Source: a virus. From it: a stretch of 46,710 bases of DNA. Positions 1 through 46,710 of the stretch are shown here, piece by piece. A program made the translations under genes and the position numbers. The stretch lies in IMG/VR virus record IMGVR_UViG_3300049053_000036, positions 1 through 46,710 of that record. One strand, written 5' to 3'. A model generated the notes under the pieces. The model did no database searches, was not told the DNA's origin, and saw only the letters and a program-made list of their open reading frames with translations. The number at the start of each line of letters is the position of its first letter. Positions within the stretch are counted from its first letter, which is position 1.

Positions 1-809
1 GAGGGGGCGGGGGTGATCCGGCCGGTGCGCGCGTCTTGGCGGGCACGCTTTTCGGCGGCGGCTTTCTCCAGCAGGATGCGGGCGTCCGGTTCCAGGCGGG
101 CGACGGCTTCGCGCATGACGCTGAGGTCGATCGCCTCTTCGGTCCCCGGGTAGCTGCCGGTGGGGCGGGGCTCTGCCTTGCGGTTGACGGTGCCGGGTAC
201 GCGCATGAGCCGGTCGAGGTTGCCGATCTGGGTGTCCCAGGAGCAGCCGTGTGAGTAGGCGGACGCGCCGAGGACGGCCTGAAGGGCCATGGTGAACTGC
301 TCGATCGCGGCACGGTCTTCGTCGCCGGTGATGATGTGCGGCTCGGCGAGTGCCCAGATGGGGTTGAAGCCGCCGCCGGAGTGCCACCAGCCGCTCGGCG
401 CGGGGAGTCCGGAGGCGAGGACGATTTCTTGGACGTGGTCGGCGTCGATGGGGTGGGGCATGTCGTCGAGGCCGGGCTTGTGGCCGAGCTGGCCGTAGTC
501 GCCGTCGGCCCACAGGAGGGTGAGGCCGTGGGCGAGGTCCTTCCCGCCGCGTCCTTCTGCGGGGCGTTCGCGCAGGGTGGTGACCTGCGTGTAGATGCCC
601 TTCGGGCGTCGGCGTTCCAGGTCGCTGACGTACCGGGTGGCGGCGGCGATGCCGATCTCGTCGGTGGTGAACCGCCGCCCCGCGAAGCCGTCCTTGTCGG
701 AGCAGATGGAGAGGAGGCCGGGTACGTCTTGGAAGTGGAAGGCGAGGGATGCTCTGACGAGGTCGATGTCGGCGGCCACGTCCGTGGGTGTGTGGTGGGC
801 CGTGGTCAC
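1..809 (-). CDS. AEP-superfamily DNA primase/polymerase, 3' part cut by window edge
   Basis: The frame runs open from a GTG at 809 to the left edge, so the C-terminus is missing. The visible 269 residues show primase signatures: an acidic pair in LLWADGDYG (about D102 and D104), a glycine-rich SGGGFNPIW stretch and a basic LDRLMRVPGTVNRK motif, as in RepB-like or bifunctional primase/polymerase N-terminal domains. In many relatives the glycine motif carries a His where this protein has Asn. Such enzymes make primers, and often extend them, for phage or plasmid replication, and a helicase domain often follows, which could lie beyond the edge. The GTG overlaps the stop of the upstream gene by 4 bases, so this is the last visible gene of the early operon. 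Confidence 0.8.
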   Translation of the reverse strand, partial: MTTAHHTPTDVAADIDLVRASLAFHFQDVPGLLSICSDKDGFAGRRFTTDEIGIAAATRYVSDLERRRPKGIYTQVTTLRERPAEGRGGKDLAHGLTLLWADGDYGQLGHKPGLDDMPHPIDADHVQEIVLASGLPAPSGWWHSGGGFNPIWALAEPHIITGDEDRAAIEQFTMALQAVLGASAYSHGCSWDTQIGNLDRLMRVPGTVNRKAEPRPTGSYPGTEEAIDLSVMREAVARLEPDARILLEKAAAEKRARQDARTGRITPAP

Positions 810-1126
810 TGGTGCACCGCCGGGAAGTAGTAGGCGCCGTTGGTCTGCCCGACGCAGCGGGAGTTGCGGGGGCAGAGTCGGGGTTGGCCGACGTGGCCGG
901 CGGGGTGGATGTGCTGGTGCTCGCAGTACGGGCAGCAGGTGACGACGAGGTACAGGAGCGGGCGCCCTTCTGCGTCGTGGATGTCCGCGTCGTGGGCGGC
1001 GATGAGCCGGGCCGGGGCGGGCCGCAGGCCGTAGACGGGCTCGGGCCGGTCAGTGACTTGGGCTGGGGTGGCGGCTTCGGCGGTGGGCTCGTCGTCGAAG
1101 AGCGTCGCGGTCGCGGTGGTGGTCAT
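806..1126 (-). CDS. Cys/His-rich small phage protein
   Basis: A 106-residue protein of unknown function. Its C-terminal half holds clustered metal ligands (CCPYCEHQHIHPAGH followed by LCPRNSRC), suggesting a zinc-stabilised fold. The N-terminal 30 residues are Thr/Ala-rich and probably disordered. The ATG at 1126 overlaps the previous stop by 4 bases, and its own stop overlaps the primase start, so it is translationally coupled to primase. A role beside replication is inference from position only. Confidence 0.75.
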   Translation of the reverse strand: MTTTATATLFDDEPTAEAATPAQVTDRPEPVYGLRPAPARLIAAHDADIHDAEGRPLLYLVVTCCPYCEHQHIHPAGHVGQPRLCPRNSRCVGQTNGAYYFPAVHQ

Positions 1127-1389
1127 CGTTCGTTCCTCCGCGTGTTGATCAGTTCGTCGGCGAGCTGGGTGATGGCGTTCTTCCAGCGGGTGGCGGCTGT
1201 GCGGATGGCGCTGGGGGTGGGCTGCTGGTTGAGGTCGTGGCGGATGGAGCCGAGGACCATTTCGTGAAGGGCTCGTTCTTGGGCGCGCTTCACGTACAGC
1301 TCGTCGTGGTTCGTCTCGGCCGTGTCGGTGCGGACGGGCTGGACGGGCCACTCGCCGGGGTGGCGGTGCTGTTTCGGGGTCTCGGTCAC
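1123..1389 (-). CDS. hypothetical 88-aa helical protein
   Basis: An 88-residue, charged, largely helical protein (KRAQERALHEMVLGSIRHDL, then ATRWKNAITQLADELINTRR). I do not recognise the family. It opens the short primase-containing stretch left of the plus-strand antitoxin gene and is coupled to the next gene by an ATGA overlap. The 140-base region upstream is shared with the divergent antitoxin gene and probably holds its promoter. Confidence 0.7.
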   Translation of the reverse strand: MTETPKQHRHPGEWPVQPVRTDTAETNHDELYVKRAQERALHEMVLGSIRHDLNQQPTPSAIRTAATRWKNAITQLADELINTRRNER

Positions 1390-1482
1390 TCGGGTGGTGC
1401 TCCTTGCGGGAGTTCGGGTGGGCAGGCAGCGCGAATTAGCAGGTCAGCGCTTGTTTCTCCGGGACCTCACCTACCACTGAAT

Positions 1483-1525
1483 TGTACAACGCGACGGACT
1501 TTGATGTTGGGCGGGCGTGTACAGT
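1483..1525 (+). promoter_or_regulatory. two TGTACA palindromes and a leaderless -10 before the antitoxin gene
   Basis: TGTACA occurs at 1483-1488 and 1518-1523, 35 bp centre to centre. The second overlaps a -10-like TACAGT (1520-1525) only six bases before the ATG at 1532, which implies a leaderless transcript. TGTACA is the known core of the operator bound by the E. coli YefM antitoxin, so autoregulation is a reasonable inference. I see no good -35 at normal spacing. Confidence 0.5.
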
Positions 1526-1531
1526 AGTCGC

Positions 1532-1714
1532 ATGGCTACGTCCGACGAAGTGCACATGGGTGTGTCCGATGCCCGCGCGAACCTCACCGAGGTCATCGCG
1601 AAGGTGCGTCTGCTCGGGCAACGCGTCGTGCTCACACGTCGGGACAAGCCGCAAGCCGTCCTCGTCTCGCACGAGTTCTACGAGCGCGCGAAGTCCGCGC
1701 TCGGCGAAGCCTGA
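1532..1714 (+). CDS. orphan Phd/YefM-family antitoxin
   Basis: A 60-residue protein with the Phd/YefM N-terminal fold pattern: GVSDARANLTEVIAKVRLLGQ followed by VVLTRRDKPQAVLVSHEFYERAK. Antitoxins of this family bind DNA through the N-terminus and a toxin through the C-terminus. This one is short, with little beyond the dimerisation domain. No RelE, YoeB, Doc or PIN-like toxin is adjacent: downstream is a convergent gene two bases away, upstream a divergent phage gene. It is the only plus-strand gene in the left 12 kb. It may neutralise a host toxin or act only as a repressor; both are inference. I chose ATG 1532 over an upstream in-frame start because it matches the leaderless -10. Confidence 0.8.
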   Translation: MATSDEVHMGVSDARANLTEVIAKVRLLGQRVVLTRRDKPQAVLVSHEFYERAKSALGEA

Positions 1715-1716
1715 CG

Positions 1717-2037
1717 TCACCACATCGCCCCCTCAGGCCGGCGCCCCCACTGAGACGCCTCGGTCGGGCAGCGGTGCTCGATGACCACGTCGTGACCGCA
1801 CGGCAGCCGACCCCGGCACCGCCACCGCAGTTCCACATCGCCGCTGCGCAGCCGCGCCAGGCACCACACCAATCGGTTCGGCTCCCGGAGCGCGAGCGCA
1901 CGGTCGAGCGGGATCGGCTCGGCGTCGGCGGTCACCTTCAACGCGGCCCGGTGTCCTACCTCTTGGCGCAGCACGGAGGCGCCGCACCGGTCACACGACC
2001 GGCGCGACGCGCCCTGAGTGCTGCGGCTGGTGGACAT
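1717..2037 (-). CDS. zinc-finger-like small protein
   Basis: A 106-residue protein beginning MSTSRSTQ, with CDRCGASVLRQEVGHRAAL near the N-terminus and further Cys/His residues (VWCLARL, CRGRLPCGHDVVIEHRC). The spacing suggests a zinc ribbon; the function is unknown. It lies five bases behind the 2043-2363 gene and meets the antitoxin gene tail to tail with a two-base gap, so the two transcripts probably overlap at their 3' ends. Confidence 0.7.
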   Translation of the reverse strand: MSTSRSTQGASRRSCDRCGASVLRQEVGHRAALKVTADAEPIPLDRALALREPNRLVWCLARLRSGDVELRWRCRGRLPCGHDVVIEHRCPTEASQWGRRPEGAMW

Positions 2038-2042
2038 GGCGG

Positions 2043-2363
2043 TCAGGCGACCTCGTCGTCCTGCTGGAAGAGGGTGCCGCCGCTGGTGCGCCGGTCGTAC
2101 ATCTCCCGCTGAACGGAGCGGAGCCGTCCGGCGGTGACCTCGTCGCCTGCCACTTCGATCGAGGTGACGCGCACCTTGACCGTCGGGTTCTTCTCCTCGT
2201 CCGGGCCGGGCTCGCTGCGCTCGACGTGGCCGAGTTCGACGACGGCCATCCACCGGCCGCGGCGCTGATTGAACATTTCCTCGGCGAGGGGTTCGAGGGC
2301 TTCGGCGACGTCGGTGAGGACTTTGCTGTCGAATTTGACGTCGGCGTCGATGGGTTGGGTCAC
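2043..2363 (-). CDS. hypothetical early phage protein, 106 aa
   Basis: A soluble, acidic 106-residue protein starting at a GTG (MTQPIDADVKFDSKVLTDVAEALEPLAEEMFNQRRGRW). It has an alpha/beta look with a strand-rich centre (MAVVELGHVERSEPG, VKVRVTSIEVAG). The family is not recognised. It follows a repeated hairpin-containing spacer that separates it from the gene at 2495. Confidence 0.7.
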   Translation of the reverse strand: MTQPIDADVKFDSKVLTDVAEALEPLAEEMFNQRRGRWMAVVELGHVERSEPGPDEEKNPTVKVRVTSIEVAGDEVTAGRLRSVQREMYDRRTSGGTLFQQDDEVA

Positions 2364-2494
2364 GGTGTGCCTTTCTCTGGGTTGGTGGTGTGGTGGTTGG
2401 GGGTGGGCCCACCCCTCGGCGGGGGTTGGTGACGGGCGGGCCCGTGGCGCCGTCGGCGTGGGGGCGCCGTGGGGGCCGGCCGCCGGTCAGAGGG
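2364..2494. repeat. intercistronic spacer, type 1, copy A
   Basis: This 131-base spacer aligns by eye with the one at 3568-3694. It contains a perfect palindrome, GGGGTGGGCCCACCCC (2400-2415), then GGCGCC arms around 2447-2467 and a GGGGGCCGGCCGCC block before the neighbouring stop. The RBS side (minus strand AGAGAAAGGCACACC before GTG 2363) also resembles its partner. It may fold as tandem hairpins that tune or attenuate the operon. Confidence 0.6.
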
Positions 2495-2962
2495 TCAGTA
2501 GCCGTGGATTCCGTCGCCGACGGCCTCGTTATCGAGGACCAGCAGCTCCCACTGGTCGGCCGGGTCGTCGCCTTGTGCCTGGATCACGCCGGTCACGGTG
2601 TGGTCGAAGGTGAACGCCTCAAAGCCGGGCTGTCCCTTGGCGGCGCCGTCGGGCTTGAGGAAGTGGTCGATGAGGTACTGCATCCACTTGGTGGCGTCGT
2701 AGAACTTCTCGGCGCCGTTCCAGCGGATGGCGGTGCCGTCGTCGGTGGGCTCCCAGTTGCACCACAGGGCGGGCTGTCCGTCGGGCGGGGTGTTGTAGTC
2801 GGGGTGTCCGAGCTCGCTGTACCCGTAGTCGCGGGTGGAGTACGGGCCTTCGGGCCGCTGGTGACGGCGGCTCTCGGCGAAGTCGCGGAGGTAGCTGATC
2901 TCGGTCGGGTTTAGGGGCGGGGTCACGGTGACCTGGCCCTCGAACGAGGTGGTGTAGCCCAT
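2495..2962 (-). CDS. hypothetical protein, MGYTTSFEG-type
   Basis: A 155-residue protein opening MGYTTSFEGQVTVTPPLNPTE and rich in aromatic residues (YSTRDYGYSELGHPDYN, WCNWEPTDDG). Its start resembles that of the gene at 5621-6004 (MGYNTSVSGEIRIEPPLAW), so the two are probably paralogues. Proteins of this style are common in Streptomyces phages and mobile elements, without an assigned role that I know of. The start is fixed by an AAGGAG site in the repeated spacer just upstream. Confidence 0.75.
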   Translation of the reverse strand: MGYTTSFEGQVTVTPPLNPTEISYLRDFAESRRHQRPEGPYSTRDYGYSELGHPDYNTPPDGQPALWCNWEPTDDGTAIRWNGAEKFYDATKWMQYLIDHFLKPDGAAKGQPGFEAFTFDHTVTGVIQAQGDDPADQWELLVLDNEAVGDGIHGY

Positions 2963-3025
2963 GTCGTGTTCTCCTTGGGGTGGGGGCCCCGCCGAATTCG
3001 CGTCGGCGGGGCCGTCTGCGGGTGG
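2963..3025. repeat. intercistronic spacer, type 2, copy 1
   Basis: It holds an 11-bp perfect inverted repeat (GGCCCCGCCGA at 2985-2995, TCGGCGGGGCC at 3003-3013), then a block at 2964-2984 that is identical over 21 bases to 4179-4199 and contains the AAGGAG ribosome site on the minus strand. With 4180-4231 it forms a two-copy hairpin-plus-RBS cassette. Confidence 0.7.
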
Positions 3026-3349
3026 TCAGCGGTAGTTGTGGATCACCAGCCAGCCGGGCGCCGGATGCTCGGCGAGCCCGAGACGCACGGCCGCCTCATG
3101 GAGGGCCACGCCCCAGTCGGACAGCCCCGACGGGGTGAAGAACTCCGGCGTCAGGGGGACCACGGCGTTCTCGTCGACTCGCACGCAGCGGGTCGCGAGG
3201 AGCAGCTGGTCGCAGTCGCCGACGACGATGTAGCCGACGCTGTCCGGGTTGTAGGGCTGGTTCTGGAGCGCTCGGTCGATCTCGTCGACGTCGGTGTGGG
3301 GCGGGATCTCGATGCCGTAGACGACGTTCACGGAGTGGTAGAGGCCCAT
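3026..3349 (-). CDS. hypothetical 107-aa protein
   Basis: A 107-residue protein starting MGLYHSVNVVYGIEIPPHTDVDE, with a beta-rich middle (VGYIVVGDCDQLLLATRCVRV) and a C-terminal helix. The opening resembles the MGY-type proteins at 2495 and 5621 only weakly. Its ATG overlaps the upstream TGA by one base (TGATG), so it is coupled to the HTH gene above it. The function is unknown. Confidence 0.7.
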   Translation of the reverse strand: MGLYHSVNVVYGIEIPPHTDVDEIDRALQNQPYNPDSVGYIVVGDCDQLLLATRCVRVDENAVVPLTPEFFTPSGLSDWGVALHEAAVRLGLAEHPAPGWLVIHNYR

Positions 3350-3567
3350 CAGACGGCCGCCTTCCGGACGCGGAGTCCGCCCTTCGGCCGCAACCTCACC
3401 CCGGCCTCCAGCAGCAGAGCGCGGGTGCAGCCGTACGAGCGGCCGAGCTGGCGGGCGACGGAGCGGATGGTGCAGCCCTGCACGTACAGTTCGGCGGCCT
3501 GCTTTGCCGCGACGGCCCGGTCGAGGCCGCGGAGTTGGGCGCCGGGCGCCAGGTTCAGGGTGGTCAT
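3349..3567 (-). CDS. small helix-turn-helix DNA-binding protein
   Basis: A 72-residue basic protein. Residues 18-55 (AVAAKQAAELYVQGCTIRSVARQLGRSYGCTRALLLEAGVRLRPKGG) read as a homeodomain-like, resolvase-type helix-turn-helix in which SVARQLGRSYGCTRALL gives the turn and recognition helix. It is probably a phage transcription regulator or an architectural protein. It precedes the MGLY gene with a TGATG overlap and follows the type 1 repeated spacer. Confidence 0.75.
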   Translation of the reverse strand: MTTLNLAPGAQLRGLDRAVAAKQAAELYVQGCTIRSVARQLGRSYGCTRALLLEAGVRLRPKGGLRVRKAAV

Positions 3568-3694
3568 GTGGTGCCTCTCGTCTGGTGGTTGAGGGGTGGG
3601 CCCGCCCCGGCTGGCGGGGGTAAGTGCGGGGCGGGCCCGGAGTGGCGGCCGTCGGCGTTGGGGCGCCGCGGGGGCCGGCCGCCAGGTCAGGCGG
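3568..3694. repeat. intercistronic spacer, type 1, copy B
   Basis: This 127-base spacer matches 2364-2494 in order and content: a GGGGTGGGCCCGCCCC near-palindrome, a CGGGCGGGCCC block, GTCGGCGT, then GGGGCGCCG and GGGGGCCGGCCGCC up to the neighbouring stop codon. The match includes the purine-rich RBS side. I see no gene in it. Confidence 0.6.
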
Positions 3695-3847
3695 TCAGAG
3701 GAGGTCGTCGAGGATGAACTCGCCGAACCACACCAGGACCGCGACGATCAGCCCGACCCCGGCGGTCCAGTACGGGGAGGCCCCGCAGGCGTAGGCGATG
3801 CCGGACGAGGAGGAGCCCAGCAGGAGCCCGGTCGTGAACTGCTTCAC
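3695..3847 (-). CDS. small two-helix membrane protein (50 aa)
   Basis: A GTG at 3847 overlaps the stop of the HU-like gene (GTGA) and opens a 50-residue frame: VKQFTTGLLLGSSSSGIAYA, then a hydrophobic segment (WTAGVGLIVAVLVWFGEFIL) and an acidic end (DDLL). Two short membrane helices are likely. It is too short for standard gene finding, but the exact coupling and clean hydrophobic pattern support it. The function is unknown. Confidence 0.65.
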   Translation of the reverse strand: MKQFTTGLLLGSSSSGIAYACGASPYWTAGVGLIVAVLVWFGEFILDDLL

Positions 3848-4179
3848 CGGCTCGACCGCTTGCGGATCGATGCCGTCGGGTCCCCTGCGCGCACGACCTG
3901 CTGTAGCCGCGGGGCGACCCGGAAGTGCACGACGGCTCGTTGCGGGACCGGGACCGGTGCACCGGTCTGCGGGTTGCGGGCGGTTCGGGCGGCGTGGGTG
4001 ACGGCACGGAAGGTGCCGAAGTTGGTGATCGTTACGTCGCGGCCGGTGGTGACGGTGCGGGTGATGGTGTCGAGGACGGCGTCGAGGGTGCGGAATCCGT
4101 CGTCGAGGCTGACGCCGAGTTGTGCGGCGACGGCGGCGGCGAGTTGGGTCTTGTTGAGCGGGGTGGTCGGAGTGCTCAT
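3844..4179 (-). CDS. HU/IHF-family nucleoid protein
   Basis: A 111-residue HU-family protein. It has the N-terminal helical dimer region (LNKTQLAAAVAAQLGVSLDDGFRTLDAVLDTI), the strand and turn TNFGTFRAV, and the arm region ARTARNPQTGAPVPVPQRAVVHFRVAPRL, matching the family RxxRNPQTG and FxxxxxL pattern. HU bends DNA and supports recombination, replication and packaging. A phage-encoded copy beside recombination genes could serve any of these. It starts at an ATG right behind the AAGGAG of the type 2 spacer. Confidence 0.9.
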   Translation of the reverse strand: MSTPTTPLNKTQLAAAVAAQLGVSLDDGFRTLDAVLDTITRTVTTGRDVTITNFGTFRAVTHAARTARNPQTGAPVPVPQRAVVHFRVAPRLQQVVRAGDPTASIRKRSSR

Positions 4180-4231
4180 CGTGTTCTCCTTGGGGTGGGT
4201 GGCCCCGCCGGTTCGGTCGGCGGGGCCGCTT
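4180..4231. repeat. intercistronic spacer, type 2, copy 2
   Basis: A 10-bp perfect inverted repeat (GGCCCCGCCG at 4201-4210, CGGCGGGGCC at 4218-4227) precedes the same RBS block as in the 2963-3025 spacer; 4179-4199 is identical to 2964-2984. The cassette feeds the HU-like gene. Confidence 0.7.
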
Positions 4232-4516
4232 TCAGGTGGTCTTCTGCACCGCGGCCTGCGCGGCCCGGTACGCCTCAGAACTGGCCCGCCTCTTGCCCGA
4301 CGCGATCGCCCGGGCGTCGTGCACCCGGCTGTCGGAGATTGGCGACGGCGTCGTCCACGCGGCGGCGGGAAGGCCGGGCCCGGGCTGCGGCTTCGGGAGT
4401 CCCTTGACCGCCCACGGGGCGTGGGCGTCGCATTTCCAGCCGTTGATGTAGAAGCGGAGTTCGCCGTGGTGCTGGCCGCGGGTGGCGTCGCAGGGCTGCG
4501 GGATACGGCTGCTCAT
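4232..4516 (-). CDS. hypothetical 94-aa protein
   Basis: A 94-residue protein starting MSSRIPQPCDATRGQHHGELRFYINGWKCDAHAPWAVKG. The C...H...C...H spacing of the first 35 residues could bind zinc; the rest is Pro/Ala-rich with a basic C-terminal helix. It is coupled to the WhiB-like gene by an ATGA overlap. Short proteins with this CDAxxGxxHxGxLRFYxxGWxCxxHxP pattern appear in Streptomyces phages, but I know of no function. Confidence 0.7.
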   Translation of the reverse strand: MSSRIPQPCDATRGQHHGELRFYINGWKCDAHAPWAVKGLPKPQPGPGLPAAAWTTPSPISDSRVHDARAIASGKRRASSEAYRAAQAAVQKTT

Positions 4517-4995
4517 GACGCCGCCTTCGTGGTGCCAGTGCGTCGCAGCCGGTTGTCGGCGTCCGAGTTCGCCTGCCGGCACGGCGCGCAGATCTCCGTC
4601 TTCTCCCGCAGGTGCTTCTGGTAGCCGCCGCGGGTGCCGCACTTAGCGGGCTCCCGCTTCTTCGGCGCGGGCTTCGGCTTGGCCTCCTCGGCCTGCTGTG
4701 CGGCCTGCCGCCGCTTGCGGGCGGCGGCGTACATCGCGTACCGCTGGCCGTGTGTCTTGCCGCCGCGGATCCCGAACCTGTTGTCCTTCGCCTTACCGCC
4801 CTCCTCGGCGAGCGCGTTGATCAGGCAGGTGCGGCGGACCGTGCAGGTGAGGCAGACGCTCTTCGCGGCGTTGGTGCCGCGGGTGTCGCCGGGGGTGGGA
4901 TAGAACAGGTCGGGGTCGACCTCGCGGCAGGCAGCTGCGTCGCGCCAGCCGGTGGCGCGCTGGGTGTCGGGGGTTGTGCCGGTGTAATTGCTCAT
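4513..4995 (-). CDS. WhiB-family Fe-S regulator with C-terminal Cys/His extension
   Basis: A 160-residue protein. Residues 16-81 fit the WhiB pattern: W17, then Cys at 23, 48, 51 and 57 (C-x24-C-x2-C-x5-C) that would hold a 4Fe-4S cluster, then a degenerate G-turn (FGIRGGKT instead of GVWGG) and a basic region. WhiB proteins bind sigma factor and retune host transcription, and actinophage copies are known to affect host cells. After a Lys/Pro linker a second module follows (CGTRGGYQKHLREK...CAPC), possibly a zinc finger. That extension is unusual for the family. Confidence 0.85.
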   Translation of the reverse strand: MSNYTGTTPDTQRATGWRDAAACREVDPDLFYPTPGDTRGTNAAKSVCLTCTVRRTCLINALAEEGGKAKDNRFGIRGGKTHGQRYAMYAAARKRRQAAQQAEEAKPKPAPKKREPAKCGTRGGYQKHLREKTEICAPCRQANSDADNRLRRTGTTKAAS

Positions 4996-5624
4996 CGGGC
5001 CACCGCCGGGATGTTCAGCGGCCACGTCACGCCGTCCAGTGCGCGCCGGTGCGTGTCCGGCAGCACGGCCAGCGGGTAGCCCAGCCAGTGCAGGCCCATC
5101 GCCGCCAGAACCGTTGCGTCAGCCTGGTCGTAGCGGCCGCGGCCCTCGCACGGCACCCCATACCTCGAGATGACGGCATCACGGACCATGCCCTTGGCGG
5201 CCGTCTTCCGCTTGCTGGGCGGGTAGTCCTTGGCCGGGTTGGCGACGCCGCAGGCGTAGATGATGCGGTGCTGCGGCGGGCAGATCGCGAAGGGGATACG
5301 GCGGCGCCACAGGTCGTGGCGGATGAGGCCGCGGAGGTAGGTCATCTCCTCCACGCCCGGCCGGTAGCCAACGGACATGGCGACGCCCTCGATGACGACG
5401 AGGCTGGTGTCGTCGGGGATCCGCTCACGGATCGCTCGGCGGTGGAACTCAAGCCGGTCGTGTCCGTCGCGGTCGCCGGGGACGAGGGCTTCGGCGGCGG
5501 TGCCGTCGCTGATGCCGGTGCAGGTGAGGGAGAGGTCGAGGCCGTAGACGGTGGGTGTGTCGAGGGGCCGGGGCCCGGCCGCCGTGGTGGCGGCCGGGGT
5601 GGCGAGGTCGAAGAGAGTGCTCAC
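4992..5624 (-). CDS. RuvC-like Holliday junction resolvase
   Basis: A 210-residue protein with the RNase H-fold acidic residues of RuvC-like resolvases: D30 in VYGLDLSLTCTG, E79 in SLVVIEGVAMS, and the C-terminal pair in RYDQADATVLAAMG. It would cut branched DNA produced by recombination or replication before packaging. The GTG start overlaps the upstream stop (GTGA), and it is followed by the WhiB-like gene with the same overlap. Confidence 0.85.
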   Translation of the reverse strand: MSTLFDLATPAATTAAGPRPLDTPTVYGLDLSLTCTGISDGTAAEALVPGDRDGHDRLEFHRRAIRERIPDDTSLVVIEGVAMSVGYRPGVEEMTYLRGLIRHDLWRRRIPFAICPPQHRIIYACGVANPAKDYPPSKRKTAAKGMVRDAVISRYGVPCEGRGRYDQADATVLAAMGLHWLGYPLAVLPDTHRRALDGVTWPLNIPAVAR

Positions 5625-6004
5625 TCGGCACCGTCCTCGTCCGGCCAGACGATGCGCGGCTCGACCCGTACGGCGCGGCCGTCGCGGATGACGACACGCC
5701 ACAGGTCGGTGTTCTCCTCGCCCTCGCAGTCCAGGCGGCCGGTGAACGTGTGGCCGGGGAAGGCGTCGATAGCCTCCTGGACGTGCTCGACGAGCTTGTA
5801 CGCCTTGTAGGAGTCCTCCCACGTCGGCACGAGGGCGATGGCCGTCTTCCGGATCAGCGGTCCGTCATCCGTAGTGACGGTCTCCTCGTCGACGTGGAGC
5901 GTCACGTCCTTGTCGGTTCCGGTGAACGGGCTGTCCTTGAACTCCCGCCAGGCGAGCGGCGGCTCGATGCGGATCTCTCCGCTGACGCTGGTGTTGTAGC
6001 CCAT
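5621..6004 (-). CDS. hypothetical protein, MGYNTSVSG-type
   Basis: A 127-residue protein starting MGYNTSVSGEIRIEPPLAWREFK, with predicted alternating strands and helices (IRKTAIALVPTWEDSYKAYKLVEHVQEAIDAFPG) and an acidic C-terminus. It shares its N-terminal MGYxTSxxGxxxxxPPL pattern with 2495-2962. It lies directly upstream of the RuvC-like gene. The function is unknown. Confidence 0.75.
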   Translation of the reverse strand: MGYNTSVSGEIRIEPPLAWREFKDSPFTGTDKDVTLHVDEETVTTDDGPLIRKTAIALVPTWEDSYKAYKLVEHVQEAIDAFPGHTFTGRLDCEGEENTDLWRVVIRDGRAVRVEPRIVWPDEDGAE

Positions 6005-6007
6005 GGC

Positions 6008-6265
6008 TCAGTCCCCCTTGCTGGGCGCGGAGTTGGTGGCGGTGGTGCGGCAGTCGAGGCACATCAGGTCGCCGCACGCGAAGCGGACGTGCACGGTGGT
6101 GCGGTGCTCGACGAGGCAGTGGGCCTCGACGACTTGGAGCGCCTCGATCGGCCGGACCATCGGCTGGGGTGCGCTGGTCGGCTGCGGCCACGAGCGTGCG
6201 ATCACGACCAGGCCCGCGGTCACGGCGGTGCCGGCGGCGGTGAGAGCAGCGACGAACTGGCTCAT
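6008..6265 (-). CDS. small membrane protein with Cys/His tail
   Basis: An 85-residue protein. A hydrophobic N-terminal segment (FVAALTAAGTAVTAGLVVIA) would span the membrane; the C-terminal part carries CLVEHRTTVHVRFACGDLMCLDC, a plausible metal-binding knot. Its ATG overlaps the preceding stop by 4 bases. The role is unknown. Confidence 0.7.
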   Translation of the reverse strand: MSQFVAALTAAGTAVTAGLVVIARSWPQPTSAPQPMVRPIEALQVVEAHCLVEHRTTVHVRFACGDLMCLDCRTTATNSAPSKGD

Positions 6266-6816
6266 GCGGGCACCCCCTTGCGGCCCTCCACCTGCGTGAG
6301 ACGCCGCTCCAGCTCCCGGCACCGCTCGAGTGCGCGCCGCAGGTCCGTCGCCGGGTGTGTCGGCCGGGCGGAGGCGCCGTCGACCGGGCGGGCCTCGAGG
6401 TCGCGGGGCGTCAGCCATGTGTCGTGGGCCTTCGCCCGGGCTTCCCATGCCTCGATGTCCTCGGGGCTGGCCGTGGTCGCCAAATGGTCGGCGCGTTCCT
6501 TCTCCTTGCCGTACGCGGTGAGGATGCGGGCGCCCACCTTCCGCAGGCGAGTGATGCGGCGTTCGAGGGCGGCGGCGTGCTCAGGGTCCGACTCGCGCAG
6601 CGCGGACACGAGGCGACCGAGTTCGAGGTTGCGCCCGGCCAAGCGCCGGTTATCGGCGTCCGCCTGGACGAGTTGGCGGGCGATCTGCTGCCGGTTGAAG
6701 ACGGCGGTGTCGGCCCGCTTCTCGAACTTGTCCGCGCGGTCGCGCTGCCGGTTGGTCTCGGCCTTGGCGGCGGCCAGCTCGGCGTTCAGGCGGCGGGTGG
6801 TGGTGAAGCCGAACAT
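6262..6816 (-). CDS. coiled-coil protein
   Basis: A 184-residue, highly charged protein dominated by heptad-like helices (RLNAELAAAKAETNRQRDRADKFEKRADTA, then RQLVQADADNRRLAGRNLELGRLVSALRESD). No catalytic motif is visible. It overlaps the exonuclease stop by one base (TGATG) and could be a structural or adaptor partner in the recombination module. That role is inference. Confidence 0.7.
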   Translation of the reverse strand: MFGFTTTRRLNAELAAAKAETNRQRDRADKFEKRADTAVFNRQQIARQLVQADADNRRLAGRNLELGRLVSALRESDPEHAAALERRITRLRKVGARILTAYGKEKERADHLATTASPEDIEAWEARAKAHDTWLTPRDLEARPVDGASARPTHPATDLRRALERCRELERRLTQVEGRKGVPA

Positions 6817-7571
6817 CAGCTCTCACCGCCCGCGCGCTGCGCCGGGATGAGCGGCCATGATCCGTCGATCACCTTGTTCGGGTCGCCGCCCTGCTCCGGA
6901 GTGGCCTTCTTCCGGAACCACTCCTGCAAGCTGGCCTGCTGCTCCGCCCGCCACCGCTGCTGTGCCGCGAACAGCTGGGCCGGGCCCATGTGGCCGAGGT
7001 GCTGCCTGTACCGCGCGAACTGTTCTTCGGCGATGAGGAGTGCGGCGAGCGCGTCGGCGTCGGCGGTGTGCCAGTCGTTGAGGGCGACGTTGTACCGCTC
7101 GGCGGTCGGCTTCAGCTTCCGGTTGCCCTGCCCGCGTACGTACTTGAAGAACTCCTTGTCGATGACGTGCGGGTCGATGAGGGGCAGCGGGCCGGGGCCG
7201 ACGCGGTCGGCCATGGTGGGCAGGCCGTTGCGCTGGAGGTCGTAGTGGAGGATCGACCAGTCGAAGCTGTGGTTGAACGCGATGACCGGCATGCCCTGCC
7301 CGATGGCGTGGGTGAGGTAGGTGGCGATCTCGTCGAGGGCGGTCTTCGGGTCCTGGCCGTCGGCCTGGACCATGGCGTCGGTGATGCCGTGCACCTCGGA
7401 CGCCTCGGCGGGGATAGGGATGCCGGGGTTGATGAGCCAGGTGAAGACGCGGTCCTCGGCGCCCGGGGTGCGGACGATGAACGCGGCGGTGACGATGCGG
7501 TCTTCGAGCGGGTTGGGGCCGGTGGTCTCGGTGTCCCAGGCGCCCTTGCGGATCTCAGCGAAGGTGCTCAC
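6816..7571 (-). CDS. DnaQ-like DEDD 3'-5' exonuclease
   Basis: A 251-residue protein starting at a GTG that overlaps the RecT-like stop. The exonuclease motifs are clear: Exo I WDTETTG (D13, E15), Exo II AFNHSFDWSIL and Exo III WHTADADALA (H and D). It resembles the DNA polymerase III epsilon family. The C-terminal 60 residues form a helical tail (FARYRQHLGHMGPAQLFAAQQRW) that may bind a partner. It could trim recombination intermediates or proofread for a host polymerase; no polymerase gene is seen in the window. Confidence 0.9.
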   Translation of the reverse strand: MSTFAEIRKGAWDTETTGPNPLEDRIVTAAFIVRTPGAEDRVFTWLINPGIPIPAEASEVHGITDAMVQADGQDPKTALDEIATYLTHAIGQGMPVIAFNHSFDWSILHYDLQRNGLPTMADRVGPGPLPLIDPHVIDKEFFKYVRGQGNRKLKPTAERYNVALNDWHTADADALAALLIAEEQFARYRQHLGHMGPAQLFAAQQRWRAEQQASLQEWFRKKATPEQGGDPNKVIDGSWPLIPAQRAGGES

Positions 7572-8449
7572 TGGCGGGCCCCCGCTCCGGGCTGCGTGGC
7601 CGCCGGCCACTCCTGCCGCTCCGCGCCCTCCGACGCCGGGCCCGTCGTCGCCTGCTGCTTGATCTCGTCGACCGTCACCCGCGGCAGCGGGAACTCGTCG
7701 TCCGCCGTCACCTCACCGCGGTTGATCGACTGGAACGCCACCAACAGCTGCGCGACGTCGTGCTCCGTCCACTTCCCCGACGGCCGGCCGAGCTTCGTCT
7801 CGATCCGGTCCTGCGTCACACCGATGCCCTCGAACGCGCGGATGGCGTCAGCGATGCGCTGCGGGAGCGGCTTGCCGCCGCCGTCAGCCAGCGTCTTCGT
7901 GCAGATCTGCTTGGCCTCTTCGACGAACCACGGCGGCAGGATCGCGAAGATCGCCTCACGGACACGGCGGGCACCGTTGTTCGCGTTGTTCTCGTAGATG
8001 TCCCGCATGTCGGTGAGCTGCTTCGGGCCGCCCTTCTGGTCCCTCTTGTGAGGGACGATGAACGTCGAGGAGTTGCGGGAGTTCTTCTCGACGTCCCAGG
8101 CGAAGGCCTGCATCTCCGACTGGCCGAACTCGTCGTCGCGGCGCATCTCGACCAGGCCGTACTGAATGTTGCCCCAGCAGCGGGCCAACTCACGAGCGAG
8201 GTGGACGGAGGCGCCGGTGATGTTCCCGGAGCCGCGGGAGTAGCGGAAGAACGCCCGCTCAGCGAGGAACATCTGCTGGCAGGACTGGCGCATCTCGGCG
8301 ATGGCGGCGTTGATGTCGCGGGGGCAGTTCTGTGCGACGACGATCGCGGCCTGCACCTCGGCGACGGCACGCGACTGCTCGACAGCGGTTCCCTGCCCGA
8401 TGCGGGTCGGCACGGCGGCGGGCGCCGGGCGCTCGACGGGGTAGTTCAC
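7568..8449 (-). CDS. RecT-like single-strand annealing protein
   Basis: A 293-residue protein. The core (VAQNCPRDINAAIAEMRQSC, RAFFRYSRGSGNITGASVHLARELARCWGNIQYGLVEM, NNGARRVREAIFAILPPWFVEEAKQIC) matches phage annealing proteins in which a SRG...I.G.SV...E.AR..GN segment is conserved. Such proteins coat single strands made by a partner nuclease and anneal them. The gene overlaps the RecE-like gene by 4 bases upstream and the DnaQ-like gene downstream. The C-terminal tail is acidic and Pro/Ala-rich, as often seen for contacts with other replication proteins. Confidence 0.8.
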   Translation of the reverse strand: MNYPVERPAPAAVPTRIGQGTAVEQSRAVAEVQAAIVVAQNCPRDINAAIAEMRQSCQQMFLAERAFFRYSRGSGNITGASVHLARELARCWGNIQYGLVEMRRDDEFGQSEMQAFAWDVEKNSRNSSTFIVPHKRDQKGGPKQLTDMRDIYENNANNGARRVREAIFAILPPWFVEEAKQICTKTLADGGGKPLPQRIADAIRAFEGIGVTQDRIETKLGRPSGKWTEHDVAQLLVAFQSINRGEVTADDEFPLPRVTVDEIKQQATTGPASEGAERQEWPAATQPGAGARQ

Positions 8450-9336
8450 AGGTACTCCTCGGTGTCACGGATGGCGGCCCACGAGGGCAGGGAGAGGTAG
8501 GCGATCTCGTCGCTGTAGCCAGGCCAGACGCCCGATTCGGTGCATTCGGCGAAGACTTCGAGGGCGCGCCGGTTCCGGGCGGCGCCGATACGGCGGGCCT
8601 CGGCGTCCATTTCGACGACCGTGACGACGTACGGCGGGGTCTTCTCCTGGCAGACGAAGACGAACGCGGCCGTCTCGTCGGCGAGATCGAGGGCGCGGGC
8701 GGCAGCCCGGTACCAGTCGTCTTGCTGGTGGTAGCCGAACTCCTGAACCGCGCGGGCGAGCGCGCCGGGTTCGGCGGAGCGGCACGTCTTGTAGTCGGGG
8801 ATGATCAGGCGTCCCGAGCGGGCGTCAGGCAGCCAGTCGAACCGGGCCCGGCGCATCACGCCGGTCGGCCGGTCGCGCCAGAACAGGGACTGCTCCGGCC
8901 GGCCGCGGGCCGGGTCGAACAGGACCGAGGCGATGGGGTGCCGGCGCAGGGCGTCGGCCATCGAGTGGACCTGCTCGTACTCGGTGGGCTTGAGCGGGAC
9001 GCGGCCCTCGTTGCGGATCGCGGCGACGTCGGCCTTGACGGCGTTCGTCGTCCACTTCTCCGCGTCGACGCGGACCAGATCGGGGCCTTCGCCGAGGACG
9101 AGCTTGTGCGCGGCCGTTCCGAGCTCGAACGTCTTCTTCGGCTCCTGAGGTGTGTCCTGTGCGTGCCGGAACAGGGCGGGGCAGGACGGGGGGAGGAGCA
9201 TGCGGGCGCCGGACGAGGAGAGGCTGTCGCGCTGGGCGTGGTACTCCTCGTTGCTCAGCTGGTGGATGCCGGGCTCGGTGATGGGCGCGGGCCCGGCGGC
9301 CGAGGTGGTGACCTCGGCCGGCACGGTGGTCGTCAT
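8446..9336 (-). CDS. RecE/Cas4-like PD-(D/E)XK exonuclease
   Basis: A 296-residue protein. It opens with ITEPGIHQLSNEEYHAQRDSLSSSGARMLL, the start typical of phage RecE-like nucleases, followed by FELGTAAHKLVLGEGPD, RARFDWLPDARSGRLIIPDYKTC (the PD...D-x-K active-site part) and FGYHQQDDWYRAAARAL (the Q-x3-Y helix). It would resect double-stranded ends to load the RecT-like protein made from the next, overlapping gene. The ATG at 9336 overlaps the winged-helix gene stop. Confidence 0.88.
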   Translation of the reverse strand: MTTTVPAEVTTSAAGPAPITEPGIHQLSNEEYHAQRDSLSSSGARMLLPPSCPALFRHAQDTPQEPKKTFELGTAAHKLVLGEGPDLVRVDAEKWTTNAVKADVAAIRNEGRVPLKPTEYEQVHSMADALRRHPIASVLFDPARGRPEQSLFWRDRPTGVMRRARFDWLPDARSGRLIIPDYKTCRSAEPGALARAVQEFGYHQQDDWYRAAARALDLADETAAFVFVCQEKTPPYVVTVVEMDAEARRIGAARNRRALEVFAECTESGVWPGYSDEIAYLSLPSWAAIRDTEEYL

Positions 9337-9797
9337 CGGGTGTCTCCCGCGAGGGTGTAGAAGCGGCGGGGGGTGCCGTCGCCGTGGCGTTCGAGGTGGC
9401 CGTCCCGGTGCAGAGCGGCGAGGTAGCGGCGCGCGGTGAAGCGGAGGACGTGCGTGCCGATGAGCTGCCGCCACGTGTGCCTGATGCGGCTGGTGGTCCA
9501 CTCGCCGCCCTCCGTCTGGATCGCCTCCAGGAGGGCCTTCCGGGACCCGCGCGCGGTGGGGTGCATAGGGCTGGGGTCGCTGCCGAGTTGGTAGAAGCGG
9601 CGCCCGTGGTGCTCGGCGGGTACGAGGTATGCGCGCCGAGCGAGGTCCCGCAGGTCGCGGCGTGCGGTGTGTCTGCCGACCGTGGTCCACTCGCGTGACT
9701 TGGCGTAGATGTTCAGTGCCCGCTTGGTGGTGACCGGGCCGCCGAAGCGCCGGAGGGCGGCGAGGAGGTACTCGCGGCGGATTGTTGTCTCCGTCAC
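9333..9797 (-). CDS. protein with two winged-helix-like repeats
   Basis: A 154-residue basic protein that looks internally duplicated: REYLLAALRRFGGPVTTKRALNIYAK...TARRDLRDLARRAYLVP...RRFYQLGSD and KALLEAIQTEGGEWTTSRIRHTWRQ...TARRYLAALHRDGHLERH...RRFYTLAGD. Each half has the helix-turn-helix-wing order of winged-helix DNA-binding domains. It heads the RecE/RecT block with a 4-base overlap and may be a regulator or an end-binding accessory factor. Confidence 0.75.
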   Translation of the reverse strand: MTETTIRREYLLAALRRFGGPVTTKRALNIYAKSREWTTVGRHTARRDLRDLARRAYLVPAEHHGRRFYQLGSDPSPMHPTARGSRKALLEAIQTEGGEWTTSRIRHTWRQLIGTHVLRFTARRYLAALHRDGHLERHGDGTPRRFYTLAGDTR

Positions 9798-9979
9798 GGG
9801 CGCACGTCCTTCCGGGTGGTCGGGCTGTCATGCGGTGTGAGCGCGCACGTCACGGCGATCGCTGCGGCGGCGGCCATCGCGGTGAGGGCGTCGACCTCGG
9901 GTCGGACGACGGCGATGAGGCAGACGCCAGCCCAGGTGGCGAACATGGCGAGGGTGGCGGCGAGGTCGCGGGCGCTCAT
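9794..9979 (-). CDS. small two-helix membrane protein
   Basis: A 61-residue protein with two hydrophobic segments (LAATLAMFATWAGVCLIAVV and LTAMAAAAAIAVTCAL) and a basic tail, probably inserted in the cytoplasmic membrane. It is coupled at both ends by ATGA/GTGA-type overlaps. The function is unknown. Confidence 0.65.
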   Translation of the reverse strand: MSARDLAATLAMFATWAGVCLIAVVRPEVDALTAMAAAAAIAVTCALTPHDSPTTRKDVRP

Positions 9980-10347
9980 GCGGCACCCCGCTGACCCGGC
10001 AGCAGCCGCTTCGGGTTGAACCGGGACAGCACCCGCGCCACCACCGTCAGCTCGGCCAGCAGACGCCGCGTGTCCGGGATCGACACCTCCACGTGCGCCG
10101 TTTCCATCCCGGCGACGTCCTCAACCTGCTCGATCGCGGCGTCCAACTCGCCCTCACGGCGGGCGCGGGTGACGACGTCGGCGAGTTCGTCGAGGGCGTC
10201 GAGCACCTCGTCGCGGGTCTTCGGCTCGGCCCATCCGGCGACGAGCTGCATGAGGGTGTCGGTGCGGATGGCGTCGACGCGGAGGACGGCGTGGAGGTGG
10301 TTGACGCCGAGCTCGACAGAGAGCGGCGGCTTCGAGGAGTGGCTCAT
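9976..10347 (-). CDS. hypothetical 123-aa protein
   Basis: A 123-residue protein starting MSHSSKPPLSVELGVNHLHAVLRVDAIRTD. It is mostly helical with many charged residues (KTRDEVLDALDELADVVTRARREGELDAAIEQVEDVAG), and it ends FNPKRLLPGQRGAA. The family is not recognised. It sits in the chain of overlapping early genes. Confidence 0.7.
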   Translation of the reverse strand: MSHSSKPPLSVELGVNHLHAVLRVDAIRTDTLMQLVAGWAEPKTRDEVLDALDELADVVTRARREGELDAAIEQVEDVAGMETAHVEVSIPDTRRLLAELTVVARVLSRFNPKRLLPGQRGAA

Positions 10348-10670
10348 CGGGCGTTCTCCGCGTTCTGCTGGGAGACGACCGACGGGTCCGTGGTGCCGCC
10401 GAACGCGACACCCTCGTAGTTCCGCTCGCCGATCTCGATGGCCTCGACCCACTCGTCGTAGTACTCCTGCGACGGCTGGCCCGGCCCCTCCTGCGGCTCG
10501 ACGGGCTGGCAGAGCGCGTCGAGAGCGACCTTGGCGAGGAGGGCGTGGACATGGGCTCGGGCGATCATGCGGTCGGCCTCGGGGTTGTGGCCCTCGAAGG
10601 TCGTTTCCTTGCTCTCGTCGGCCATGGCGAGCAACTGCTCGGCGGCGAGGTAGTGCTGAGGACCGTTCAT
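10344..10670 (-). CDS. hypothetical 108-aa protein
   Basis: A 108-residue acidic protein beginning MNGPQHYLAAEQLLAMADESK. The first 55 residues (HNPEADRMIARAHVHALLAKVALDAL) form helices like those of a family of short Streptomyces phage proteins with the opening NGPEHYRxAExLL. The C-terminal half is polar and probably flexible. The function is unknown. It has 4-base overlaps at both ends. Confidence 0.72.
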   Translation of the reverse strand: MNGPQHYLAAEQLLAMADESKETTFEGHNPEADRMIARAHVHALLAKVALDALCQPVEPQEGPGQPSQEYYDEWVEAIEIGERNYEGVAFGGTTDPSVVSQQNAENAR

Positions 10671-10939
10671 CGGAGCGCTCCCTTCGGGCGGGTGGTGAGG
10701 AGGAGGACCAACGCGACCGCGTCGAGCACGGCGTCGCGGGCTGCGGCGCTTGCGTTGGAGAGCTCGATCAGCAGCGGGTCCAGGCGGCCGGACTCAATCG
10801 CGCGGCGTACGGCCCGACGCGGGTCGAAGTAGCCGGGGTCCGCATCAGCGAACGCCAGCACCACGCCCAGCAGACCGGCAGGGATCAAGCCGAGCGACAC
10901 AGCGGCCGGGGCGTTCAGGTCAGCGAGGAGGGTCAGCAC
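10667..10939 (-). CDS. small membrane protein, 90 aa
   Basis: A GTG at 10939 lies seven bases inside the upstream gene (GTGCTGA) and opens a 90-residue frame with two hydrophobic stretches (AAVSLGLIPAGLLGVVLAFAD and AARDAVLDAVALVLLLTT) separated by a polar loop. A longer frame upstream exists but would run far into the neighbouring gene, so I prefer this start. The function is unknown. Confidence 0.62.
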   Translation of the reverse strand: MLTLLADLNAPAAVSLGLIPAGLLGVVLAFADADPGYFDPRRAVRRAIESGRLDPLLIELSNASAAARDAVLDAVALVLLLTTRPKGALR

Positions 10940-11868
10940 GAGGCACCACCCGTCACGGCTGCCGGGTAGGTGCCGCCGTGCACGCGGGTGACGTGGCCGT
11001 GCAGTTCCTCCTCGGCCGAACCGTCGTTCACGTGCCAGACGCTCGTGGTCCAGCCGCAACCGCAGGTGCGGGAGACCTTGGCGTCCTTGCCCTCAACCGG
11101 GCCGGTCCCGCCACCGAAGGGGTTCAGCTCGGAGAACTCGTGCGTGCAGTCCTCGGCTTCGCAGGCGTACGGGTCCGCTCCGGGTTCGTCGCACCGGCAC
11201 TTGGCGGGAGCCTCGTTCTGCGACGGGGCACCGTCCGGCTCCGGCATGTCCCGGCCCAGCCGGTACGAGTGCGACAACGGCCCGTCATGCGGGTCCTCAA
11301 CACCAAGCCGCCGCCAATGCGTCGCCTCAGCAGCAGCCGCAGCCGACGCATCGAGCCGCGCCCGCCCCTTCAAAGGCTCGCCCTCGCGGAGGGCCTGCGT
11401 CGGCGCCAGCACCCGCGTCAGCTTGTCCACCGACTTCGCCACAGACGCCGCATCCTCCGGCGGCCACGCCACCGGCAGCCCCAGCAACTCAGCGAGCTGA
11501 CGGCGCGCCGCCGCATGCCCCTGCCACCGGTCATAGTCGTGACCGTTGTCCGGATGGCAGTTGCGGATCGCGGTGATGTACTCCGCCCGGGCCGCAACGA
11601 ACTGGGCGACGATCGCGTCCTGCTGCTCGCGCTTGCGCAGCTCCTGCACGGCGTCGTCGAGGGCCTCGTTCGTGGTGTGCCGCTCAGCCAGCAACTCCGC
11701 CACCTGGACCCGCAGCCGCTCCACCTCCGCCGCCAACTCCGGCGACTGGAGCATGCACGCCGACTCCAGAGCGAACGCGGCCTGCGAGGCCAGGTCGTAG
11801 GACGGGCCGTGCAGCCACGCCGCCTCGATCACCTGCTTCGCCTTCAAGGCGAGAGACGAGATGCTCAT
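10933..11868 (-). CDS. coiled-coil protein with C-terminal Cys/His domain
   Basis: A 311-residue protein. Residues 45-100 are heptad-rich (LAAEVERLRVQVAELLAERHTTNEALDDAVQELRKREQQD), the middle is helical, and the last 90 residues carry several Cys pairs (CRCDEPGADPYACEAEDCTHEF, RTCGCGWTTSVWHVND, HVTRVHGG), consistent with one or two zinc sites. I do not recognise a family. It is the longest of the early hypothetical genes and is coupled to the gene at 11865 by an ATGA overlap. Confidence 0.72.
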   Translation of the reverse strand: MSISSLALKAKQVIEAAWLHGPSYDLASQAAFALESACMLQSPELAAEVERLRVQVAELLAERHTTNEALDDAVQELRKREQQDAIVAQFVAARAEYITAIRNCHPDNGHDYDRWQGHAAARRQLAELLGLPVAWPPEDAASVAKSVDKLTRVLAPTQALREGEPLKGRARLDASAAAAAEATHWRRLGVEDPHDGPLSHSYRLGRDMPEPDGAPSQNEAPAKCRCDEPGADPYACEAEDCTHEFSELNPFGGGTGPVEGKDAKVSRTCGCGWTTSVWHVNDGSAEEELHGHVTRVHGGTYPAAVTGGASC

Positions 11869-12245
11869 GCCGCCACCTGCTCGGCGGCCTTGCGCTCGGC
11901 CCGCTCCTGCGCCGTGTAGAACACGAACGCGCACACGACCACGAGCACACCATCGACCGTGATCTCCGCCCGCCCCATCCGGCCGTTGAGGTTGTCGTGG
12001 TCCTCGATCCTCAGCCTCCCGCCAAGTGCGTCCGCCCACGTGCGGGCGTCCTCGAAGGAGCTGAGCTGAAGGTCGATCCGCGCCTCGGTCGCCGTCGGCA
12101 GCGGGCGAACCCCGGTCAGCTCAGGCAGGTCAACGTGCTCGTCGAACAGGCGGGTCGCGACCTGGCTGACGCGGAAGGCGTTGGCCTCCATCGAGCGCAG
12201 GGCGAGGACGGCTCGCGCTCCGGAGTCGGTAATCTGGGTGGCCAT
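11865..12245 (-). CDS. hypothetical protein with C-terminal membrane helix
   Basis: A 126-residue protein starting MATQITDSGARAVLALRSMEANAF after a GAGG ribosome site. The middle alternates strands and helices (TEARIDLQLSSFEDARTWADALGGRLRIEDHDNLNGRMGRAEITVDG); near the end a hydrophobic run (VLVVVCAFVFYTA) precedes a charged tail. It may be membrane-associated or simply have a buried strand. It opens the tightly overlapped part of the early operon. Confidence 0.7.
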   Translation of the reverse strand: MATQITDSGARAVLALRSMEANAFRVSQVATRLFDEHVDLPELTGVRPLPTATEARIDLQLSSFEDARTWADALGGRLRIEDHDNLNGRMGRAEITVDGVLVVVCAFVFYTAQERAERKAAEQVAA

Positions 12246-12328
12246 CGAGGCCTCACTTTCTGTGTGGTGGGGTCGCCGATCGGGGGTCGCCGAGCCGGAC
12301 AAGCGGGCGGCCCTTCGGCGTTGATGGG

Positions 12329-12514
12329 TCAGGCGGCGTCGGCCGCCGGGTCCGCCGGCCGCTCGACGCGGACCGTCGCGAACAGGGCCCGGAACTTCTC
12401 GCGCTGCTCCGGGGTGAACTCGGGCGCCTCGTCGACCTCGCGCCCGATGCGCTCCCAGTTCTCGGGCCCGAAGAGGGCTTCGGCGTCGGCGAGGGAGAAC
12501 GGTCCGTCGCTCAT
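12329..12514 (-). CDS. small acidic protein, 61 aa
   Basis: A 61-residue protein (MSDGPFSLADAEALFGPENWERIGREVDEAPEFTPEQREKF) overlapping the repressor-like gene by 4 bases. It is acidic and helical with no DNA-binding look. Its place directly behind a regulator suggests co-expression with it, perhaps as a modulator. The 83 bases downstream hold GC-rich repeats (GGTCGCCGATCGGGGGTCGCCG) but no gene. Confidence 0.65.
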   Translation of the reverse strand: MSDGPFSLADAEALFGPENWERIGREVDEAPEFTPEQREKFRALFATVRVERPADPAADAA

Positions 12515-12807
12515 GCGGCGCTCAGTTCGGCGATGCGTTCGGAGGCGGGTTCCAGCCGTTCCACCGGCGTCCCCAAGACGAGGAGTTCGACCCCGATGAC
12601 GTCGCAGATCGCCGCGACGGTGCTGCCGGTGAAGTTCTTGCGTGCGCCGGTCAGGATGTTGCTGATCGTGCCGTGTGCGATGCCAGCTTGCGCAGCGAGT
12701 TCGCGCCCACTGAGCGCGGTGCCGGTTTTGGTGCGCTTCATCAGGCGTTGGAGGAGGTCTCGATCGACTTCGAAGAGTGGCTCTTGGGCCGGGAGTGGTG
12801 TGGTCAC
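12511..12807 (-). CDS. HTH (XRE-like) regulator heading the early operon
   Basis: A 98-residue protein starting at GTG 12807. Residues 14-75 form a Cro/CI-like HTH: DLLQRLMKRTKTGTALSGRELAAQAGIAHGTISNILTGARKNFTGSTVAAICDVIGVEL. It is divergent from the XRE gene at 13071 and reads into the early operon, so a Cro-like early regulator is plausible. A GTCCAC half-site lies three bases upstream of its start, within the ribosome-binding region, pointing to autoregulation. Confidence 0.82.
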   Translation of the reverse strand: MTTPLPAQEPLFEVDRDLLQRLMKRTKTGTALSGRELAAQAGIAHGTISNILTGARKNFTGSTVAAICDVIGVELLVLGTPVERLEPASERIAELSAA

Positions 12808-13070
12808 ACGTCCACCTAAAGCAACGGGTTCCTTGCACTGCTTGGATGGTTAGAGCATTGCACGGCGTGGACGGTCTGTCCACTCCTCTTGGATGGCCGT
12901 TTGTGAATTTCGCCAAACAGGCTGAGCGCCCTGGTGTTGGGCATCCATTTGCGTGGACACTGCGTCCAGCGCGTACAGCGCCGGGCCCTACGTCATCAGG
13001 GGGGATATAGGCCACGCCCCTCTGGTCACGTGGACACCCCACGGCCCACGAGACGAACCGGAGTGGCATC
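12808..13070. promoter_or_regulatory. divergent control region with GTGGAC-N5-GTCCAC operator array
   Basis: This 263-base spacer between two divergent HTH genes carries a perfect 17-bp palindrome GTGGAC-GGTCT-GTCCAC (12867-12883), a near-perfect second copy GTGGAC-ACTGC-GTCCAG (12953-12969), and half-sites at each end: GTCCAC at 12810-12815 and GTGGAC at 13030-13035. Such spaced, repeated dyads between divergent regulators are the usual form of a phage lysis-lysogeny switch. I could not assign the -35 and -10 boxes with confidence. Confidence 0.7.
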
Positions 13071-13484
13071 ATGACCGTCATGGCAGCGCGTGATCCGAAA
13101 GCGACGGGTGGCCGGACACAGTTCCGCAACCTTGTCGCGCAGCGGAAAGAGGAGCTCGGTCTCGGGTACGAGAAGCTGGCGGCACGCTGCATCGATCCTG
13201 AGAGTGGCGAGCAGACCGTCAAGTCCAGTTGGCTGCACCGTCTTGCCACCGGCAAGCCGGTTGAGGCGCCCGACTATGAGTTGTTGCGCGGCCTGGCGGC
13301 CGGCCTCGATGTGTCGGTGGCTGCGCTGCAGGATGCGGCGTCAGCTGAGTTTTTCGGCGCGGAGCGGGTGGCGTTCGCTGATTCAGCTGAGGGGCAGGCG
13401 TTCCTGCAGGACGCGGATCGGTTGACGTCTGCTCAGCGTGAGGCGGTGCGTGCCTTGATCCGGTCGTTCACTGAAGACCGCTAA
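13071..13484 (+). CDS. XRE-family repressor-like protein (immunity candidate)
   Basis: A 137-residue protein with an N-terminal HTH: TQFRNLVAQRKEELGLGYEKLAARCIDPESGEQTVKSSWLHRLATGKPVEAPDYELLRGLAAGLDVSVAALQDA. The C-terminal part (FADSAEGQAFLQDADRLTSAQREAVRALIRSF) is a short helical domain. Divergence from the early operon and the operator array between them make it the best candidate for the lysogenic repressor. ATG 13071 has a GGAG site eight bases upstream; ATG 13080 is an alternative. Confidence 0.78.
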   Translation: MTVMAARDPKATGGRTQFRNLVAQRKEELGLGYEKLAARCIDPESGEQTVKSSWLHRLATGKPVEAPDYELLRGLAAGLDVSVAALQDAASAEFFGAERVAFADSAEGQAFLQDADRLTSAQREAVRALIRSFTEDR

Positions 13485-13634
13485 CCGGGCATTTCCTCTT
13501 GAGTCGCGGCTAGATCATTGGCCATGACCGTTACGACTAGTAGTACTTACTGGCGAGGTGTAGCTGAGGGTTGTTCGAGGTGGCAGCATTACTGATCCGC
13601 CTGGGAAGCGAGTGAGTGAGGTAGCGTGCTCGGA

Positions 13635-13647
13635 CGAACAGTTCGAA
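13635..13647. promoter_or_regulatory. palindrome CGAACAGTTCG in a locally AT-richer spacer
   Basis: The 13485-13687 spacer is clearly lower in GC than its surroundings and holds CGAAC-A-GTTCG (13635-13645) overlapping TTCGAA (13642-13647), about 30 bases before the start of the next gene. It could be an operator or part of a promoter. I see no convincing coding frame in the spacer. Confidence 0.35.
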
Positions 13648-13687
13648 CGTGCTATCGAATAAATTCGGCGCGTCCATGGGGGGTCCC

Positions 13688-13981
13688 ATGCCGGAACACT
13701 GCAAGAGCCGCACTGCCCGCAAGACAGTCCGGGCGCAGATCGTCTTCAGCGACGAACTGCCGCCCGGCTGCCCGTCCTACCAGCTTCCTGACGGGGCCAT
13801 GATGATGGAGGTCGAACTCGACGACCTCACGCTCATCATCATTCGGCCCGGCAGTATGGACCGCCGCCTGTACGACGAGCTGAACCGATACTGCAACCGC
13901 GTCACCTCTCTGGGGATCTGGTCTCGGGACCCGTCCCGCGCGCCCGCGCTTCAGGCCGTGAAGGCGCTGGCGGGGCTGTAA
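13688..13981 (+). CDS. conserved-looking small protein before attP/int
   Basis: A 97-residue protein from ATG 13688, chosen because GGGGGG lies just upstream and earlier in-frame ATGs lack a site. It reads MPEHCKSRTARKTVRAQIVFSDELPPGCPSYQLPDGAMMMEVELDDLTLIIIRPG..., a small beta-rich fold followed by helices. The family is unknown. Position between repressor and integrase makes a recombination directionality factor one possibility, without sequence support. Confidence 0.65.
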   Translation: MPEHCKSRTARKTVRAQIVFSDELPPGCPSYQLPDGAMMMEVELDDLTLIIIRPGSMDRRLYDELNRYCNRVTSLGIWSRDPSRAPALQAVKALAGL

Positions 13982-13991
13982 CCTGCGGTTT

Positions 13992-14047
13992 TAGAGGGGG
14001 GATTCATAAGCGTTCGGCCTGCCGAATGCCTGCGAAACCCCCCTCTA
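13992..14047. other. candidate attP: 56-bp nested dyad upstream of int
   Basis: Outer arms TAGAGGGGGG (13992-14001) and CCCCCCTCTA (14038-14047) and inner arms TTCGGC (14013-14018) and GCCGAA (14021-14026) share one centre, leaving CT (14019-14020) as a possible crossover dinucleotide. Length, symmetry and position fit attP sites of large serine integrases, as in phiC31. Neither strand has a T-tract after the arms, so an intrinsic terminator is less likely. Confidence 0.62.
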
Positions 14048-14051
14048 GCGT
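14046..14051 (+). promoter_or_regulatory. leaderless -10 of the integrase gene, overlapping attP arm
   Basis: TAGCGT lies six bases before the ATG at 14058, so transcription would begin at or next to the start codon. The element overlaps the right attP arm, which puts any -35 inside the attP candidate. Confidence 0.45.
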
Positions 14052-14057
14052 GGCAGC

Positions 14058-15476
14058 ATGCGGGGCATGCGCCACGAACCTGCAGACCCGCAACTCGCCG
14101 CCATCTACTGCCGTATGAGTGAAGACCGCGAAGGTGGCGGCCTTGGTGTCGACCGGCAACGCGAGGACTGCGAACAGCTCGCCGCCCAGCTTGGCCTCAC
14201 CGTTGTCCGCGTCTACGCCGACAACGACCTGAGCGCCTACAGCGGCAAGACCCGCCCCGACTACCAGCACATGCTCGAAGCGCTCCGCGCAGGCGCCTAC
14301 GGCACCGTCCTTGCCTGGCACACTGACCGGCTCCACCGCTCGCCCACCGAGCTGGAGGAGTACATCGACGTGTGCGAGCCCCGCGGAGTCCAGACCCGCA
14401 CCGTCAAAGCTGGCACGCTCGACCTGACCACCGCGACCGGCCGGATGATTGCCCGGCAGCTTGGCGTGCAGGCCCGCTACGAAGTGGAGCGGATGATCGA
14501 GCGGCAGCGCCGTGCCCGCGATCAGAAAGTGCAGCGCGGTGAATGGTCCGGCGGGCCGCGCCCCTACGGCTGGGAAGCCGACGGTGTCACCCCCGTCGCA
14601 TCGGAGATCGCCGTCATCCGTGACGTCGCCGAAGCAATCCTCGCCGGGGCCTCCGTGAGGTCCATCGCTGCCGACCTCAACGCACGTGGGCTACGCACTA
14701 GCACTGGCGCCGAATGGGACGGCGGCAACCTGGTCCGCATGCTGAAGCGGTCCCGCAACGCGGGCATCCTTCAGCACCGCGGCGAGGAAGCCGGCCCGGC
14801 CGCATGGAAGGCGGCCCTCGATGAGCCGACCTGGCGGAGTCTGCGGGCTGTCCTCGACGATCCGTCGCGGATCCCGACCGCGTCGAACGTCCGCAAGCAC
14901 CTGGGGAGCGGCCTGTATCTGTGCGGGGTCTGCGGCGAAGGCCTCACGTCGTTCTCGAAGGGCGAGGGTAAGCCCGCCAAGTACAAGTGCCGGAAGAACA
15001 ACTGCGTCCTGCGGGATCTTGTGCTGCTGGACAAGTGGGTGAAGGCGTACCTGCTGCGGCGTCTGAAGCGCCCTGATGCAGCCGAGTTCTTCACCGCCCG
15101 GCAGGAGGAGTCCACGGTCGATGTGCGGGCCGCACAGGAGGATCTGCGGGCCGCGAGGGACAACCTCGACCAGCTGGCCGCGGCGTTCGGTGCGGGGGAG
15201 ATCGACATGCAGGAGTGGCGGGTGGCTCGCGAGTCCGCGCGGGTTAGGAAGGCGAAGGCTGAGGCGGTGCTGGCGTCTGCGGTGACGGTGAATCCGCTTG
15301 CGGGGCTGTTGGCCGCTGAGGATGTTGAGGCGGCTTGGGGGGCGATGGATTTGTCGAAGCAGCGTGCTGCGGTTGATTTTGCGATGGTCGTGCGGGTGTT
15401 CCCGGCGAAGGTTGGGCGGCAGCCCGGGGGGGCGTACTGGGATCCGAATGCGGTGCGGATTGAGTGGAAGAAGTGA
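14058..15476 (+). CDS. int: large serine integrase
   Basis: A 472-residue large serine recombinase. The resolvase-type catalytic domain shows AIYCRMSED (nucleophile S21), YADNDLSAYSGKTRPDYQHML and the arginine segment WHTDRLHRSPTELEEYI. A recombinase domain follows (QRGEWSGGPRPYGWE...IVRDV-like...SIAADLNARGLRTSTGAEWDGGNLVRMLKRSRNAGI), then a zinc ribbon (CGVCGEGL...YKCRKNNC) and a coiled coil (AAQEDLRAARDNLDQLAAAF). It would catalyse attP x attB integration, and excision with a directionality factor. The length is typical for the family. ATG 14058 fits a leaderless start; ATG 14067 is an alternative. Confidence 0.95.
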   Translation: MRGMRHEPADPQLAAIYCRMSEDREGGGLGVDRQREDCEQLAAQLGLTVVRVYADNDLSAYSGKTRPDYQHMLEALRAGAYGTVLAWHTDRLHRSPTELEEYIDVCEPRGVQTRTVKAGTLDLTTATGRMIARQLGVQARYEVERMIERQRRARDQKVQRGEWSGGPRPYGWEADGVTPVASEIAVIRDVAEAILAGASVRSIAADLNARGLRTSTGAEWDGGNLVRMLKRSRNAGILQHRGEEAGPAAWKAALDEPTWRSLRAVLDDPSRIPTASNVRKHLGSGLYLCGVCGEGLTSFSKGEGKPAKYKCRKNNCVLRDLVLLDKWVKAYLLRRLKRPDAAEFFTARQEESTVDVRAAQEDLRAARDNLDQLAAAFGAGEIDMQEWRVARESARVRKAKAEAVLASAVTVNPLAGLLAAEDVEAAWGAMDLSKQRAAVDFAMVVRVFPAKVGRQPGGAYWDPNAVRIEWKK

Positions 15477-15510
15477 CAGTGCCCCAGCCTGGTGTGGGCT
15501 GGGGCACTGT
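15476..15510 (+). terminator. terminator hairpin after int
   Basis: A 14-bp perfect stem (ACAGTGCCCCAGCC at 15476-15489, GGCTGGGGCACTGT at 15497-15510) with a 7-base loop starts at the last base of the int stop codon. No T-run follows, as is common in actinobacterial terminators. Confidence 0.75.
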
Positions 15511-15511
15511 G

Positions 15512-15549
15512 GCCCCCCTCCGGTTGCCTGGGAAGCTTCGGAGGGGGGC
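15512..15549. other. second dyad downstream of int
   Basis: GCCCCCCTCCG (15512-15522) and CGGAGGGGGGC (15539-15549) form an 11-bp inverted repeat around 16 bases. It may be a back-up or bidirectional terminator. Its arms resemble those of the upstream attP candidate, so it remains an alternative attachment site. Confidence 0.5.
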
Positions 15550-15710
15550 TGTCTGTGGGGGTGTTGCGCAGGATCGTGTTCCCCGGATTGCGGTTGCTGT
15601 GCAGTTGCTGGGCGGTTCTCCCCAGGATGTGCACGATGCGTGCGCTGGTGATCCACAAATGTACGGTCGGCGATACAGACAGTAGATCATGATGCGGAGA
15701 GCGTGGGCGG

Positions 15711-15944
15711 GTGCCGTCCGTTCCTCCGCCCGACTGGGTCCGCGCCCGCCGCCGGGCTATCGGTGATCACATCCGTGTCGCGCGTCTGAATGGGAACCTC
15801 ACGCAGGAGAAGCTGGCCGAGTTGGCTGGGATGGATCGACAGGCGATCAACCGGATTGAGCAGGGCCACTCCAGTGCGAAGCTCGACAACTTGATCCGGA
15901 TTGCTGCGGCCCTCGAGGTGCCGCTCGTCGACCTTGTGCGGTGA
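15711..15944 (+). CDS. small XRE-family regulator
   Basis: A 77-residue protein starting at a GTG with GGAGAG nine bases upstream. Residues 11-75 form a complete Cro/CI HTH: RRRAIGDHIRVARLNGNLTQEKLAELAGMDRQAINRIEQGHSSAKLDNLIRIAAALEVPLVDLVR. There is no effector domain. Single-domain XRE proteins of this type are common in actinobacterial mobile elements. It follows int on the same strand, past two hairpins. Confidence 0.85.
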   Translation: MPSVPPPDWVRARRRAIGDHIRVARLNGNLTQEKLAELAGMDRQAINRIEQGHSSAKLDNLIRIAAALEVPLVDLVR

Positions 15945-15981
15945 CCCGCCGCCGGTGGCTGCATGACACACCGGCGGCGGG
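15945..15981 (+). terminator. terminator hairpin after the small XRE gene
   Basis: A 13-bp perfect stem (CCCGCCGCCGGTG at 15945-15957, CACCGGCGGCGGG at 15969-15981) with an 11-base loop begins right after the stop codon at 15944. Confidence 0.75.
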
Positions 15982-15984
15982 CCC

Positions 15985-16110
15985 GCGGCCCACCCCCAAC
16001 GGGGGGCGTAAGGGTGGGCCGCATCCCCCGGCGCGGGCCGATCCCAAGGCGCGCCGGGAGGTCTTCAGTGGTGTAGCGGTCCGCCCCCATCCAGGCGAGG
16101 GGCGGACCGC
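15985..16110. terminator. two further hairpins in the convergent gap
   Basis: GCGGCCCACCC (15985-15995) pairs with GGGTGGGCCGC (16012-16022), and GCGGTCCGCCCC (16076-16087) pairs with GGGGCGGACCGC (16099-16110). They lie between the plus-strand XRE gene and the end of the minus-strand Cys-rich operon at 16169, and can stop transcripts from both sides. Confidence 0.65.
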
Positions 16111-16168
16111 CTTCATCCCGACGCCAGCCCGCCGGCCCTTTCGCCGTCCCGGCGCCGGGAGTCTGGTG

Positions 16169-16348
16169 TCACCATGTCGTCCCCGACGCTGACGTGAGGG
16201 ACAGGCGGCCGCCGTAGTGGTCCACGTGCCGGCCGGTGTGGCCAGGGGGTCGTGTGCAGTGGTGGCGTCCGCTGGGGTGGGTGGCCCAGCAGTACCCGGC
16301 CAGCCCGCGCGGGCCCGGCGCGACCGTCTTCTTCTGCGTGTCGCTCAC
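16169..16348 (-). CDS. small His/Cys-rich protein, 59 aa
   Basis: A GTG at 16348 overlapping the upstream stop opens a 59-residue frame: VSDTQKKTVAPGPRGLAGYC, then WATHPSGRHHCTRPPGHTGRHVDHYGG. The C...HH.C...GH..RH pattern resembles short Streptomyces proteins with a Cys-His metal site. It is the last gene of a four-gene operon of Cys-rich small proteins. Confidence 0.6.
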   Translation of the reverse strand: MSDTQKKTVAPGPRGLAGYCWATHPSGRHHCTRPPGHTGRHVDHYGGRLSLTSASGTTW

Positions 16349-16488
16349 GAGCGGTCCCCCTTCGGGTTGCAGCACGGGCACGGGACGCCAGGACGTTCGA
16401 CCGCTTCGCCCGTACACCCGTGTTCCTCTGGGGGAAGGTCGTCCAGTCGTGCGCTCAGGCAGGGCGCGCAGGGGAGGGCGCGTGTCAT
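16345..16488 (-). CDS. small Cys-rich protein, 47 aa
   Basis: A 47-residue protein (MTRALPCAPCLSARLDDLPP, later HGCTG and VPCPCCNPKGDRS). Six cysteines in pairs suggest a zinc knuckle. It is coupled on both sides by 4-base overlaps (ATGA upstream, GTGA downstream). The function is unknown. Confidence 0.6.
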   Translation of the reverse strand: MTRALPCAPCLSARLDDLPPEEHGCTGEAVERPGVPCPCCNPKGDRS

Positions 16489-16841
16489 GGCCTGCCCTTC
16501 AGCGTGAGGCGGCGCAAGATACGGGCAGGTTCGCACTGGGTGAAGTCATCGACGCACTGCTCGCACTCGTTGACGTGGTCGAACAGCCGGGCGTGGGCTG
16601 TGTCGCGGACGCAGGGGACGCAGCCGCGGGGGAAGACGGTGACGTGTCCGTCGAGTCGTCGTACGCGTCGCTGGCCGAGGTCGACTGCGGTGGCGTTGTC
16701 GAGGGTGACAGCGCACCAGAGGCAGGCCTTGCCGCGAACCTGCTGCTCAGACCACGAGTTGAACTCGGGGTGCGGCAGTACCTCGAGCAGCTGCACGGAT
16801 GGAGTGCTGGCGGTAGCAGACGGGGTCTGCTGGCTCGTCAC
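16485..16841 (-). CDS. Cys-rich protein, 118 aa
   Basis: From GTG 16841 the protein runs 118 residues. Cys pairs sit at ACLWCAVTLDNATAVDLGQRRVRR, GCVPCV and NECEQCVDDFTQC, giving at least one zinc site (CxxC...CxxC). The CLWC...AVDLG pattern recurs in Streptomyces proteins located next to XRE regulators, which is the situation here. A regulatory or adaptor role is possible but not shown by the sequence. Confidence 0.68.
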   Translation of the reverse strand: MTSQQTPSATASTPSVQLLEVLPHPEFNSWSEQQVRGKACLWCAVTLDNATAVDLGQRRVRRLDGHVTVFPRGCVPCVRDTAHARLFDHVNECEQCVDDFTQCEPARILRRLTLKGRP

Positions 16842-17047
16842 GATGCAGCCGCCATCCTGCGGCACCCGCATGTGACAACCGGCCACACGCGGTCCCTGCC
16901 GGGCAGAGTGATGCAGCCGTCCGCGTACAGCGTCGTAGCGACGGCGCCGCAGTGGAAGCATGCCTCGCCGTGCTGGCGTGCGATGCTCACCGGCCCCTGC
17001 ACGGGCGTCGGCGTGGCGGGCTCAAGAGGTTGCATCCCCGTTCCCAT
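16838..17047 (-). CDS. small Cys-rich protein, first gene of the operon
   Basis: A 69-residue protein from ATG 17047; ATG 17035 or a GTG further upstream are alternatives. It contains HGEACFHCGAVATTLYADGC and VVTCGCRRM, a treble-clef-like Cys arrangement. It starts 85 bases downstream of the XRE regulator gene end, behind a set of alternating GTGACAC/GTGTCAC sites that probably control the operon. Confidence 0.6.
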   Translation of the reverse strand: MGTGMQPLEPATPTPVQGPVSIARQHGEACFHCGAVATTLYADGCITLPGRDRVWPVVTCGCRRMAAAS

Positions 17048-17098
17048 CTGCCTGTTCAGTGTGGACAGACAGATGATGGGCGCCCGCAAGGCCCACAA

Positions 17099-17127
17099 GT
17101 GACACACCTTGTGTCACCCGGTGACAC
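17099..17127. promoter_or_regulatory. triple alternating palindrome before the Cys-rich operon
   Basis: GTGACAC (17099-17105), GTGTCAC (17111-17117) and GTGACAC (17121-17127) make two overlapping perfect dyads with 5- and 3-base spacers. They lie between the XRE gene stop (17132) and the first Cys-rich gene and look like an operator for a dimeric HTH protein. Confidence 0.6.
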
Positions 17128-17131
17128 ACGC

Positions 17132-18316
17132 TCAGACGGCGCCGATCCACTCCGCGAACGACGTCAGGCTCTCGGCGTCCGCCCGCTTCAACCGGCGCAG
17201 CGTGGCCGCATCCTCACGCGCCCACTGGTGCCCGCGCGTGTGCTGCGGCGCGATCCGCCGTGCGACCTTCAGCGACTCGAACGCATCGTCCGCCAGGCCC
17301 GCCCACAACTGCGCGCGGCCGAGCTCGATGTAGAACCCGGAACGCCGCTCGGCCGGCAGATCGATCGGCGGCTTCCACTCGCTCGCGACGTCGAGGGCGC
17401 GCTGAACGTGGTCGTCACCGAGGCTGACGGCGACGGACACCTCATGCACGCGGACACTGTCGGGACCGAACGCCGTGCCCAGGTACACGTCTTCGCGCAC
17501 GCTGTCGCCGAGGCGGCGGGCTTCGTTCAGGTGGGTGTCGGCGGCGTCCGGGTTGCTGGCGCGGCTGGCGATCACGGCGGCCCGCATGTGCAGGGAGCCG
17601 CGGGCGGCGGCCGCAGGCGGCGTGTCCGGCGGCGGGCTGGTGTCGATGGCCTGCTCGAGTGCGCGCAGGCCGGGACCGTGGGCGCGAGCCGCAAAGAACG
17701 TCTCGGTGCGGACGTAGGCGACGGACGCTTCGAGGAGCCGATCCTCTGCCGTCGGCGCGGTCGTGCGCATCAGGTCGACGAGGCGGGCGGACAGATCACG
17801 GGCGCCGAACTTGAAGGCGACCGCGTCGGCGCACCGGTAGGCACTGACGAGGAGAGAGGCGATGTCGATGCGTTCGGCTGGCGGCACGGTGTGCAGGGCG
17901 CGGGCCAGCTCGGCGAGGAGGGCGGGGATGCTTCGGCTGATCTGGATGTATTGGGCTGCGAGCCGCCAGTCGACGGCCTCGTCGACGGCTTGCTGGAGCC
18001 TGTGAAGGGGACGGACGGGGCCGTCGTCGGGATCGTCGTGGGCGGCGATGACGGCGGAGACGGCGGGCAGCGCGTCTTGGACGCGGCTGTCGGTCTGCTG
18101 GTGTCCGGTGAGGAGGCGGCTGGGGTCGACGTTGAGGGCGGCGGCGAGGGCGTCGAGGGTGTCGTCGCCGGGGAACCGCGTGCCCTGCTCGATCTTGCGG
18201 AGCATGGACAGAGAGACGAACGCGGCGTCTGCGAGCTGGCCTTGGGTCATTCTGCGGGCATGGCGGGTGGCGGCAATGCGTCTGCCTACCTCGCGCATGA
18301 TGTCGGTGGTGGGCAT
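17132..18316 (-). CDS. XRE-family regulator with long TPR-like helical domain
   Basis: A 394-residue regulator. Residues 4-70 are a typical XRE HTH (IMREVGRRIAATRHARRMTQGQLADAAFVSLSMLRKIEQGTRFPGDDTLDALAAALNVDPSRLLTG). The remaining 320 residues are helical repeats resembling TPR-type sensor domains of actinobacterial XRE proteins (RGSLHMRAAVIASRASNPDAADTHLNEARRLGD, FYIELGRAQLWAGLADDAFESLKVARRIAPQHTRGH). Such regulators often bind small ligands or partner proteins. ATG 18316 follows a GGGAGA site. It has a palindrome directly upstream and sits between the Cys-rich operon and a HAD-like gene, and it may control both. Confidence 0.85.
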   Translation of the reverse strand: MPTTDIMREVGRRIAATRHARRMTQGQLADAAFVSLSMLRKIEQGTRFPGDDTLDALAAALNVDPSRLLTGHQQTDSRVQDALPAVSAVIAAHDDPDDGPVRPLHRLQQAVDEAVDWRLAAQYIQISRSIPALLAELARALHTVPPAERIDIASLLVSAYRCADAVAFKFGARDLSARLVDLMRTTAPTAEDRLLEASVAYVRTETFFAARAHGPGLRALEQAIDTSPPPDTPPAAAARGSLHMRAAVIASRASNPDAADTHLNEARRLGDSVREDVYLGTAFGPDSVRVHEVSVAVSLGDDHVQRALDVASEWKPPIDLPAERRSGFYIELGRAQLWAGLADDAFESLKVARRIAPQHTRGHQWAREDAATLRRLKRADAESLTSFAEWIGAV

Positions 18317-18324
18317 ACTTTCTC

Positions 18325-18350
18325 CCGTTCGGTGCGTCCACTCCGAACGG
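18325..18350. promoter_or_regulatory. inverted repeat at the start of the XRE-TPR gene
   Basis: CCGTTCGG (18325-18332) and CCGAACGG (18343-18350) form a perfect 8-bp inverted repeat with a 10-base spacer, just before the ribosome site of the 17132-18316 gene. Autoregulation is the likely use. The spacer contains a GTCCAC hexamer like those of the switch region. Confidence 0.55.
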
Positions 18351-18382
18351 TACTCGCGCGGGAACGCGCTGTGTACGCGAAC

Positions 18383-18410
18383 GGCCCCGTCGGCACGCGC
18401 TGGCGGGGCC
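18383..18410 (-). terminator. hairpin after the HAD-like gene
   Basis: GGCCCCG (18383-18389) and CGGGGCC (18404-18410) form a 7-bp stem seven bases past the HAD-like stop codon. It may insulate the XRE gene from the HAD-like gene. Confidence 0.5.
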
Positions 18411-18416
18411 GCATCG

Positions 18417-19058
18417 TCAGCGCGCGACGATCGCCGTGAGCTCGACGAGAGACGTGATACGCCAGTCCGCTGCGGCGGCCACGTCCGGATCGTCAGCCCA
18501 CAGATGTCCCCAGGGCCCGCGGCGGATGTGCGCGGCGCGCAGGCCAGCCGCCTTTGCGGGGAACAGGTCGTTGGCCGGGTGGTCGCCCACGTACAGGGTT
18601 CGGCCGGGCTCGGCCTGCGCCACGTCCAGCACCCGCTCGAAGAACCCTGACTGTGGTTTGGCCACCCCCCACTCTCCCGAGGTGACGACAAGGTCCGCGG
18701 GCAGGTCGAGGCGGCGCAGCAGGGCGCCGGCGCGGGCGGTCTGGTTCCCGGCGATGACGACGCGGACACCAGCCTCCCGCAGTACTGAGAGGGCGGGGCG
18801 GACGTCGTCGTACAGGTCCGTCTCGTCCAGCCGCTCGCCCCGCCCGGCGGCCTCCATCGCGGCGCGTTCAGCGGCGATGTCGATGTCGGGCCGGACGAGT
18901 CGGATGGCGTCGGCGTTGTCGCGGCCTTGGGCGACGACGGCGCCGACGAGGGCGGACACGGTGTGGCGGGGGATGTGGAGCCAGTCGGCCCATGTGGCCC
19001 AGTAGCGGTCGTCTCGGGTGATGGTTTCGCCGATGTCGAGCACGATGCTTTCGATCAT
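18417..19058 (-). CDS. HAD-like hydrolase with atypical motif I
   Basis: A 213-residue HAD-superfamily protein. Motif I is SIVLDIGETITRD, with the nucleophile Asp at residue 8 but Gly where most phosphatases have the second Asp. Motif II is RVVIAGNQTARA (N in place of S/T at the usual spot, T shortly after), the motif III lysine lies in WGVAKPQSGFF, and motif IV is TLYVGDHPANDLFPAKAAG. A helical cap lies at residues 15-80. Substrate unknown. A TAGGCT box seven bases before ATG 19058 suggests a leaderless transcript. It may be lysogenic cargo rather than a phage replication gene. Confidence 0.82.
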   Translation of the reverse strand: MIESIVLDIGETITRDDRYWATWADWLHIPRHTVSALVGAVVAQGRDNADAIRLVRPDIDIAAERAAMEAAGRGERLDETDLYDDVRPALSVLREAGVRVVIAGNQTARAGALLRRLDLPADLVVTSGEWGVAKPQSGFFERVLDVAQAEPGRTLYVGDHPANDLFPAKAAGLRAAHIRRGPWGHLWADDPDVAAAADWRITSLVELTAIVAR

Positions 19059-19114
19059 TCAGAAAAGCCTACGGGCCATGCGTGTTTCGGGGGCTCGGTC
19101 GATACGCTGAGGGC
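19059..19114. promoter_or_regulatory. divergent leaderless promoters
   Basis: Minus-strand TAGGCT (19066-19071) ends seven bases before ATG 19058, and plus-strand TACGCT (19103-19108) ends six bases before ATG 19115. Both genes would be read from near-coincident transcription and translation starts. No clear -35 boxes are visible. Confidence 0.45.
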
Positions 19115-19297
19115 ATGTCCCCCAACTCCTCGGCCCCTGGCCTCGTGCGGCCTGCTGCCGTCGTGAACGAGGCGATCCGCCAGCTCGCCCGCGACGCGTG
19201 GGGCCGGCCGTTCACGGATGCCGAGCGCGCCGTGTACGAGCTGCTCGTGATCGAGTGGTCGACCGCCGAACGCGCCGAGGTCGTCGAAGCCGCGTAA
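19115..19297 (+). CDS. small helical protein, 60 aa
   Basis: A 60-residue protein (MSPNSSAPGLVRPAAVVNEA, then AWGRPFTDAERAVYELLVIEWSTAERAEVVEAA). The ATG at 19115 is chosen over an upstream in-frame ATG because it matches the leaderless -10. Short acidic helical proteins with this RPAAVVNEAIRxLW motif are common in Streptomyces chromosomes and mobile elements. The function is unknown. Confidence 0.68.
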   Translation: MSPNSSAPGLVRPAAVVNEAIRQLARDAWGRPFTDAERAVYELLVIEWSTAERAEVVEAA

Positions 19298-19341
19298 ACC
19301 GGTCGACATCTCACCAAGCTGCGCCCATACTGGAGACGTAA

Positions 19342-19396
19342 GCCCCGGACCACTGTCACTGCCAGCGCACCAATCGGCACACAGCCCGGGGCAGTG
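19342..19396 (+). other. overlapping alternative stems in the 19,298-19,676 gap
   Basis: GCCCCGG (19342-19348) can pair with CCGGGGC (19386-19392), while CACTGCC (19357-19363) can pair with GGCAGTG (19390-19396). The two right-hand arms overlap, so the pairings exclude each other. This could be an RNA switch, but chance in GC-rich DNA is possible. The rest of this 379-base gap holds only the two hairpins listed separately and no convincing gene. Confidence 0.3.
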
Positions 19397-19427
19397 CCAT
19401 GTCTGGGCTCCCTCAACGTCAGCGGAA

Positions 19428-19456
19428 GGCCCCGCCCTCCGGGGGAGAACGGGGCC
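19428..19456. terminator. compound GC hairpin downstream of the 60-aa gene
   Basis: GGCCCCG (19428-19434) and CGGGGCC (19450-19456) enclose an inner CTCC-GGG-GGAG stem. The same GGCCCCGCC...CGGGGCC type recurs in the right module at 42453 and 43339. It is probably a terminator for plus-strand transcription. Confidence 0.55.
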
Positions 19457-19621
19457 AACCGCCGGGGGCCAGAGTCCGTGTTCAGGCCACAAGTGCGGCA
19501 GCCTCGCCGGGTTCCGCCCCGAAAGGCTGGTCCGGCTCCCATCCCTGGACACCCCTGTTGTGTGTGGTGGGAGTCCTGCGGCGCTGAACGCCTGTCTTCA
19601 GCGTAGCGGATCCAGGCAGCA

Positions 19622-19660
19622 GAAAACGGCCCCCGCCCGGCCCGAAGGCCAGACGAGGGC
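19622..19660 (-). terminator. late operon terminator
   Basis: On the minus strand a 14-bp stem with a UUCG tetraloop (19629-19660) is followed by CGUUUUCU. Positions that are A/C mismatches on the plus strand become G-U pairs on the minus-strand RNA, so the stem is complete only for late-operon transcripts. It lies 17 bases after the collagen-like gene. Confidence 0.85.
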
Positions 19661-19676
19661 ACACCACCCACCACAC

Positions 19677-20336
19677 CTACACGTACTGGCGGCGCAGCGG
19701 ATCCAACGCCAACGCCTTCGGCTCCGACCCCGAATTACCCGGCCCATCCGACGGCGGAGCACCATCCTCACGACACACCAGCGTGTACGGGTCATACGAC
19801 GGCGTCTGCCACGAATACCCCTCAGGACACGACTGCCCAGCCGGACCCTGCGGGCCCTGCTCACCGGTATCACCCTTCTCACCCTGCGGCCCCTGAGGGC
19901 CCATCGGACCAGCAGGCCCCTGCTCGCCCTGCGGCCCAGCCGGACCCGTCGGGCCGACTGCCCCAGGGCTGCCGGCCACGCCTGGACTCCCGTCCTCGCC
20001 AGCCTTCCCCGGCGCACCCGACGGCCCGGGCGAACCCGCGGGGCCTGACGGGCCAGAAGAACCAGGCTCACCCTGCGGCCCGGGCGGGCCAGTCACCGCC
20101 GGGCCCGGCTCACCCCGACTCCCCGGCGGCCCCGCCACGGGCGTCCCACCAAGGTGCTCAACCTGCGCGGCCAGCGCATCCCTGGCCTGGTTCGCAGTCT
20201 CCAACTCGTGAGTGAGGCCCTGCACGCTCAGCAGAATCCACGCCAGCGCCCCACCCATCACGAGCGCCATCGTCACGACCAGCACATCCCCGCGGCGCCA
20301 GCGCCGCTCCTCCGCCCTGATCTGCACTCGGCTCAC
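19677..20336 (-). CDS. membrane-anchored collagen-like protein
   Basis: A 219-residue protein from GTG 20336 (GTGA overlap with the gene above). It has a short basic cytoplasmic end, one membrane helix ([20 protein letters not shown]), a coiled-coil stretch ([23 protein letters not shown]), then about 33 Gly-X-Y triplets with one interruption (GPAVTGPPG), and a C-terminal region with two Cys. Collagen-like segments form triple helices in many phage proteins, usually tail fibres. Here it closes the lysis cassette and is type II membrane-anchored, so a role in lysis or at the cell surface should be considered. Confidence 0.8.
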
Positions 20337-20629
20337 GACCCGGCCCCCCTCGTGAGGAGGATGATGACGGGGAGGAGGATCCCGACGAGGGGCACGATCA
20401 CCGCGCCGATCAGCCACCTGCGGGTGGCGACCAGCTTCTCGGTGTCCTTCTCCCGGAGGGTCTCCAGAGTGGAGACGCGGGAGGCGAGGGCCTCGTGCCG
20501 CAGGTCGTACAGTTTCTGGTCGACCTTGTCGTCCAGTCGGCGGCCGATCTGGGCGATGTCGTCGCGGACGTCGGTGAAGCGGTCCTCAAACCGGCGTACC
20601 ACTTCGCCCAAGGTCGGCTCATCCGGCAC
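20333..20629 (-). CDS. tail-anchored coiled-coil protein, holin-like
   Basis: A 98-residue protein with an N-terminal amphipathic/coiled-coil region ([34 protein letters not shown]...[15 protein letters not shown]) and one C-terminal membrane helix ([22 protein letters not shown]). Proteins of this type are found beside endolysins in actinophages and are often named holin-like. GTG 20629 has GGAG six bases upstream. It may pair with the gene at 20647 as holin and partner or antiholin. Confidence 0.72.
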
Positions 20630-20646
20630 GTGCTACTCCGATCCGT

Positions 20647-21033
20647 TCAGGCGGTCTGAGCGTGGGAGCCGGGCTCGACCGGGCTCTTCTGCTCGATCGG
20701 CAGCGGCGGCCTCGGCGCCGTCACCTCCTTGTGGATGGCCAGCGCCACCAGCGATTCCACCGCGAACATCCACAGCGCCTGCTGCTCCGCCGACATCTCC
20801 AGCCCGAACGCCAGGAACAGCGCCAGGCCGCCCTGTGCGAGGTTCACGATCGCCGCGCCGACCGCGCCGGTCTTCAGGACGATGGCGTTGATGACGGCGA
20901 CGAGCAGCGACAGGACGGCCATGATGGCGCCCTGCTGCTCGCTGGTGACGTCGAGGCCGTAGGCGGCGCTCAGCTTCAAGATGACCGCGATAGCGGCCAG
21001 GATGTAGACGGGCTCTCTGCCGAATACCTTCAT
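20647..21033 (-). CDS. holin-like membrane protein
   Basis: A 128-residue protein with three or four hydrophobic segments (PVYILAAIAVILKLSAAYG, GAIMAVLSLLVAVINAIVLKTGAVGAAIV, GGLALFLAFGLEM, LWMFAVESLVALAIH) and a polar Pro-rich tail. Size, topology and position two genes after the endolysin fit a holin, which would open the cytoplasmic membrane to release the amidase. Confidence 0.75.
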   Translation of the reverse strand: MKVFGREPVYILAAIAVILKLSAAYGLDVTSEQQGAIMAVLSLLVAVINAIVLKTGAVGAAIVNLAQGGLALFLAFGLEMSAEQQALWMFAVESLVALAIHKEVTAPRPPLPIEQKSPVEPGSHAQTA

Positions 21034-21047
21034 GGGGGTCTCGTTTC

Positions 21048-21392
21048 TCAGACGGGCTGCGCGAGCTGGCGGCAGCCGATGACGGTCCCGGAGGCGTTGC
21101 GCACCTCGCGGTAGGGGACGAGGAGGTCGCTGCGCCGGTCGGCGAGCGCCAGGGCGACGACGAGGGAGACGATGTAGCGGACGCCGTCCCGCTTCGGCGG
21201 CAGGTCGTGCGCGTGGCCGTATTCGACCAGCTCGATCCCGCCGCCCTGAGTGCCAAGCTCGATCATGGCGAGCCGGGCCGGTGTCGCCTCGGGCTCGATG
21301 ACCTTCCGCAGGTGCGCGTCGAGGTCGTCCATGCCGTCCTCGCGCTCGTTGCTGTACAGCCGAATCGGGTGCGGGGTGAGGTTCAGGATCAC
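21048..21392 (-). CDS. conserved NLTPHPI-type protein
   Basis: A 114-residue protein from GTG 21392 (GTGA overlap with the endolysin). It begins MILNLTPHPIRLYSNEREDG, an opening I recognise from a widespread but uncharacterised family in phages and bacteria, and continues with small strands (LAMIELGTQGGGIELVEYG, GVRYIVSLVVALALADRRSDLLVPYREVRNASGTVIGCR). It lies inside the lysis cassette. Its job is unknown. Confidence 0.7.
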   Translation of the reverse strand: MILNLTPHPIRLYSNEREDGMDDLDAHLRKVIEPEATPARLAMIELGTQGGGIELVEYGHAHDLPPKRDGVRYIVSLVVALALADRRSDLLVPYREVRNASGTVIGCRQLAQPV

Positions 21393-22306
21393 GCGACCAC
21401 CTCGAACCCGTAGCGCGCGCCGAGCTTGGTGAGCGAGGTCTTGCCCGGGATGCCGTCGGCGGCCGTCCCCGAGTAGCCGAGGTGGCGCTGCCAGCGGGCG
21501 TACGCGTCGACAGTGGCCGAGCCGAAATGGCCGTCGCTGTACACCTTGCTGAGGTATCCGGCGTCGACGAGCGCGGACTCCACGACCTTCACCCCCGCGT
21601 AGGAAACCGGTGTGCCCTTCGCCTTCGGGTCACGCTTCGCCGCCACGATCACCTTGGACAGCGACACCTTCGGCTTCGTCGGCACGGGAAGCGGCTTGGC
21701 CGGCGTGGTCGCCGTCGTCGTGAGCCGCCGCCCAATCCGGTCCTGCATCGCGGTCCAGTCGATGCCGCGCGGGTCACTCTTGCCGGGCTGCCAGTCCAGG
21801 TGCCGAATCACCGACAGCGGGCTCCAGCCGTGGTGTCGGCAGATCGCCGCGGCCACGCGCTCGATGGCGAGGAGCTGGATGTCGGGCCAGGGGTCGTGGC
21901 CGTCGCCGAGGTTCTCGCACTCGAAGCCGTAGAAGCTCCTGTTGCCGTCGACGGTGGCCTCGTCGTCTGTCGGCGGCCGCCGTTCGGCGATGACCGCGGC
22001 GAGGACGTCGGGGTCGCCCAGGCCGGCGTGGTTGGCGCGGCCGTATCCGACGAGGTGTACGCGGCCGTCCTTGGTGATGACGCCGTGGCAGAGCGGGCCG
22101 GGCAGGCCGGAGTAGCCGGTGCGGCAGATATCGACGGTGCGGTCCGAGCCGGAGGTGACGGTGTGGTGGATCATCACGCCGTGGACCGGGCCCCAGGGGC
22201 CTTTGGTGTTGCGGTTGTGGTTGCGCCAGTCGCCGACTTCGACGACGGTGGCGCCCTCGGCGCGTAGCAACTGCGCGAACGCGTTCGCGGTGGGCGGAGT
22301 GGCCAT
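21389..22306 (-). CDS. endolysin: N-acetylmuramoyl-L-alanine amidase with C-terminal binding domain
   Basis: A 305-residue endolysin. The N-terminal amidase-2/PGRP-like domain shows GVMIHHTVTSGS (zinc His 47 or 48), LCHGVITKDGRVHLVGYGRANHAG and the C-terminal zinc region VIRHLDWQPGKSDPRGID. After a Pro/Lys-rich linker (about residues 200-220) a peptidoglycan-binding-like repeat follows (VKVVESALVDAGYLSKVYSDGHFGSATVDAYARWQRHLGYSGTAADGIPGKTSLTKLG). It cleaves the bond between muramic acid and L-Ala at lysis. No signal peptide is seen, so release needs a holin. Confidence 0.92.
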   Translation of the reverse strand: MATPPTANAFAQLLRAEGATVVEVGDWRNHNRNTKGPWGPVHGVMIHHTVTSGSDRTVDICRTGYSGLPGPLCHGVITKDGRVHLVGYGRANHAGLGDPDVLAAVIAERRPPTDDEATVDGNRSFYGFECENLGDGHDPWPDIQLLAIERVAAAICRHHGWSPLSVIRHLDWQPGKSDPRGIDWTAMQDRIGRRLTTTATTPAKPLPVPTKPKVSLSKVIVAAKRDPKAKGTPVSYAGVKVVESALVDAGYLSKVYSDGHFGSATVDAYARWQRHLGYSGTAADGIPGKTSLTKLGARYGFEVVA

Positions 22307-22509
22307 CAGCCTGCACTCCCCGGCTTCGCGGCGTTCCAGCCGGACTCATACGAGATGCGTGCGGCGACGTTCCACGCTGTCTGGATCGCCTCGCCGAGAT
22401 CCTCCCACGCGGGCATCGTGCGGCCGTCGTGCGTGAGTCCTCCCGTCGCCTCGCCGTACGCCGCATAGGCCTTCCGCCCGAGGTCAGGCGGGATCGGATG
22501 CTGAGCCAT
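22306..22509 (-). CDS. small protein before the endolysin, 67 aa
   Basis: A 67-residue protein from ATG 22509, which has a GGGAGGG site; the upstream in-frame ATG lies before that site. Sequence: MAQHPIPPDLGRKAYAAYGE, then WEDLGEAIQTAWNVAARISYESGWNAA. It overlaps the endolysin start by one base. Similar short helical proteins accompany Streptomyces phage lysis genes. The function is unknown. Confidence 0.68.
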   Translation of the reverse strand: MAQHPIPPDLGRKAYAAYGEATGGLTHDGRTMPAWEDLGEAIQTAWNVAARISYESGWNAAKPGSAG

Positions 22510-22529
22510 GTGCCCTCCCAAGGGCATAG

Positions 22530-22562
22530 AAAAAGCCCCGGCCGGACGGCACGGGACGGGCT
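22530..22562 (-). terminator. partial terminator before the lysis genes
   Basis: On the minus strand AGCCC pairs with GGGCU around an inner CCG/CGG stem, followed by UUUUU. It separates the tail genes from the lysis cassette and may reduce or time lysis gene expression. Confidence 0.55.
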
Positions 22563-22574
22563 GATTCGACCGGA

Positions 22575-22787
22575 TCAGGCGGGCGAGGACGTCACCTCGT
22601 ACCGGTGGGCGGTCACTGCGACGTTCGGCAACTGCGCCAGGTGCGCCTTCACCGCGTCCACAACATCCTGCTCCGACACACCGGCAACTCCAGCGCCCTC
22701 AGCCTCGAAGCGCAGCAGGATCGCAATCCCGCCTTCCGCCTCGGTCACGTCCCGGGCAGTGATCTCTACGTACGGGTAGTCCGCCAT
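22575..22787 (-). CDS. hypothetical 70-aa protein between tail and lysis genes
   Basis: A 70-residue alpha/beta protein (MADYPYVEITARDVTEAEGG, then AILLRFEAEGAG and QDVVDAVKAHLAQLPNVAVTAHRYEV) behind a GAGGAAG site. It ends just before a terminator. The family is not recognised. It may be a small tail component. Confidence 0.68.
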   Translation of the reverse strand: MADYPYVEITARDVTEAEGGIAILLRFEAEGAGVAGVSEQDVVDAVKAHLAQLPNVAVTAHRYEVTSSPA

Positions 22788-22799
22788 CTCTTCCTCCGA

Positions 22800-23306
22800 T
22801 CAGGCCGCAGCCTCGTACTCGCCGAACACACGGATCGTGTCCGACGACGCCCACGTCCACGGCGACACCGCGTCGATCAGACCGACACCTGAGACCGCAG
22901 CCGAGTCGATCCGGCTGGACGCCATCTCGATCTCCATCGTCGTGGTCGTCGTCAGCCGCGGGCGCACGCCCATGCGGGAGCCGAGGCCCGCGCTGGAGTC
23001 CGAGATCTCCCCGAAGCCAGCGATGAGCGCTGTTGCCGCCGACGCCACGGGCAGGGAGAACCTCCAGTTATCAGAGGCGCCACCGCCGCCGAAAGTGGTT
23101 GTCGTGCCGAAGGCGATCTCCATCCGCCAGTACACCGTCAGCGCGGACTGCGCGTACCGGGCGGTGATCACGGCGTTGCCGAACGACGGGGTGTTGGCGC
23201 CGGTCGACGTGGTCCAGACGGGCGTCCAGTCCTGCCACGTCGGGCTGATGGACGCCAGCCGCACTTCGTTCAGGATCATGCCGGGCTGCCAGGGCTCAAA
23301 CGGCAC
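22800..23306 (-). CDS. minor tail / fibre-like protein
   Basis: A 168-residue protein starting at GTG 23306 (VPFEPWQPGMILNEVRLASI). The rest is Thr/Gly/Ala-rich and strand-rich (FGNAVITARYAQSALTVYWRMEIAFGTTTTFGGGGASDNWRFSLPV), like the C-terminal domains of actinophage tail fibres that display near-identical folds around W..RFSLP. It follows the tail-tip protein and is probably a small receptor-facing tail protein. Confidence 0.72.
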   Translation of the reverse strand: MPFEPWQPGMILNEVRLASISPTWQDWTPVWTTSTGANTPSFGNAVITARYAQSALTVYWRMEIAFGTTTTFGGGGASDNWRFSLPVASAATALIAGFGEISDSSAGLGSRMGVRPRLTTTTTMEIEMASSRIDSAAVSGVGLIDAVSPWTWASSDTIRVFGEYEAAA

Positions 23307-23321
23307 GCCGCGTCTCCTCTC

Positions 23322-26300
23322 TCATAGGGCCACCACCGCCGGCCGGGCCACACGGACCTCCTCGCCGAGCTGCTGGCTCTTACTGACCCCGTTGGTAGCT
23401 CGGGTCACGGTCCACACCTGCGGAGTGGCCACAACGAAGTCGTCGAACAGCAGGTTCGGCGACACGTTGGTGTTCCCGCCGAACGCCGAAGCAGCCAATC
23501 CGACTTGGCCGGCCGCGATCGGCGACGTCACCACTGTCTCCGCCGTGTGCCACACCGACGGCTCCAGCAAGCCGACAGGCCAGACTCGGACCTGCACGAG
23601 GTGCCCGGTCAGCCGCACCCGTACTTCGAACTCGTCCGCCGCCGTGTAGGTGTAGGGCAGCGTGACTGCCGAGCCGATCTGTGTGACGTCCCGCGCGATG
23701 GATACCTGCATGGCGCCTGACAGGCCGAAGTGGACGCGGGCTCGGTAGTAGTCGCTGGTGCCGGTGTAGCGCAGTAGCACGGCTGGGATGAACGCGGTTC
23801 CTGTTGCGACGGCCGAGACCGACATGCGGCAGCGGACTTCGCAGTCGCCGATCGTCCCAGGCACGGTCTGGAAGCGGAGAGTGGATGGCGAGGACGGCAG
23901 CGACACTACGCCGCGCGTCCCGTTCACCGATCGCTCCGACGCCGTCCCGCCCACTAGTGTCCACGTCTGGCCGTCCGTCGCTGTCCCCCAGCTGCCCGCC
24001 CCGACCGTGCGTCCGAAGCTGTCATGGGCCCACGGTCGGATCGCGGTGACGGACAGCTCCTCGCCCGCCATGCGCACCGGTATGGGGAACTCTGACGGGT
24101 GCGTCGGTGATGGCCCTGTTGAGGTGATCCACGGCGCCGGGCCCATTGCTCCCCTGGCCGGGGTGTGTACGACCAGCTGAGTCGCTGATTCTGAGACAGC
24201 GGCCTGGAGTGTGGAGCCGCCAGGGTTGGCGTCTACACGCCCCGCTGTCGCGTCGCCCACCACGCCGACCTGCCACGGCCCGGCCGGCACGCACACGAAG
24301 TCGATCTCCCACGTCCTGATTCCGATGCGCTCGGTATAGCCCTGCACCAGCAGATCGACCGGGCCGGGAGGCACCCACTCGGGCAGATCGGTGATGCGGA
24401 TCAGGTCGCCCTCGGTGATGGCGAGGACCGCCTCGATGAGCTCGGGTGCCTTGTGCAGCCGTACCGTGACGGTCGGGTAGCGGGCCTCGTCGACCGTCCC
24501 CAAGTGCAGCCGCCAGTACGCGGACGGCTCGGTCAGGTCGTCGCTGTACAGGTTGAGGTCGACGCCTTCGTCGTACAGGCCGACGCCGTCGGGCGGCGAC
24601 TGCACGGACAGGCGGCCGTCCTCGAGGACGGCGCGCGCGGAGCCGCCCGCGACACGGTTGACGGTGATGTCGTTGCGGACGGTGGAGGTGTCATCGACCG
24701 GTCTCAGCGGCTGGCCGAGACCACGGGCCCCGTACTGCAAGGTGAGTGCCGGGTCCTGGTTGTACAGCGAGGTGCGCACGCGGTAGCGCAGGCCGAGCTG
24801 GTCCCGGTCCTCGCCGAAGATGCCGCCGTCAGCGTCCGCGCACTCCTGTAGCAGGGCGAGCAGCGTGCCGGGGCGTTGCGGGCCCATCGGCATCGACTCC
24901 GACACCGTGCCGGCCGTCCGGAAGGTGACGCCTTCCTCCTGGCACAGGCGGGACATTCGGTCCCCGGCGGTCTCGCCGTTGAAGCCCTGGTCTGCGTTGT
25001 TGAAGGGGGTGTCGGTCTCGGAGTTGAAGACGGCGAGGTGCCCGAACCGCATGCCGTCGAGGCCGGTTCCGAAGGTGGACCGCACATCGACGACATAGCC
25101 CGGCGTGGCCGCGATGGTCTGGCTGATGGCGAAGCCGCCGCCGCCGATGATGATCCAGCGGACCTTGTACTCGACGTTGCCGCCGGACTGAACGGCCCTG
25201 ATCTGGAGTCGGTTCCACGCGCCAGTGAACTGCGGGGAGGTGCTGAACTGGTTGAAGACGCTGTTGTCTTCGGCGTCGAGCCCGTCGATGCGCACCAGGT
25301 TGGTGGCCACGCGCACCCGCACGCGGCGCGCCGTTCCTGTGGTGCGCACCTCGAACAGCGTCACCTCGGCCGCAGGCATCGCGTCGAGGTTGTAGACCAG
25401 CTCGACCTGCCACGTGCCCGCGGCCACCGCCGGGACTGGGGCCACGAAGCTCGCACCAACCTGCACAACCGGCAGGGCCGAGGACCCCGGCAGGGTGTCA
25501 TCGGCAGCGAAGTCGAGGGCTGTCGGTTTGAACGAGCGCGCGCCCGCGATCGGGCTGTAGACGCTGGTGGCGTCCGAGCCTTCCTCCATCGGCCAGTAGG
25601 CGACCGGGTTGTAGGAGGGGATGCGGCGCCGCAGCGTCGAGGCCAGGACCTTGGTGCCCTGGCTCATCCGTTCCAGGATTCCGGCGCCGTCGCCTTCCAC
25701 GGTGATCAGGTCGCCGCGTCCGGACCAGTCCGCCGGCCAGTCGCTGAACTCGCCGACGAAGCGGGTCTGCTTGTTGCTGATCGCCGAGGCGCCATTGAGG
25801 GTCCATGTGCGGCCGACTGCGTCGGTGAAGCTGGCGGCGCCGATGGTCTGGGCGGTGAAGTCCGGGCTGGCGACGAGGGTTCCGCCGATGCCGTTGCGGA
25901 CCTCTGCCTTGTGGATGCGGCCGTGCGGGCGGATCCACACGACGTCGGTGGCGTTGCCGATCCGTAGCGGGGTGGTGCTGTTGAAGATCGATGTGGTGCC
26001 GGACTGAACAACCGGGGCGCCCAGTTGCGTCCACGGCCCGGCCATGGTGGGCGCCGTGTAGAAGGTGATCGTCCGCCCGGCGGCGCCGTTGTCGGCGTCG
26101 AGCGTCACCCGGACGGCGAGACGCCCGCTCGCGGTGAGCGGCACGTCCACGGTGGAGGTGGCGCTGAGGACGTTGCCGCCGTCCGCCGACCATTCGAAGT
26201 ACAGCTTCTCGCTGCGGGTGGCCAGCAGCCACGACTTGGAGCCCGCGGCGAACGCGAGCTTTGCCATGAGTTCCACCGTGCCGAGGGTTCCGGCCCCCGG

Positions 26301-26684
26301 GTTCAGCCAGTTGAGGAGGCTGGCCTCCAGTCGTACGTCGATGTCGCCGGTGACGTCGAGCGCGGCCGTGTCGGGGGTGCTCGCGTAGTCTCCGGTGCCG
26401 ACCACGTCCATGCCGGGCAGACCGGCGTGCACGGACACCTGCATCGGCGTGTTGCGGCCGATCTTCTCGAAGTACGGGCTGCGCGGGTTGCGGGGCGCGT
26501 ACAGGCCGTTCGGGCTCTTGAGGGTGAGGGAGCAGGAGGCCGGGTCGGCCGCCTGTCCCTCCTCCTTCTGGCCGCGGGTGTGGGTGATGATGTCCCGCGT
26601 CAGCGCGTGCTGGGTGACGTCGGTCAGCACGCCACCGATCTGTAGCTCGGTGGTCGTGCCGAGCGGGTCTTCGGGGAACGCCAT
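23322..26684 (-). CDS. large tail-tip protein with lectin-like domains
   Basis: A 1120-residue protein directly after the tape measure gene (TGATG overlap). The N-terminus (MAFPEDPLGTTTELQIGGVL...GQAADPASCSLTLKSPNGLYAPRNPRSPYF) matches actinophage tail proteins at the place of distal tail or Gp37-like proteins. Two to three concanavalin/LamG-like segments can be seen (around residues 125-300, PVAYWPMEEGSDATSVY at about 350, and HDSFGRTVGAGSWGTATDGQTW at about 880), with a tail-hub-like region between (FNGETAGDRMSRLCQEEGVTF). It probably combines hub and host-binding functions. No other large tip gene is present. Confidence 0.82.
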   Translation of the reverse strand: MAFPEDPLGTTTELQIGGVLTDVTQHALTRDIITHTRGQKEEGQAADPASCSLTLKSPNGLYAPRNPRSPYFEKIGRNTPMQVSVHAGLPGMDVVGTGDYASTPDTAALDVTGDIDVRLEASLLNWLNPGAGTLGTVELMAKLAFAAGSKSWLLATRSEKLYFEWSADGGNVLSATSTVDVPLTASGRLAVRVTLDADNGAAGRTITFYTAPTMAGPWTQLGAPVVQSGTTSIFNSTTPLRIGNATDVVWIRPHGRIHKAEVRNGIGGTLVASPDFTAQTIGAASFTDAVGRTWTLNGASAISNKQTRFVGEFSDWPADWSGRGDLITVEGDGAGILERMSQGTKVLASTLRRRIPSYNPVAYWPMEEGSDATSVYSPIAGARSFKPTALDFAADDTLPGSSALPVVQVGASFVAPVPAVAAGTWQVELVYNLDAMPAAEVTLFEVRTTGTARRVRVRVATNLVRIDGLDAEDNSVFNQFSTSPQFTGAWNRLQIRAVQSGGNVEYKVRWIIIGGGGFAISQTIAATPGYVVDVRSTFGTGLDGMRFGHLAVFNSETDTPFNNADQGFNGETAGDRMSRLCQEEGVTFRTAGTVSESMPMGPQRPGTLLALLQECADADGGIFGEDRDQLGLRYRVRTSLYNQDPALTLQYGARGLGQPLRPVDDTSTVRNDITVNRVAGGSARAVLEDGRLSVQSPPDGVGLYDEGVDLNLYSDDLTEPSAYWRLHLGTVDEARYPTVTVRLHKAPELIEAVLAITEGDLIRITDLPEWVPPGPVDLLVQGYTERIGIRTWEIDFVCVPAGPWQVGVVGDATAGRVDANPGGSTLQAAVSESATQLVVHTPARGAMGPAPWITSTGPSPTHPSEFPIPVRMAGEELSVTAIRPWAHDSFGRTVGAGSWGTATDGQTWTLVGGTASERSVNGTRGVVSLPSSPSTLRFQTVPGTIGDCEVRCRMSVSAVATGTAFIPAVLLRYTGTSDYYRARVHFGLSGAMQVSIARDVTQIGSAVTLPYTYTAADEFEVRVRLTGHLVQVRVWPVGLLEPSVWHTAETVVTSPIAAGQVGLAASAFGGNTNVSPNLLFDDFVVATPQVWTVTRATNGVSKSQQLGEEVRVARPAVVAL

Positions 26685-29600
26685 CAGCCACTCCTCCTTC
26701 CGGTGAGCGCGAAGTCGACATCGGCGCCGCCGACCTTGCGGATACTGCGCCGCATGCGACCCATCAGGTAGTCGTCCTCCGCCCGGCCAGACGAGCGCAG
26801 CTCCAGCACGACCCGCTGCGACCCGGCCGCCCGGGCACGACTGCCAGCCATGTCGAAGGAGCCAGGCGCAGGGGTGTCGACGAGGGAGGCCATCGACCGG
26901 TTCACCGCCCGGCGTTCGCCGTCCAGGCCCTTGACGAGGCCCTGCGCGGTGTACGCGCCCACCCGGGCCATCACCTTCGACGGGCTCTTGATGCCGAGCG
27001 CCTTACGGATCGCCTTCGACATGCCCTCGGCGATCTTCAGCATCTGCTTCTCGATCGCGGACTGCTTCTTCTTCAACCCGGCCACCAGGCCATTCGCGGC
27101 CTGAATGCCCGCCCCGTACATGGCGTTCCCAGCTGTCGTCCCGGCCGCGTTCGCAGCCGACACGAGCTGGCTCTGCTGCGCGTTGATCTGCTTGATCTGG
27201 CCTGCGTTCGCGTTGGCCAGAGCAGCCGCCGCCGACGAGCCGCCCTCGACCCCGGCCTCGGCGATCTGAGCGACGAGATCCGCCCGCACGCCCTTCTTCC
27301 GCAGGATGGCCAGGTTCTTCGCGAACGTCTGCGCAGCCGCCGTGTCCGCCTTCAACCCGGCGAGAATCGACTCGGCGGTCTGCGGCCAGCCGCCCGTGTC
27401 CTGCTGGGTGATGTTGGCACTGTCGAGGACGCCCTTACGGACGTCCGCGGCGAGCTTGTCGCGCGCCTTCATCAGGTCGGCGAGCTTCTTCTGCGCAGCC
27501 TTCATGCGCGTCGCGAGCCTGCCCTCGGCCGAGGCGAGTTGCATGAGCCGCTTGGAGTCGGCGCTGATCCGGCCGAGGGCCTTGGAGCGCTTCTTGCCCG
27601 GCTTCATGCTGTCGGCGACGATGTCCGCCAGCTTTGTCGCCGCGGACTTGACCTGTTTCGACGAGCCGGTCAGACCGTCGATGAGGCCGCGGGCGATCCA
27701 ACGGCCCTGCGCCTTGGTCACCTTCGAAGGCGACGCGATTCCGAGGGCTTTCGCGATCGGGCCGGGGATCATGCTCTTCGCCCAGCCGATGAGCCGGTTG
27801 TAGATCCACGATCCCATCGACTGGATGCCGTTCCACAGGCCGATCACGACGTTGCGGCCGGCGCTCGTCAGGATGCTGCCGAGGCCCCCGACCGCCGCTC
27901 GGATTCGGCCGCCCATGCCCGTCATCCACGTCACCAGGGACAGGGCGCGCTGTACGGCGGCGTCCCTAAACCCCTGGAAGAACCTCGTGGCGGCGGTGAT
28001 GAGGATGCCCTGGAGACCGGCGATGGCGCTGCTGATGCGTCCGGGCAGGCCTTGGGCCCAGTTGACGAGGGCGGTCAGTTTCTGGATCGCCCAGTCCTTG
28101 GCCTGGTTGAACCAGGTCGCGATCCAGCCCGGGATCTGCGCGAGGAAGAGGACTTGGGCGATGAGGGCGTCCTTTGCCCCCCTGACCTTGTCGACAACCC
28201 AGGACCAAGCCGTCTCGGTAGCGGACTTGATGTCGTCCCAGTAGGTGACGATCAGGATGACGATCCCAGCGACGGCTGCGGCGATACCCGCGATGATCCA
28301 GAAGATCGGGTTTGCGAGCATCGCCGAGTTCATCGCCCACACCCCGACCGCGGCGATCGAGAACGCCGCGCCCAGTGCGGTCACAGCGGCCGCCAGGCCG
28401 ATCATCAACGGTGCGTTGTTCCGGGCGAAGTTGAAGAATCCCTCGAGGCGCGGGATGACCTGGGTGCCGAGGAACTCCACCAGCTCCTGCTGCATGGTGT
28501 TCTTGAAGGCGGTCACCTTGGAGGCGGCGTTGTCGCGCAGGCTGTCGCCCATCTTGTCTGCGGCGCCGCCCACCTGGCCGAGGGCGTCCTTCGCGTGCGA
28601 CGGGTCGAGGGCGAGGAGGGCCTTTTGGGTGTCCTCGCTCTTGGTGCCGAACAAGGCGAGGGCGGTCGCGTTGCGCTCGACGGGGTCCTTCATGTTGCGG
28701 AGCCCATCGAAGACCTGGTCCAGGGCCTTGCGGGCCTGGGGGCCGCCCTCGACGAAGGCCTTCTGCATCTCCTTGCCGTTGAGGCCGATCGACTTGAATG
28801 CCGCGTCGACCGTCTCGCCGCCGCCCTGGGCGATCAGGACGAACTCCTTCAGGGAGTCGGCGACCACGTCGGTGTCGCGGGCACCCGCCTGCATGCCCTG
28901 TGCGAGCAGGCCGGTGGCGTCGGTCGCCGAGATGCCCATCTGCCGGAAGATCGTGCTGTATTCGTTGAAGGTGTCGGCGAGGTCGTCGGCGCGAGGGCCC
29001 ATGACCTGCATGCCGCGGGTCATCACATCGAGCGCGACCTTTGCGTTCGGCGCCAGGCCCGTCTTCATGATCTGGCCGACCGCGTTGGCGGCCTGCCCGA
29101 GGTCCAGCTCGAACGTGTCGCTGAGGTCGTGCAGGTTCGCGGCGATTGACTGGATCTGCGCGTTCGTCGCCTCTGGCGGGGTCAGCCCGGCCGCCATCAC
29201 CGCGCCGATCGTGTCCGCCGCAGTCTGGAAATCTTCGGTGACGGCGTTCGCCCACAACTGCCCGGCAATGTGCCCGTACCGCTGGGCCTCGGCCGGGGTC
29301 TTGCCCATGGACGCGCCGAGCTTGGCCGTGATCTGGTTCTCCTCCATGGCCTGCCCGAAGGCCTCCATGAGGACGGCGCCGGCCGCCGCTCCCACCCCCA
29401 GCGCAACCGTCTTCAGCTTCGACAGCCGGGACTCCGACTCCGCCACGGCGTCGTCAGCGCCGTCTCCCGCACCATCGGTGAGGCCATCACCGAGAGCCTG
29501 ACCGGCCTGCTGCCCGCCGCGGCGCGCGGCCGCCTCCGCTTCCAACGTCGCTGCGGTGACCTCGTCGACGAGCTCGCCGCGCATGTTGCGCCACTGGCCG

Positions 29601-29782
29601 TCAGCGCCACGGATGAAGCCGCCGCCGAGCTGCTGTCCGGCCTGCTGCCCGGCGCGGTCGGCGTCGTCGCCGAGCTGCTGGCCAGTGCGCCGGAGAGCCT
29701 GCTCGGTCCGGCGGAGGGCCGGGTCAACGGCGCGGTCGTCGATGGTGATGATGGCGTTGAGTTCGCCCACGGTGAGTGCCAC
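26684..29782 (-). CDS. tail tape measure protein
   Basis: A 1032-residue protein from GTG 29782 behind a strong GGAGGTGA site. It has long helical regions (PALRRTEQALRRTGQQLGDDADRAGQQAG), a conserved core typical of phage tape measures (ATGLLAQGMQAGARDTDVVADSLKEFVLIAQGG), two hydrophobic segments near residues 440-500 (MIGLAAAVTALGAAFSIAAV, WIIAGIAAAVAGIVILIVTYW) and repeated GIASPSKV / GIKSPSKVMA motifs near the C-terminus. By the usual 1.5 angstrom per residue, the tail would be near 155 nm. Confidence 0.92.
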   Translation of the reverse strand: MALTVGELNAIITIDDRAVDPALRRTEQALRRTGQQLGDDADRAGQQAGQQLGGGFIRGADGQWRNMRGELVDEVTAATLEAEAAARRGGQQAGQALGDGLTDGAGDGADDAVAESESRLSKLKTVALGVGAAAGAVLMEAFGQAMEENQITAKLGASMGKTPAEAQRYGHIAGQLWANAVTEDFQTAADTIGAVMAAGLTPPEATNAQIQSIAANLHDLSDTFELDLGQAANAVGQIMKTGLAPNAKVALDVMTRGMQVMGPRADDLADTFNEYSTIFRQMGISATDATGLLAQGMQAGARDTDVVADSLKEFVLIAQGGGETVDAAFKSIGLNGKEMQKAFVEGGPQARKALDQVFDGLRNMKDPVERNATALALFGTKSEDTQKALLALDPSHAKDALGQVGGAADKMGDSLRDNAASKVTAFKNTMQQELVEFLGTQVIPRLEGFFNFARNNAPLMIGLAAAVTALGAAFSIAAVGVWAMNSAMLANPIFWIIAGIAAAVAGIVILIVTYWDDIKSATETAWSWVVDKVRGAKDALIAQVLFLAQIPGWIATWFNQAKDWAIQKLTALVNWAQGLPGRISSAIAGLQGILITAATRFFQGFRDAAVQRALSLVTWMTGMGGRIRAAVGGLGSILTSAGRNVVIGLWNGIQSMGSWIYNRLIGWAKSMIPGPIAKALGIASPSKVTKAQGRWIARGLIDGLTGSSKQVKSAATKLADIVADSMKPGKKRSKALGRISADSKRLMQLASAEGRLATRMKAAQKKLADLMKARDKLAADVRKGVLDSANITQQDTGGWPQTAESILAGLKADTAAAQTFAKNLAILRKKGVRADLVAQIAEAGVEGGSSAAAALANANAGQIKQINAQQSQLVSAANAAGTTAGNAMYGAGIQAANGLVAGLKKKQSAIEKQMLKIAEGMSKAIRKALGIKSPSKVMARVGAYTAQGLVKGLDGERRAVNRSMASLVDTPAPGSFDMAGSRARAAGSQRVVLELRSSGRAEDDYLMGRMRRSIRKVGGADVDFALTGRRSG

Positions 29783-29788
29783 GGCCGG

Positions 29789-30139
29789 TCACCTCCTGCG
29801 GGGTTGATCTGGTTCGGGAGGTGGTGCGAAGTGGCGGTGCAGGCGGGTCTCGGCGGACAGCAGGCCGAAGATGCGGACTCGAAGCCAGCGCCAGGAACGC
29901 TCGCGGAGGATGCCGGAGCTGGCGTCGATGCCGTAATGGGAGTGGAGGTCGGCCTCGATCAGCGGCCACTGGGCGAGGAGCCCGGTCCACGTCAGGTCCG
30001 CCGCTGACCGCGTCCCTGGTTTCTGCGGCGGGAGCCCGCCCTCGTACCACTCGTAGAGGCCGGTGACGGGGTCCCGTTCGCCGCAGCCGACGCCGAGGAG
30101 CCGCGCGAAGCCTGTCGACGGCTCGCCCGATTCGGTGCT
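29789..30139 (-). CDS. tail assembly chaperone, -1 frameshift extension
   Basis: This 116-residue extension (STESGEPSTGFARLLGVGCG...YEWYEGGLPPQKPGTRSAADLTWTGLLAQWPLIEADLHSHYGID) is read only after a -1 slip in the upstream frame. It would give a fusion of about 246 residues, as in the G/GT pair of lambda-like phages. In siphoviruses these chaperones load the tape measure protein for tube assembly, and both lie just before the tape measure gene, as here. The C-terminal WP.IEADLHSHYGID...R...RWLRV pattern is common in actinophage GT-type proteins. Confidence 0.85.
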   Translation of the reverse strand, partial: STESGEPSTGFARLLGVGCGERDPVTGLYEWYEGGLPPQKPGTRSAADLTWTGLLAQWPLIEADLHSHYGIDASSGILRERSWRWLRVRIFGLLSAETRLHRHFAPPPEPDQPRRR

Positions 30140-30528
30140 TTTCCCGGGCGCTGGCCGGTCCGCCAGTACGCGTGGGCGGTGTCCTTGTCGGTCGTGACCC
30201 AGAACATGGCGGTGAGCGCCACGTGTTTGAACTGCGCCCACCTCACGCCGTCCGCCAGGAGCTGGTCGTAGGCGTCGCCGAGGCACAGGCGGAAGAGGTC
30301 CCGTTCCTCGTCGTCGCCGAGGACGGGGGTATCGGGGGCCGTGCCGCCGGCGGCGAGGCGGGCGGCCATGGTGGTGATCTTCTCGATTCTGAGGCCGTCT
30401 TCGGCCGGGGGGTCCTCGATCCGGTAGACGCGTACGGTGCCGTCGCGGCCCTTGACTGGGAGGTCGAGGTATTCGTCGAGGAATTCGTCGAGGGCCTCGA
30501 AGTCGGTGGCTGTGCTGTCGCTCATCAC
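29992..30528 (-). CDS. tail assembly chaperone (unshifted product)
   Basis: A 178-residue protein starting at GTG 30528 or ATG 30525 (both overlap the tail tube stop). The first 130 residues are acidic and helical (FEALDEFLDEYLDLPVKGRDG, YRIEDPPAEDGLRIEKITTMAARL, DDEERDLFRLCLGDAYDQLLADGVRWAQFKHVALTAMFWV). After the slippery site the unshifted frame degenerates into a basic, Ser/Arg-rich tail, as expected for the shorter product. Confidence 0.85.
   Translation of the reverse strand: MMSDSTATDFEALDEFLDEYLDLPVKGRDGTVRVYRIEDPPAEDGLRIEKITTMAARLAAGGTAPDTPVLGDDEERDLFRLCLGDAYDQLLADGVRWAQFKHVALTAMFWVTTDKDTAHAYWRTGQRPGKAPNRASRRQASRGSSASAAANGTPSPASTSGTRAGSRRRNQGRGQRRT
30139..30145 (-). promoter_or_regulatory. 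-1 ribosomal frameshift site GGGAAAA
   Basis: On the minus strand the heptamer reads G-GGA-AAA in the frame of the upstream chaperone gene, the canonical X-XXY-YYZ form. Re-pairing to GGG-AAA moves the ribosome into the frame of the extension (AGC ACC GAA). Confidence 0.88.
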
Positions 30529-31001
30529 GCCGCCGGGTTGTCGATCATGGCCAGTTCGCCGTCACCGGTGACCGTGATCTCCACCTGATCCAGCGCGGTG
30601 TGCTCGCCGCCGGAGTACTCGAACTTCACGATGCCGGAGCCCTCGTACGCCTCGGGCAGCCCGTCCCGGTCGTACCAGCGCAGGTGCACCATCGAGCCCG
30701 AGCCGAACTTGAATGCCGCCTGCCGGAAGGCCTCGTGGGTCGGGTGGTACACCTTGACCTGATCGTTGATCTTCCGGTTGATCGTGACCGACAGCTCCCA
30801 CGACTGAGCGGTCTTGGTGTTGCCGTTCCAGCCGCCCGACTCGTAGTCGCTGGAGTCCTCGATGTTCGGGTCGGGGGCCGGCGGCTTGAAGTCCGTGACG
30901 CCGAGCACGGTCTGCCAGTCCGAGCCGTCCTGCGTACTGCTCATGTCGATCTGGAGCCGCCAGCGGCGGGCGAGAGCGGTCTGCTCGGTGGGGGTGGCCA
31001 T
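30525..31001 (-). CDS. major tail (tube) protein
   Basis: A 158-residue protein behind a GGAGG site. It begins MATPTEQTALARRWRLQIDM and carries strand-rich segments typical of tail tube proteins (WQTVLGVTDFKPPAPDPNIEDSSDYESGGWNGNTKTAQSWELSVTINRK, GSMVHLRWYDRDGLPEAYEGSGIVKFEYSGG, ALDQVEITVTGDGEL). The ExSGWxGNTKTAxSW pattern recurs in actinophage tube proteins. It sits between the connector genes and the chaperones, the standard place. Confidence 0.88.
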   Translation of the reverse strand: MATPTEQTALARRWRLQIDMSSTQDGSDWQTVLGVTDFKPPAPDPNIEDSSDYESGGWNGNTKTAQSWELSVTINRKINDQVKVYHPTHEAFRQAAFKFGSGSMVHLRWYDRDGLPEAYEGSGIVKFEYSGGEHTALDQVEITVTGDGELAMIDNPAA

Positions 31002-31010
31002 GAGGTCCTC

Positions 31011-31445
31011 CTAGTCGATCAGGTTGGGCCCGGACCTGGTCGTCCGGAAGTAGAAGTTCGCGGTCAGCTCCATGCGTCCTTGGGTGTCCTGACCGATCCA
31101 GGCCTGGGACTGCCGCCACGACAGCGCCACGTAGAGGCCGCCGAGGCGGTACTGCCTGCGCTGGTGCAACACCTCGAACACGGCGTCCGCCAGGTCGTCG
31201 ACGGCGTCCGGATCCCGGCCCGCACGCATGCGGATCTGCACCCCGGTGATCGCGTCCGTCGTGTCGTCGTCGGCCACCGGATACGCAGTGAGGGCGAGGG
31301 CCCGGCTCGGCTCGTCGGGCATGACGCCGCGGAAGATCCCGGTGTCCGGGTCCTGGATCACGTCGTCCGGCCGCCAGACACCGACACCGGAGTCAGCGAG
31401 GAGGCTGGCGATGCCGTCGAGGAGGCTGCTGGTGTAGCCGCTCAC
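31011..31445 (-). CDS. tail terminator / minor capsid-like protein
   Basis: A 144-residue protein from GTG 31445 overlapping the gene above (GTGA). It reads SSLLDGIASLLADSGVGVWRPDDVIQ...ALALTAYPVADDDTTDAITGVQIRMRAGRDPDAVDDLADAVFEVLHQ, an alpha/beta pattern of tail terminator proteins (lambda gpU-like). Its place just before the tail tube gene supports capping of the tube and head-tail joining. Confidence 0.75.
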   Translation of the reverse strand: MSGYTSSLLDGIASLLADSGVGVWRPDDVIQDPDTGIFRGVMPDEPSRALALTAYPVADDDTTDAITGVQIRMRAGRDPDAVDDLADAVFEVLHQRRQYRLGGLYVALSWRQSQAWIGQDTQGRMELTANFYFRTTRSGPNLID

Positions 31446-31792
31446 CGCATCGCCCGCCTCACCTGCGCTGCGATGATCGCGGCGACCTCAGCGCGAGATG
31501 CGTTGAGCGGCCGTTCCAGGTACTTCGCGGTACGGCCCGGTGCGTGCCGGTAGTCGAGACGCTCATGCTGGACCACTGCGTACGACGTGTCGTAGCTGAC
31601 CATTCCGGTCAGCGAAGGGGGGTCCACGCTTGCGGTCCCGGACTGCATGAGTGGGCTCTCGTCGAGAGGAACGATCTCCTGCGACTGCTGGAGTACGTGC
31701 TCTCCCGCTAGCAGCAGTCCACGGGCGCCGCCCGCCTTCATCTCCTGTGCCACGACCGGCCCGTAGAACCGCAGTCGGAAAGTCTGCGCCAT
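31442..31792 (-). CDS. HK97 gp10-like neck protein
   Basis: A 116-residue protein from an ATG with GGGAGG upstream. It contains GARGLLLAGEHVLQQSQEIVPLDESPLMQSGTASVD and YDTSYAVVQHERLDYRHAPGRTAKYLERPL, the signature of HK97 gp10-like / minor capsid proteins (long helix, P.d.G.L..S, then Y...vE....H.gg..kfLe.al). These form part of the head-tail joint. Confidence 0.83.
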   Translation of the reverse strand: MAQTFRLRFYGPVVAQEMKAGGARGLLLAGEHVLQQSQEIVPLDESPLMQSGTASVDPPSLTGMVSYDTSYAVVQHERLDYRHAPGRTAKYLERPLNASRAEVAAIIAAQVRRAMR

Positions 31793-31802
31793 GGCGACCT
31801 CC

Positions 31803-32117
31803 CTATTCGAGTTGGATCTCCACGTGGTCCGGAGTGGGCAGGCCGCCGCCGTCGCGGTCCTTGGTCTGGATGACCTTCGTGATGCGGCCGCTTGGCAGGG
31901 TCACGCGCGAGAACGGTGGCGCGGTCACGCCGGGGTCGGCGTACGCCGTCGATGTCGAGGTAACTTGCTCTCCGGCTGGGGAGCGGACGCCGCGGGTCTC
32001 CTCGTCGACGAAGCACGGCACAGTCGTTGGGGGCCCGTACCTTGGGCCGCGGCTGCTGTCGCCGAGGTACGGCTCGATACTGATTTCGTGCCGCATGAGG
32101 AAACGGGGGATCAGCAC
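31803..32117 (-). CDS. head-tail joining protein
   Basis: A 104-residue protein from GTG 32117, seven bases inside the previous gene (GTGCTGA). It is beta-rich (HEISIEPYLGDSSRGPRYGPPTTVPCFVDEETRGVRSPAGEQVTSTSTAYADPG...VTLPSGRITKVIQTKDRDGGG), resembling head completion or stopper proteins that close the portal after packaging. The same 7-base overlap is seen at 10939. Confidence 0.75.
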   Translation of the reverse strand: MLIPRFLMRHEISIEPYLGDSSRGPRYGPPTTVPCFVDEETRGVRSPAGEQVTSTSTAYADPGVTAPPFSRVTLPSGRITKVIQTKDRDGGGLPTPDHVEIQLE

Positions 32118-32542
32118 GACGTCACCGCACCCATGCGGAAGATGTCCGACGTCAGGTCCGGGTTGAGGAGCGCGTCCCACGCGGCCGGGGCCAACTGTCG
32201 GGCCGGAGCGTCCTCACCGGACACGGCGGTCACCGAGCGGCCGAGGCTCACCGAGCCGATCGCGACGTTGCCCCAGCCGACAGCGTCGGCGCCGGACGGA
32301 TCGCCGACGGTCTCCCACCACAGGGCCTGTGCAATGGCCGCGTCCCGGAGCGCGGCCAGTACGGTGAGGTGGGTGGGCATGCCGGTGGTGGAGTCGACGT
32401 CGTACCAGCAGTAACGCAGCACGACACGTTCCAGCATCCGCGACGCCTGCACCAGCTTGACGTCGGTCCCCGCCGGGGCTGGGGCCGTGGCGCCGGGGTA
32501 GGTCTCGTAATCCGGCACGGTGGCGTACACGCGGGTCGCCAT
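32111..32542 (-). CDS. head-tail connector (adaptor) protein
   Basis: A 143-residue helical protein (MATRVYATVPDYETYPGATA, VKLVQASRMLERVVLRYCWYDVDSTTGMPTHLTVLAALRDAAIAQALWWETVGDP). The order of helices and ALRDA.cAQ..WW fits phage adaptor proteins that dock on the portal ring. It opens the connector group and follows a 73-base gap after the small structural genes. Confidence 0.78.
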   Translation of the reverse strand: MATRVYATVPDYETYPGATAPAPAGTDVKLVQASRMLERVVLRYCWYDVDSTTGMPTHLTVLAALRDAAIAQALWWETVGDPSGADAVGWGNVAIGSVSLGRSVTAVSGEDAPARQLAPAAWDALLNPDLTSDIFRMGAVTSC

Positions 32543-32615
32543 CAGGGTCTCCTCTCGGACTGGAACACACGGCAGGGAGGTCCCGTCCGGACCTCCCTGC
32601 GCCGTGGTAGTCCGG

Positions 32616-33125
32616 CTACGCGGACGCGCCGACGATGTGGATGTCGTACGTCACCGAGGTACCGGCCCCGCTGTTGGCGACCTTAAGCAGGTCGCCCGTA
32701 GCGGCCGTCACCGTGTAGCCGGTGCCGTCCGTGACGCCCGCCATCGCGCCCACGGTGGCGCCCGGGCGGAGCGTCAGCGTGCCGGTGGCGTTCAGGAGTG
32801 TGGCCCAGGGGTTGGACGCGGCAGCGCCGACGACGACGTTGTTCGCGTTGGTCGCGGCGGCGCTGATGAAGATGCCCTTGACACGGACGAAGGTGATCGC
32901 GGCTCCGAAGGCGTCGAGGAGGACGCCCGCGAGGTCGAGATCCTCGGTGGCAGAGGCGGCCAGGGTGCGCCGGTCAGAGAAGACCTTGTCGGCCTGCCCG
33001 GCCCCGGTGCCCGAGGTGAGGTTGACGGAACGGTTAAGGGACACGGGCACTCGGGCGGTGCCGAGGTCCAGGGTGCTGCTCAGCTCCGCGAACGCGGCCA
33101 TGCCGAGCACTGTGGACAGAGACAT
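32616..33125 (-). CDS. small structural protein, possibly capsid decoration
   Basis: A 169-residue protein that is Ala/Thr/Gly-rich and strand-rich (MSLSTVLGMAAFAELSSTLD, VPVSLNRSVNLTSGTGAGQADKVFSDRRTLAASATEDLDLAGVLLDAFGAAITFVRVKGIFISAAATNANNVVVGA). Actinophages encode comparable proteins after the capsid gene that decorate the head. The exact role is inference. Confidence 0.68.
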   Translation of the reverse strand: MSLSTVLGMAAFAELSSTLDLGTARVPVSLNRSVNLTSGTGAGQADKVFSDRRTLAASATEDLDLAGVLLDAFGAAITFVRVKGIFISAAATNANNVVVGAAASNPWATLLNATGTLTLRPGATVGAMAGVTDGTGYTVTAATGDLLKVANSGAGTSVTYDIHIVGASA

Positions 33126-33140
33126 GATGCGTACCCCCGC

Positions 33141-33707
33141 TCAGGTGGCGATGACGAGCGGGACCTGGCGCTTGAATGCCGGGGTCGCGATCGTTGCCGG
33201 GGCCGTGCCGGTCAGCGAACTGCCCGACGTCTGGGAGAGGTTGCCCTCGCCGGTGAGGACCGGCTTCGCGCCGACCGTGCCGACCAGCGTCGGGACCGTG
33301 GTGGCCGTCACGCTGATCGCGGCGTAGTAGATGCCCGACTTGGTGACCTTCACCGGCGAGGCCAGGGCGAGAGTCTTCGCCGTGTCCGCCGCCCAGGCCG
33401 CCGTCAGCTGGTCCGCGGACTGCGCGAGCAGCGCGCCCGCGCCCGAGTACAGGGCGAAGAAGTAGTTCGTCGGAGTGCCCGCCGCCGTACCGCCACTGAT
33501 GAACGTCAGGTTCGTGACGGTGTCACCGTCAGCGAGGTACAGCGCGACCGAGCACATCACGCCCGTCGCTGCGGCGGCCACGTCGTCCAGGCCCACACGG
33601 GGCAGGTTCGCCCGGTGGAAGGTGACGTCGGGGTCGGGGCGGCCGGCCGAGTTGAGCCAGCCGAGGTCGTTGCGGGGGTTCCCGCGGAACGTGCCGAGGA
33701 GCGTCAT
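33141..33707 (-). CDS. structural protein, head fibre or decoration
   Basis: A 188-residue beta-rich protein starting MTLLGTFRGNPRNDLGWLNSAG, with LYLADGDTVTNLTFISGGTAAGTPTNYFFALYSGAGALLAQSADQLTAAW, a jelly-roll-like pattern found in exposed phage structural proteins. It overlaps the preceding stop by 4 bases. A head fibre, decoration protein or lectin-like virion component are the options. Confidence 0.7.
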   Translation of the reverse strand: MTLLGTFRGNPRNDLGWLNSAGRPDPDVTFHRANLPRVGLDDVAAAATGVMCSVALYLADGDTVTNLTFISGGTAAGTPTNYFFALYSGAGALLAQSADQLTAAWAADTAKTLALASPVKVTKSGIYYAAISVTATTVPTLVGTVGAKPVLTGEGNLSQTSGSSLTGTAPATIATPAFKRQVPLVIAT

Positions 33708-34192
33708 GCCGACTGTCCCTTCTTGTCGTCGCGGGTCTGGGGGGCGGGGGTGGTCTTCCGCTCGTACGCGGCGATCTGCTTGCGGTCCTTGCCCGCCGCC
33801 TCTGCGGCCTTGACGCGCTGCACCTCGTCGTCGTCGGCGGTGTCGAGGTAGTCGATGACCTCGTCCTGGCTGCGCTTCGACGGGTCGAACTCGACCGGCG
33901 TGGTCGGGGGCTGCTCGTCGGGGATGCCGATGCCCAGACCGACGGACGGCGCGGCTCCGTGACCCAGGTTGCTCATCGCCTCGGCCGGGGAGTCGACCGG
34001 CTCAGGCAAGGACTCGCCGTCCGTGGCGTCCTCGACGGGCAGAAGCGCGTAGCCCTGGCGGCGGAAATACTCGATGGCCGCGCGGCCGTCCTTCGTGGAG
34101 TCGTCCACGAAACCGGTGCCCCTGCGGAAGGTGACACCGACGGACTCGCCGCTGAAGGAGCGAACGGGGGATTCAACCTTGTAGCGGTTCAC
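33704..34192 (-). CDS. hypothetical protein of the capsid module, 162 aa
   Basis: A 162-residue protein from GTG 34192 overlapping the endonuclease stop (GTGA). The first half forms small strands (YKVESPVRSFSGESVGVTFRRGTGFVDD...AAIEYFRRQGYALLP); the second half is acidic and disordered with a basic tail (RVKAAEAAGKDRKQIAAYERKTTPAPQTRDDKKG). Similar proteins with a central acidic region follow capsid genes in actinophages. It may be a virion or assembly protein. Confidence 0.7.
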   Translation of the reverse strand: MNRYKVESPVRSFSGESVGVTFRRGTGFVDDSTKDGRAAIEYFRRQGYALLPVEDATDGESLPEPVDSPAEAMSNLGHGAAPSVGLGIGIPDEQPPTTPVEFDPSKRSQDEVIDYLDTADDDEVQRVKAAEAAGKDRKQIAAYERKTTPAPQTRDDKKGQSA

Positions 34193-34842
34193 TCTCGACT
34201 CCTTTCTAGGTAGTCGATTGCAGCCCGCAGACGAGAGACATCGTCAGCCGCCATCCCAAGCAGCGCGTTGCAGTTGTTGCACAGCAACCCGCGCGCCCTG
34301 CCAGTCGCGTGGCAGTGGTCGACGACGAGACCTCTCTGCTCTGGGGGCGGTGGGTTCTTACAGATGAGGCAGCGGCCGTCCTGGGCCGCCACCATTGCGT
34401 CGTACTGCTCGGCGCTCACGCCGTACTTCCTGCGCAGCGTGCGGTCACGCTGCTGTAGGCCGAAGCACGCCTTGCAGACAGACATGCAGCCGTCGCCATT
34501 TCGGGACTCGCCGTAGAAGTCCGTCTTCGGCTTGACCAGCTTGCACGCTGAGCACGTCTTGTCTGAGGCGGTGGGATCGCTCTTCTGGTACAGCCGAACA
34601 GCCGGGCCAGGATCCCCTTTCAGCCGCCAGCGGTTGTAGTGCATGACGCACCAGCCGCGAGCGATTGGCGGAGCGTCGCATCCGAGCGAGCACTTCGCGC
34701 CCTGGGGCTTCTTCTGCTGGAGCGGCACGTGCGCCTGAACGTCGCCCGAGCGTTTCCACCGGCCGTAATGCGCCTTGCACCACTCCTGTGAGTGGTAACA
34801 CGGGCGCTCGCAACGGTCCACGGCGCAGGTACGCTGAGACAT
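34189..34842 (-). CDS. endonuclease VII-type HNH nuclease (homing-like)
   Basis: A 217-residue protein. Two N-terminal zinc modules repeat (CAVDRCERPCYHSQEWCKAHYGRWKRSGDV and CSLGCDAPPIARGWCVMHYNRWRLKGDP). A Cys-pair region follows (CSACKLVKPKTDFY...VCKACF), then the endonuclease VII-like core CLICKNPPPPEQRGLVVDHCHATGRARGLLCNNCNALLGMA with the HNH His and Asn. Free-standing copies of this type behave as homing endonucleases in phages. It lies between the major capsid gene and other virion genes, yet its stop is fused by GTGA to the next start, so it is transcribed with the late operon. Confidence 0.88.
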   Translation of the reverse strand: MSQRTCAVDRCERPCYHSQEWCKAHYGRWKRSGDVQAHVPLQQKKPQGAKCSLGCDAPPIARGWCVMHYNRWRLKGDPGPAVRLYQKSDPTASDKTCSACKLVKPKTDFYGESRNGDGCMSVCKACFGLQQRDRTLRRKYGVSAEQYDAMVAAQDGRCLICKNPPPPEQRGLVVDHCHATGRARGLLCNNCNALLGMAADDVSRLRAAIDYLERSRE

Positions 34843-34872
34843 GTCGATCCTGCTTTCACCAGGTCGGCCATG

Positions 34873-34934
34873 CCCCGGGAGTGTTAGCGCACTCGCCGGG
34901 GTCTCTTGTCCGCAATTATCGCAGGTCAGAGACC
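34873..34934 (-). terminator. tandem hairpins after the major capsid gene
   Basis: CCCCGG-g-AGTG pairs with CACT-cg-CCGGGG (34873-34901), and GGTCTCT (34900-34906) pairs with AGAGACC (34928-34934). The stems share two bases. Placed just after the capsid stop codon, they could lower read-through or protect the capsid mRNA 3' end. Confidence 0.6.
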
Positions 34935-34938
34935 TTAA

Positions 34939-36003
34939 TTAGCGGACTTTTACGTTCCTGAGCACCCCACACGACTTGGTGTTCCGGAGAACTGCCGCGA
35001 CCGGGCCCATCTCGACCTCGCCGGATTTGACCGCGCCGGGCTGGCTGAAGTCGGGGAGGAACGTCTCGACGAGCGGGGTGCCCGCCATGGACGCGCCGTG
35101 GAAGGCGTCCAGGCCGAGCGACACCGCGTAGATGTCGGTGAGGCCGGTGATGGTGCCGCCGGCGCCGCCGCCGTCGGTGTCCGCCGACCGGATCGGAATG
35201 ATCGGGGCGGAGCCGTCGGCGCGGTCGCCGAGGTCGACGAGGACCCAGTCGCCGTAGCGCTCGATCTGCATGCCGAGGCTGTCGCGGTCCGAGGTGAACT
35301 GGGATGCGCGGCGGGCCAGGGACTTGATGCGGGCGATGGAGGTGGTGTTGCCGAGGATCGCCTTGACGCCGGCCGGGATGGATCCGTCGGCGCCGGTGTC
35401 GCCGGAGCCGGTCTGTGAGCCCATGATGCGGGAGAGGAAGTCGTCGAACGAGTCGAAAGCCGCCATGGCGAGGTCTTCGGACGTGACCGCCGCTGGGCTC
35501 CAGTTGAGGTAGCCCGTGGTGACGCCCTCGTTGAGCGGCAGGTACTCGGTGGACTGCCCGGTGAGGGCCTTGTCGAGGCCGTCGAATCCGGCGTCGTCGA
35601 CGGCGGTGTCGCCGAGGATGAGTTCCTGCTGGAAGCGGGTCCTCATGGAGGTGAGCTTCTGCGCGAGCTGGAAGCTGATCTCGTTGGAGGCGGCCGGGCC
35701 GAGCCTGGCGAGCTTACGGTCGACGGTGAACGCGCCGCCCAGCGGGTGCAGTTCGACGGACTTCCGCTCGCGGGAGGCCTGCGAGGGGACGTACTCCTCG
35801 TTGAACCGGCGGAACGCCGCCGTGGACGGGGCGAGGAGCCGGGTGTAGCCGTAGGTGAGGGAGCCGCCGCCGGTGCCCGGGGTGACGGTGTCGTCCCAGA
35901 CGAAGTTGTTCAGCAGCCAGCTGTTGCGGCGGAGGTTGTCGATGACGGAAAAGTCGATATCCGCCTGAGTGTTGAGCTGCGCCTGAGCGAGCGTCACGGG
36001 CAT
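34939..36003 (-). CDS. major capsid protein
   Basis: A 354-residue protein from ATG 36003 behind AGGGAG. It contains TRLLAPSTAAFRRFNEEYVPSQASRERKSVELHPLGGAFTVDRKLARLGPAASNEISFQLAQKLTSMRTRFQQELILGD, the P-domain-like and long-helix pattern of HK97-fold capsids in actinophages, and later AILGNTTSIARIKSLARRASQFTSDRDSLGMQIERYGDWVLVDLGDRADGSAPIIPI. It lies behind the scaffold gene. It ends in TAA, unlike its neighbours. Confidence 0.9.
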   Translation of the reverse strand: MPVTLAQAQLNTQADIDFSVIDNLRRNSWLLNNFVWDDTVTPGTGGGSLTYGYTRLLAPSTAAFRRFNEEYVPSQASRERKSVELHPLGGAFTVDRKLARLGPAASNEISFQLAQKLTSMRTRFQQELILGDTAVDDAGFDGLDKALTGQSTEYLPLNEGVTTGYLNWSPAAVTSEDLAMAAFDSFDDFLSRIMGSQTGSGDTGADGSIPAGVKAILGNTTSIARIKSLARRASQFTSDRDSLGMQIERYGDWVLVDLGDRADGSAPIIPIRSADTDGGGAGGTITGLTDIYAVSLGLDAFHGASMAGTPLVETFLPDFSQPGAVKSGEVEMGPVAAVLRNTKSCGVLRNVKVR

Positions 36004-36020
36004 GGGGTTCTCCCTGAGGG

Positions 36021-36797
36021 TCAGGTCTGGTAGTGGTTCGTGATCGCCCCCGCGAGCGATCCGGTGCGCTTCTTCGCGGCGCCTTCGCCGGTGCCGCCGG
36101 ACAGGTCGCCGCCGCTCTTGCCGGCGGTCTGGGCTGCGAAGCTCGGGTTGTCCCTGACAGCGGCCTTGATGGCGTCGTCGAGGTTGGCGCCGAACGTCTT
36201 GGCGCTGGGGTCGAGGTCGGCGATCTTCTGACGGAAGGTGACGGAGTCGAGGAGGGCGGACGCCTTCGCGCCGTGCTTCTCGGCCCGGTCGCGTACCGCG
36301 TCCTTGACCGTCAGCTCGCGGATGAGGACATCGCGCTTCTCGATCTCGGCTGCGGACTCCTGAGCGGCGGCCGTGCGGCCTGCCTTCTCCGCTGCCGCGA
36401 CGGCCTTCTCCTGCTCGGTCATGCTCTGCTGCTTGAGCTTCTCCAGCTCCTCGGCGGCCTTGGCGTTGGCCTTGGCGCGCTTCTCCCACTCGCGGGCGTG
36501 CGTCTTCCAGTCGGTTTCGCCGTCCGTGTCGGATCCGGACTTGCCGGATTCCTGGCCGGACTGCTGTCCGCCCTGGTCAGCCGCCTGACCGCTGCCGCTG
36601 CCGCCGCCCTGTCCGGACTCGCCGGACTCACCGGATCCGGACTGTCCGCTGGAGTCGGATCCGCCTTCGCCCTCGCCGTTGCCACCCGCGATGGCGTAGA
36701 TCGGTGCGCCGTTGCGGCGGTAGCCGAGTACTTCCAGGGCCGAGTGGGTTGCGAGCGGGTGCTTGAAGGCGCTCGCGCGCCTGAAAGGGACCTGCAT
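36021..36797 (-). CDS. capsid scaffold protein
   Basis: A 258-residue protein. Residues 38-95 are low-complexity Gly/Ser/Gln with acidic spots (DSSGQSGSGESGESGQGGGS), followed by a long coiled coil (WKTHAREWEKRAKANAKAAEELEKLKQQSMTEQEKAVAAAEKAGR...ESAAEIEKRDVLIRELTVKDAVRDRAEKHG) and a basic tail (AAKKRTGSLAGAITNHYQT). This layout and its place before the major capsid gene are typical of scaffold proteins. Confidence 0.88.
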   Translation of the reverse strand: MQVPFRRASAFKHPLATHSALEVLGYRRNGAPIYAIAGGNGEGEGGSDSSGQSGSGESGESGQGGGSGSGQAADQGGQQSGQESGKSGSDTDGETDWKTHAREWEKRAKANAKAAEELEKLKQQSMTEQEKAVAAAEKAGRTAAAQESAAEIEKRDVLIRELTVKDAVRDRAEKHGAKASALLDSVTFRQKIADLDPSAKTFGANLDDAIKAAVRDNPSFAAQTAGKSGGDLSGGTGEGAAKKRTGSLAGAITNHYQT

Positions 36798-36852
36798 GGT
36801 GATCTCCCGTTTCGGGTTGCCCGGCCTGCCGTGCGGCGGCCGGAAGTCTGTG

Positions 36853-38007
36853 TCAGCGCACCGCGCGCCGGGCCGGACGTGCGGGCTGCTCGGCCGTCGC
36901 TGGCCGGGCCGCTACGTCGATCTGCTCGCGGCGGCTCTTGCGAGGCAGGCCGGTGTCGGCGACCAACTCCCGGATGCGGCCTTGGTACTCGCGCACCCGC
37001 GCGTTTGCCCGCGTGCGCTGGCCGTCGTCTACAGCGGCGGCCGCGCGGCGCTTCCACGCCCGGATCTGCCGCTCGAAGTAGCGCTGCTTCTGCGTCTGCT
37101 CGTACGTCGCCCGTGCGGGTGGCTTCGGCCTCGGCCGCGTCAGCCCAGGCAGGTAGATCGAGATCGAGTGACGACAGTTCGGATGCATCAGCCCAGCCGC
37201 CCGGGCCTCCGGCAGGCTCCCGGCCACGCGGACACGGACCATGCGCTCGTCCTCCGTGGCGTGCTCGACCTCAACCGTGTCCGGGCCGGACGGGCCCTCG
37301 CGCCGCAGCACCTTCCCCTCCCACGGCTTGCAGCGCTCGCACTCCTCCGGCGCATCCGACACAACGACCAGGTCGACACCCGCGGCGCCGAGCCGCTCCG
37401 TGTGCGCTTCCACGGCCGCCCGGCCCAGCGCGCTGCGCGTGGCCATCTCGACGTACGACGTCAGGTTCCACGGGCGCCCGGCCCGGTCCACGAAACCCGT
37501 CACGCCACGGTCCGCGAACTTCGCGAGCGCCCTACCCGCTGCCTCCCTGCGGGTCGTCGCCCCCAGAAGGGGAGCCGATGTGGCCTCGGCGATCACCTGC
37601 CGGTACACGTCCAGGCCCTGGCGCAGCATCCGAACGTGCGCCGGGCCCGTCTCCTGCACCAGCGCCGCCGCCAACCGGTCAACAGCGTGCGCACCCGCAG
37701 GGATCGCCGGAGCCGTCACCGCCACCGCGCCGAGCTCGGCCACAGCGGCCTGCGCCCCACGGTCGTACGCCTCGGCCACAGCCTGATGGATCGCGCCGAC
37801 CGCGTCAGCCTGGAGCGCGGCGATGATGTCTTCGATCGCCGTGCGCAGGTGACCGATCGCGTGGAGCTTGAGCTCGGTCCATAGCGGCGAGTCGAGGCCC
37901 TCGGCGAGCGCGCTGGCGACCTTCTCGATCAACGCCAGCTCGGCCTGCTCGTACAGCGCGGAGACGGCGGCTGCGAGATCCTCGGCCATGTCGGGGCTGA
38001 CCGGCAT
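36853..38007 (-). CDS. MuF-like / minor capsid protein
   Basis: A 384-residue protein following the portal gene. The N-terminal half is helical. The C-terminal half has the minor capsid signature VVVSDAPEECERCKPWEGKVLRREG (CxxCxPW.G), ARAAGLMHPNCRHSISIYLPG (HPNCRH) and a basic tail. Proteins with this CxxC...HPNCRH motif are injected or assist head assembly. It begins 12 bases after the portal stop. Confidence 0.88.
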   Translation of the reverse strand: MPVSPDMAEDLAAAVSALYEQAELALIEKVASALAEGLDSPLWTELKLHAIGHLRTAIEDIIAALQADAVGAIHQAVAEAYDRGAQAAVAELGAVAVTAPAIPAGAHAVDRLAAALVQETGPAHVRMLRQGLDVYRQVIAEATSAPLLGATTRREAAGRALAKFADRGVTGFVDRAGRPWNLTSYVEMATRSALGRAAVEAHTERLGAAGVDLVVVSDAPEECERCKPWEGKVLRREGPSGPDTVEVEHATEDERMVRVRVAGSLPEARAAGLMHPNCRHSISIYLPGLTRPRPKPPARATYEQTQKQRYFERQIRAWKRRAAAAVDDGQRTRANARVREYQGRIRELVADTGLPRKSRREQIDVAARPATAEQPARPARRAVR

Positions 38008-38019
38008 GAGCCACCCCCG

Positions 38020-39624
38020 CTACTCCTCGGCGCTGCCGTACTCCGCCGCGGCCTCGCTGGCCACCGGATCCTCGCCGTCGGTCTGAGCGCCGAAGGCCGG
38101 CCGGTCCGCGCCGAGGGTGAGCGGGTCCTCGACGAGACGGCCGGTCTCCTTCTGGATCCGCCGGACCTCCTCTGCCTGCTCACGCTCGTCCCAGTCCGGG
38201 TGGAGCAGCTGCACCTTCGCCTCGGTCGACGCGGCCTCCGCCTGCTGAAGCAGCGCGGCCGTCTCGGCGAGGGTCTTGATGTCGTCCTGCACCGAGTCCT
38301 GGAACACCACGTCCGGCCGCTCGACCTCCACCCCGGAGACGCCAGGGAACATCCCGGACGCTTCCAGCATGAGCAGCACTTCGACGATTTCCGCGATCCC
38401 GGTCGCGGCGAGCTCTGCCTTGCGAGCGCGGGTGCTCATGCTGCGCGCCGTGCGGGCCTTGATCTCCGTGGCGGTGGCGGCTGGCCCTTCGGAGTCGTCG
38501 CCGAACGTGCCGCCCGAGTAGCCCGCGTTCCGGATGACCTTGCCGACCAGCTCCTCGATCGTGGCCCGGTGCTCCTCGTGCCGGATGGTGAACTGGTTCA
38601 GGGTGATCTGGTGGTCCGAGGTGGGGGGCACGTTCATTGGGGCGTACACGTCGCGGTCTTCCCACACCGCGCCCATGCCCGGCCCGTTCGACAGGAGGTA
38701 GCCGGCGGGGACGATGATCCGGCTCTTCGCGAGACGCACGTCCCGCATCCAGCTGGTGTACGTCTCGTCGACCGCGCTGAGGAACGTCTCCGCTCCCTGG
38801 TAGTCCGACGTGCCGAGCCCGGCCGCGCCGGGGATGTCCCGCCAGTCCGGGGCGAACATCGTGTTGGGGATGTACGAGACGGCGAGCCGCTTCTCCATCC
38901 CTGGGGGTAGCTGCCGGACGGGTAGGTAGTCCTTTGTCTCCTCGAAGGCGTCGAGCGGCAGGGGCTTACCGAGGTTCTGCTCGGTGCCGTCGTAGACGCC
39001 GTGGAGGATCAGCCCGGGCTCGTGCCGCTCCAGGTGCCGTACGATGCGCTGCCCGTCGCAGACGAGGACGGTCCAGAACGTTACGGCCCGCAGGATGTCG
39101 CCGTGCGCGAACGTGGGTGCTGCGCCGTCGGCGTGGACCATGCTGATCCACGGGCCGGGCCGGATTGCGTCGTCCCACACGATCCGCAGGTAGGTGCCGC
39201 CGAGCGCGGAGCCGGTCTCTCCGGACGCGATCAGGGTGCGCTTCATTCCGAGGTCCATGAGCGTTTCGAGGCGCTCCTGGGTGGCCTTGTTCTCGGCCTT
39301 CAGTGAGGGCGGCTCGGAGTACAGGAGGTCGCTGCTGGTGCGGGCGATGTCGCGGGCGAGCGGCATGTGGAGGTTGGCGCGCTTCTCGCCGAGGGGGGTG
39401 GGTTCGCCCCAGAACCAGCGGGCGACGCGGCCGACGACGCCGCCGCGGTAGGTGCTGGGCCGGTTCTGTGGGGGGCCGAAGCGGGCGTTGTCGCGGTGCC
39501 GGTTTTGGTAGCGGTAGGCGAGGCGGTCGGGGTTGGCGGAGAACCAGGCGGCCCAGTCGGCCATGTCGGCTTGGATGGCGGGGTGGATGGGCGGCCACGC
39601 GGTGGCCTTCTCAGGGAGCGCCAT
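38020..39624 (-). CDS. portal protein
   Basis: A 534-residue protein from ATG 39624 behind GGGGAGG. The start overlaps the gene above; longer frames upstream lack a site. It contains WFWGEPTPLGEKRANLHMPLARDIARTSSDLLYSEPPSLKAE, GETGSALGGTYLRIVWDD, a long wing region, LNQFTIRHEEHRATIEELVGKVIRNAGYS and GPAATATEIKARTARSMSTRARKAELAATGIAEIVEVLLMLEAS, the pattern of SPP1 gp6-like portals in actinophages. It forms the dodecameric ring for packaging. Confidence 0.92.
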   Translation of the reverse strand: MALPEKATAWPPIHPAIQADMADWAAWFSANPDRLAYRYQNRHRDNARFGPPQNRPSTYRGGVVGRVARWFWGEPTPLGEKRANLHMPLARDIARTSSDLLYSEPPSLKAENKATQERLETLMDLGMKRTLIASGETGSALGGTYLRIVWDDAIRPGPWISMVHADGAAPTFAHGDILRAVTFWTVLVCDGQRIVRHLERHEPGLILHGVYDGTEQNLGKPLPLDAFEETKDYLPVRQLPPGMEKRLAVSYIPNTMFAPDWRDIPGAAGLGTSDYQGAETFLSAVDETYTSWMRDVRLAKSRIIVPAGYLLSNGPGMGAVWEDRDVYAPMNVPPTSDHQITLNQFTIRHEEHRATIEELVGKVIRNAGYSGGTFGDDSEGPAATATEIKARTARSMSTRARKAELAATGIAEIVEVLLMLEASGMFPGVSGVEVERPDVVFQDSVQDDIKTLAETAALLQQAEAASTEAKVQLLHPDWDEREQAEEVRRIQKETGRLVEDPLTLGADRPAFGAQTDGEDPVASEAAAEYGSAEE

Positions 39625-39820
39625 CGATCGGCCACCTCCCCGTGAGCATGCGCCAGCGCGCCCAAAGGCGGGCGCGACGAGTGAGTCGTACGGACACCGG
39701 GACGGCGACGGACCTGAGGCCGTCCCCGTGATGGGTGACGACATGGCCGGAGGGCGGCCCGATCGTGGCCTTCACGCCGGTCCATCGAGGGAAGGGCGGC
39801 ACTGGGGACTTGCCGATCAC
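39611..39820 (-). CDS. small basic protein between terL and portal
   Basis: A 69-residue protein from GTG 39820 overlapping the terL stop (GTGA), ending inside the portal start region. It is basic and Pro-rich (VIGKSPVPPFPRWTGVKATIGPPSGHVVTHHGDGLRSVAVPVSVRLTRRARLWARWRMLTGRWP). The family is not recognised. The exact coupling on both sides supports expression. Confidence 0.6.
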   Translation of the reverse strand: MIGKSPVPPFPRWTGVKATIGPPSGHVVTHHGDGLRSVAVPVSVRLTRRARLWARWRMLTGRWPIDGAP

Positions 39821-41112
39821 GCCGCCACCTCCAGGCTCGTCACCGGCAGCAGATGCCGCCACTCATCCACCGAGCTGTGCAGCCCGTACCGCAAGCCGTC
39901 CACGCTGTGGTCGTCCACCTTCAGCGGCTGGTCGACCCCTTTCGCGGACGCCTTCTCGTCCCAGACGTACGCAGGTAGCTCCTCCAGCAGGCCCGTGCAC
40001 GAGCGGTGGATCGACAGGATGTTCGCGCCGAACGCCGTGGACACGCTGCGGATGCCGTCCTTCACCTCGTTGTCGGCCTTCGCCACACCTGGCACGCCAT
40101 CCGACCACAGCTGCGTCATGAAGGAGGCCGCGCTCGGGTCCACGAAGATCCACGAAGGGGCCACGCCCTTCTGCCCTCGGTGCTCGTACGACGCCAGCCA
40201 TTGGCGGACCCCGGCGCTGTACTGGGCGTCCGTCATCTGTCTGCGCGCGACCCGCGAGTCGTGCCGGTATTCGCTCGCCACGTACAGCCGGTTGTCCGTG
40301 CCCGCCCCGATCAGCAGCGCAGCGAACGGGTTCACCGTGCCGTAGTCCAGGCCCACGCACATCCACCGCGAGATCTCCGGCACCAGGTCGACGACATGCC
40401 GCGCCTCGTCGAACGCGTCGTAGATCACGCCCTCCGCGAGGCACCACTCGCCGAGGATGTACCGCCGGAAGAACAGGCCTTGGTGGCTCTTCTTCAGCGA
40501 GGCGACGTACGTGGGCGGCAGGCTGGGGTTGTCTTCGAGGACGAAGCTGAAGCGGTGAACGTCTAGGGCGTCCGGGTCCTGCGTCTCGGCCAGCGTCCCG
40601 TCGCGGCGCAGGTGCAGTCGGGCCCGGTCGAGGATCTGCTTCTTCAACCAGTGGTTCGGACCCTCGGGGTTCGTGGTGCCGAACCACTGCGCGCCCTCCA
40701 CCGACAGGCGGGTCTCCAGCATCTGGAAGAACGTCTGCGGGTACGTGGTCACCTCGTCCATGTACGCGCCCGCGAGCGTGAGGCCCTTGATCTTGTCGAC
40801 GGCCTTCTCGTCGTTCGCGCCAGCCACGTAGATCGTGCGGCCGAAGATGACGACCTCGCCCGCGCCCGCGCGGTAGACGCAGCGCTTCTTGCCGATCATC
40901 TGCTCGATGACGTCGATGATGTTCCGCTTCAGGGTGCGCTCGGTCTTGCCGACCATGAGCAGGGCGCCAGGCGGGCCGGTGCGGATGTACCGCAGCCACA
41001 CCATGATCGAGCCGATCGTCTTGCCGGACCGGACCGCGCCCTCCCACAGATTGCCGCGCGCGGCCGCGAGTTGAGTTGCCCGTAGCGCCTTACCGGCGAG
41101 GGGAGTGAACAT
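39817..41112 (-). CDS. terL: terminase large subunit
   Basis: A 431-residue terminase. It has Walker A at 25-32 (GAVRSGKT), Walker B ending D119-E120 (LAGAYMDE), a coupling-like TTNPEG segment, then the RNase H-like nuclease: first Asp in MCVGLDYGTVNPFAALLI, second in WIFVDPSAASF and third in VDDHSVDGLRYGLHS. It pumps DNA into the prohead and cuts it. The layout is the PBSX/XtmB-like type (terminase_3 with 6C domain). It follows terS by 12 bases. Confidence 0.95.
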   Translation of the reverse strand: MFTPLAGKALRATQLAAARGNLWEGAVRSGKTIGSIMVWLRYIRTGPPGALLMVGKTERTLKRNIIDVIEQMIGKKRCVYRAGAGEVVIFGRTIYVAGANDEKAVDKIKGLTLAGAYMDEVTTYPQTFFQMLETRLSVEGAQWFGTTNPEGPNHWLKKQILDRARLHLRRDGTLAETQDPDALDVHRFSFVLEDNPSLPPTYVASLKKSHQGLFFRRYILGEWCLAEGVIYDAFDEARHVVDLVPEISRWMCVGLDYGTVNPFAALLIGAGTDNRLYVASEYRHDSRVARRQMTDAQYSAGVRQWLASYEHRGQKGVAPSWIFVDPSAASFMTQLWSDGVPGVAKADNEVKDGIRSVSTAFGANILSIHRSCTGLLEELPAYVWDEKASAKGVDQPLKVDDHSVDGLRYGLHSSVDEWRHLLPVTSLEVAA

Positions 41113-41124
41113 CGTCGCCCCCCG

Positions 41125-41616
41125 TCACTCGGCGCCGGGCATCATCCCCCTCAGCCACTGGTCCACGGCGGCCAGGCCTTCCAGGTCCTCGCGCTCCGGC
41201 GGGACGAGCTTCAGACTCTTCTCGATGGCGATGCCGGCCGCGGCCATCAGGTTCTTCTTCGCGTCGGCGGGCGGCTCGTCGACCTCGTGCTCGGTGTAGG
41301 TGTTGCCGCTGCCGCCGATGTTGAAGACCTTCGCCCGTTGCCACAGCTGCTCAGTGAGGCGTTCGGCGTCGTCCTGGAGCGCCTCGGCGAGCATGGACCG
41401 GCGGTCGGCGAGCTGGGCGACGCGATGCCGGGTGGCCTCTTCGGTCATGGTGACGTCGAATTCGAGGCCGGCGTCCGAGCACACGACGCTGATGGTGCGC
41501 TGGGCGCGGCCGACGCGGCGTGCGATCTCGTTGCGGCCGAGGCCTTCGCCGTGGAGGCGGATGATCTCGGCTTTCTCCTTGTCGGTGACTAGGCGCATGT
41601 CCTTGCGTACGGCCAC
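41125..41616 (-). CDS. terS: terminase small subunit
   Basis: A 163-residue protein from GTG 41616 behind GGGAGG. Residues 8-50 form a homeodomain-like HTH (RLVTDKEKAEIIRLHGEGLGRNEIARRVGRAQRTISVVCSDAG) followed by a helical oligomerisation region (ATRHRVAQLADRRSMLAEALQDDAERLTEQLWQRAKVF). Together with its place before terL this identifies the DNA-recognition subunit. Its binding site (cos or pac) is probably near or upstream of this gene. Confidence 0.85.
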   Translation of the reverse strand: MAVRKDMRLVTDKEKAEIIRLHGEGLGRNEIARRVGRAQRTISVVCSDAGLEFDVTMTEEATRHRVAQLADRRSMLAEALQDDAERLTEQLWQRAKVFNIGGSGNTYTEHEVDEPPADAKKNLMAAAGIAIEKSLKLVPPEREDLEGLAAVDQWLRGMMPGAE

Positions 41617-41643
41617 GTGGTCACCTCCCTGTGGGCGTGCGAA

Positions 41644-41674
41644 GGCCCGGCCGCTGGACGGTGGCGGCCGGGCC
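41644..41674. terminator. hairpin between lipoprotein and terS
   Basis: GGCCCGGCCGC (41644-41654) and GCGGCCGGGCC (41664-41674) form an 11-bp perfect stem between the lipoprotein stop and the terS start. It may end the right-module transcripts before the late genes or be part of the packaging site. Confidence 0.6.
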
Positions 41675-41688
41675 GGTCTAGGGGTGGG

Positions 41689-42078
41689 TCAGTTCTTCGC
41701 CGGGCAGCTGCGGCCCTTGTTCGTGGAGAACTCGGTTCCGCCGTCTTCCAGTCCTGTCGCTGCGGCGCCGATGTTGCCGTGCGCGTACTTCCCGTTGGCG
41801 AGGCGGTTGTCCACGGACTTCGTGCCGCCTGTGGAGCAGTTGATCCAGACGAAGTATCCGGCGTCGTCGTTCAGGTCTTTGGTGACGTTGTCGAAGACGG
41901 CCCGCAGGTTCTTCGTGGTGTTGACCTCGACGGTGATCTGTCGCTGGTTTCCGGAGTCGTCCTGCTCGACGACCTTGTAGTCCGGCGCGGGCTGTTCGCT
42001 GCTGCTGTCGTTGCTGGAGCAGGCGGCGAGTGCGAGGGCGGTGATGGTTACGGCTGCGATGGTGTGGCGGATGCGCAT
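41689..42078 (-). CDS. secreted lipoprotein
   Basis: A 129-residue protein with a lipoprotein signal peptide (MRIRHTIAAVTITALALAAC with the lipobox LALAAC) followed by a Ser/Asp-rich linker (SSNDSSSEQPAPD) and a small strand-rich domain with two further Cys (FVWINCSTGG, GRSCPAKN). The last two could form a disulphide. It would be anchored on the outer face of the membrane. Beside terS such a gene is unlike a packaging gene; superinfection exclusion or surface modification in the lysogen is a hypothesis. Confidence 0.85.
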   Translation of the reverse strand: MRIRHTIAAVTITALALAACSSNDSSSEQPAPDYKVVEQDDSGNQRQITVEVNTTKNLRAVFDNVTKDLNDDAGYFVWINCSTGGTKSVDNRLANGKYAHGNIGAAATGLEDGGTEFSTNKGRSCPAKN

Positions 42079-42084
42079 GGTTCC

Positions 42085-42116
42085 CCCCAGGGATGTTGTT
42101 GCTGAGGGGGCATCAT
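42085..42116 (-). promoter_or_regulatory. upstream box of the lipoprotein gene
   Basis: CCCCAGGG (42085-42092) and GGGCATCAT (42108-42116, starting 30 bases from the start codon) recur at the same spacing before the exported protein gene at 43070. On the minus strand the second block reads ATGATGCCC and may be a promoter element or regulator site. Confidence 0.45.
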
Positions 42117-42191
42117 GCCGCAGTCGTTGTGATCGTTTCCGGGCATGCCAGATCTGCGGCCCATGGTGAGGCATGATCGCGTGGATTGCAA

Positions 42192-42431
42192 CTACGGGCG
42201 TAGTGCCTCTTCGGCGGTGACGCCCAGACGGCGCGCTCGGGTGCGGAACTCGTCAGACTCCAGCCACGTGACGACCTCCTCGGCGGTCACTCCGCCGAAT
42301 GCGTGCGCCCAGTTGTGCGGCTCGCTGTACCGCGAGCCGCAGCCTGCGCAGACATAGGGCATCCGGCCCGTGCCAGTGTCGCCGTAGGTGGGCACCTCAA
42401 TCTGTTCGGCCTCGCACTTGCAGAGCTTCAT
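42192..42431 (-). CDS. small zinc-ribbon protein
   Basis: A 79-residue protein from ATG 42431 behind GGAGGA. It begins MKLCKCEAEQIEVPTYGDTG and has CAGCGSRY, giving a C-x-C...CxxC zinc ribbon, then a helical end (GGVTAEEVVTWLESDEFRTRARRLG). The function is unknown. It stands alone between two hairpins, 113 bases upstream of the lipoprotein gene. Confidence 0.7.
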   Translation of the reverse strand: MKLCKCEAEQIEVPTYGDTGTGRMPYVCAGCGSRYSEPHNWAHAFGGVTAEEVVTWLESDEFRTRARRLGVTAEEALRP

Positions 42432-42452
42432 AGCCTGATCCTCCCGCGTGAA

Positions 42453-42481
42453 GGCCCCGCCGTCAGGGGAACGGTGGGGCC
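42453..42481. terminator. hairpin of the GGCCCCGCCGT type
   Basis: GGCCCCGCCGT (42453-42463) and ACGGTGGGGCC (42471-42481) pair with one mismatch, between the exported protein gene and the zinc-ribbon gene. The same element recurs at 43339-43370 and in weaker form at 43618-43649. Confidence 0.55.
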
Positions 42482-42512
42482 AACAGGGCATCGAGGTGTC
42501 GTTCTTGTGGCT

Positions 42513-43070
42513 TCATCCGCCCTGGGTCGTAACGTCGGTGATCTCCACCGACACCTTCGTACCCGCCGAAGCCGTACTGATCAGCGACGGCGTGTAACTC
42601 AGACTCGTCTGATCCGTCAGCTCCGCCGTCGCGATGACCGGGCCAGACTGGTCGCCACGGATCTCATAGGTGATCTCATACACCGCATCCGGATCAAGCA
42701 CCCCACTGACACCCAGAAAGGTCAACTCCGGCTCGACCGTCATGTTGCAGCCCGCAGACCCGAAGCACTGCTTGCTCTTCGTCTTCAGGTCGATCGAGAA
42801 GTCGTCGGTGCTGGCCTCGGCGTACGACGGCGTGGGGTCCGCCGTATCGGCGGCCGTCACCGCGTCCTCGCTCGGGGCGCTCGATGTGGCGGCTGCGGCC
42901 GGCCTGCTGTCGTCGTCGCGGGAGTTGACGACGAACACGCCGGTCCCGATGACGGCTGCGATGACGGCAGCGGCTGAGCCGATGATGACCCAGTTGCGGG
43001 GCTTCTTCGGTGCCGGCGGCGGAGACGGGGGCGGGAAGTCGGGCATGGGTGGTGGCGCGTCGTGGGTCAT
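42513..43070 (-). CDS. exported membrane-anchored protein
   Basis: A 185-residue protein from ATG 43070 behind GGGGGA. The cytoplasmic end is Pro-rich (MTHDAPPPMPDFPPPSPPPA), followed by one membrane helix (WVIIGSAAAVIAAVIGTGVFVV), a Ser/Ala linker and a beta-rich outer domain with a Cys pair (KSKQCFGSAGCNMTVEPELTFLGV, YEITYEIRGDQSGPVIATAEL). The fold looks immunoglobulin-like. This type is common in Streptomyces as surface proteins. It shares upstream boxes with the lipoprotein gene, so the two are probably co-regulated. Confidence 0.8.
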   Translation of the reverse strand: MTHDAPPPMPDFPPPSPPPAPKKPRNWVIIGSAAAVIAAVIGTGVFVVNSRDDDSRPAAAATSSAPSEDAVTAADTADPTPSYAEASTDDFSIDLKTKSKQCFGSAGCNMTVEPELTFLGVSGVLDPDAVYEITYEIRGDQSGPVIATAELTDQTSLSYTPSLISTASAGTKVSVEITDVTTQGG

Positions 43071-43075
43071 GTGTC

Positions 43076-43108
43076 CCCCAGGGTGTTCGGTGTGCAGGAG
43101 GGCATCAT
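43076..43108 (-). promoter_or_regulatory. upstream box of the exported protein gene
   Basis: CCCCAGGG (43076-43083) and GGGCATCAT (43100-43108) match the arrangement before the lipoprotein gene, with GGGCATCAT starting exactly 30 bases from each start codon. Confidence 0.45.
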
Positions 43109-43416
43109 CGGCCGTGTGCGCGCGACGTGAAGGCGGTGTGTCCGTGTTGTGACATGAGGCGGCGCCCCAACGTCCTTGGAAGAGTGGGGCGCCGCCAGGG
43201 GATCGTCCGCCATCGGGGAGGCCGTCGCAGCTCGGCCGTTCCCGCTGCGCGCTGCGAACACGCAGAGCCCCCGGCGGTTGATCCGGCCTCCGACCGTAGA
43301 CCTGTGTCGGGTGCACCGCCAGTCACCCGAACGAGTGAGGCCCCGCCGTCACGGAGGGAACGGCGGGGCCTGGTGCCGGGCGTTACCCGGCGCGCAGCGT
43401 CCAGTGTGGCAGGTCG
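43109..43416. other. 308-base gap with two strong hairpins, no gene
   Basis: The gap holds a 12-bp perfect stem (GGCGGCGCCCCA at 43158-43169, TGGGGCGCCGCC at 43185-43196) and an 11-bp perfect stem (GGCCCCGCCGT at 43339-43349, ACGGCGGGGCC at 43360-43370). Short frames exist on the minus strand, but none has a ribosome site with a plausible protein. It would suit the promoter of the exported-protein gene and possibly a packaging site. Confidence 0.5.
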
Positions 43417-43596
43417 TCAGTCGTCGTCCTCGTCGAGCGCGGCCTCAACTTCCTTGATCTTTCCGCTCGTCGACAGCTCCGCCCGAACCGGATTGCCGCC
43501 GGGCACGCCGGCCTTACGCGCGCGGTCGATGAACTCGGCGAGCTCGTCGAGGGTGAGGTCTTTGTCTTCTCCGGTGAACCGGATCGCGGCAGGCAT
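43417..43596 (-). CDS. small charged protein, 59 aa
   Basis: A 59-residue protein (MPAAIRFTGEDKDLTLDELA, then EFIDRARKAGVPGGNPVRAELSTSGKIKEVEAAL) with an acidic end. Frames upstream of ATG 43596 are not convincing. It looks like a small alpha/beta protein seen in Streptomyces mobile elements. The function is unknown. Confidence 0.65.
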   Translation of the reverse strand: MPAAIRFTGEDKDLTLDELAEFIDRARKAGVPGGNPVRAELSTSGKIKEVEAALDEDDD

Positions 43597-43617
43597 GGGC
43601 TCAGGATGGCGTACGAA

Positions 43618-43649
43618 GGCCCCGCCGCGGGAGAGTTCGCGGCAGGGCC
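43618..43649. terminator. hairpin after the 209-aa membrane protein gene
   Basis: GGCCCCGCCGCG (43618-43629) and CGCGGCAGGGCC (43638-43649) pair with one mismatch, downstream of the membrane-gene operon that ends at 43665. Confidence 0.55.
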
Positions 43650-43664
43650 CAGGTGTGGGGTGTG

Positions 43665-44294
43665 CTACTGGACGGTGTGGTGTCGGATGGTGTCCTTCGG
43701 GTCGTAGACGATCTTCCCGTCGGTGCCGATGCGCACTACACGCAACCCCTCTTCCGGCTCCTCCTCCCCGCTGTTGTTGCCGTTGGTGTTGCCGTGTGAC
43801 CTGCAACAACAACCGCCGCCATGCCCCTCGGCAACAGGGGACGGGACGGCCGGGATGTCGTCCTGGTGCACGGCCGGCCCGTTCCCCTCACGCGTGCGCA
43901 CGGCCTTCCACGGGATGCCCTCGGCGGCGAGGAGAGCCTTCACGGCCTTCGTGTCGGGGAGCTCCAGGTCGTCGCGAAGGCGGGTGAGGAGGACGCCCTT
44001 GTCGTCGCCGACGAGGCGGCGCAGCGCCTCCCCGACGTCCGGCTCCTCACCCTCCGGTTCGTCCTCGTCGGCGTCCCGGCGGCGTGCGCGCCATCCGGCC
44101 GTCTTCTGCCAGCCGAGCGTGCCCAGGATCCCGACGATGACGTACGCAATCCACGGGAACGCGGCGATGACCCCGAACAGCGCCCCGGCCGCGATGCCGA
44201 GCAGGACAGCCTTGGCCGTCCGCTCGCTCATCCCGCCCGACTCCCCCGCCTCGTCGGCCTGCTCCTGAGCCTCAGGCTGCTCGTCGGCGCTCAT
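43665..44294 (-). CDS. membrane protein with HTH-like region and CCC cluster (ICE type)
   Basis: A 209-residue protein from ATG 44294 (ATGA overlap). An acidic N-terminus is followed by two membrane helices (AVLLGIAAGALFGVIAAF, WIAYVIVGILGTLGW), a basic stretch, a possible winged-helix-like region (GEALRRLVGDDKGVLLTRLRDDLELPDTKAVKALLAAEGIPWKAVR) and a tail with CCCRSHGNTNGNNS and VYDPKDTIRHHTVQ. I recognise this tail pattern from Streptomyces integrative-conjugative elements and plasmids, where the function is not known. Confidence 0.75.
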   Translation of the reverse strand: MSADEQPEAQEQADEAGESGGMSERTAKAVLLGIAAGALFGVIAAFPWIAYVIVGILGTLGWQKTAGWRARRRDADEDEPEGEEPDVGEALRRLVGDDKGVLLTRLRDDLELPDTKAVKALLAAEGIPWKAVRTREGNGPAVHQDDIPAVPSPVAEGHGGGCCCRSHGNTNGNNSGEEEPEEGLRVVRIGTDGKIVYDPKDTIRHHTVQ

Positions 44295-44797
44295 GCGAAC
44301 GTCCCCGTGAACCCAACGCCGAGCATGTTCACGGCGCTGCCGAGGGGCACCGCGGCCATCCCCGCCACGTTCCCGGACAGGGCCAGGCACACCCCGGAGA
44401 ACGCCCCCAGGACGAGCTTCCCGTTCGGCACCCGGGGCGCCCACTTCAGCAGAGCGATGAACACCAGCGTGAACAGGAACACGATCACGAACCCGCCGTC
44501 GGTGAGGACGACCGGCTGGCCGCGGACGACGAGCGGAGAGTGGCCGCCGACGCCCCACACCAGGCCCGCGTACCCAGCCACGTTGCCGATCCAGATGGCG
44601 GCCCAGGTGATGATGCCGAGGGCGGACCAGGCGGTGAACGTGGCGAGCGCGGCGAGCAGGCCGTAGATGTGGGCGAGGGCGAACGGTACGAGGGCGGCCC
44701 ACCGGTGTTTCTCCTGGAACCACCAGCGGAGCAGGGACATGAGGATGACGCCGACGCCGAGGGCGACGCCGCCGAGGTTGATGACGGTGTTCGGCAT
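44291..44797 (-). CDS. polytopic membrane protein, 168 aa
   Basis: A 168-residue protein with four or five membrane helices (VINLGGVALGVGVILMSLLR, WAALVPFALAHIYGLLAALATFTAWSALGII, WIGNVAGYAGLVWG, FVIVFLFTLVFIALLKWA, and a Gly/Ala-rich end). It is coupled downstream by ATGA. It resembles small membrane proteins of Streptomyces conjugative elements. Role unknown; spread of the element between mycelial compartments is the family-level hypothesis. Confidence 0.75.
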   Translation of the reverse strand: MPNTVINLGGVALGVGVILMSLLRWWFQEKHRWAALVPFALAHIYGLLAALATFTAWSALGIITWAAIWIGNVAGYAGLVWGVGGHSPLVVRGQPVVLTDGGFVIVFLFTLVFIALLKWAPRVPNGKLVLGAFSGVCLALSGNVAGMAAVPLGSAVNMLGVGFTGTFA

Positions 44798-44802
44798 GGG
44801 GA

Positions 44803-44961
44803 TCAGTGGCTCCAGACGGCCGCGACGTAGACCGCGGCGAGAGTGATGAGGGCGACGGTGCAGACGACCGGGCCGAGGTACAGGAGTGGGGCGCGGCGGG
44901 GTGCGACGGCGTAGAGGCCGGCCGCGCCGAGGAGTGCGGCGATGGGCCAGAGGAGGCTCAC
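44803..44961 (-). CDS. small two-helix membrane protein, 52 aa
   Basis: A GTG at 44961 overlaps the DUF2637-type gene stop (GTGA) and opens a 52-residue frame with two hydrophobic segments (VSLLWPIAALLGAAGLYAVA and LLYLGPVVCTVALITLAAVY) joined by a basic turn. It ends five bases before the next ATG. Its length is below usual gene-finding limits, but the coupling and clean topology support it. Confidence 0.68.
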   Translation of the reverse strand: MSLLWPIAALLGAAGLYAVAPRRAPLLYLGPVVCTVALITLAAVYVAAVWSH

Positions 44962-46082
44962 GGGTAGAACCCCGTTCCTTCGTTGATCCGCTCGCGTGCG
45001 TCCTTGAGCCGTCGGCCCGCGGTCGCTGGGCTCACGGCGAGGATTTCGGCGGCGGTGGTCTTGGTGAGCCGCTCCCCTTGCTTGAGCCGGGCGGCAAGTC
45101 GTGTGATCTGCTGCTCCCGCTCGTCGGTCTCCGGCTCACTGGTGGGCTCAGGGCTCAGCGCGGCGCGGCTCACGACGGTCGGCTCGGCCGGGCTCAAGAC
45201 GGACTCACGTGAGACGGGCAGGTCAGCGGGGGGCGGGGGCTCCAAGGCGGGCGCGAATACCGGCTCGGTCGCGGCGACGACGAGGGCGGTGTGAACGGTC
45301 GTCTCGTAGTCGACCGGCTCAGGCTCACCGGGGCCGGGCTCACGGCTCACGGTGGGCTGAGCCGCCGGTAGTTCGGGTTGAGCCGGGACGGGCTCAATGT
45401 TGAGGACACCCGAGACGGGGGCGATGGCCCGGCCGTACCGAGTGAGCCGCAGAGCCATGACCGCTGAGACGGGGGCCTTGCTCCTCCATCGCCATCCGTA
45501 GCGGGCGCGCAGCCGGGCCCGCTCGATGAGCCGGGACTGCTCCAGCCGGATCACGTCGTCGTACGAGCGCAACTCCCACAGCTTCATCCGCCGCCACAGC
45601 CGGAAGGTGGAGATCGGGTCGAGCAGCCACCGCACCAGGCGGACGGACTCCATGTGGCGGCCGGCCGTGATGTCGGCGGTGCGGCCGATGGCGTGCCGGG
45701 CGGCCTCGACGACGACGACGAACAGGATCGGAATGACGGCGTGCATGCCGGTGCCGATGGGGTCGGGCCAGGCTGCGGCGGCGTTGAAGGCGATCGTGGC
45801 GGCGGTGAGCAGCCAGGCGGTGTGGCGCAGCATGGCGAGGGGCATGCGCAGCCACGTGAGGAGCAGGTCAAGGGCGAGCAGTACGAGGATGCCGGCGTCG
45901 ATACCGATCGGGAAGATCATGGCGAAGTCACCGAACTGCTTCGCCTTGGCCAGCTTGGCGACCGCAGCGTACGAGCCGATGAAGCCGATTGCGGCGATCG
46001 CGGCGGCCCCTGCGGCGACGGCTGCGATGAGCTTGCGTTGCAGGGTCGTGAGTTGGGGGCGGTCGCCGGTGGGCGTCTTCAC
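44958..46082 (-). CDS. DUF2637-type membrane protein with C-terminal HTH
   Basis: A 374-residue protein from GTG 46082 with AGGAG seven bases upstream; a TTG further up is less likely. The first 150 residues contain four membrane helices (LIAAVAAGAAAIAAIGFIGSYAAV, FPIGIDAGILVLLALDLLLTWL, AWLLTAATIAFNAAAAW, AVIPILFVVVVEAARHAIG), matching the DUF2637 family of actinobacterial plasmids and conjugative elements. After a basic stretch and a long Pro/Glu-rich linker, a C-terminal HTH follows (QITRLAARLKQGERLTKTTAAEILAVSPATAGRRLKDARE). A membrane-anchored DNA-binding protein is therefore likely; roles in transfer or replication are inferred. Confidence 0.82.
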   Translation of the reverse strand: MKTPTGDRPQLTTLQRKLIAAVAAGAAAIAAIGFIGSYAAVAKLAKAKQFGDFAMIFPIGIDAGILVLLALDLLLTWLRMPLAMLRHTAWLLTAATIAFNAAAAWPDPIGTGMHAVIPILFVVVVEAARHAIGRTADITAGRHMESVRLVRWLLDPISTFRLWRRMKLWELRSYDDVIRLEQSRLIERARLRARYGWRWRSKAPVSAVMALRLTRYGRAIAPVSGVLNIEPVPAQPELPAAQPTVSREPGPGEPEPVDYETTVHTALVVAATEPVFAPALEPPPPADLPVSRESVLSPAEPTVVSRAALSPEPTSEPETDEREQQITRLAARLKQGERLTKTTAAEILAVSPATAGRRLKDARERINEGTGFYP

Positions 46083-46107
46083 GGTGCTCTCCTGGGAGCC
46101 GAGCAAG

Positions 46108-46153
46108 GCCGCCCCCTCGCGGCCGTGGGGGAACGAGTACGCGAGGGGGCGGC
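46108..46153. terminator. 13-bp hairpin before the DUF2637-type gene
   Basis: GCCGCCCCCTCGC (46108-46120) and GCGAGGGGGCGGC (46141-46153) form a perfect stem with a 20-base loop in the gap upstream of the DUF2637-type gene. It may attenuate the operon. Confidence 0.55.
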
Positions 46154-46165
46154 GGTCTGGGTGGG

Positions 46166-46354
46166 TCAGCCGTTGTGCTTGCGGTAGCGGCGCGGCATCT
46201 GCGTGCCGGCTGCGTCGCCGTCGCGGGCGACTCGGGCGCGGTGCTTCTCGCGGCGGATGCGGGAGGCGCGGTCCGGAGCGGACTCGCGGCCGGCGTACTG
46301 CGATTCGGCGAGGGCGCGGTCGTTGCCACCGGCGAGCCAGGAGAAGAGGCCCAT
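46166..46354 (-). CDS. small basic protein, 62 aa (ICE type)
   Basis: A 62-residue protein (MGLFSWLAGGNDRALAESQY, then AGRESAPDRASRIRREKHRARVARDGD and PRRYRKHNG) with a hydrophobic start and a strongly basic body. Its ATG overlaps the upstream TGA by one base. Similar MGLFS...-type proteins occur before DUF2637 genes in Streptomyces mobile elements. The function is unknown. Confidence 0.7.
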   Translation of the reverse strand: MGLFSWLAGGNDRALAESQYAGRESAPDRASRIRREKHRARVARDGDAAGTQMPRRYRKHNG

Positions 46355-46488
46355 CAGGCGCGCCCCCGTCCGTGGCAGGTGCCGCAGGTGCGGAAGACGG
46401 TGACCTGGCTGCCGTCCTCGTTGAGGGTGGTCTCGGGGGCTCCGCCTTGGCCGCCGCAGCCGCCGCAGATGGGGGGTTCGTAGCTCAT
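46354..46488 (-). CDS. CxxCxGxG zinc-knuckle protein, 44 aa
   Basis: A 44-residue protein (MSYEPPICGGCGGQGGAPET, then FRTCGTCHGRGRA) with two CxxC(H)GxG repeats like half of a DnaJ zinc finger, so one zinc ion is likely. Its ATG overlaps the partial gene above by 4 bases. This mini-protein is a recurrent part of actinomycete conjugative elements. Confidence 0.78.
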   Translation of the reverse strand: MSYEPPICGGCGGQGGAPETTLNEDGSQVTVFRTCGTCHGRGRA

Positions 46489-46710
46489 GCGGTCACCGCC
46501 GGGCGGGGCAGGGCACGGCACTTCTCCGCATGGCCTTGGGCCAGTTCGCGGGTGCGGCGCAGGCCGAACGAGGCGTAGCCCTCGTCGCACCCGAGGCACG
46601 TCATCGCGGCACTGTGCTCGCTGCCTCGGATGTCGACGGTGGCGCCTGCGACGGTGAGGTAGCGGGCGATGACGCCGTCGGGCCACGGCTGTGCGGCGGG
46701 GGTGGTGGGC
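46485..46710 (-). CDS. zinc-finger-like protein, 5' part cut by window edge
   Basis: The frame is open to the right edge; 74 residues are visible. They read PAAQPWPDGVIARYLTVAGA, TVDIRGSEHSAAMTCLGCDE, then FGLRRTRELAQGHAEKCRALPRP, with a CxxC...HxxxC zinc-site pattern. This WPDGVIARYLTxAGAxVDI type is familiar from Streptomyces conjugative elements, usually 80-90 residues long, so only a few residues are probably missing. It is coupled by ATGA to the CxxCxGxG gene. Confidence 0.75.
   Translation of the reverse strand, partial: PTTPAAQPWPDGVIARYLTVAGATVDIRGSEHSAAMTCLGCDEGYASFGLRRTRELAQGHAEKCRALPRPAVTA

Follow-up and report, generated by a model that had tools for sequence, protein, structure and literature searches.

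Comparison of related phages and prophages identifies the attP site of a large serine integrase and points to an int promoter that would stay with the gene

The window analyzed here is a 46,710-nucleotide stretch of viral DNA (IMG/VR record IMGVR_UViG_3300049053_000036) that carries tail, head, portal, and terminase genes. Comparison with related loci identifies a 56-bp dyad at positions 13992 to 14047 as the attP site of the adjoining large serine integrase gene, int. The same comparison suggests that int probably has its own promoter beside attP, on the half that stays with int, and that the attB of this Streptomyces-type phage likely lies in a nucleobase-permease gene. We regard the model as a whole, in which 13992-14047 is attP, a permease gene supplies attB, and a leaderless int promoter is kept on integration, as very likely to be correct.

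The int product, read as 472 amino acids, contains Pfam domains Resolvase (PF00239, residues 14 to 163) and Recombinase (PF07508, residues 183 to 264) and matches a PHROG integrase over residues 12 to 471, which gives it the N-terminal resolvase catalytic domain, the recombinase domain, and the long C-terminal part of a large serine integrase. The preliminary description had placed its start at ATG 14058, a codon that is missing in 30 of 50 related loci; practically every one of these loci has an ATG at the equivalent of 14067, and we assign int to 14067-15476 on the plus strand (469 amino acids) from this conserved start. Two GC-rich hairpins lie 3′ of the gene (15476-15549, plus strand; inverted repeats, with a fold of −62.5 kcal/mol) and probably mark the end of transcription; they do not serve as an att site. 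Gene X (13688-13981, plus strand, 97 amino acids) lies across attP from int and stops 10 bp before the dyad. Most close relatives keep it in this place, and two integrated prophages (L067 and L069) carry it at their distal end; searches against Pfam and PHROG gave no match, and neither assigns it a function.

The dyad consists of two 27-nt arms, TAGAGGGGGGATTCATAAGCGTTCGGC (13992-14018) and GCCGAATGCCTGCGAAACCCCCCTCTA (14021-14047), with CT (14019-14020) between them. The arms pair at 22 of 27 positions (81%), the highest score among all even-centered 27-nt dyads in the window, where the runner-up reached 18/27. The best dyad in each of 40 shuffled windows (first-order Markov) scored between 17 and 21. 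The preliminary description had proposed a dyad centered on this CT, and it is present exactly there. An attP site of a serine integrase is expected to be an imperfect inverted repeat of about 45 to 56 bp around a central dinucleotide and to adjoin int, and the segment at 13992-14047 has each of these features.

Loci with related integrases were collected from viral sequences (49 loci) and bacterial genomes (9 loci), with a distant viral outlier, L050 (25% identical), excluded. A scan of 393 Streptomyces genomes returned just two further integrases, both distant, and a DNA-similarity search of phages gave only short matches, within integrase genes. In the viral loci with upstream DNA, a dyad of the same kind precedes int. 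Conservation was computed over 24 sequence clusters as a function of d, the distance from the central dinucleotide. It is mirror symmetric at d = 3-6, 15-17, 20, 22-23, and 26-27 and fades beyond d = 27; left-right agreement exceeds the column expectation at d = 18-24 (at d = 22, for example, 0.85 versus 0.48 expected). Symmetric, covarying arms that end at d = 27 fit two integrase half-sites; in the attP half-site of the LI integrase, a zinc-domain motif is located at positions 16 to 24 (PMC3783163). The central dinucleotide is CT in 22 of the 24 clusters.

Several loci carry variants of the site. In L026, the central dinucleotide 5′ of int is AG, versus CT in nearly all relatives, and the site may be defective or divergent. 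The left attP arm is tandemly duplicated in L008 (TTAGAGGGGGGTCCCGTCAACC, two copies), just upstream of position 3001. In L020 to L022, about 60 to 95 bases 5′ of int, the left arm itself is an intrinsic-terminator-like hairpin (ACACCC GTAA GGGTGT CTTTTT), so that a single stretch of DNA may serve as both attP and terminator.

Integrated relatives place the crossover within the dyad. Four Streptomyces genomes contain loci (L051 to L054) with integrases 80, 76, 75, and 65% identical to that of the window; a prophage of this exact phage was not found among the genomes searched. Right of the dyad center these loci are phage-like, and left of it they contain the 5′ half of a permease gene. In G002 and G004, the 3′ half was found on the contig that carries the 5′ half, at a distance of approximately 52 to 53 kb; in G001 it is on a different contig. 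At each of these sites it is preceded by a left attP arm. Both junctions could be read in these three genomes, and only the int-proximal one in G003. In these relatives, the junctions fall at the dyad center, and each joins one attP half to one attB half. The preliminary description had named 15512-15549 as another place where junctions might lie; this is excluded for these relatives, whose prophage ends are just 5′ of int and about 52 kb away, and the hairpin at 15512-15549, with no relative's junction in it, was rejected as an attP candidate.

The Streptomyces ossamyceticus prophage narrows down the crossover point. Its int-proximal junction reads CTCGGG/CTGCCGAACGCC and its distal junction GCGTTGGGC/CTGCCGACGACG (slashes mark the joins). 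The two parents have different bases immediately before CT, and each of these bases remains attached to the left half that it came from; the next difference is seven bases rightward. These differences limit the crossover to bases matching 14019-14025, in agreement with exchange at the central CT. Joining the phage halves from the two ends of this prophage restores an attP identical to that of a free-phage contig, L006. The central dinucleotide agrees between attP and attB in all three genomes: G001 and G002 have CT at each junction, and G004 has TT at each, as expected if the attP and attB central dinucleotides must match. When the attL and attR sites of relatives are compared with 13992-14047, a check put forward in the preliminary description, both prophage junctions place the attP center at CT 14019-14020, which we take as the inferred 2-bp crossover point.

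The gene to the left of the junction in L051 to L054 encodes ...NIPDFTRFG...GQ(S/T)LGLP and belongs, by Pfam, to Transp_cyt_pur, the NCS1 cytosine/purine permease family. Uninterrupted permease genes, that is, empty attB sites, occur in other genomes, and a permease attB of approximately 50 bp would be centered on CTCGGCCTGCCCACC. In a quick FastTree tree, the window integrase is nested in a clade bracketed by L051, L052, L053, and L054, all permease integrators, from which we infer that a permease gene is likely the target of this phage too. The phiC31 target, a pirin gene, is a different one. Literature searches in a partial library gave nothing direct on a serine integrase with a nucleobase-permease attB. 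A sister group (L056 to L059) is integrated in another gene, whose product is of YifB/ComM type and contains the Pfam domain ChlI.

To the right of the dyad, conservation turns one-sided. The motif TGNCANNNT is found at exactly +32 from the att center in 49 of 50 loci; in the remaining one, L032, the anchor had been misplaced, and counting from the true center puts the motif at +32 there too. The 50 loci were anchored on the att core alone, independently of the five letters of TGNCANNNT, which were defined from these same loci. In the window, the motif corresponds to an extended −10-like element, TGGCAGCAT (14051-14059, plus strand), outside the attP arm, in which the conserved −10-like box CAGCAT (14054-14059) is preceded by TGG. 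The final T of TGNCANNNT lies 5 to 7 nt before the ATG in 49 loci (ATG 14067 in the window); its position is thus conserved and falls where the −10 element of a leaderless promoter is expected, 5 to 8 nt before the start codon. In Streptomyces coelicolor, leaderless mRNAs make up about 21% of primary transcripts, and −10 boxes read TANNNT (PMC4895711). The hexamer here is CANNNT, hence only promoter-like, and its initial C, set against the TANNNT boxes of Streptomyces, is a point against a promoter. It is not accompanied by a recognizable −35: a scan for −35 and consensus promoter sequences gave none above threshold, and the −35 place at 17-nt spacing, located by position arithmetic, holds TGCGAA (14031-14036, plus strand), a weak match. 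Among 14 further serine integrase genes from actinobacteria, a set chosen by similarity and not at random, with several members mutually related, 10 have a [TC]ANNNT hexamer 5 to 8 nt before the start. The comparison supports the suggestion in the preliminary description that a leaderless int transcript starts beside attP.

Transcription of int could also come from farther upstream, through gene X and attP in the phage and from the permease promoter in the lysogen, in which case the +32 motif would not be a promoter but would bind another protein or serve as an outer contact of integrase. In favor of this reading, no terminator was called in the window after gene X, which stops shortly before attP, the prophages have the permease 5′ half oriented toward int, and TGNCA is itself palindromic, with a partly similar CCWGC on the left side; the mirror symmetry of TGNCANNNT as a part of attP is only partial. 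Against this reading, the sister clade has the same motif in the same place, and in many of its loci terminator-like hairpins abut the left arm, between the upstream genes and attP, so that a promoter on the right is probably required for int in that clade. The constant 5 to 7 nt to the ATG is also the spacing of a leaderless promoter, and other integrase families have −10-like boxes at the same place. We consider transcription of int from upstream alone to be unlikely.

Less likely still is the version in the preliminary description, in which attP itself carries the int promoter, with TAGCGT as the only −10-like box, and integration removes the −35 and so switches int. TAGCGT does stand at 14046-14051, as described there, and this place, 6 nt before ATG 14058, has TANNNT in 37 of the 50 loci; in phage Samy, a predicted int promoter is reportedly lost on integration (PMC12924846). 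However, CAGCAT is present as well and is conserved, whereas the second-position A of TAGCGT is lost in 12 of 50 relatives, including the closely related, integrated L052 (TGGCGT), and the ATG that TAGCGT would serve is the one so often missing. The T and A of TAGCGT mirror the left arm, and the symmetry of attP, which ends here, accounts for them. Nor does the geometry favor a switch by loss of the −35: the conserved element occupies +32 to +40, any −35 at normal spacing from it would stand near +12 to +17, still on the side of the crossover that stays with int, and even for TAGCGT a spacing of 17 to 18 nt puts the −35 near 14022-14028, at the crossover limit or to the right of it. All eight integrated copies (L051 to L054 and L056 to L059) keep the −10-like element, and no int promoter element was found beyond the crossover, where integration would remove it, although a weak upstream promoter may exist. 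In phiC31, attP is reported to lie in the region of the int promoter, and int expression reportedly continues in the integrated state (PMC11784100). We regard this version as very unlikely. A role for the dyad as the terminator of gene X, and not as attP, would fit its strong RNA fold (−43.6 kcal/mol, z = −5.9) directly 3′ of the gene X stop codon. This reading is hardly credible: the dyad has no U-tract and no terminator call, the sister clade has a separate hairpin beside its dyad, and prophage junctions at the dyad center rule out a terminator-only role, though an additional role as RNA may exist.

In the model that we favor, with attP at 13992-14047 and a separate int promoter to its right, two integrase dimers would bring attP and the host attB together, and strand exchange would take place at CT 14019-14020. 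Integration would leave the permease 5′ half and the right attP arm (P′) beside int, and the left arm (P) and the permease 3′ half at the other end of the prophage. int would be transcribed from the extended −10 element TGGCAGCAT, just outside P′, from a start at or beside ATG 14067, and the transcript would probably be leaderless. Lying on the int side of the crossover, TGGCAGCAT would be kept by int in both free phage and lysogen; the upstream context alone would change, from gene X to a truncated host gene pointing at int. In the permease integrators, int lies downstream of the truncated permease gene in the same orientation, and read-through into int from the host permease promoter is possible, as an addition rather than a removal; in a window-type sequence, the truncated permease reading frame would end at TAG 14046-14048. 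A more speculative proposal, which we think rather unlikely, is that the fixed 32-bp spacing from crossover to −10 element is a regulatory device, whereby integrase bound at P′ occludes the int promoter and so represses its own gene, and int in the lysogen is also read from the captured permease promoter. Self-repression and captured-promoter reading would, if true, tie the potential for excision to nucleobase uptake.

Other features surround this module. A left-flank element, CCTGC (13982-13986), represents CCWGC at −37 to −33, which is conserved over the 24 clusters (C 99%, C 92%, T 67% or A 21%, G 81%, C 92%); it is found at a fixed spacing in both integrase clades and only partly mirrors the right-flank motif. 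The integrase family changed its host target in L056 to L059 yet kept the +32 motif. Two helix-turn-helix, repressor-like genes (13071-13484 and 15711-15944; PHROG transcription regulation) flank the attP-int module.

These results supply a reliable attP, a core, and a likely host target for a clade of serine integrases only 33% identical to the R4 integrase; serine integrases of this sort are orthogonal integration tools in Streptomyces. They also correct the integrase start codon and yield a prediction on int expression before and after integration.

Streptomyces phage R4 offers a close parallel, since its serine integrase gene starts about 12 bp past the end of the attP dyad: the R4 record (D38173) has a 50-bp repeat region at 231-280, the attP core at 254-265, and int from 292. 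Just downstream of the R4 attP there is likewise a −10-like box, TACACT, 6 nt before the GTG. The R4 att core is different, and so is the integrase, at 33% identity. Of six distant integrases put through a simple dyad scan, R4 alone showed a clear attP-like dyad (17/25). The attP of phage phiJoe is at most 50 bp long, forms an imperfect inverted repeat about a central dinucleotide, and lies 18 bp 5′ of int (PMC5311408); unlike the site described here, its center is GG, and the small gene across attP is divergent and a proven directionality factor, whereas gene X is co-oriented with int. The position of the phiJoe gene makes gene X a candidate, and only a candidate, for the same role. The phiC31 system (pSET152) is similar in that attP is reported within the int promoter region and int expression persists after integration (PMC11784100). 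Phage Samy also has a serine integrase with attP 5′ of int, and integration alters the upstream context of int; unlike here, the predicted native promoter lies beyond the att repeat and is lost, and the target is a radical SAM gene (PMC12924846). An attP site next to int is a layout already known from R4, phiC31, and phiJoe, and by this comparison the arrangement in the window is ordinary in kind.

Follow-up and report, generated by a model that had tools for sequence, protein, structure and literature searches.

A motor-less membrane gene module in a temperate Streptomyces phage, a possible counterpart of plasmid TraB/Spd modules

What is a run of membrane protein genes reminiscent of conjugative elements doing next to the terminase of a phage? 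The question is raised by a 46,710-nucleotide stretch of viral DNA (IMGVR_UViG_3300049053_000036, here called the window), whose source is a temperate Streptomyces phage with terL, portal, head morphogenesis, tape measure, endolysin, and integrase genes, the last encoding a serine recombinase (14058 to 15476; PF00239, 2e-28; PF07508, 1e-11). The module sits between the replication genes and the DNA-packaging genes. A preliminary description of the sequence offered two readings, recruitment of the module by a phage or a hybrid of phage and conjugative element, and raised the possibility of a misassembly at 41.6 to 43.4 kb.

Integrity of the locus

No DNA-level similarity to known phages was detected across 36 to 46.7 kb. 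A related record, IMGVR_UViG_3300006948_000003 (terL and terS 94% and 89% identical to those of the window), shares the gene order of the window all the way from DUF2637 to portal and has lipoprotein genes in that interval; this shared order excludes the suspected misassembly. The contig end falls inside the primase gene, which is truncated by the left edge; the remaining fragment (N-terminal 269 aa only) is 72 to 78% identical to proteins of the viral loci L181 and L182 (912 and 891 aa; full length in relatives, ~890 to 912 aa) and matched a PHROG primase family (2.7e-8) but no Pfam family. A circular join of the window ends would place the left-edge primase and the right-edge zinc open reading frame in frame, yet it was rejected; the frame match is accidental, since the primases of relatives have 891 to 912 aa and ~620 aa are missing here.

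Gene content of the module

The module genes are real and form a single operon. Every gene of the run named in the preliminary description (zinc, CxxC, basic, DUF2637, and three further membrane genes, here TM52, TM168, and TM222) was recovered, all on the minus strand. Features are listed below; HMM family hit and locus counts, here and throughout, include the window, its copy L001, and duplicate contigs.

3 to 809, minus: AEP-type DNA primase, N-terminal 269 aa (phrog_2478, DNA polymerase/primase, 2.7e-8)
39817 to 41112, minus: terminase large subunit, terL (phrog_2, 5.9e-45)
41125 to 41616, minus: putative terminase small subunit, terS, from position and HTH (phrog_5536, unknown function; 89% identical in G010)
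41689 to 42078, minus: lipoprotein preceding terS (phrog_22081, 8e-41)
42513 to 43070, minus: single-TM exported protein, outside the core module (phrog_6812, 1.7e-6)
43417 to 43596, minus: conserved 59-aa acidic protein (HMM family, 16 hits)
43665 to 44294, minus: TM222, 209 aa, two TM helices and a winged helix (HMM family, AF2)
44291 to 44797, minus: TM168, 168-aa polytopic membrane protein (phrog_16379, 1.3e-11)
44803 to 44961, minus: TM52, 52-aa TM protein, overlapping the DUF2637 stop by 4 bases
44958 to 46082, minus: DUF2637 protein (PF10935, 7e-39)
46108 to 46153, no strand: perfect 14-bp inverted repeat with an 18-nucleotide loop, in the gap preceding DUF2637
46166 to 46354, minus: 62-aa basic protein (HMM family, 15 hits)
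46354 to 46488, minus: 44-aa CxxCxGxG mini-protein (DnaJ_CXXCXGXG, 20.7 bits, below the cut-off of 32.7)
46485 to 46709, minus: small Cys/His ("zinc") protein, 5′ end past the right edge

The stop and start codons of DUF2637/TM52 and of TM168/TM222 overlap by 4 bases each, which indicates translational coupling. The order DUF2637-TM168-TM222 recurs in many viral contigs and thus exceeds what chance would give. The conserved 59-aa gene is the last gene of the module; the exported protein beyond it has its likely start, judged by eye, at 43070, and several relatives likewise carry lipoproteins at the position preceding terS. At the other end, the 62-aa basic protein family lies upstream of DUF2637 in related phages, and HMM searches found a homologue of the CxxCxGxG mini-protein in the locus L006. 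The zinc protein matched no Pfam or PHROG family, and its "zinc" property is predicted solely from Cys/His spacing; HMM searches placed its homologues in L009/L010 and in L237/L243, an element that carries FtsK. A search of the window for a TRS/clt-like repeat cluster, an sps palindrome, and sigma-70-type promoters found none.

DUF2637 links phages, plasmids, and chromosomes

The label of DUF2637-type membrane HTH protein held: the product scores 133.7 bits against PF10935 (curated cut-off, 22.8; E 7e-39) and comprises four TM helices, cytosolic helices with a WRRMKLWE motif, a disordered linker, and a C-terminal HTH (AF2 pLDDT ~96). Its start is most likely GTG 46082 rather than TTG 46106, because the former is preceded by AGGAG and homologues begin there. 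A structure search with the protein gave no matches. In the family tree, it falls within a phage clade that includes gp24 of phage VWB (SH-aLRT 95 to 97). Window-type DUF2637 occurs most often as a core gene of chromosomes, flanked by rtcB and lysS/argS, with FtsK near 0 of 80 such loci, while family members adjoin TraB in AICEs in 5 of 27 cases (six genomes). Some phages have non-homologous proteins in its place; because these are likewise of the 4TM-HTH type, the architecture is retained.

Plasmid spread proteins provide a further link. Seven of nine SpdB2-type proteins that adjoin TraB or lie in TraB-type operons are DUF2637 members, and close relatives of pSVH1 SpdB2 match Pfam DUF2637; SpdB2 itself gave no PF10935 match, and alignment of window-type DUF2637 with SpdB2 profiles was not significant (HHalign probability, 0.9 to 4%). 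A generic HMM link among DUF2637, SpdB2, and other 4TM-HTH families was likewise rejected as not significant. The proposed likeness to conjugative elements therefore holds in part, favored by the SpdB2 relatives and by the zinc and DUF2637 genes of AICEs and weakened by the position of DUF2637 in a phage clade.

TM222 resembles the DNA-binding end of TraB-like translocases

The TM168 family (45 loci, including the C-terminal part of VWB gp25) consists of 4-TM proteins, the number of helices being judged by eye. The TM222 family (58 loci, including VWB gp26) combines two TM helices with a winged helix (AF2 pLDDT ~95) in 209 aa, without an ATPase motor domain. Its winged helix aligned with the C terminus of phage/AICE TraB-like FtsK (HHalign 87.9%, E 3.2e-6), with a score of 34.7 compared to a maximum of 17.4 among 100 column shuffles, and this pairing outscored the other 106 families tested. 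The TM222 profile matched neither pSVH1 TraB nor chromosomal FtsK, which confines the link to phage/AICE-type translocases. Foldseek returned generic winged helices only (best E, 0.14; VIA Z up to 6.2), and the comparison with FtsK gamma (2ve8) was not significant (E 0.73); the absence of a family from these fold lists carries no evidential weight.

Searches of plasmids by tblastn with TM168 and TM222 gave nothing. HMM searches found TM222 adjoining DUF2637 on a linear plasmid (L064), for which reason a "phage-only" label for the two families was dropped. Weaker TM222 matches occur in five chromosomal regions (L318 to L322), none with a terminase hit nearby.

FtsK and TM168/TM222 alternate in the slot before the terminase

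As the preliminary description had noted, the window has no FtsK-like transfer ATPase: PF01580 gave no match, nor did TraB queries. Occupancy was counted in 129 deduplicated viral loci (separate queries, flanks of ≤10 kb). TraB-like FtsK was present in 43 and TM222 or TM168 in 50, whereas no locus held both and 36 held neither; PF01580 was also without a match anywhere in 41 TM222-bearing records. In FtsK-bearing loci with a terminase hit (n = 24), FtsK occupies the slot before the terminase, 1.5 to 3.2 kb from terL, and TM222 lies 1.6 to 6.6 kb from terL (35 loci). The 4TM-HTH partners are found with either occupant: one family occurs with FtsK in 12 loci and with TM222 and TM168 in 2, and another in 5 and 7, respectively.

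Proposed function and alternative explanations

We propose, at about even confidence, that the module is a motor-less, membrane-anchored DNA-docking module, the equivalent in phages of the transfer-and-spread (TraB/Spd) module known from Streptomyces plasmids. It would fill an exchangeable slot between replication genes and terminase in temperate Streptomyces phages. DUF2637 with its HTH tail, the small TM protein, TM168, and TM222 would be produced together and probably form one complex, predicted to lie in the membrane, to bind phage DNA through its two DNA-binding domains, and to keep that DNA at the membrane, as may be compared with SpdB2 of pSVH1. Since other phages hold a TraB-like translocase at this place, the shared task of the slot is probably to bring phage DNA to the septum or membrane, whether or not a motor is present. 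Recruitment of the module by the phage, one of the two original readings, fits the TraB-adjacent DUF2637 genes of AICEs, the SpdB2 relatives, the zinc homologue, and the FtsK slot of L181.

Several other explanations were weighed. The early membrane proteins could serve superinfection exclusion or host takeover, blocking entry of competing phage or plasmid DNA, perhaps through rivalry with TraB over its sites on DNA, while the HTH tails act as regulators. The operon is membrane rich and flanked by a lipoprotein gene, and one lipoprotein shows a match to an entry-exclusion lipoprotein family that is below the cut-off (21 bits; cut-off, 35) and may reflect the signal peptide only. A translocase DNA-binding domain copied without its motor might also compete with the original. 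We find this explanation rather unlikely, as the module lies between primase and terminase, away from the repressor and integrase genes, and a full translocase in the slot of other phages does not suit exclusion. It is unlikely that the module serves to shift DNA of the phage or prophage to septal cross-walls, or to keep it there, for passage between mycelial compartments, driven by the FtsK of the host or by a TraB already resident; the TraB-like motor in the slot of related phages and the analogy with Spd proteins, credited with intramycelial plasmid spread in PMC4170104 and PMC9513070, speak for such spreading, and the lack of a motor (PF01580) and of clt-like repeats in the window speaks against it. 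Acquisition of host core DUF2637 as a moron without a DNA-handling role would agree with its chromosomal position beside rtcB and lysS/argS and with its replacement by non-homologous proteins, but the conserved coupling and order with TM168/TM222 and the retained architecture of the replacements make such passenger genes very improbable.

The other original reading, a fusion between a phage and a genuine conjugative element whose TraB gene would lie just past the right edge, draws on the FtsK-bearing integrase element with its zinc-gene homologue and DUF2637-type gene and on L181, in which FtsK comes after a primase with 78% identity to the window fragment. The window, however, has a complete phage gene set, from terL to integrase, FtsK and TM168/TM222 never co-occurred in the 129 loci, and the closest complete relative, which is circular (123-bp end overlap), lacks FtsK. 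A hybrid thus does not suit this phage, and we regard it as extremely improbable. The preliminary description had also stated that its interpretation would suffer if homologues turned up chiefly at the corresponding position of ordinary Streptomyces phages; this is largely what we saw (VWB gp24 to gp26; 61 viral loci), alongside the plasmid and AICE links above.

The favored docking reading would connect a membrane module that many Streptomyces phages carry without annotation with the machinery by which Streptomyces plasmids transfer and spread. It would make TraB-type motor and motor-less complex alternatives in one phage slot and give a testable role to DUF2637, whose members occur in phages, plasmids, AICEs, and, next to rtcB, the Streptomyces core genome. 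A bolder version, which we consider decidedly unlikely, is that a slot devoted to mycelial spread exists in temperate Streptomyces phages and is occupied either by a TraB-like motor or by a docking complex that lacks the motor and centers on a detached TraB-type DNA-binding domain; phage or prophage DNA would thereby cross septal walls without particles. If true, this would be a virus with plasmid-type intramycelial spread. We found no description of a TraB/Spd-like module in Streptomyces phages in open-licence PMC literature.

Comparison with known systems

AICEs are elements without virion genes, and the window has terL, portal, head morphogenesis, tape measure, and endolysin genes. Two AICEs or AICE-like elements, NBC_00562 plasmid unnamed1 and that of S. 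endophytica (L243), share with the window a DUF2637-type gene and an integrase, and L243 also shares the zinc gene and NBC_00562 the primase. They differ in carrying FtsK and other DUF2637 subtypes, and no phage structural genes were seen in the stretches examined. Published AICE criteria, as given in PMC3218068, are a PF01580 FtsK/SpoIIIE-type Tra protein, a tyrosine or serine integrase, and RepSA, RepAM, or Prim-Pol (PF09250); the window has the integrase and lacks the Tra protein.

In the pSVH1-type SpdB2/TraB module (NC_007431), SpdB2 is an oligomeric, membrane, double-stranded DNA-binding spread protein according to PMC4170104; Spd proteins spread plasmids inside the mycelium (PMC4170104 and PMC9513070). 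Like the window, it has a polytopic membrane protein with a C-terminal HTH-like end (the SpdB2 layout read by eye from the sequence, that of the window DUF2637 from AF2) and a small TM protein, and some plasmids also have zinc-type small proteins. The DUF2637 family is shared at the Pfam level, the window type being a distant subfamily; the SpdB2 gene adjoins traB, whereas the window DUF2637 has no FtsK/TraB neighbor.

L181 and 42 further FtsK phage contigs resemble the window in pre-terminase position and in 4TM-HTH and TM partners; they have their own ATPase motor and lack TM168/TM222, and the window is the reverse. The temperate Streptomyces phage VWB (NC_005345) has a membrane module of DUF2637, TM168-type, and TM222-type genes (gp24 to gp26, annotated as hypothetical proteins) ordered as in the window, before terL; gp24 is 69% identical to the window's DUF2637 over 212 aa, and in the right arm the genes for a HAD protein and an HTH regulator also correspond in kind. 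VWB differs in its tyrosine integrase (serine in the window), in a terminase and a primase unmatched by window-type profiles, and in that HMM searches found no small zinc/CxxC homologues. VWB is an isolate already available that carries the module, and it would allow a test of whether a phage treats its DNA at septa as a plasmid does.

Gene content of the module and edges of the record

The 46.7-kb window is the virus record of a temperate phage, with genes for terL, portal, head morphogenesis, tape measure, endolysin, exonuclease VIII, and a serine integrase. Every module gene named in the preliminary description was found, and its remark that no FtsK-like transfer ATPase is visible agrees with our domain search, which detected no FtsK/SpoIIIE domain in the window. 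The DUF2637 protein matches PF10935 (Pfam, 7e-39); its likely start is a GTG at 46082 with AGGAG ahead, and 4-base overlaps join DUF2637 to TM52 and TM168 to TM222 (TM proteins of 52, 168, and 209 aa). Features of the window are as follows.

46709 to 43417, minus strand: the module genes
46108-46153: perfect 14-bp inverted repeat with an 18-nt loop, within the 83-bp gap preceding DUF2637; it may act as an operator or form an RNA hairpin
41689-42078: lipoprotein preceding terS; its match to an entry-exclusion lipoprotein family stays below the cut-off (21 bits versus 35) and may reflect the signal peptide only
19677-20417: protein with collagen-like, GPxGxx-type repeats, close to lysis/tail genes
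17132-19058: HTH regulator and HAD hydrolase genes, the same kinds as gp56/gp55 of the temperate Streptomyces phage VWB
3-809: primase N-terminus at the left edge

The left-edge gene is 72 to 78% identical to two viral relatives found, whose primases are 891 to 912 aa long. The record is thus truncated within the primase gene, and it is by accident that the right-edge ORF is in frame with this gene across a join of the two ends. The record closest in terL, IMGVR_UViG_3300006948_000003 (G010; identity of 94% for terL, 89% for terS, and 78 to 80% for portal), has 123 identical bases in common between its ends. A different primase lies upstream of its module, followed by the basic protein, DUF2637, TM52, TM168, TM222, a 59-aa gene, lipoproteins, terS, and terL. 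This matching order speaks against the misassembly at 41.6 to 43.4 kb that had been raised beforehand. The G010 record has no FtsK, and by analogy the region past the window's right edge would lack a TraB/FtsK gene.

TM168/TM222 and a TraB-like FtsK alternate in one slot

Prophage L181, whose genes include terminase and tape-measure-like ones, carries, in order, a primase 78% identical to that of the window, a protein with four TM helices and a C-terminal HTH (4TM-HTH), a 58-aa TM protein, a 697-aa FtsK (PF01580, 3.6e-7), and terminase. FtsK of this type, 32% identical to TraB of Streptomyces plasmid pSVH1 over 46% of its length, occurs in 43 viral loci, L181's own record included. Among 129 deduplicated viral loci, which came from separate queries with flanks of ≤10 kb and many of which are on fragmentary records, FtsK was present in 43, TM222 or TM168 in 50, neither in 36, and both in none. 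TM222 lies 1.6 to 6.6 kb ahead of terL (35 loci) and FtsK 1.5 to 3.2 kb ahead (24 loci). Whole-record searches found TM222 in 27 of 50 records of one set and 14 of 19 of another, and none of these TM222-bearing records matched PF01580. By HMM, DUF2637 is unrelated to two 4TM-HTH families that each pair either with FtsK (12 and 5 phages) or with TM222 plus TM168 (2 and 7).

L181 and L247 to L289 form a Streptomyces phage/prophage family with the TraB-like FtsK directly ahead of terminase; across 50,697 phage records, its sole match was a distant one in Gilgamesh.

TM222 carries a probable translocase-type winged helix

In its AlphaFold2 model, TM222 has a pair of TM helices and a winged helix of the order H-E-H-H-E-E (pLDDT of about 95). 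Its profile aligned to the C terminus of the phage/AICE (actinomycete integrative-conjugative element) FtsK family with an HHalign probability of 87.9% (E = 3.2e-6), scoring 34.7 versus 17.4 for the best of 100 column shuffles. When 107 protein families from the loci were ranked against TM222, FtsK came first after TM222's own family (31.0, followed by 22.6 and 17.4). The winged-helix HMM matched two AICE-type FtsK proteins (6e-6 and 3e-4) but not pSVH1 TraB. Chromosomal FtsK was not matched, and fold searches returned generic winged helices. The TM222 winged helix is likely, though not proven, to be homologous to the phage/AICE FtsK C terminus.

The module is widespread in Streptomyces phages

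DUF2637 relatives were found in 61 viral loci. HMMs built from the window detected TM222 in 58 loci and TM168 in 45, counts that include the window, its copy L001, and duplicate contigs. In VWB, gp24 is 69% identical to the window DUF2637 over 212 aa, gp26 belongs to the TM222 family, and the C-terminal part of gp25 belongs to the TM168 family. Neither TM168 nor TM222 matched any of 72,556 plasmid records by tblastn; by HMM, TM222 adjoins DUF2637 on one linear plasmid (L064). Of 40 Streptomyces genomes, 22 had a TM222 match at E ≤ 0.001; for the best 16 of 33 listed places, the examined stretches held a terminase match in 8 and a phage-type FtsK in none. Weaker TM222-like genes of Streptomyces genomes (L318 to L322), some with a 4TM-HTH gene, have no terminase match close by and are perhaps plasmid-like elements.

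In a quick-method DUF2637 tree with many open forks (90 rows of 149 prepared), the window's set comprised 41 rows (SH-aLRT of 95): 38 from viruses (VWB among them), 1 from a plasmid, 1 from a chromosomal contig, and the window. A chromosome/plasmid clade (SH-aLRT of 97) was separate, and AICE-type rows lay far from the window. Chromosomal DUF2637, placed in 76 of 80 genomic loci, has RtcB-like (63 loci) and ArgS-like (56 loci) neighbors and no FtsK-like gene within the examined flanks in any of the 80. Of 27 above-cut-off DUF2637 places in six Streptomyces genomes, 5 lay ≤1 kb from an FtsK match; the 8 top-scoring places, which are the window-like ones, include none of these 5. At L139 (9878-11377), as at further Streptomyces loci in the series L071 to L150, DUF2637 is encoded by a core chromosomal gene with rtcB on one side and lysS/argS on the other; Pfam confirmed the RtcB, LysS-type, and ArgS neighbors in the L139 example.

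The observation in the preliminary description is confirmed, and its interpretation is partly supported. The module can be called ordinary insofar as it is widespread in Streptomyces phages.

A putative membrane complex and its proposed plasmid counterparts

In the AlphaFold2 model of the window DUF2637, four long helices, taken as TM helices, are accompanied by helices on the cytosolic side, a linker that is disordered, and, at the C terminus, a three-helix HTH (pLDDT of about 96); among relatives the membrane part is conserved and the HTH tails vary strongly. The economical reading is that the module products would form one membrane complex with two DNA-binding tails, which may dock phage DNA at the membrane; its genes occupy a slot that holds a TraB-like motor in other phages. 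Spreading and exclusion are alternatives that sequence cannot separate from docking or from each other; a repeat search of the window found no clt-like repeats. The module is remarkable in that it alternates with a TraB-like motor and in that its translocase-type DNA-binding domain is detached; our searches of open-licence PMC papers listed no description of this.

A homologue of the window's putative zinc protein lies on a Streptomyces chromosome element (L237/L243) with an integrase, FtsK, and a DUF2637-like gene. The pSVH1 spread protein SpdB2 is reported to be an oligomeric membrane protein that binds double-stranded DNA and interacts with TraB (PMC4170104). SpdB2 itself has no PF10935 match, and direct profile comparison with the phage DUF2637 was not significant; 7 of 9 plasmid relatives of SpdB2 scanned exceeded the PF10935 cut-off, one of them 58% identical to SpdB2 with FtsK next downstream. 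On these results, closeness of kinship aside, the phage DUF2637 protein and SpdB2 share a Pfam family through intermediates, as well as a common layout.
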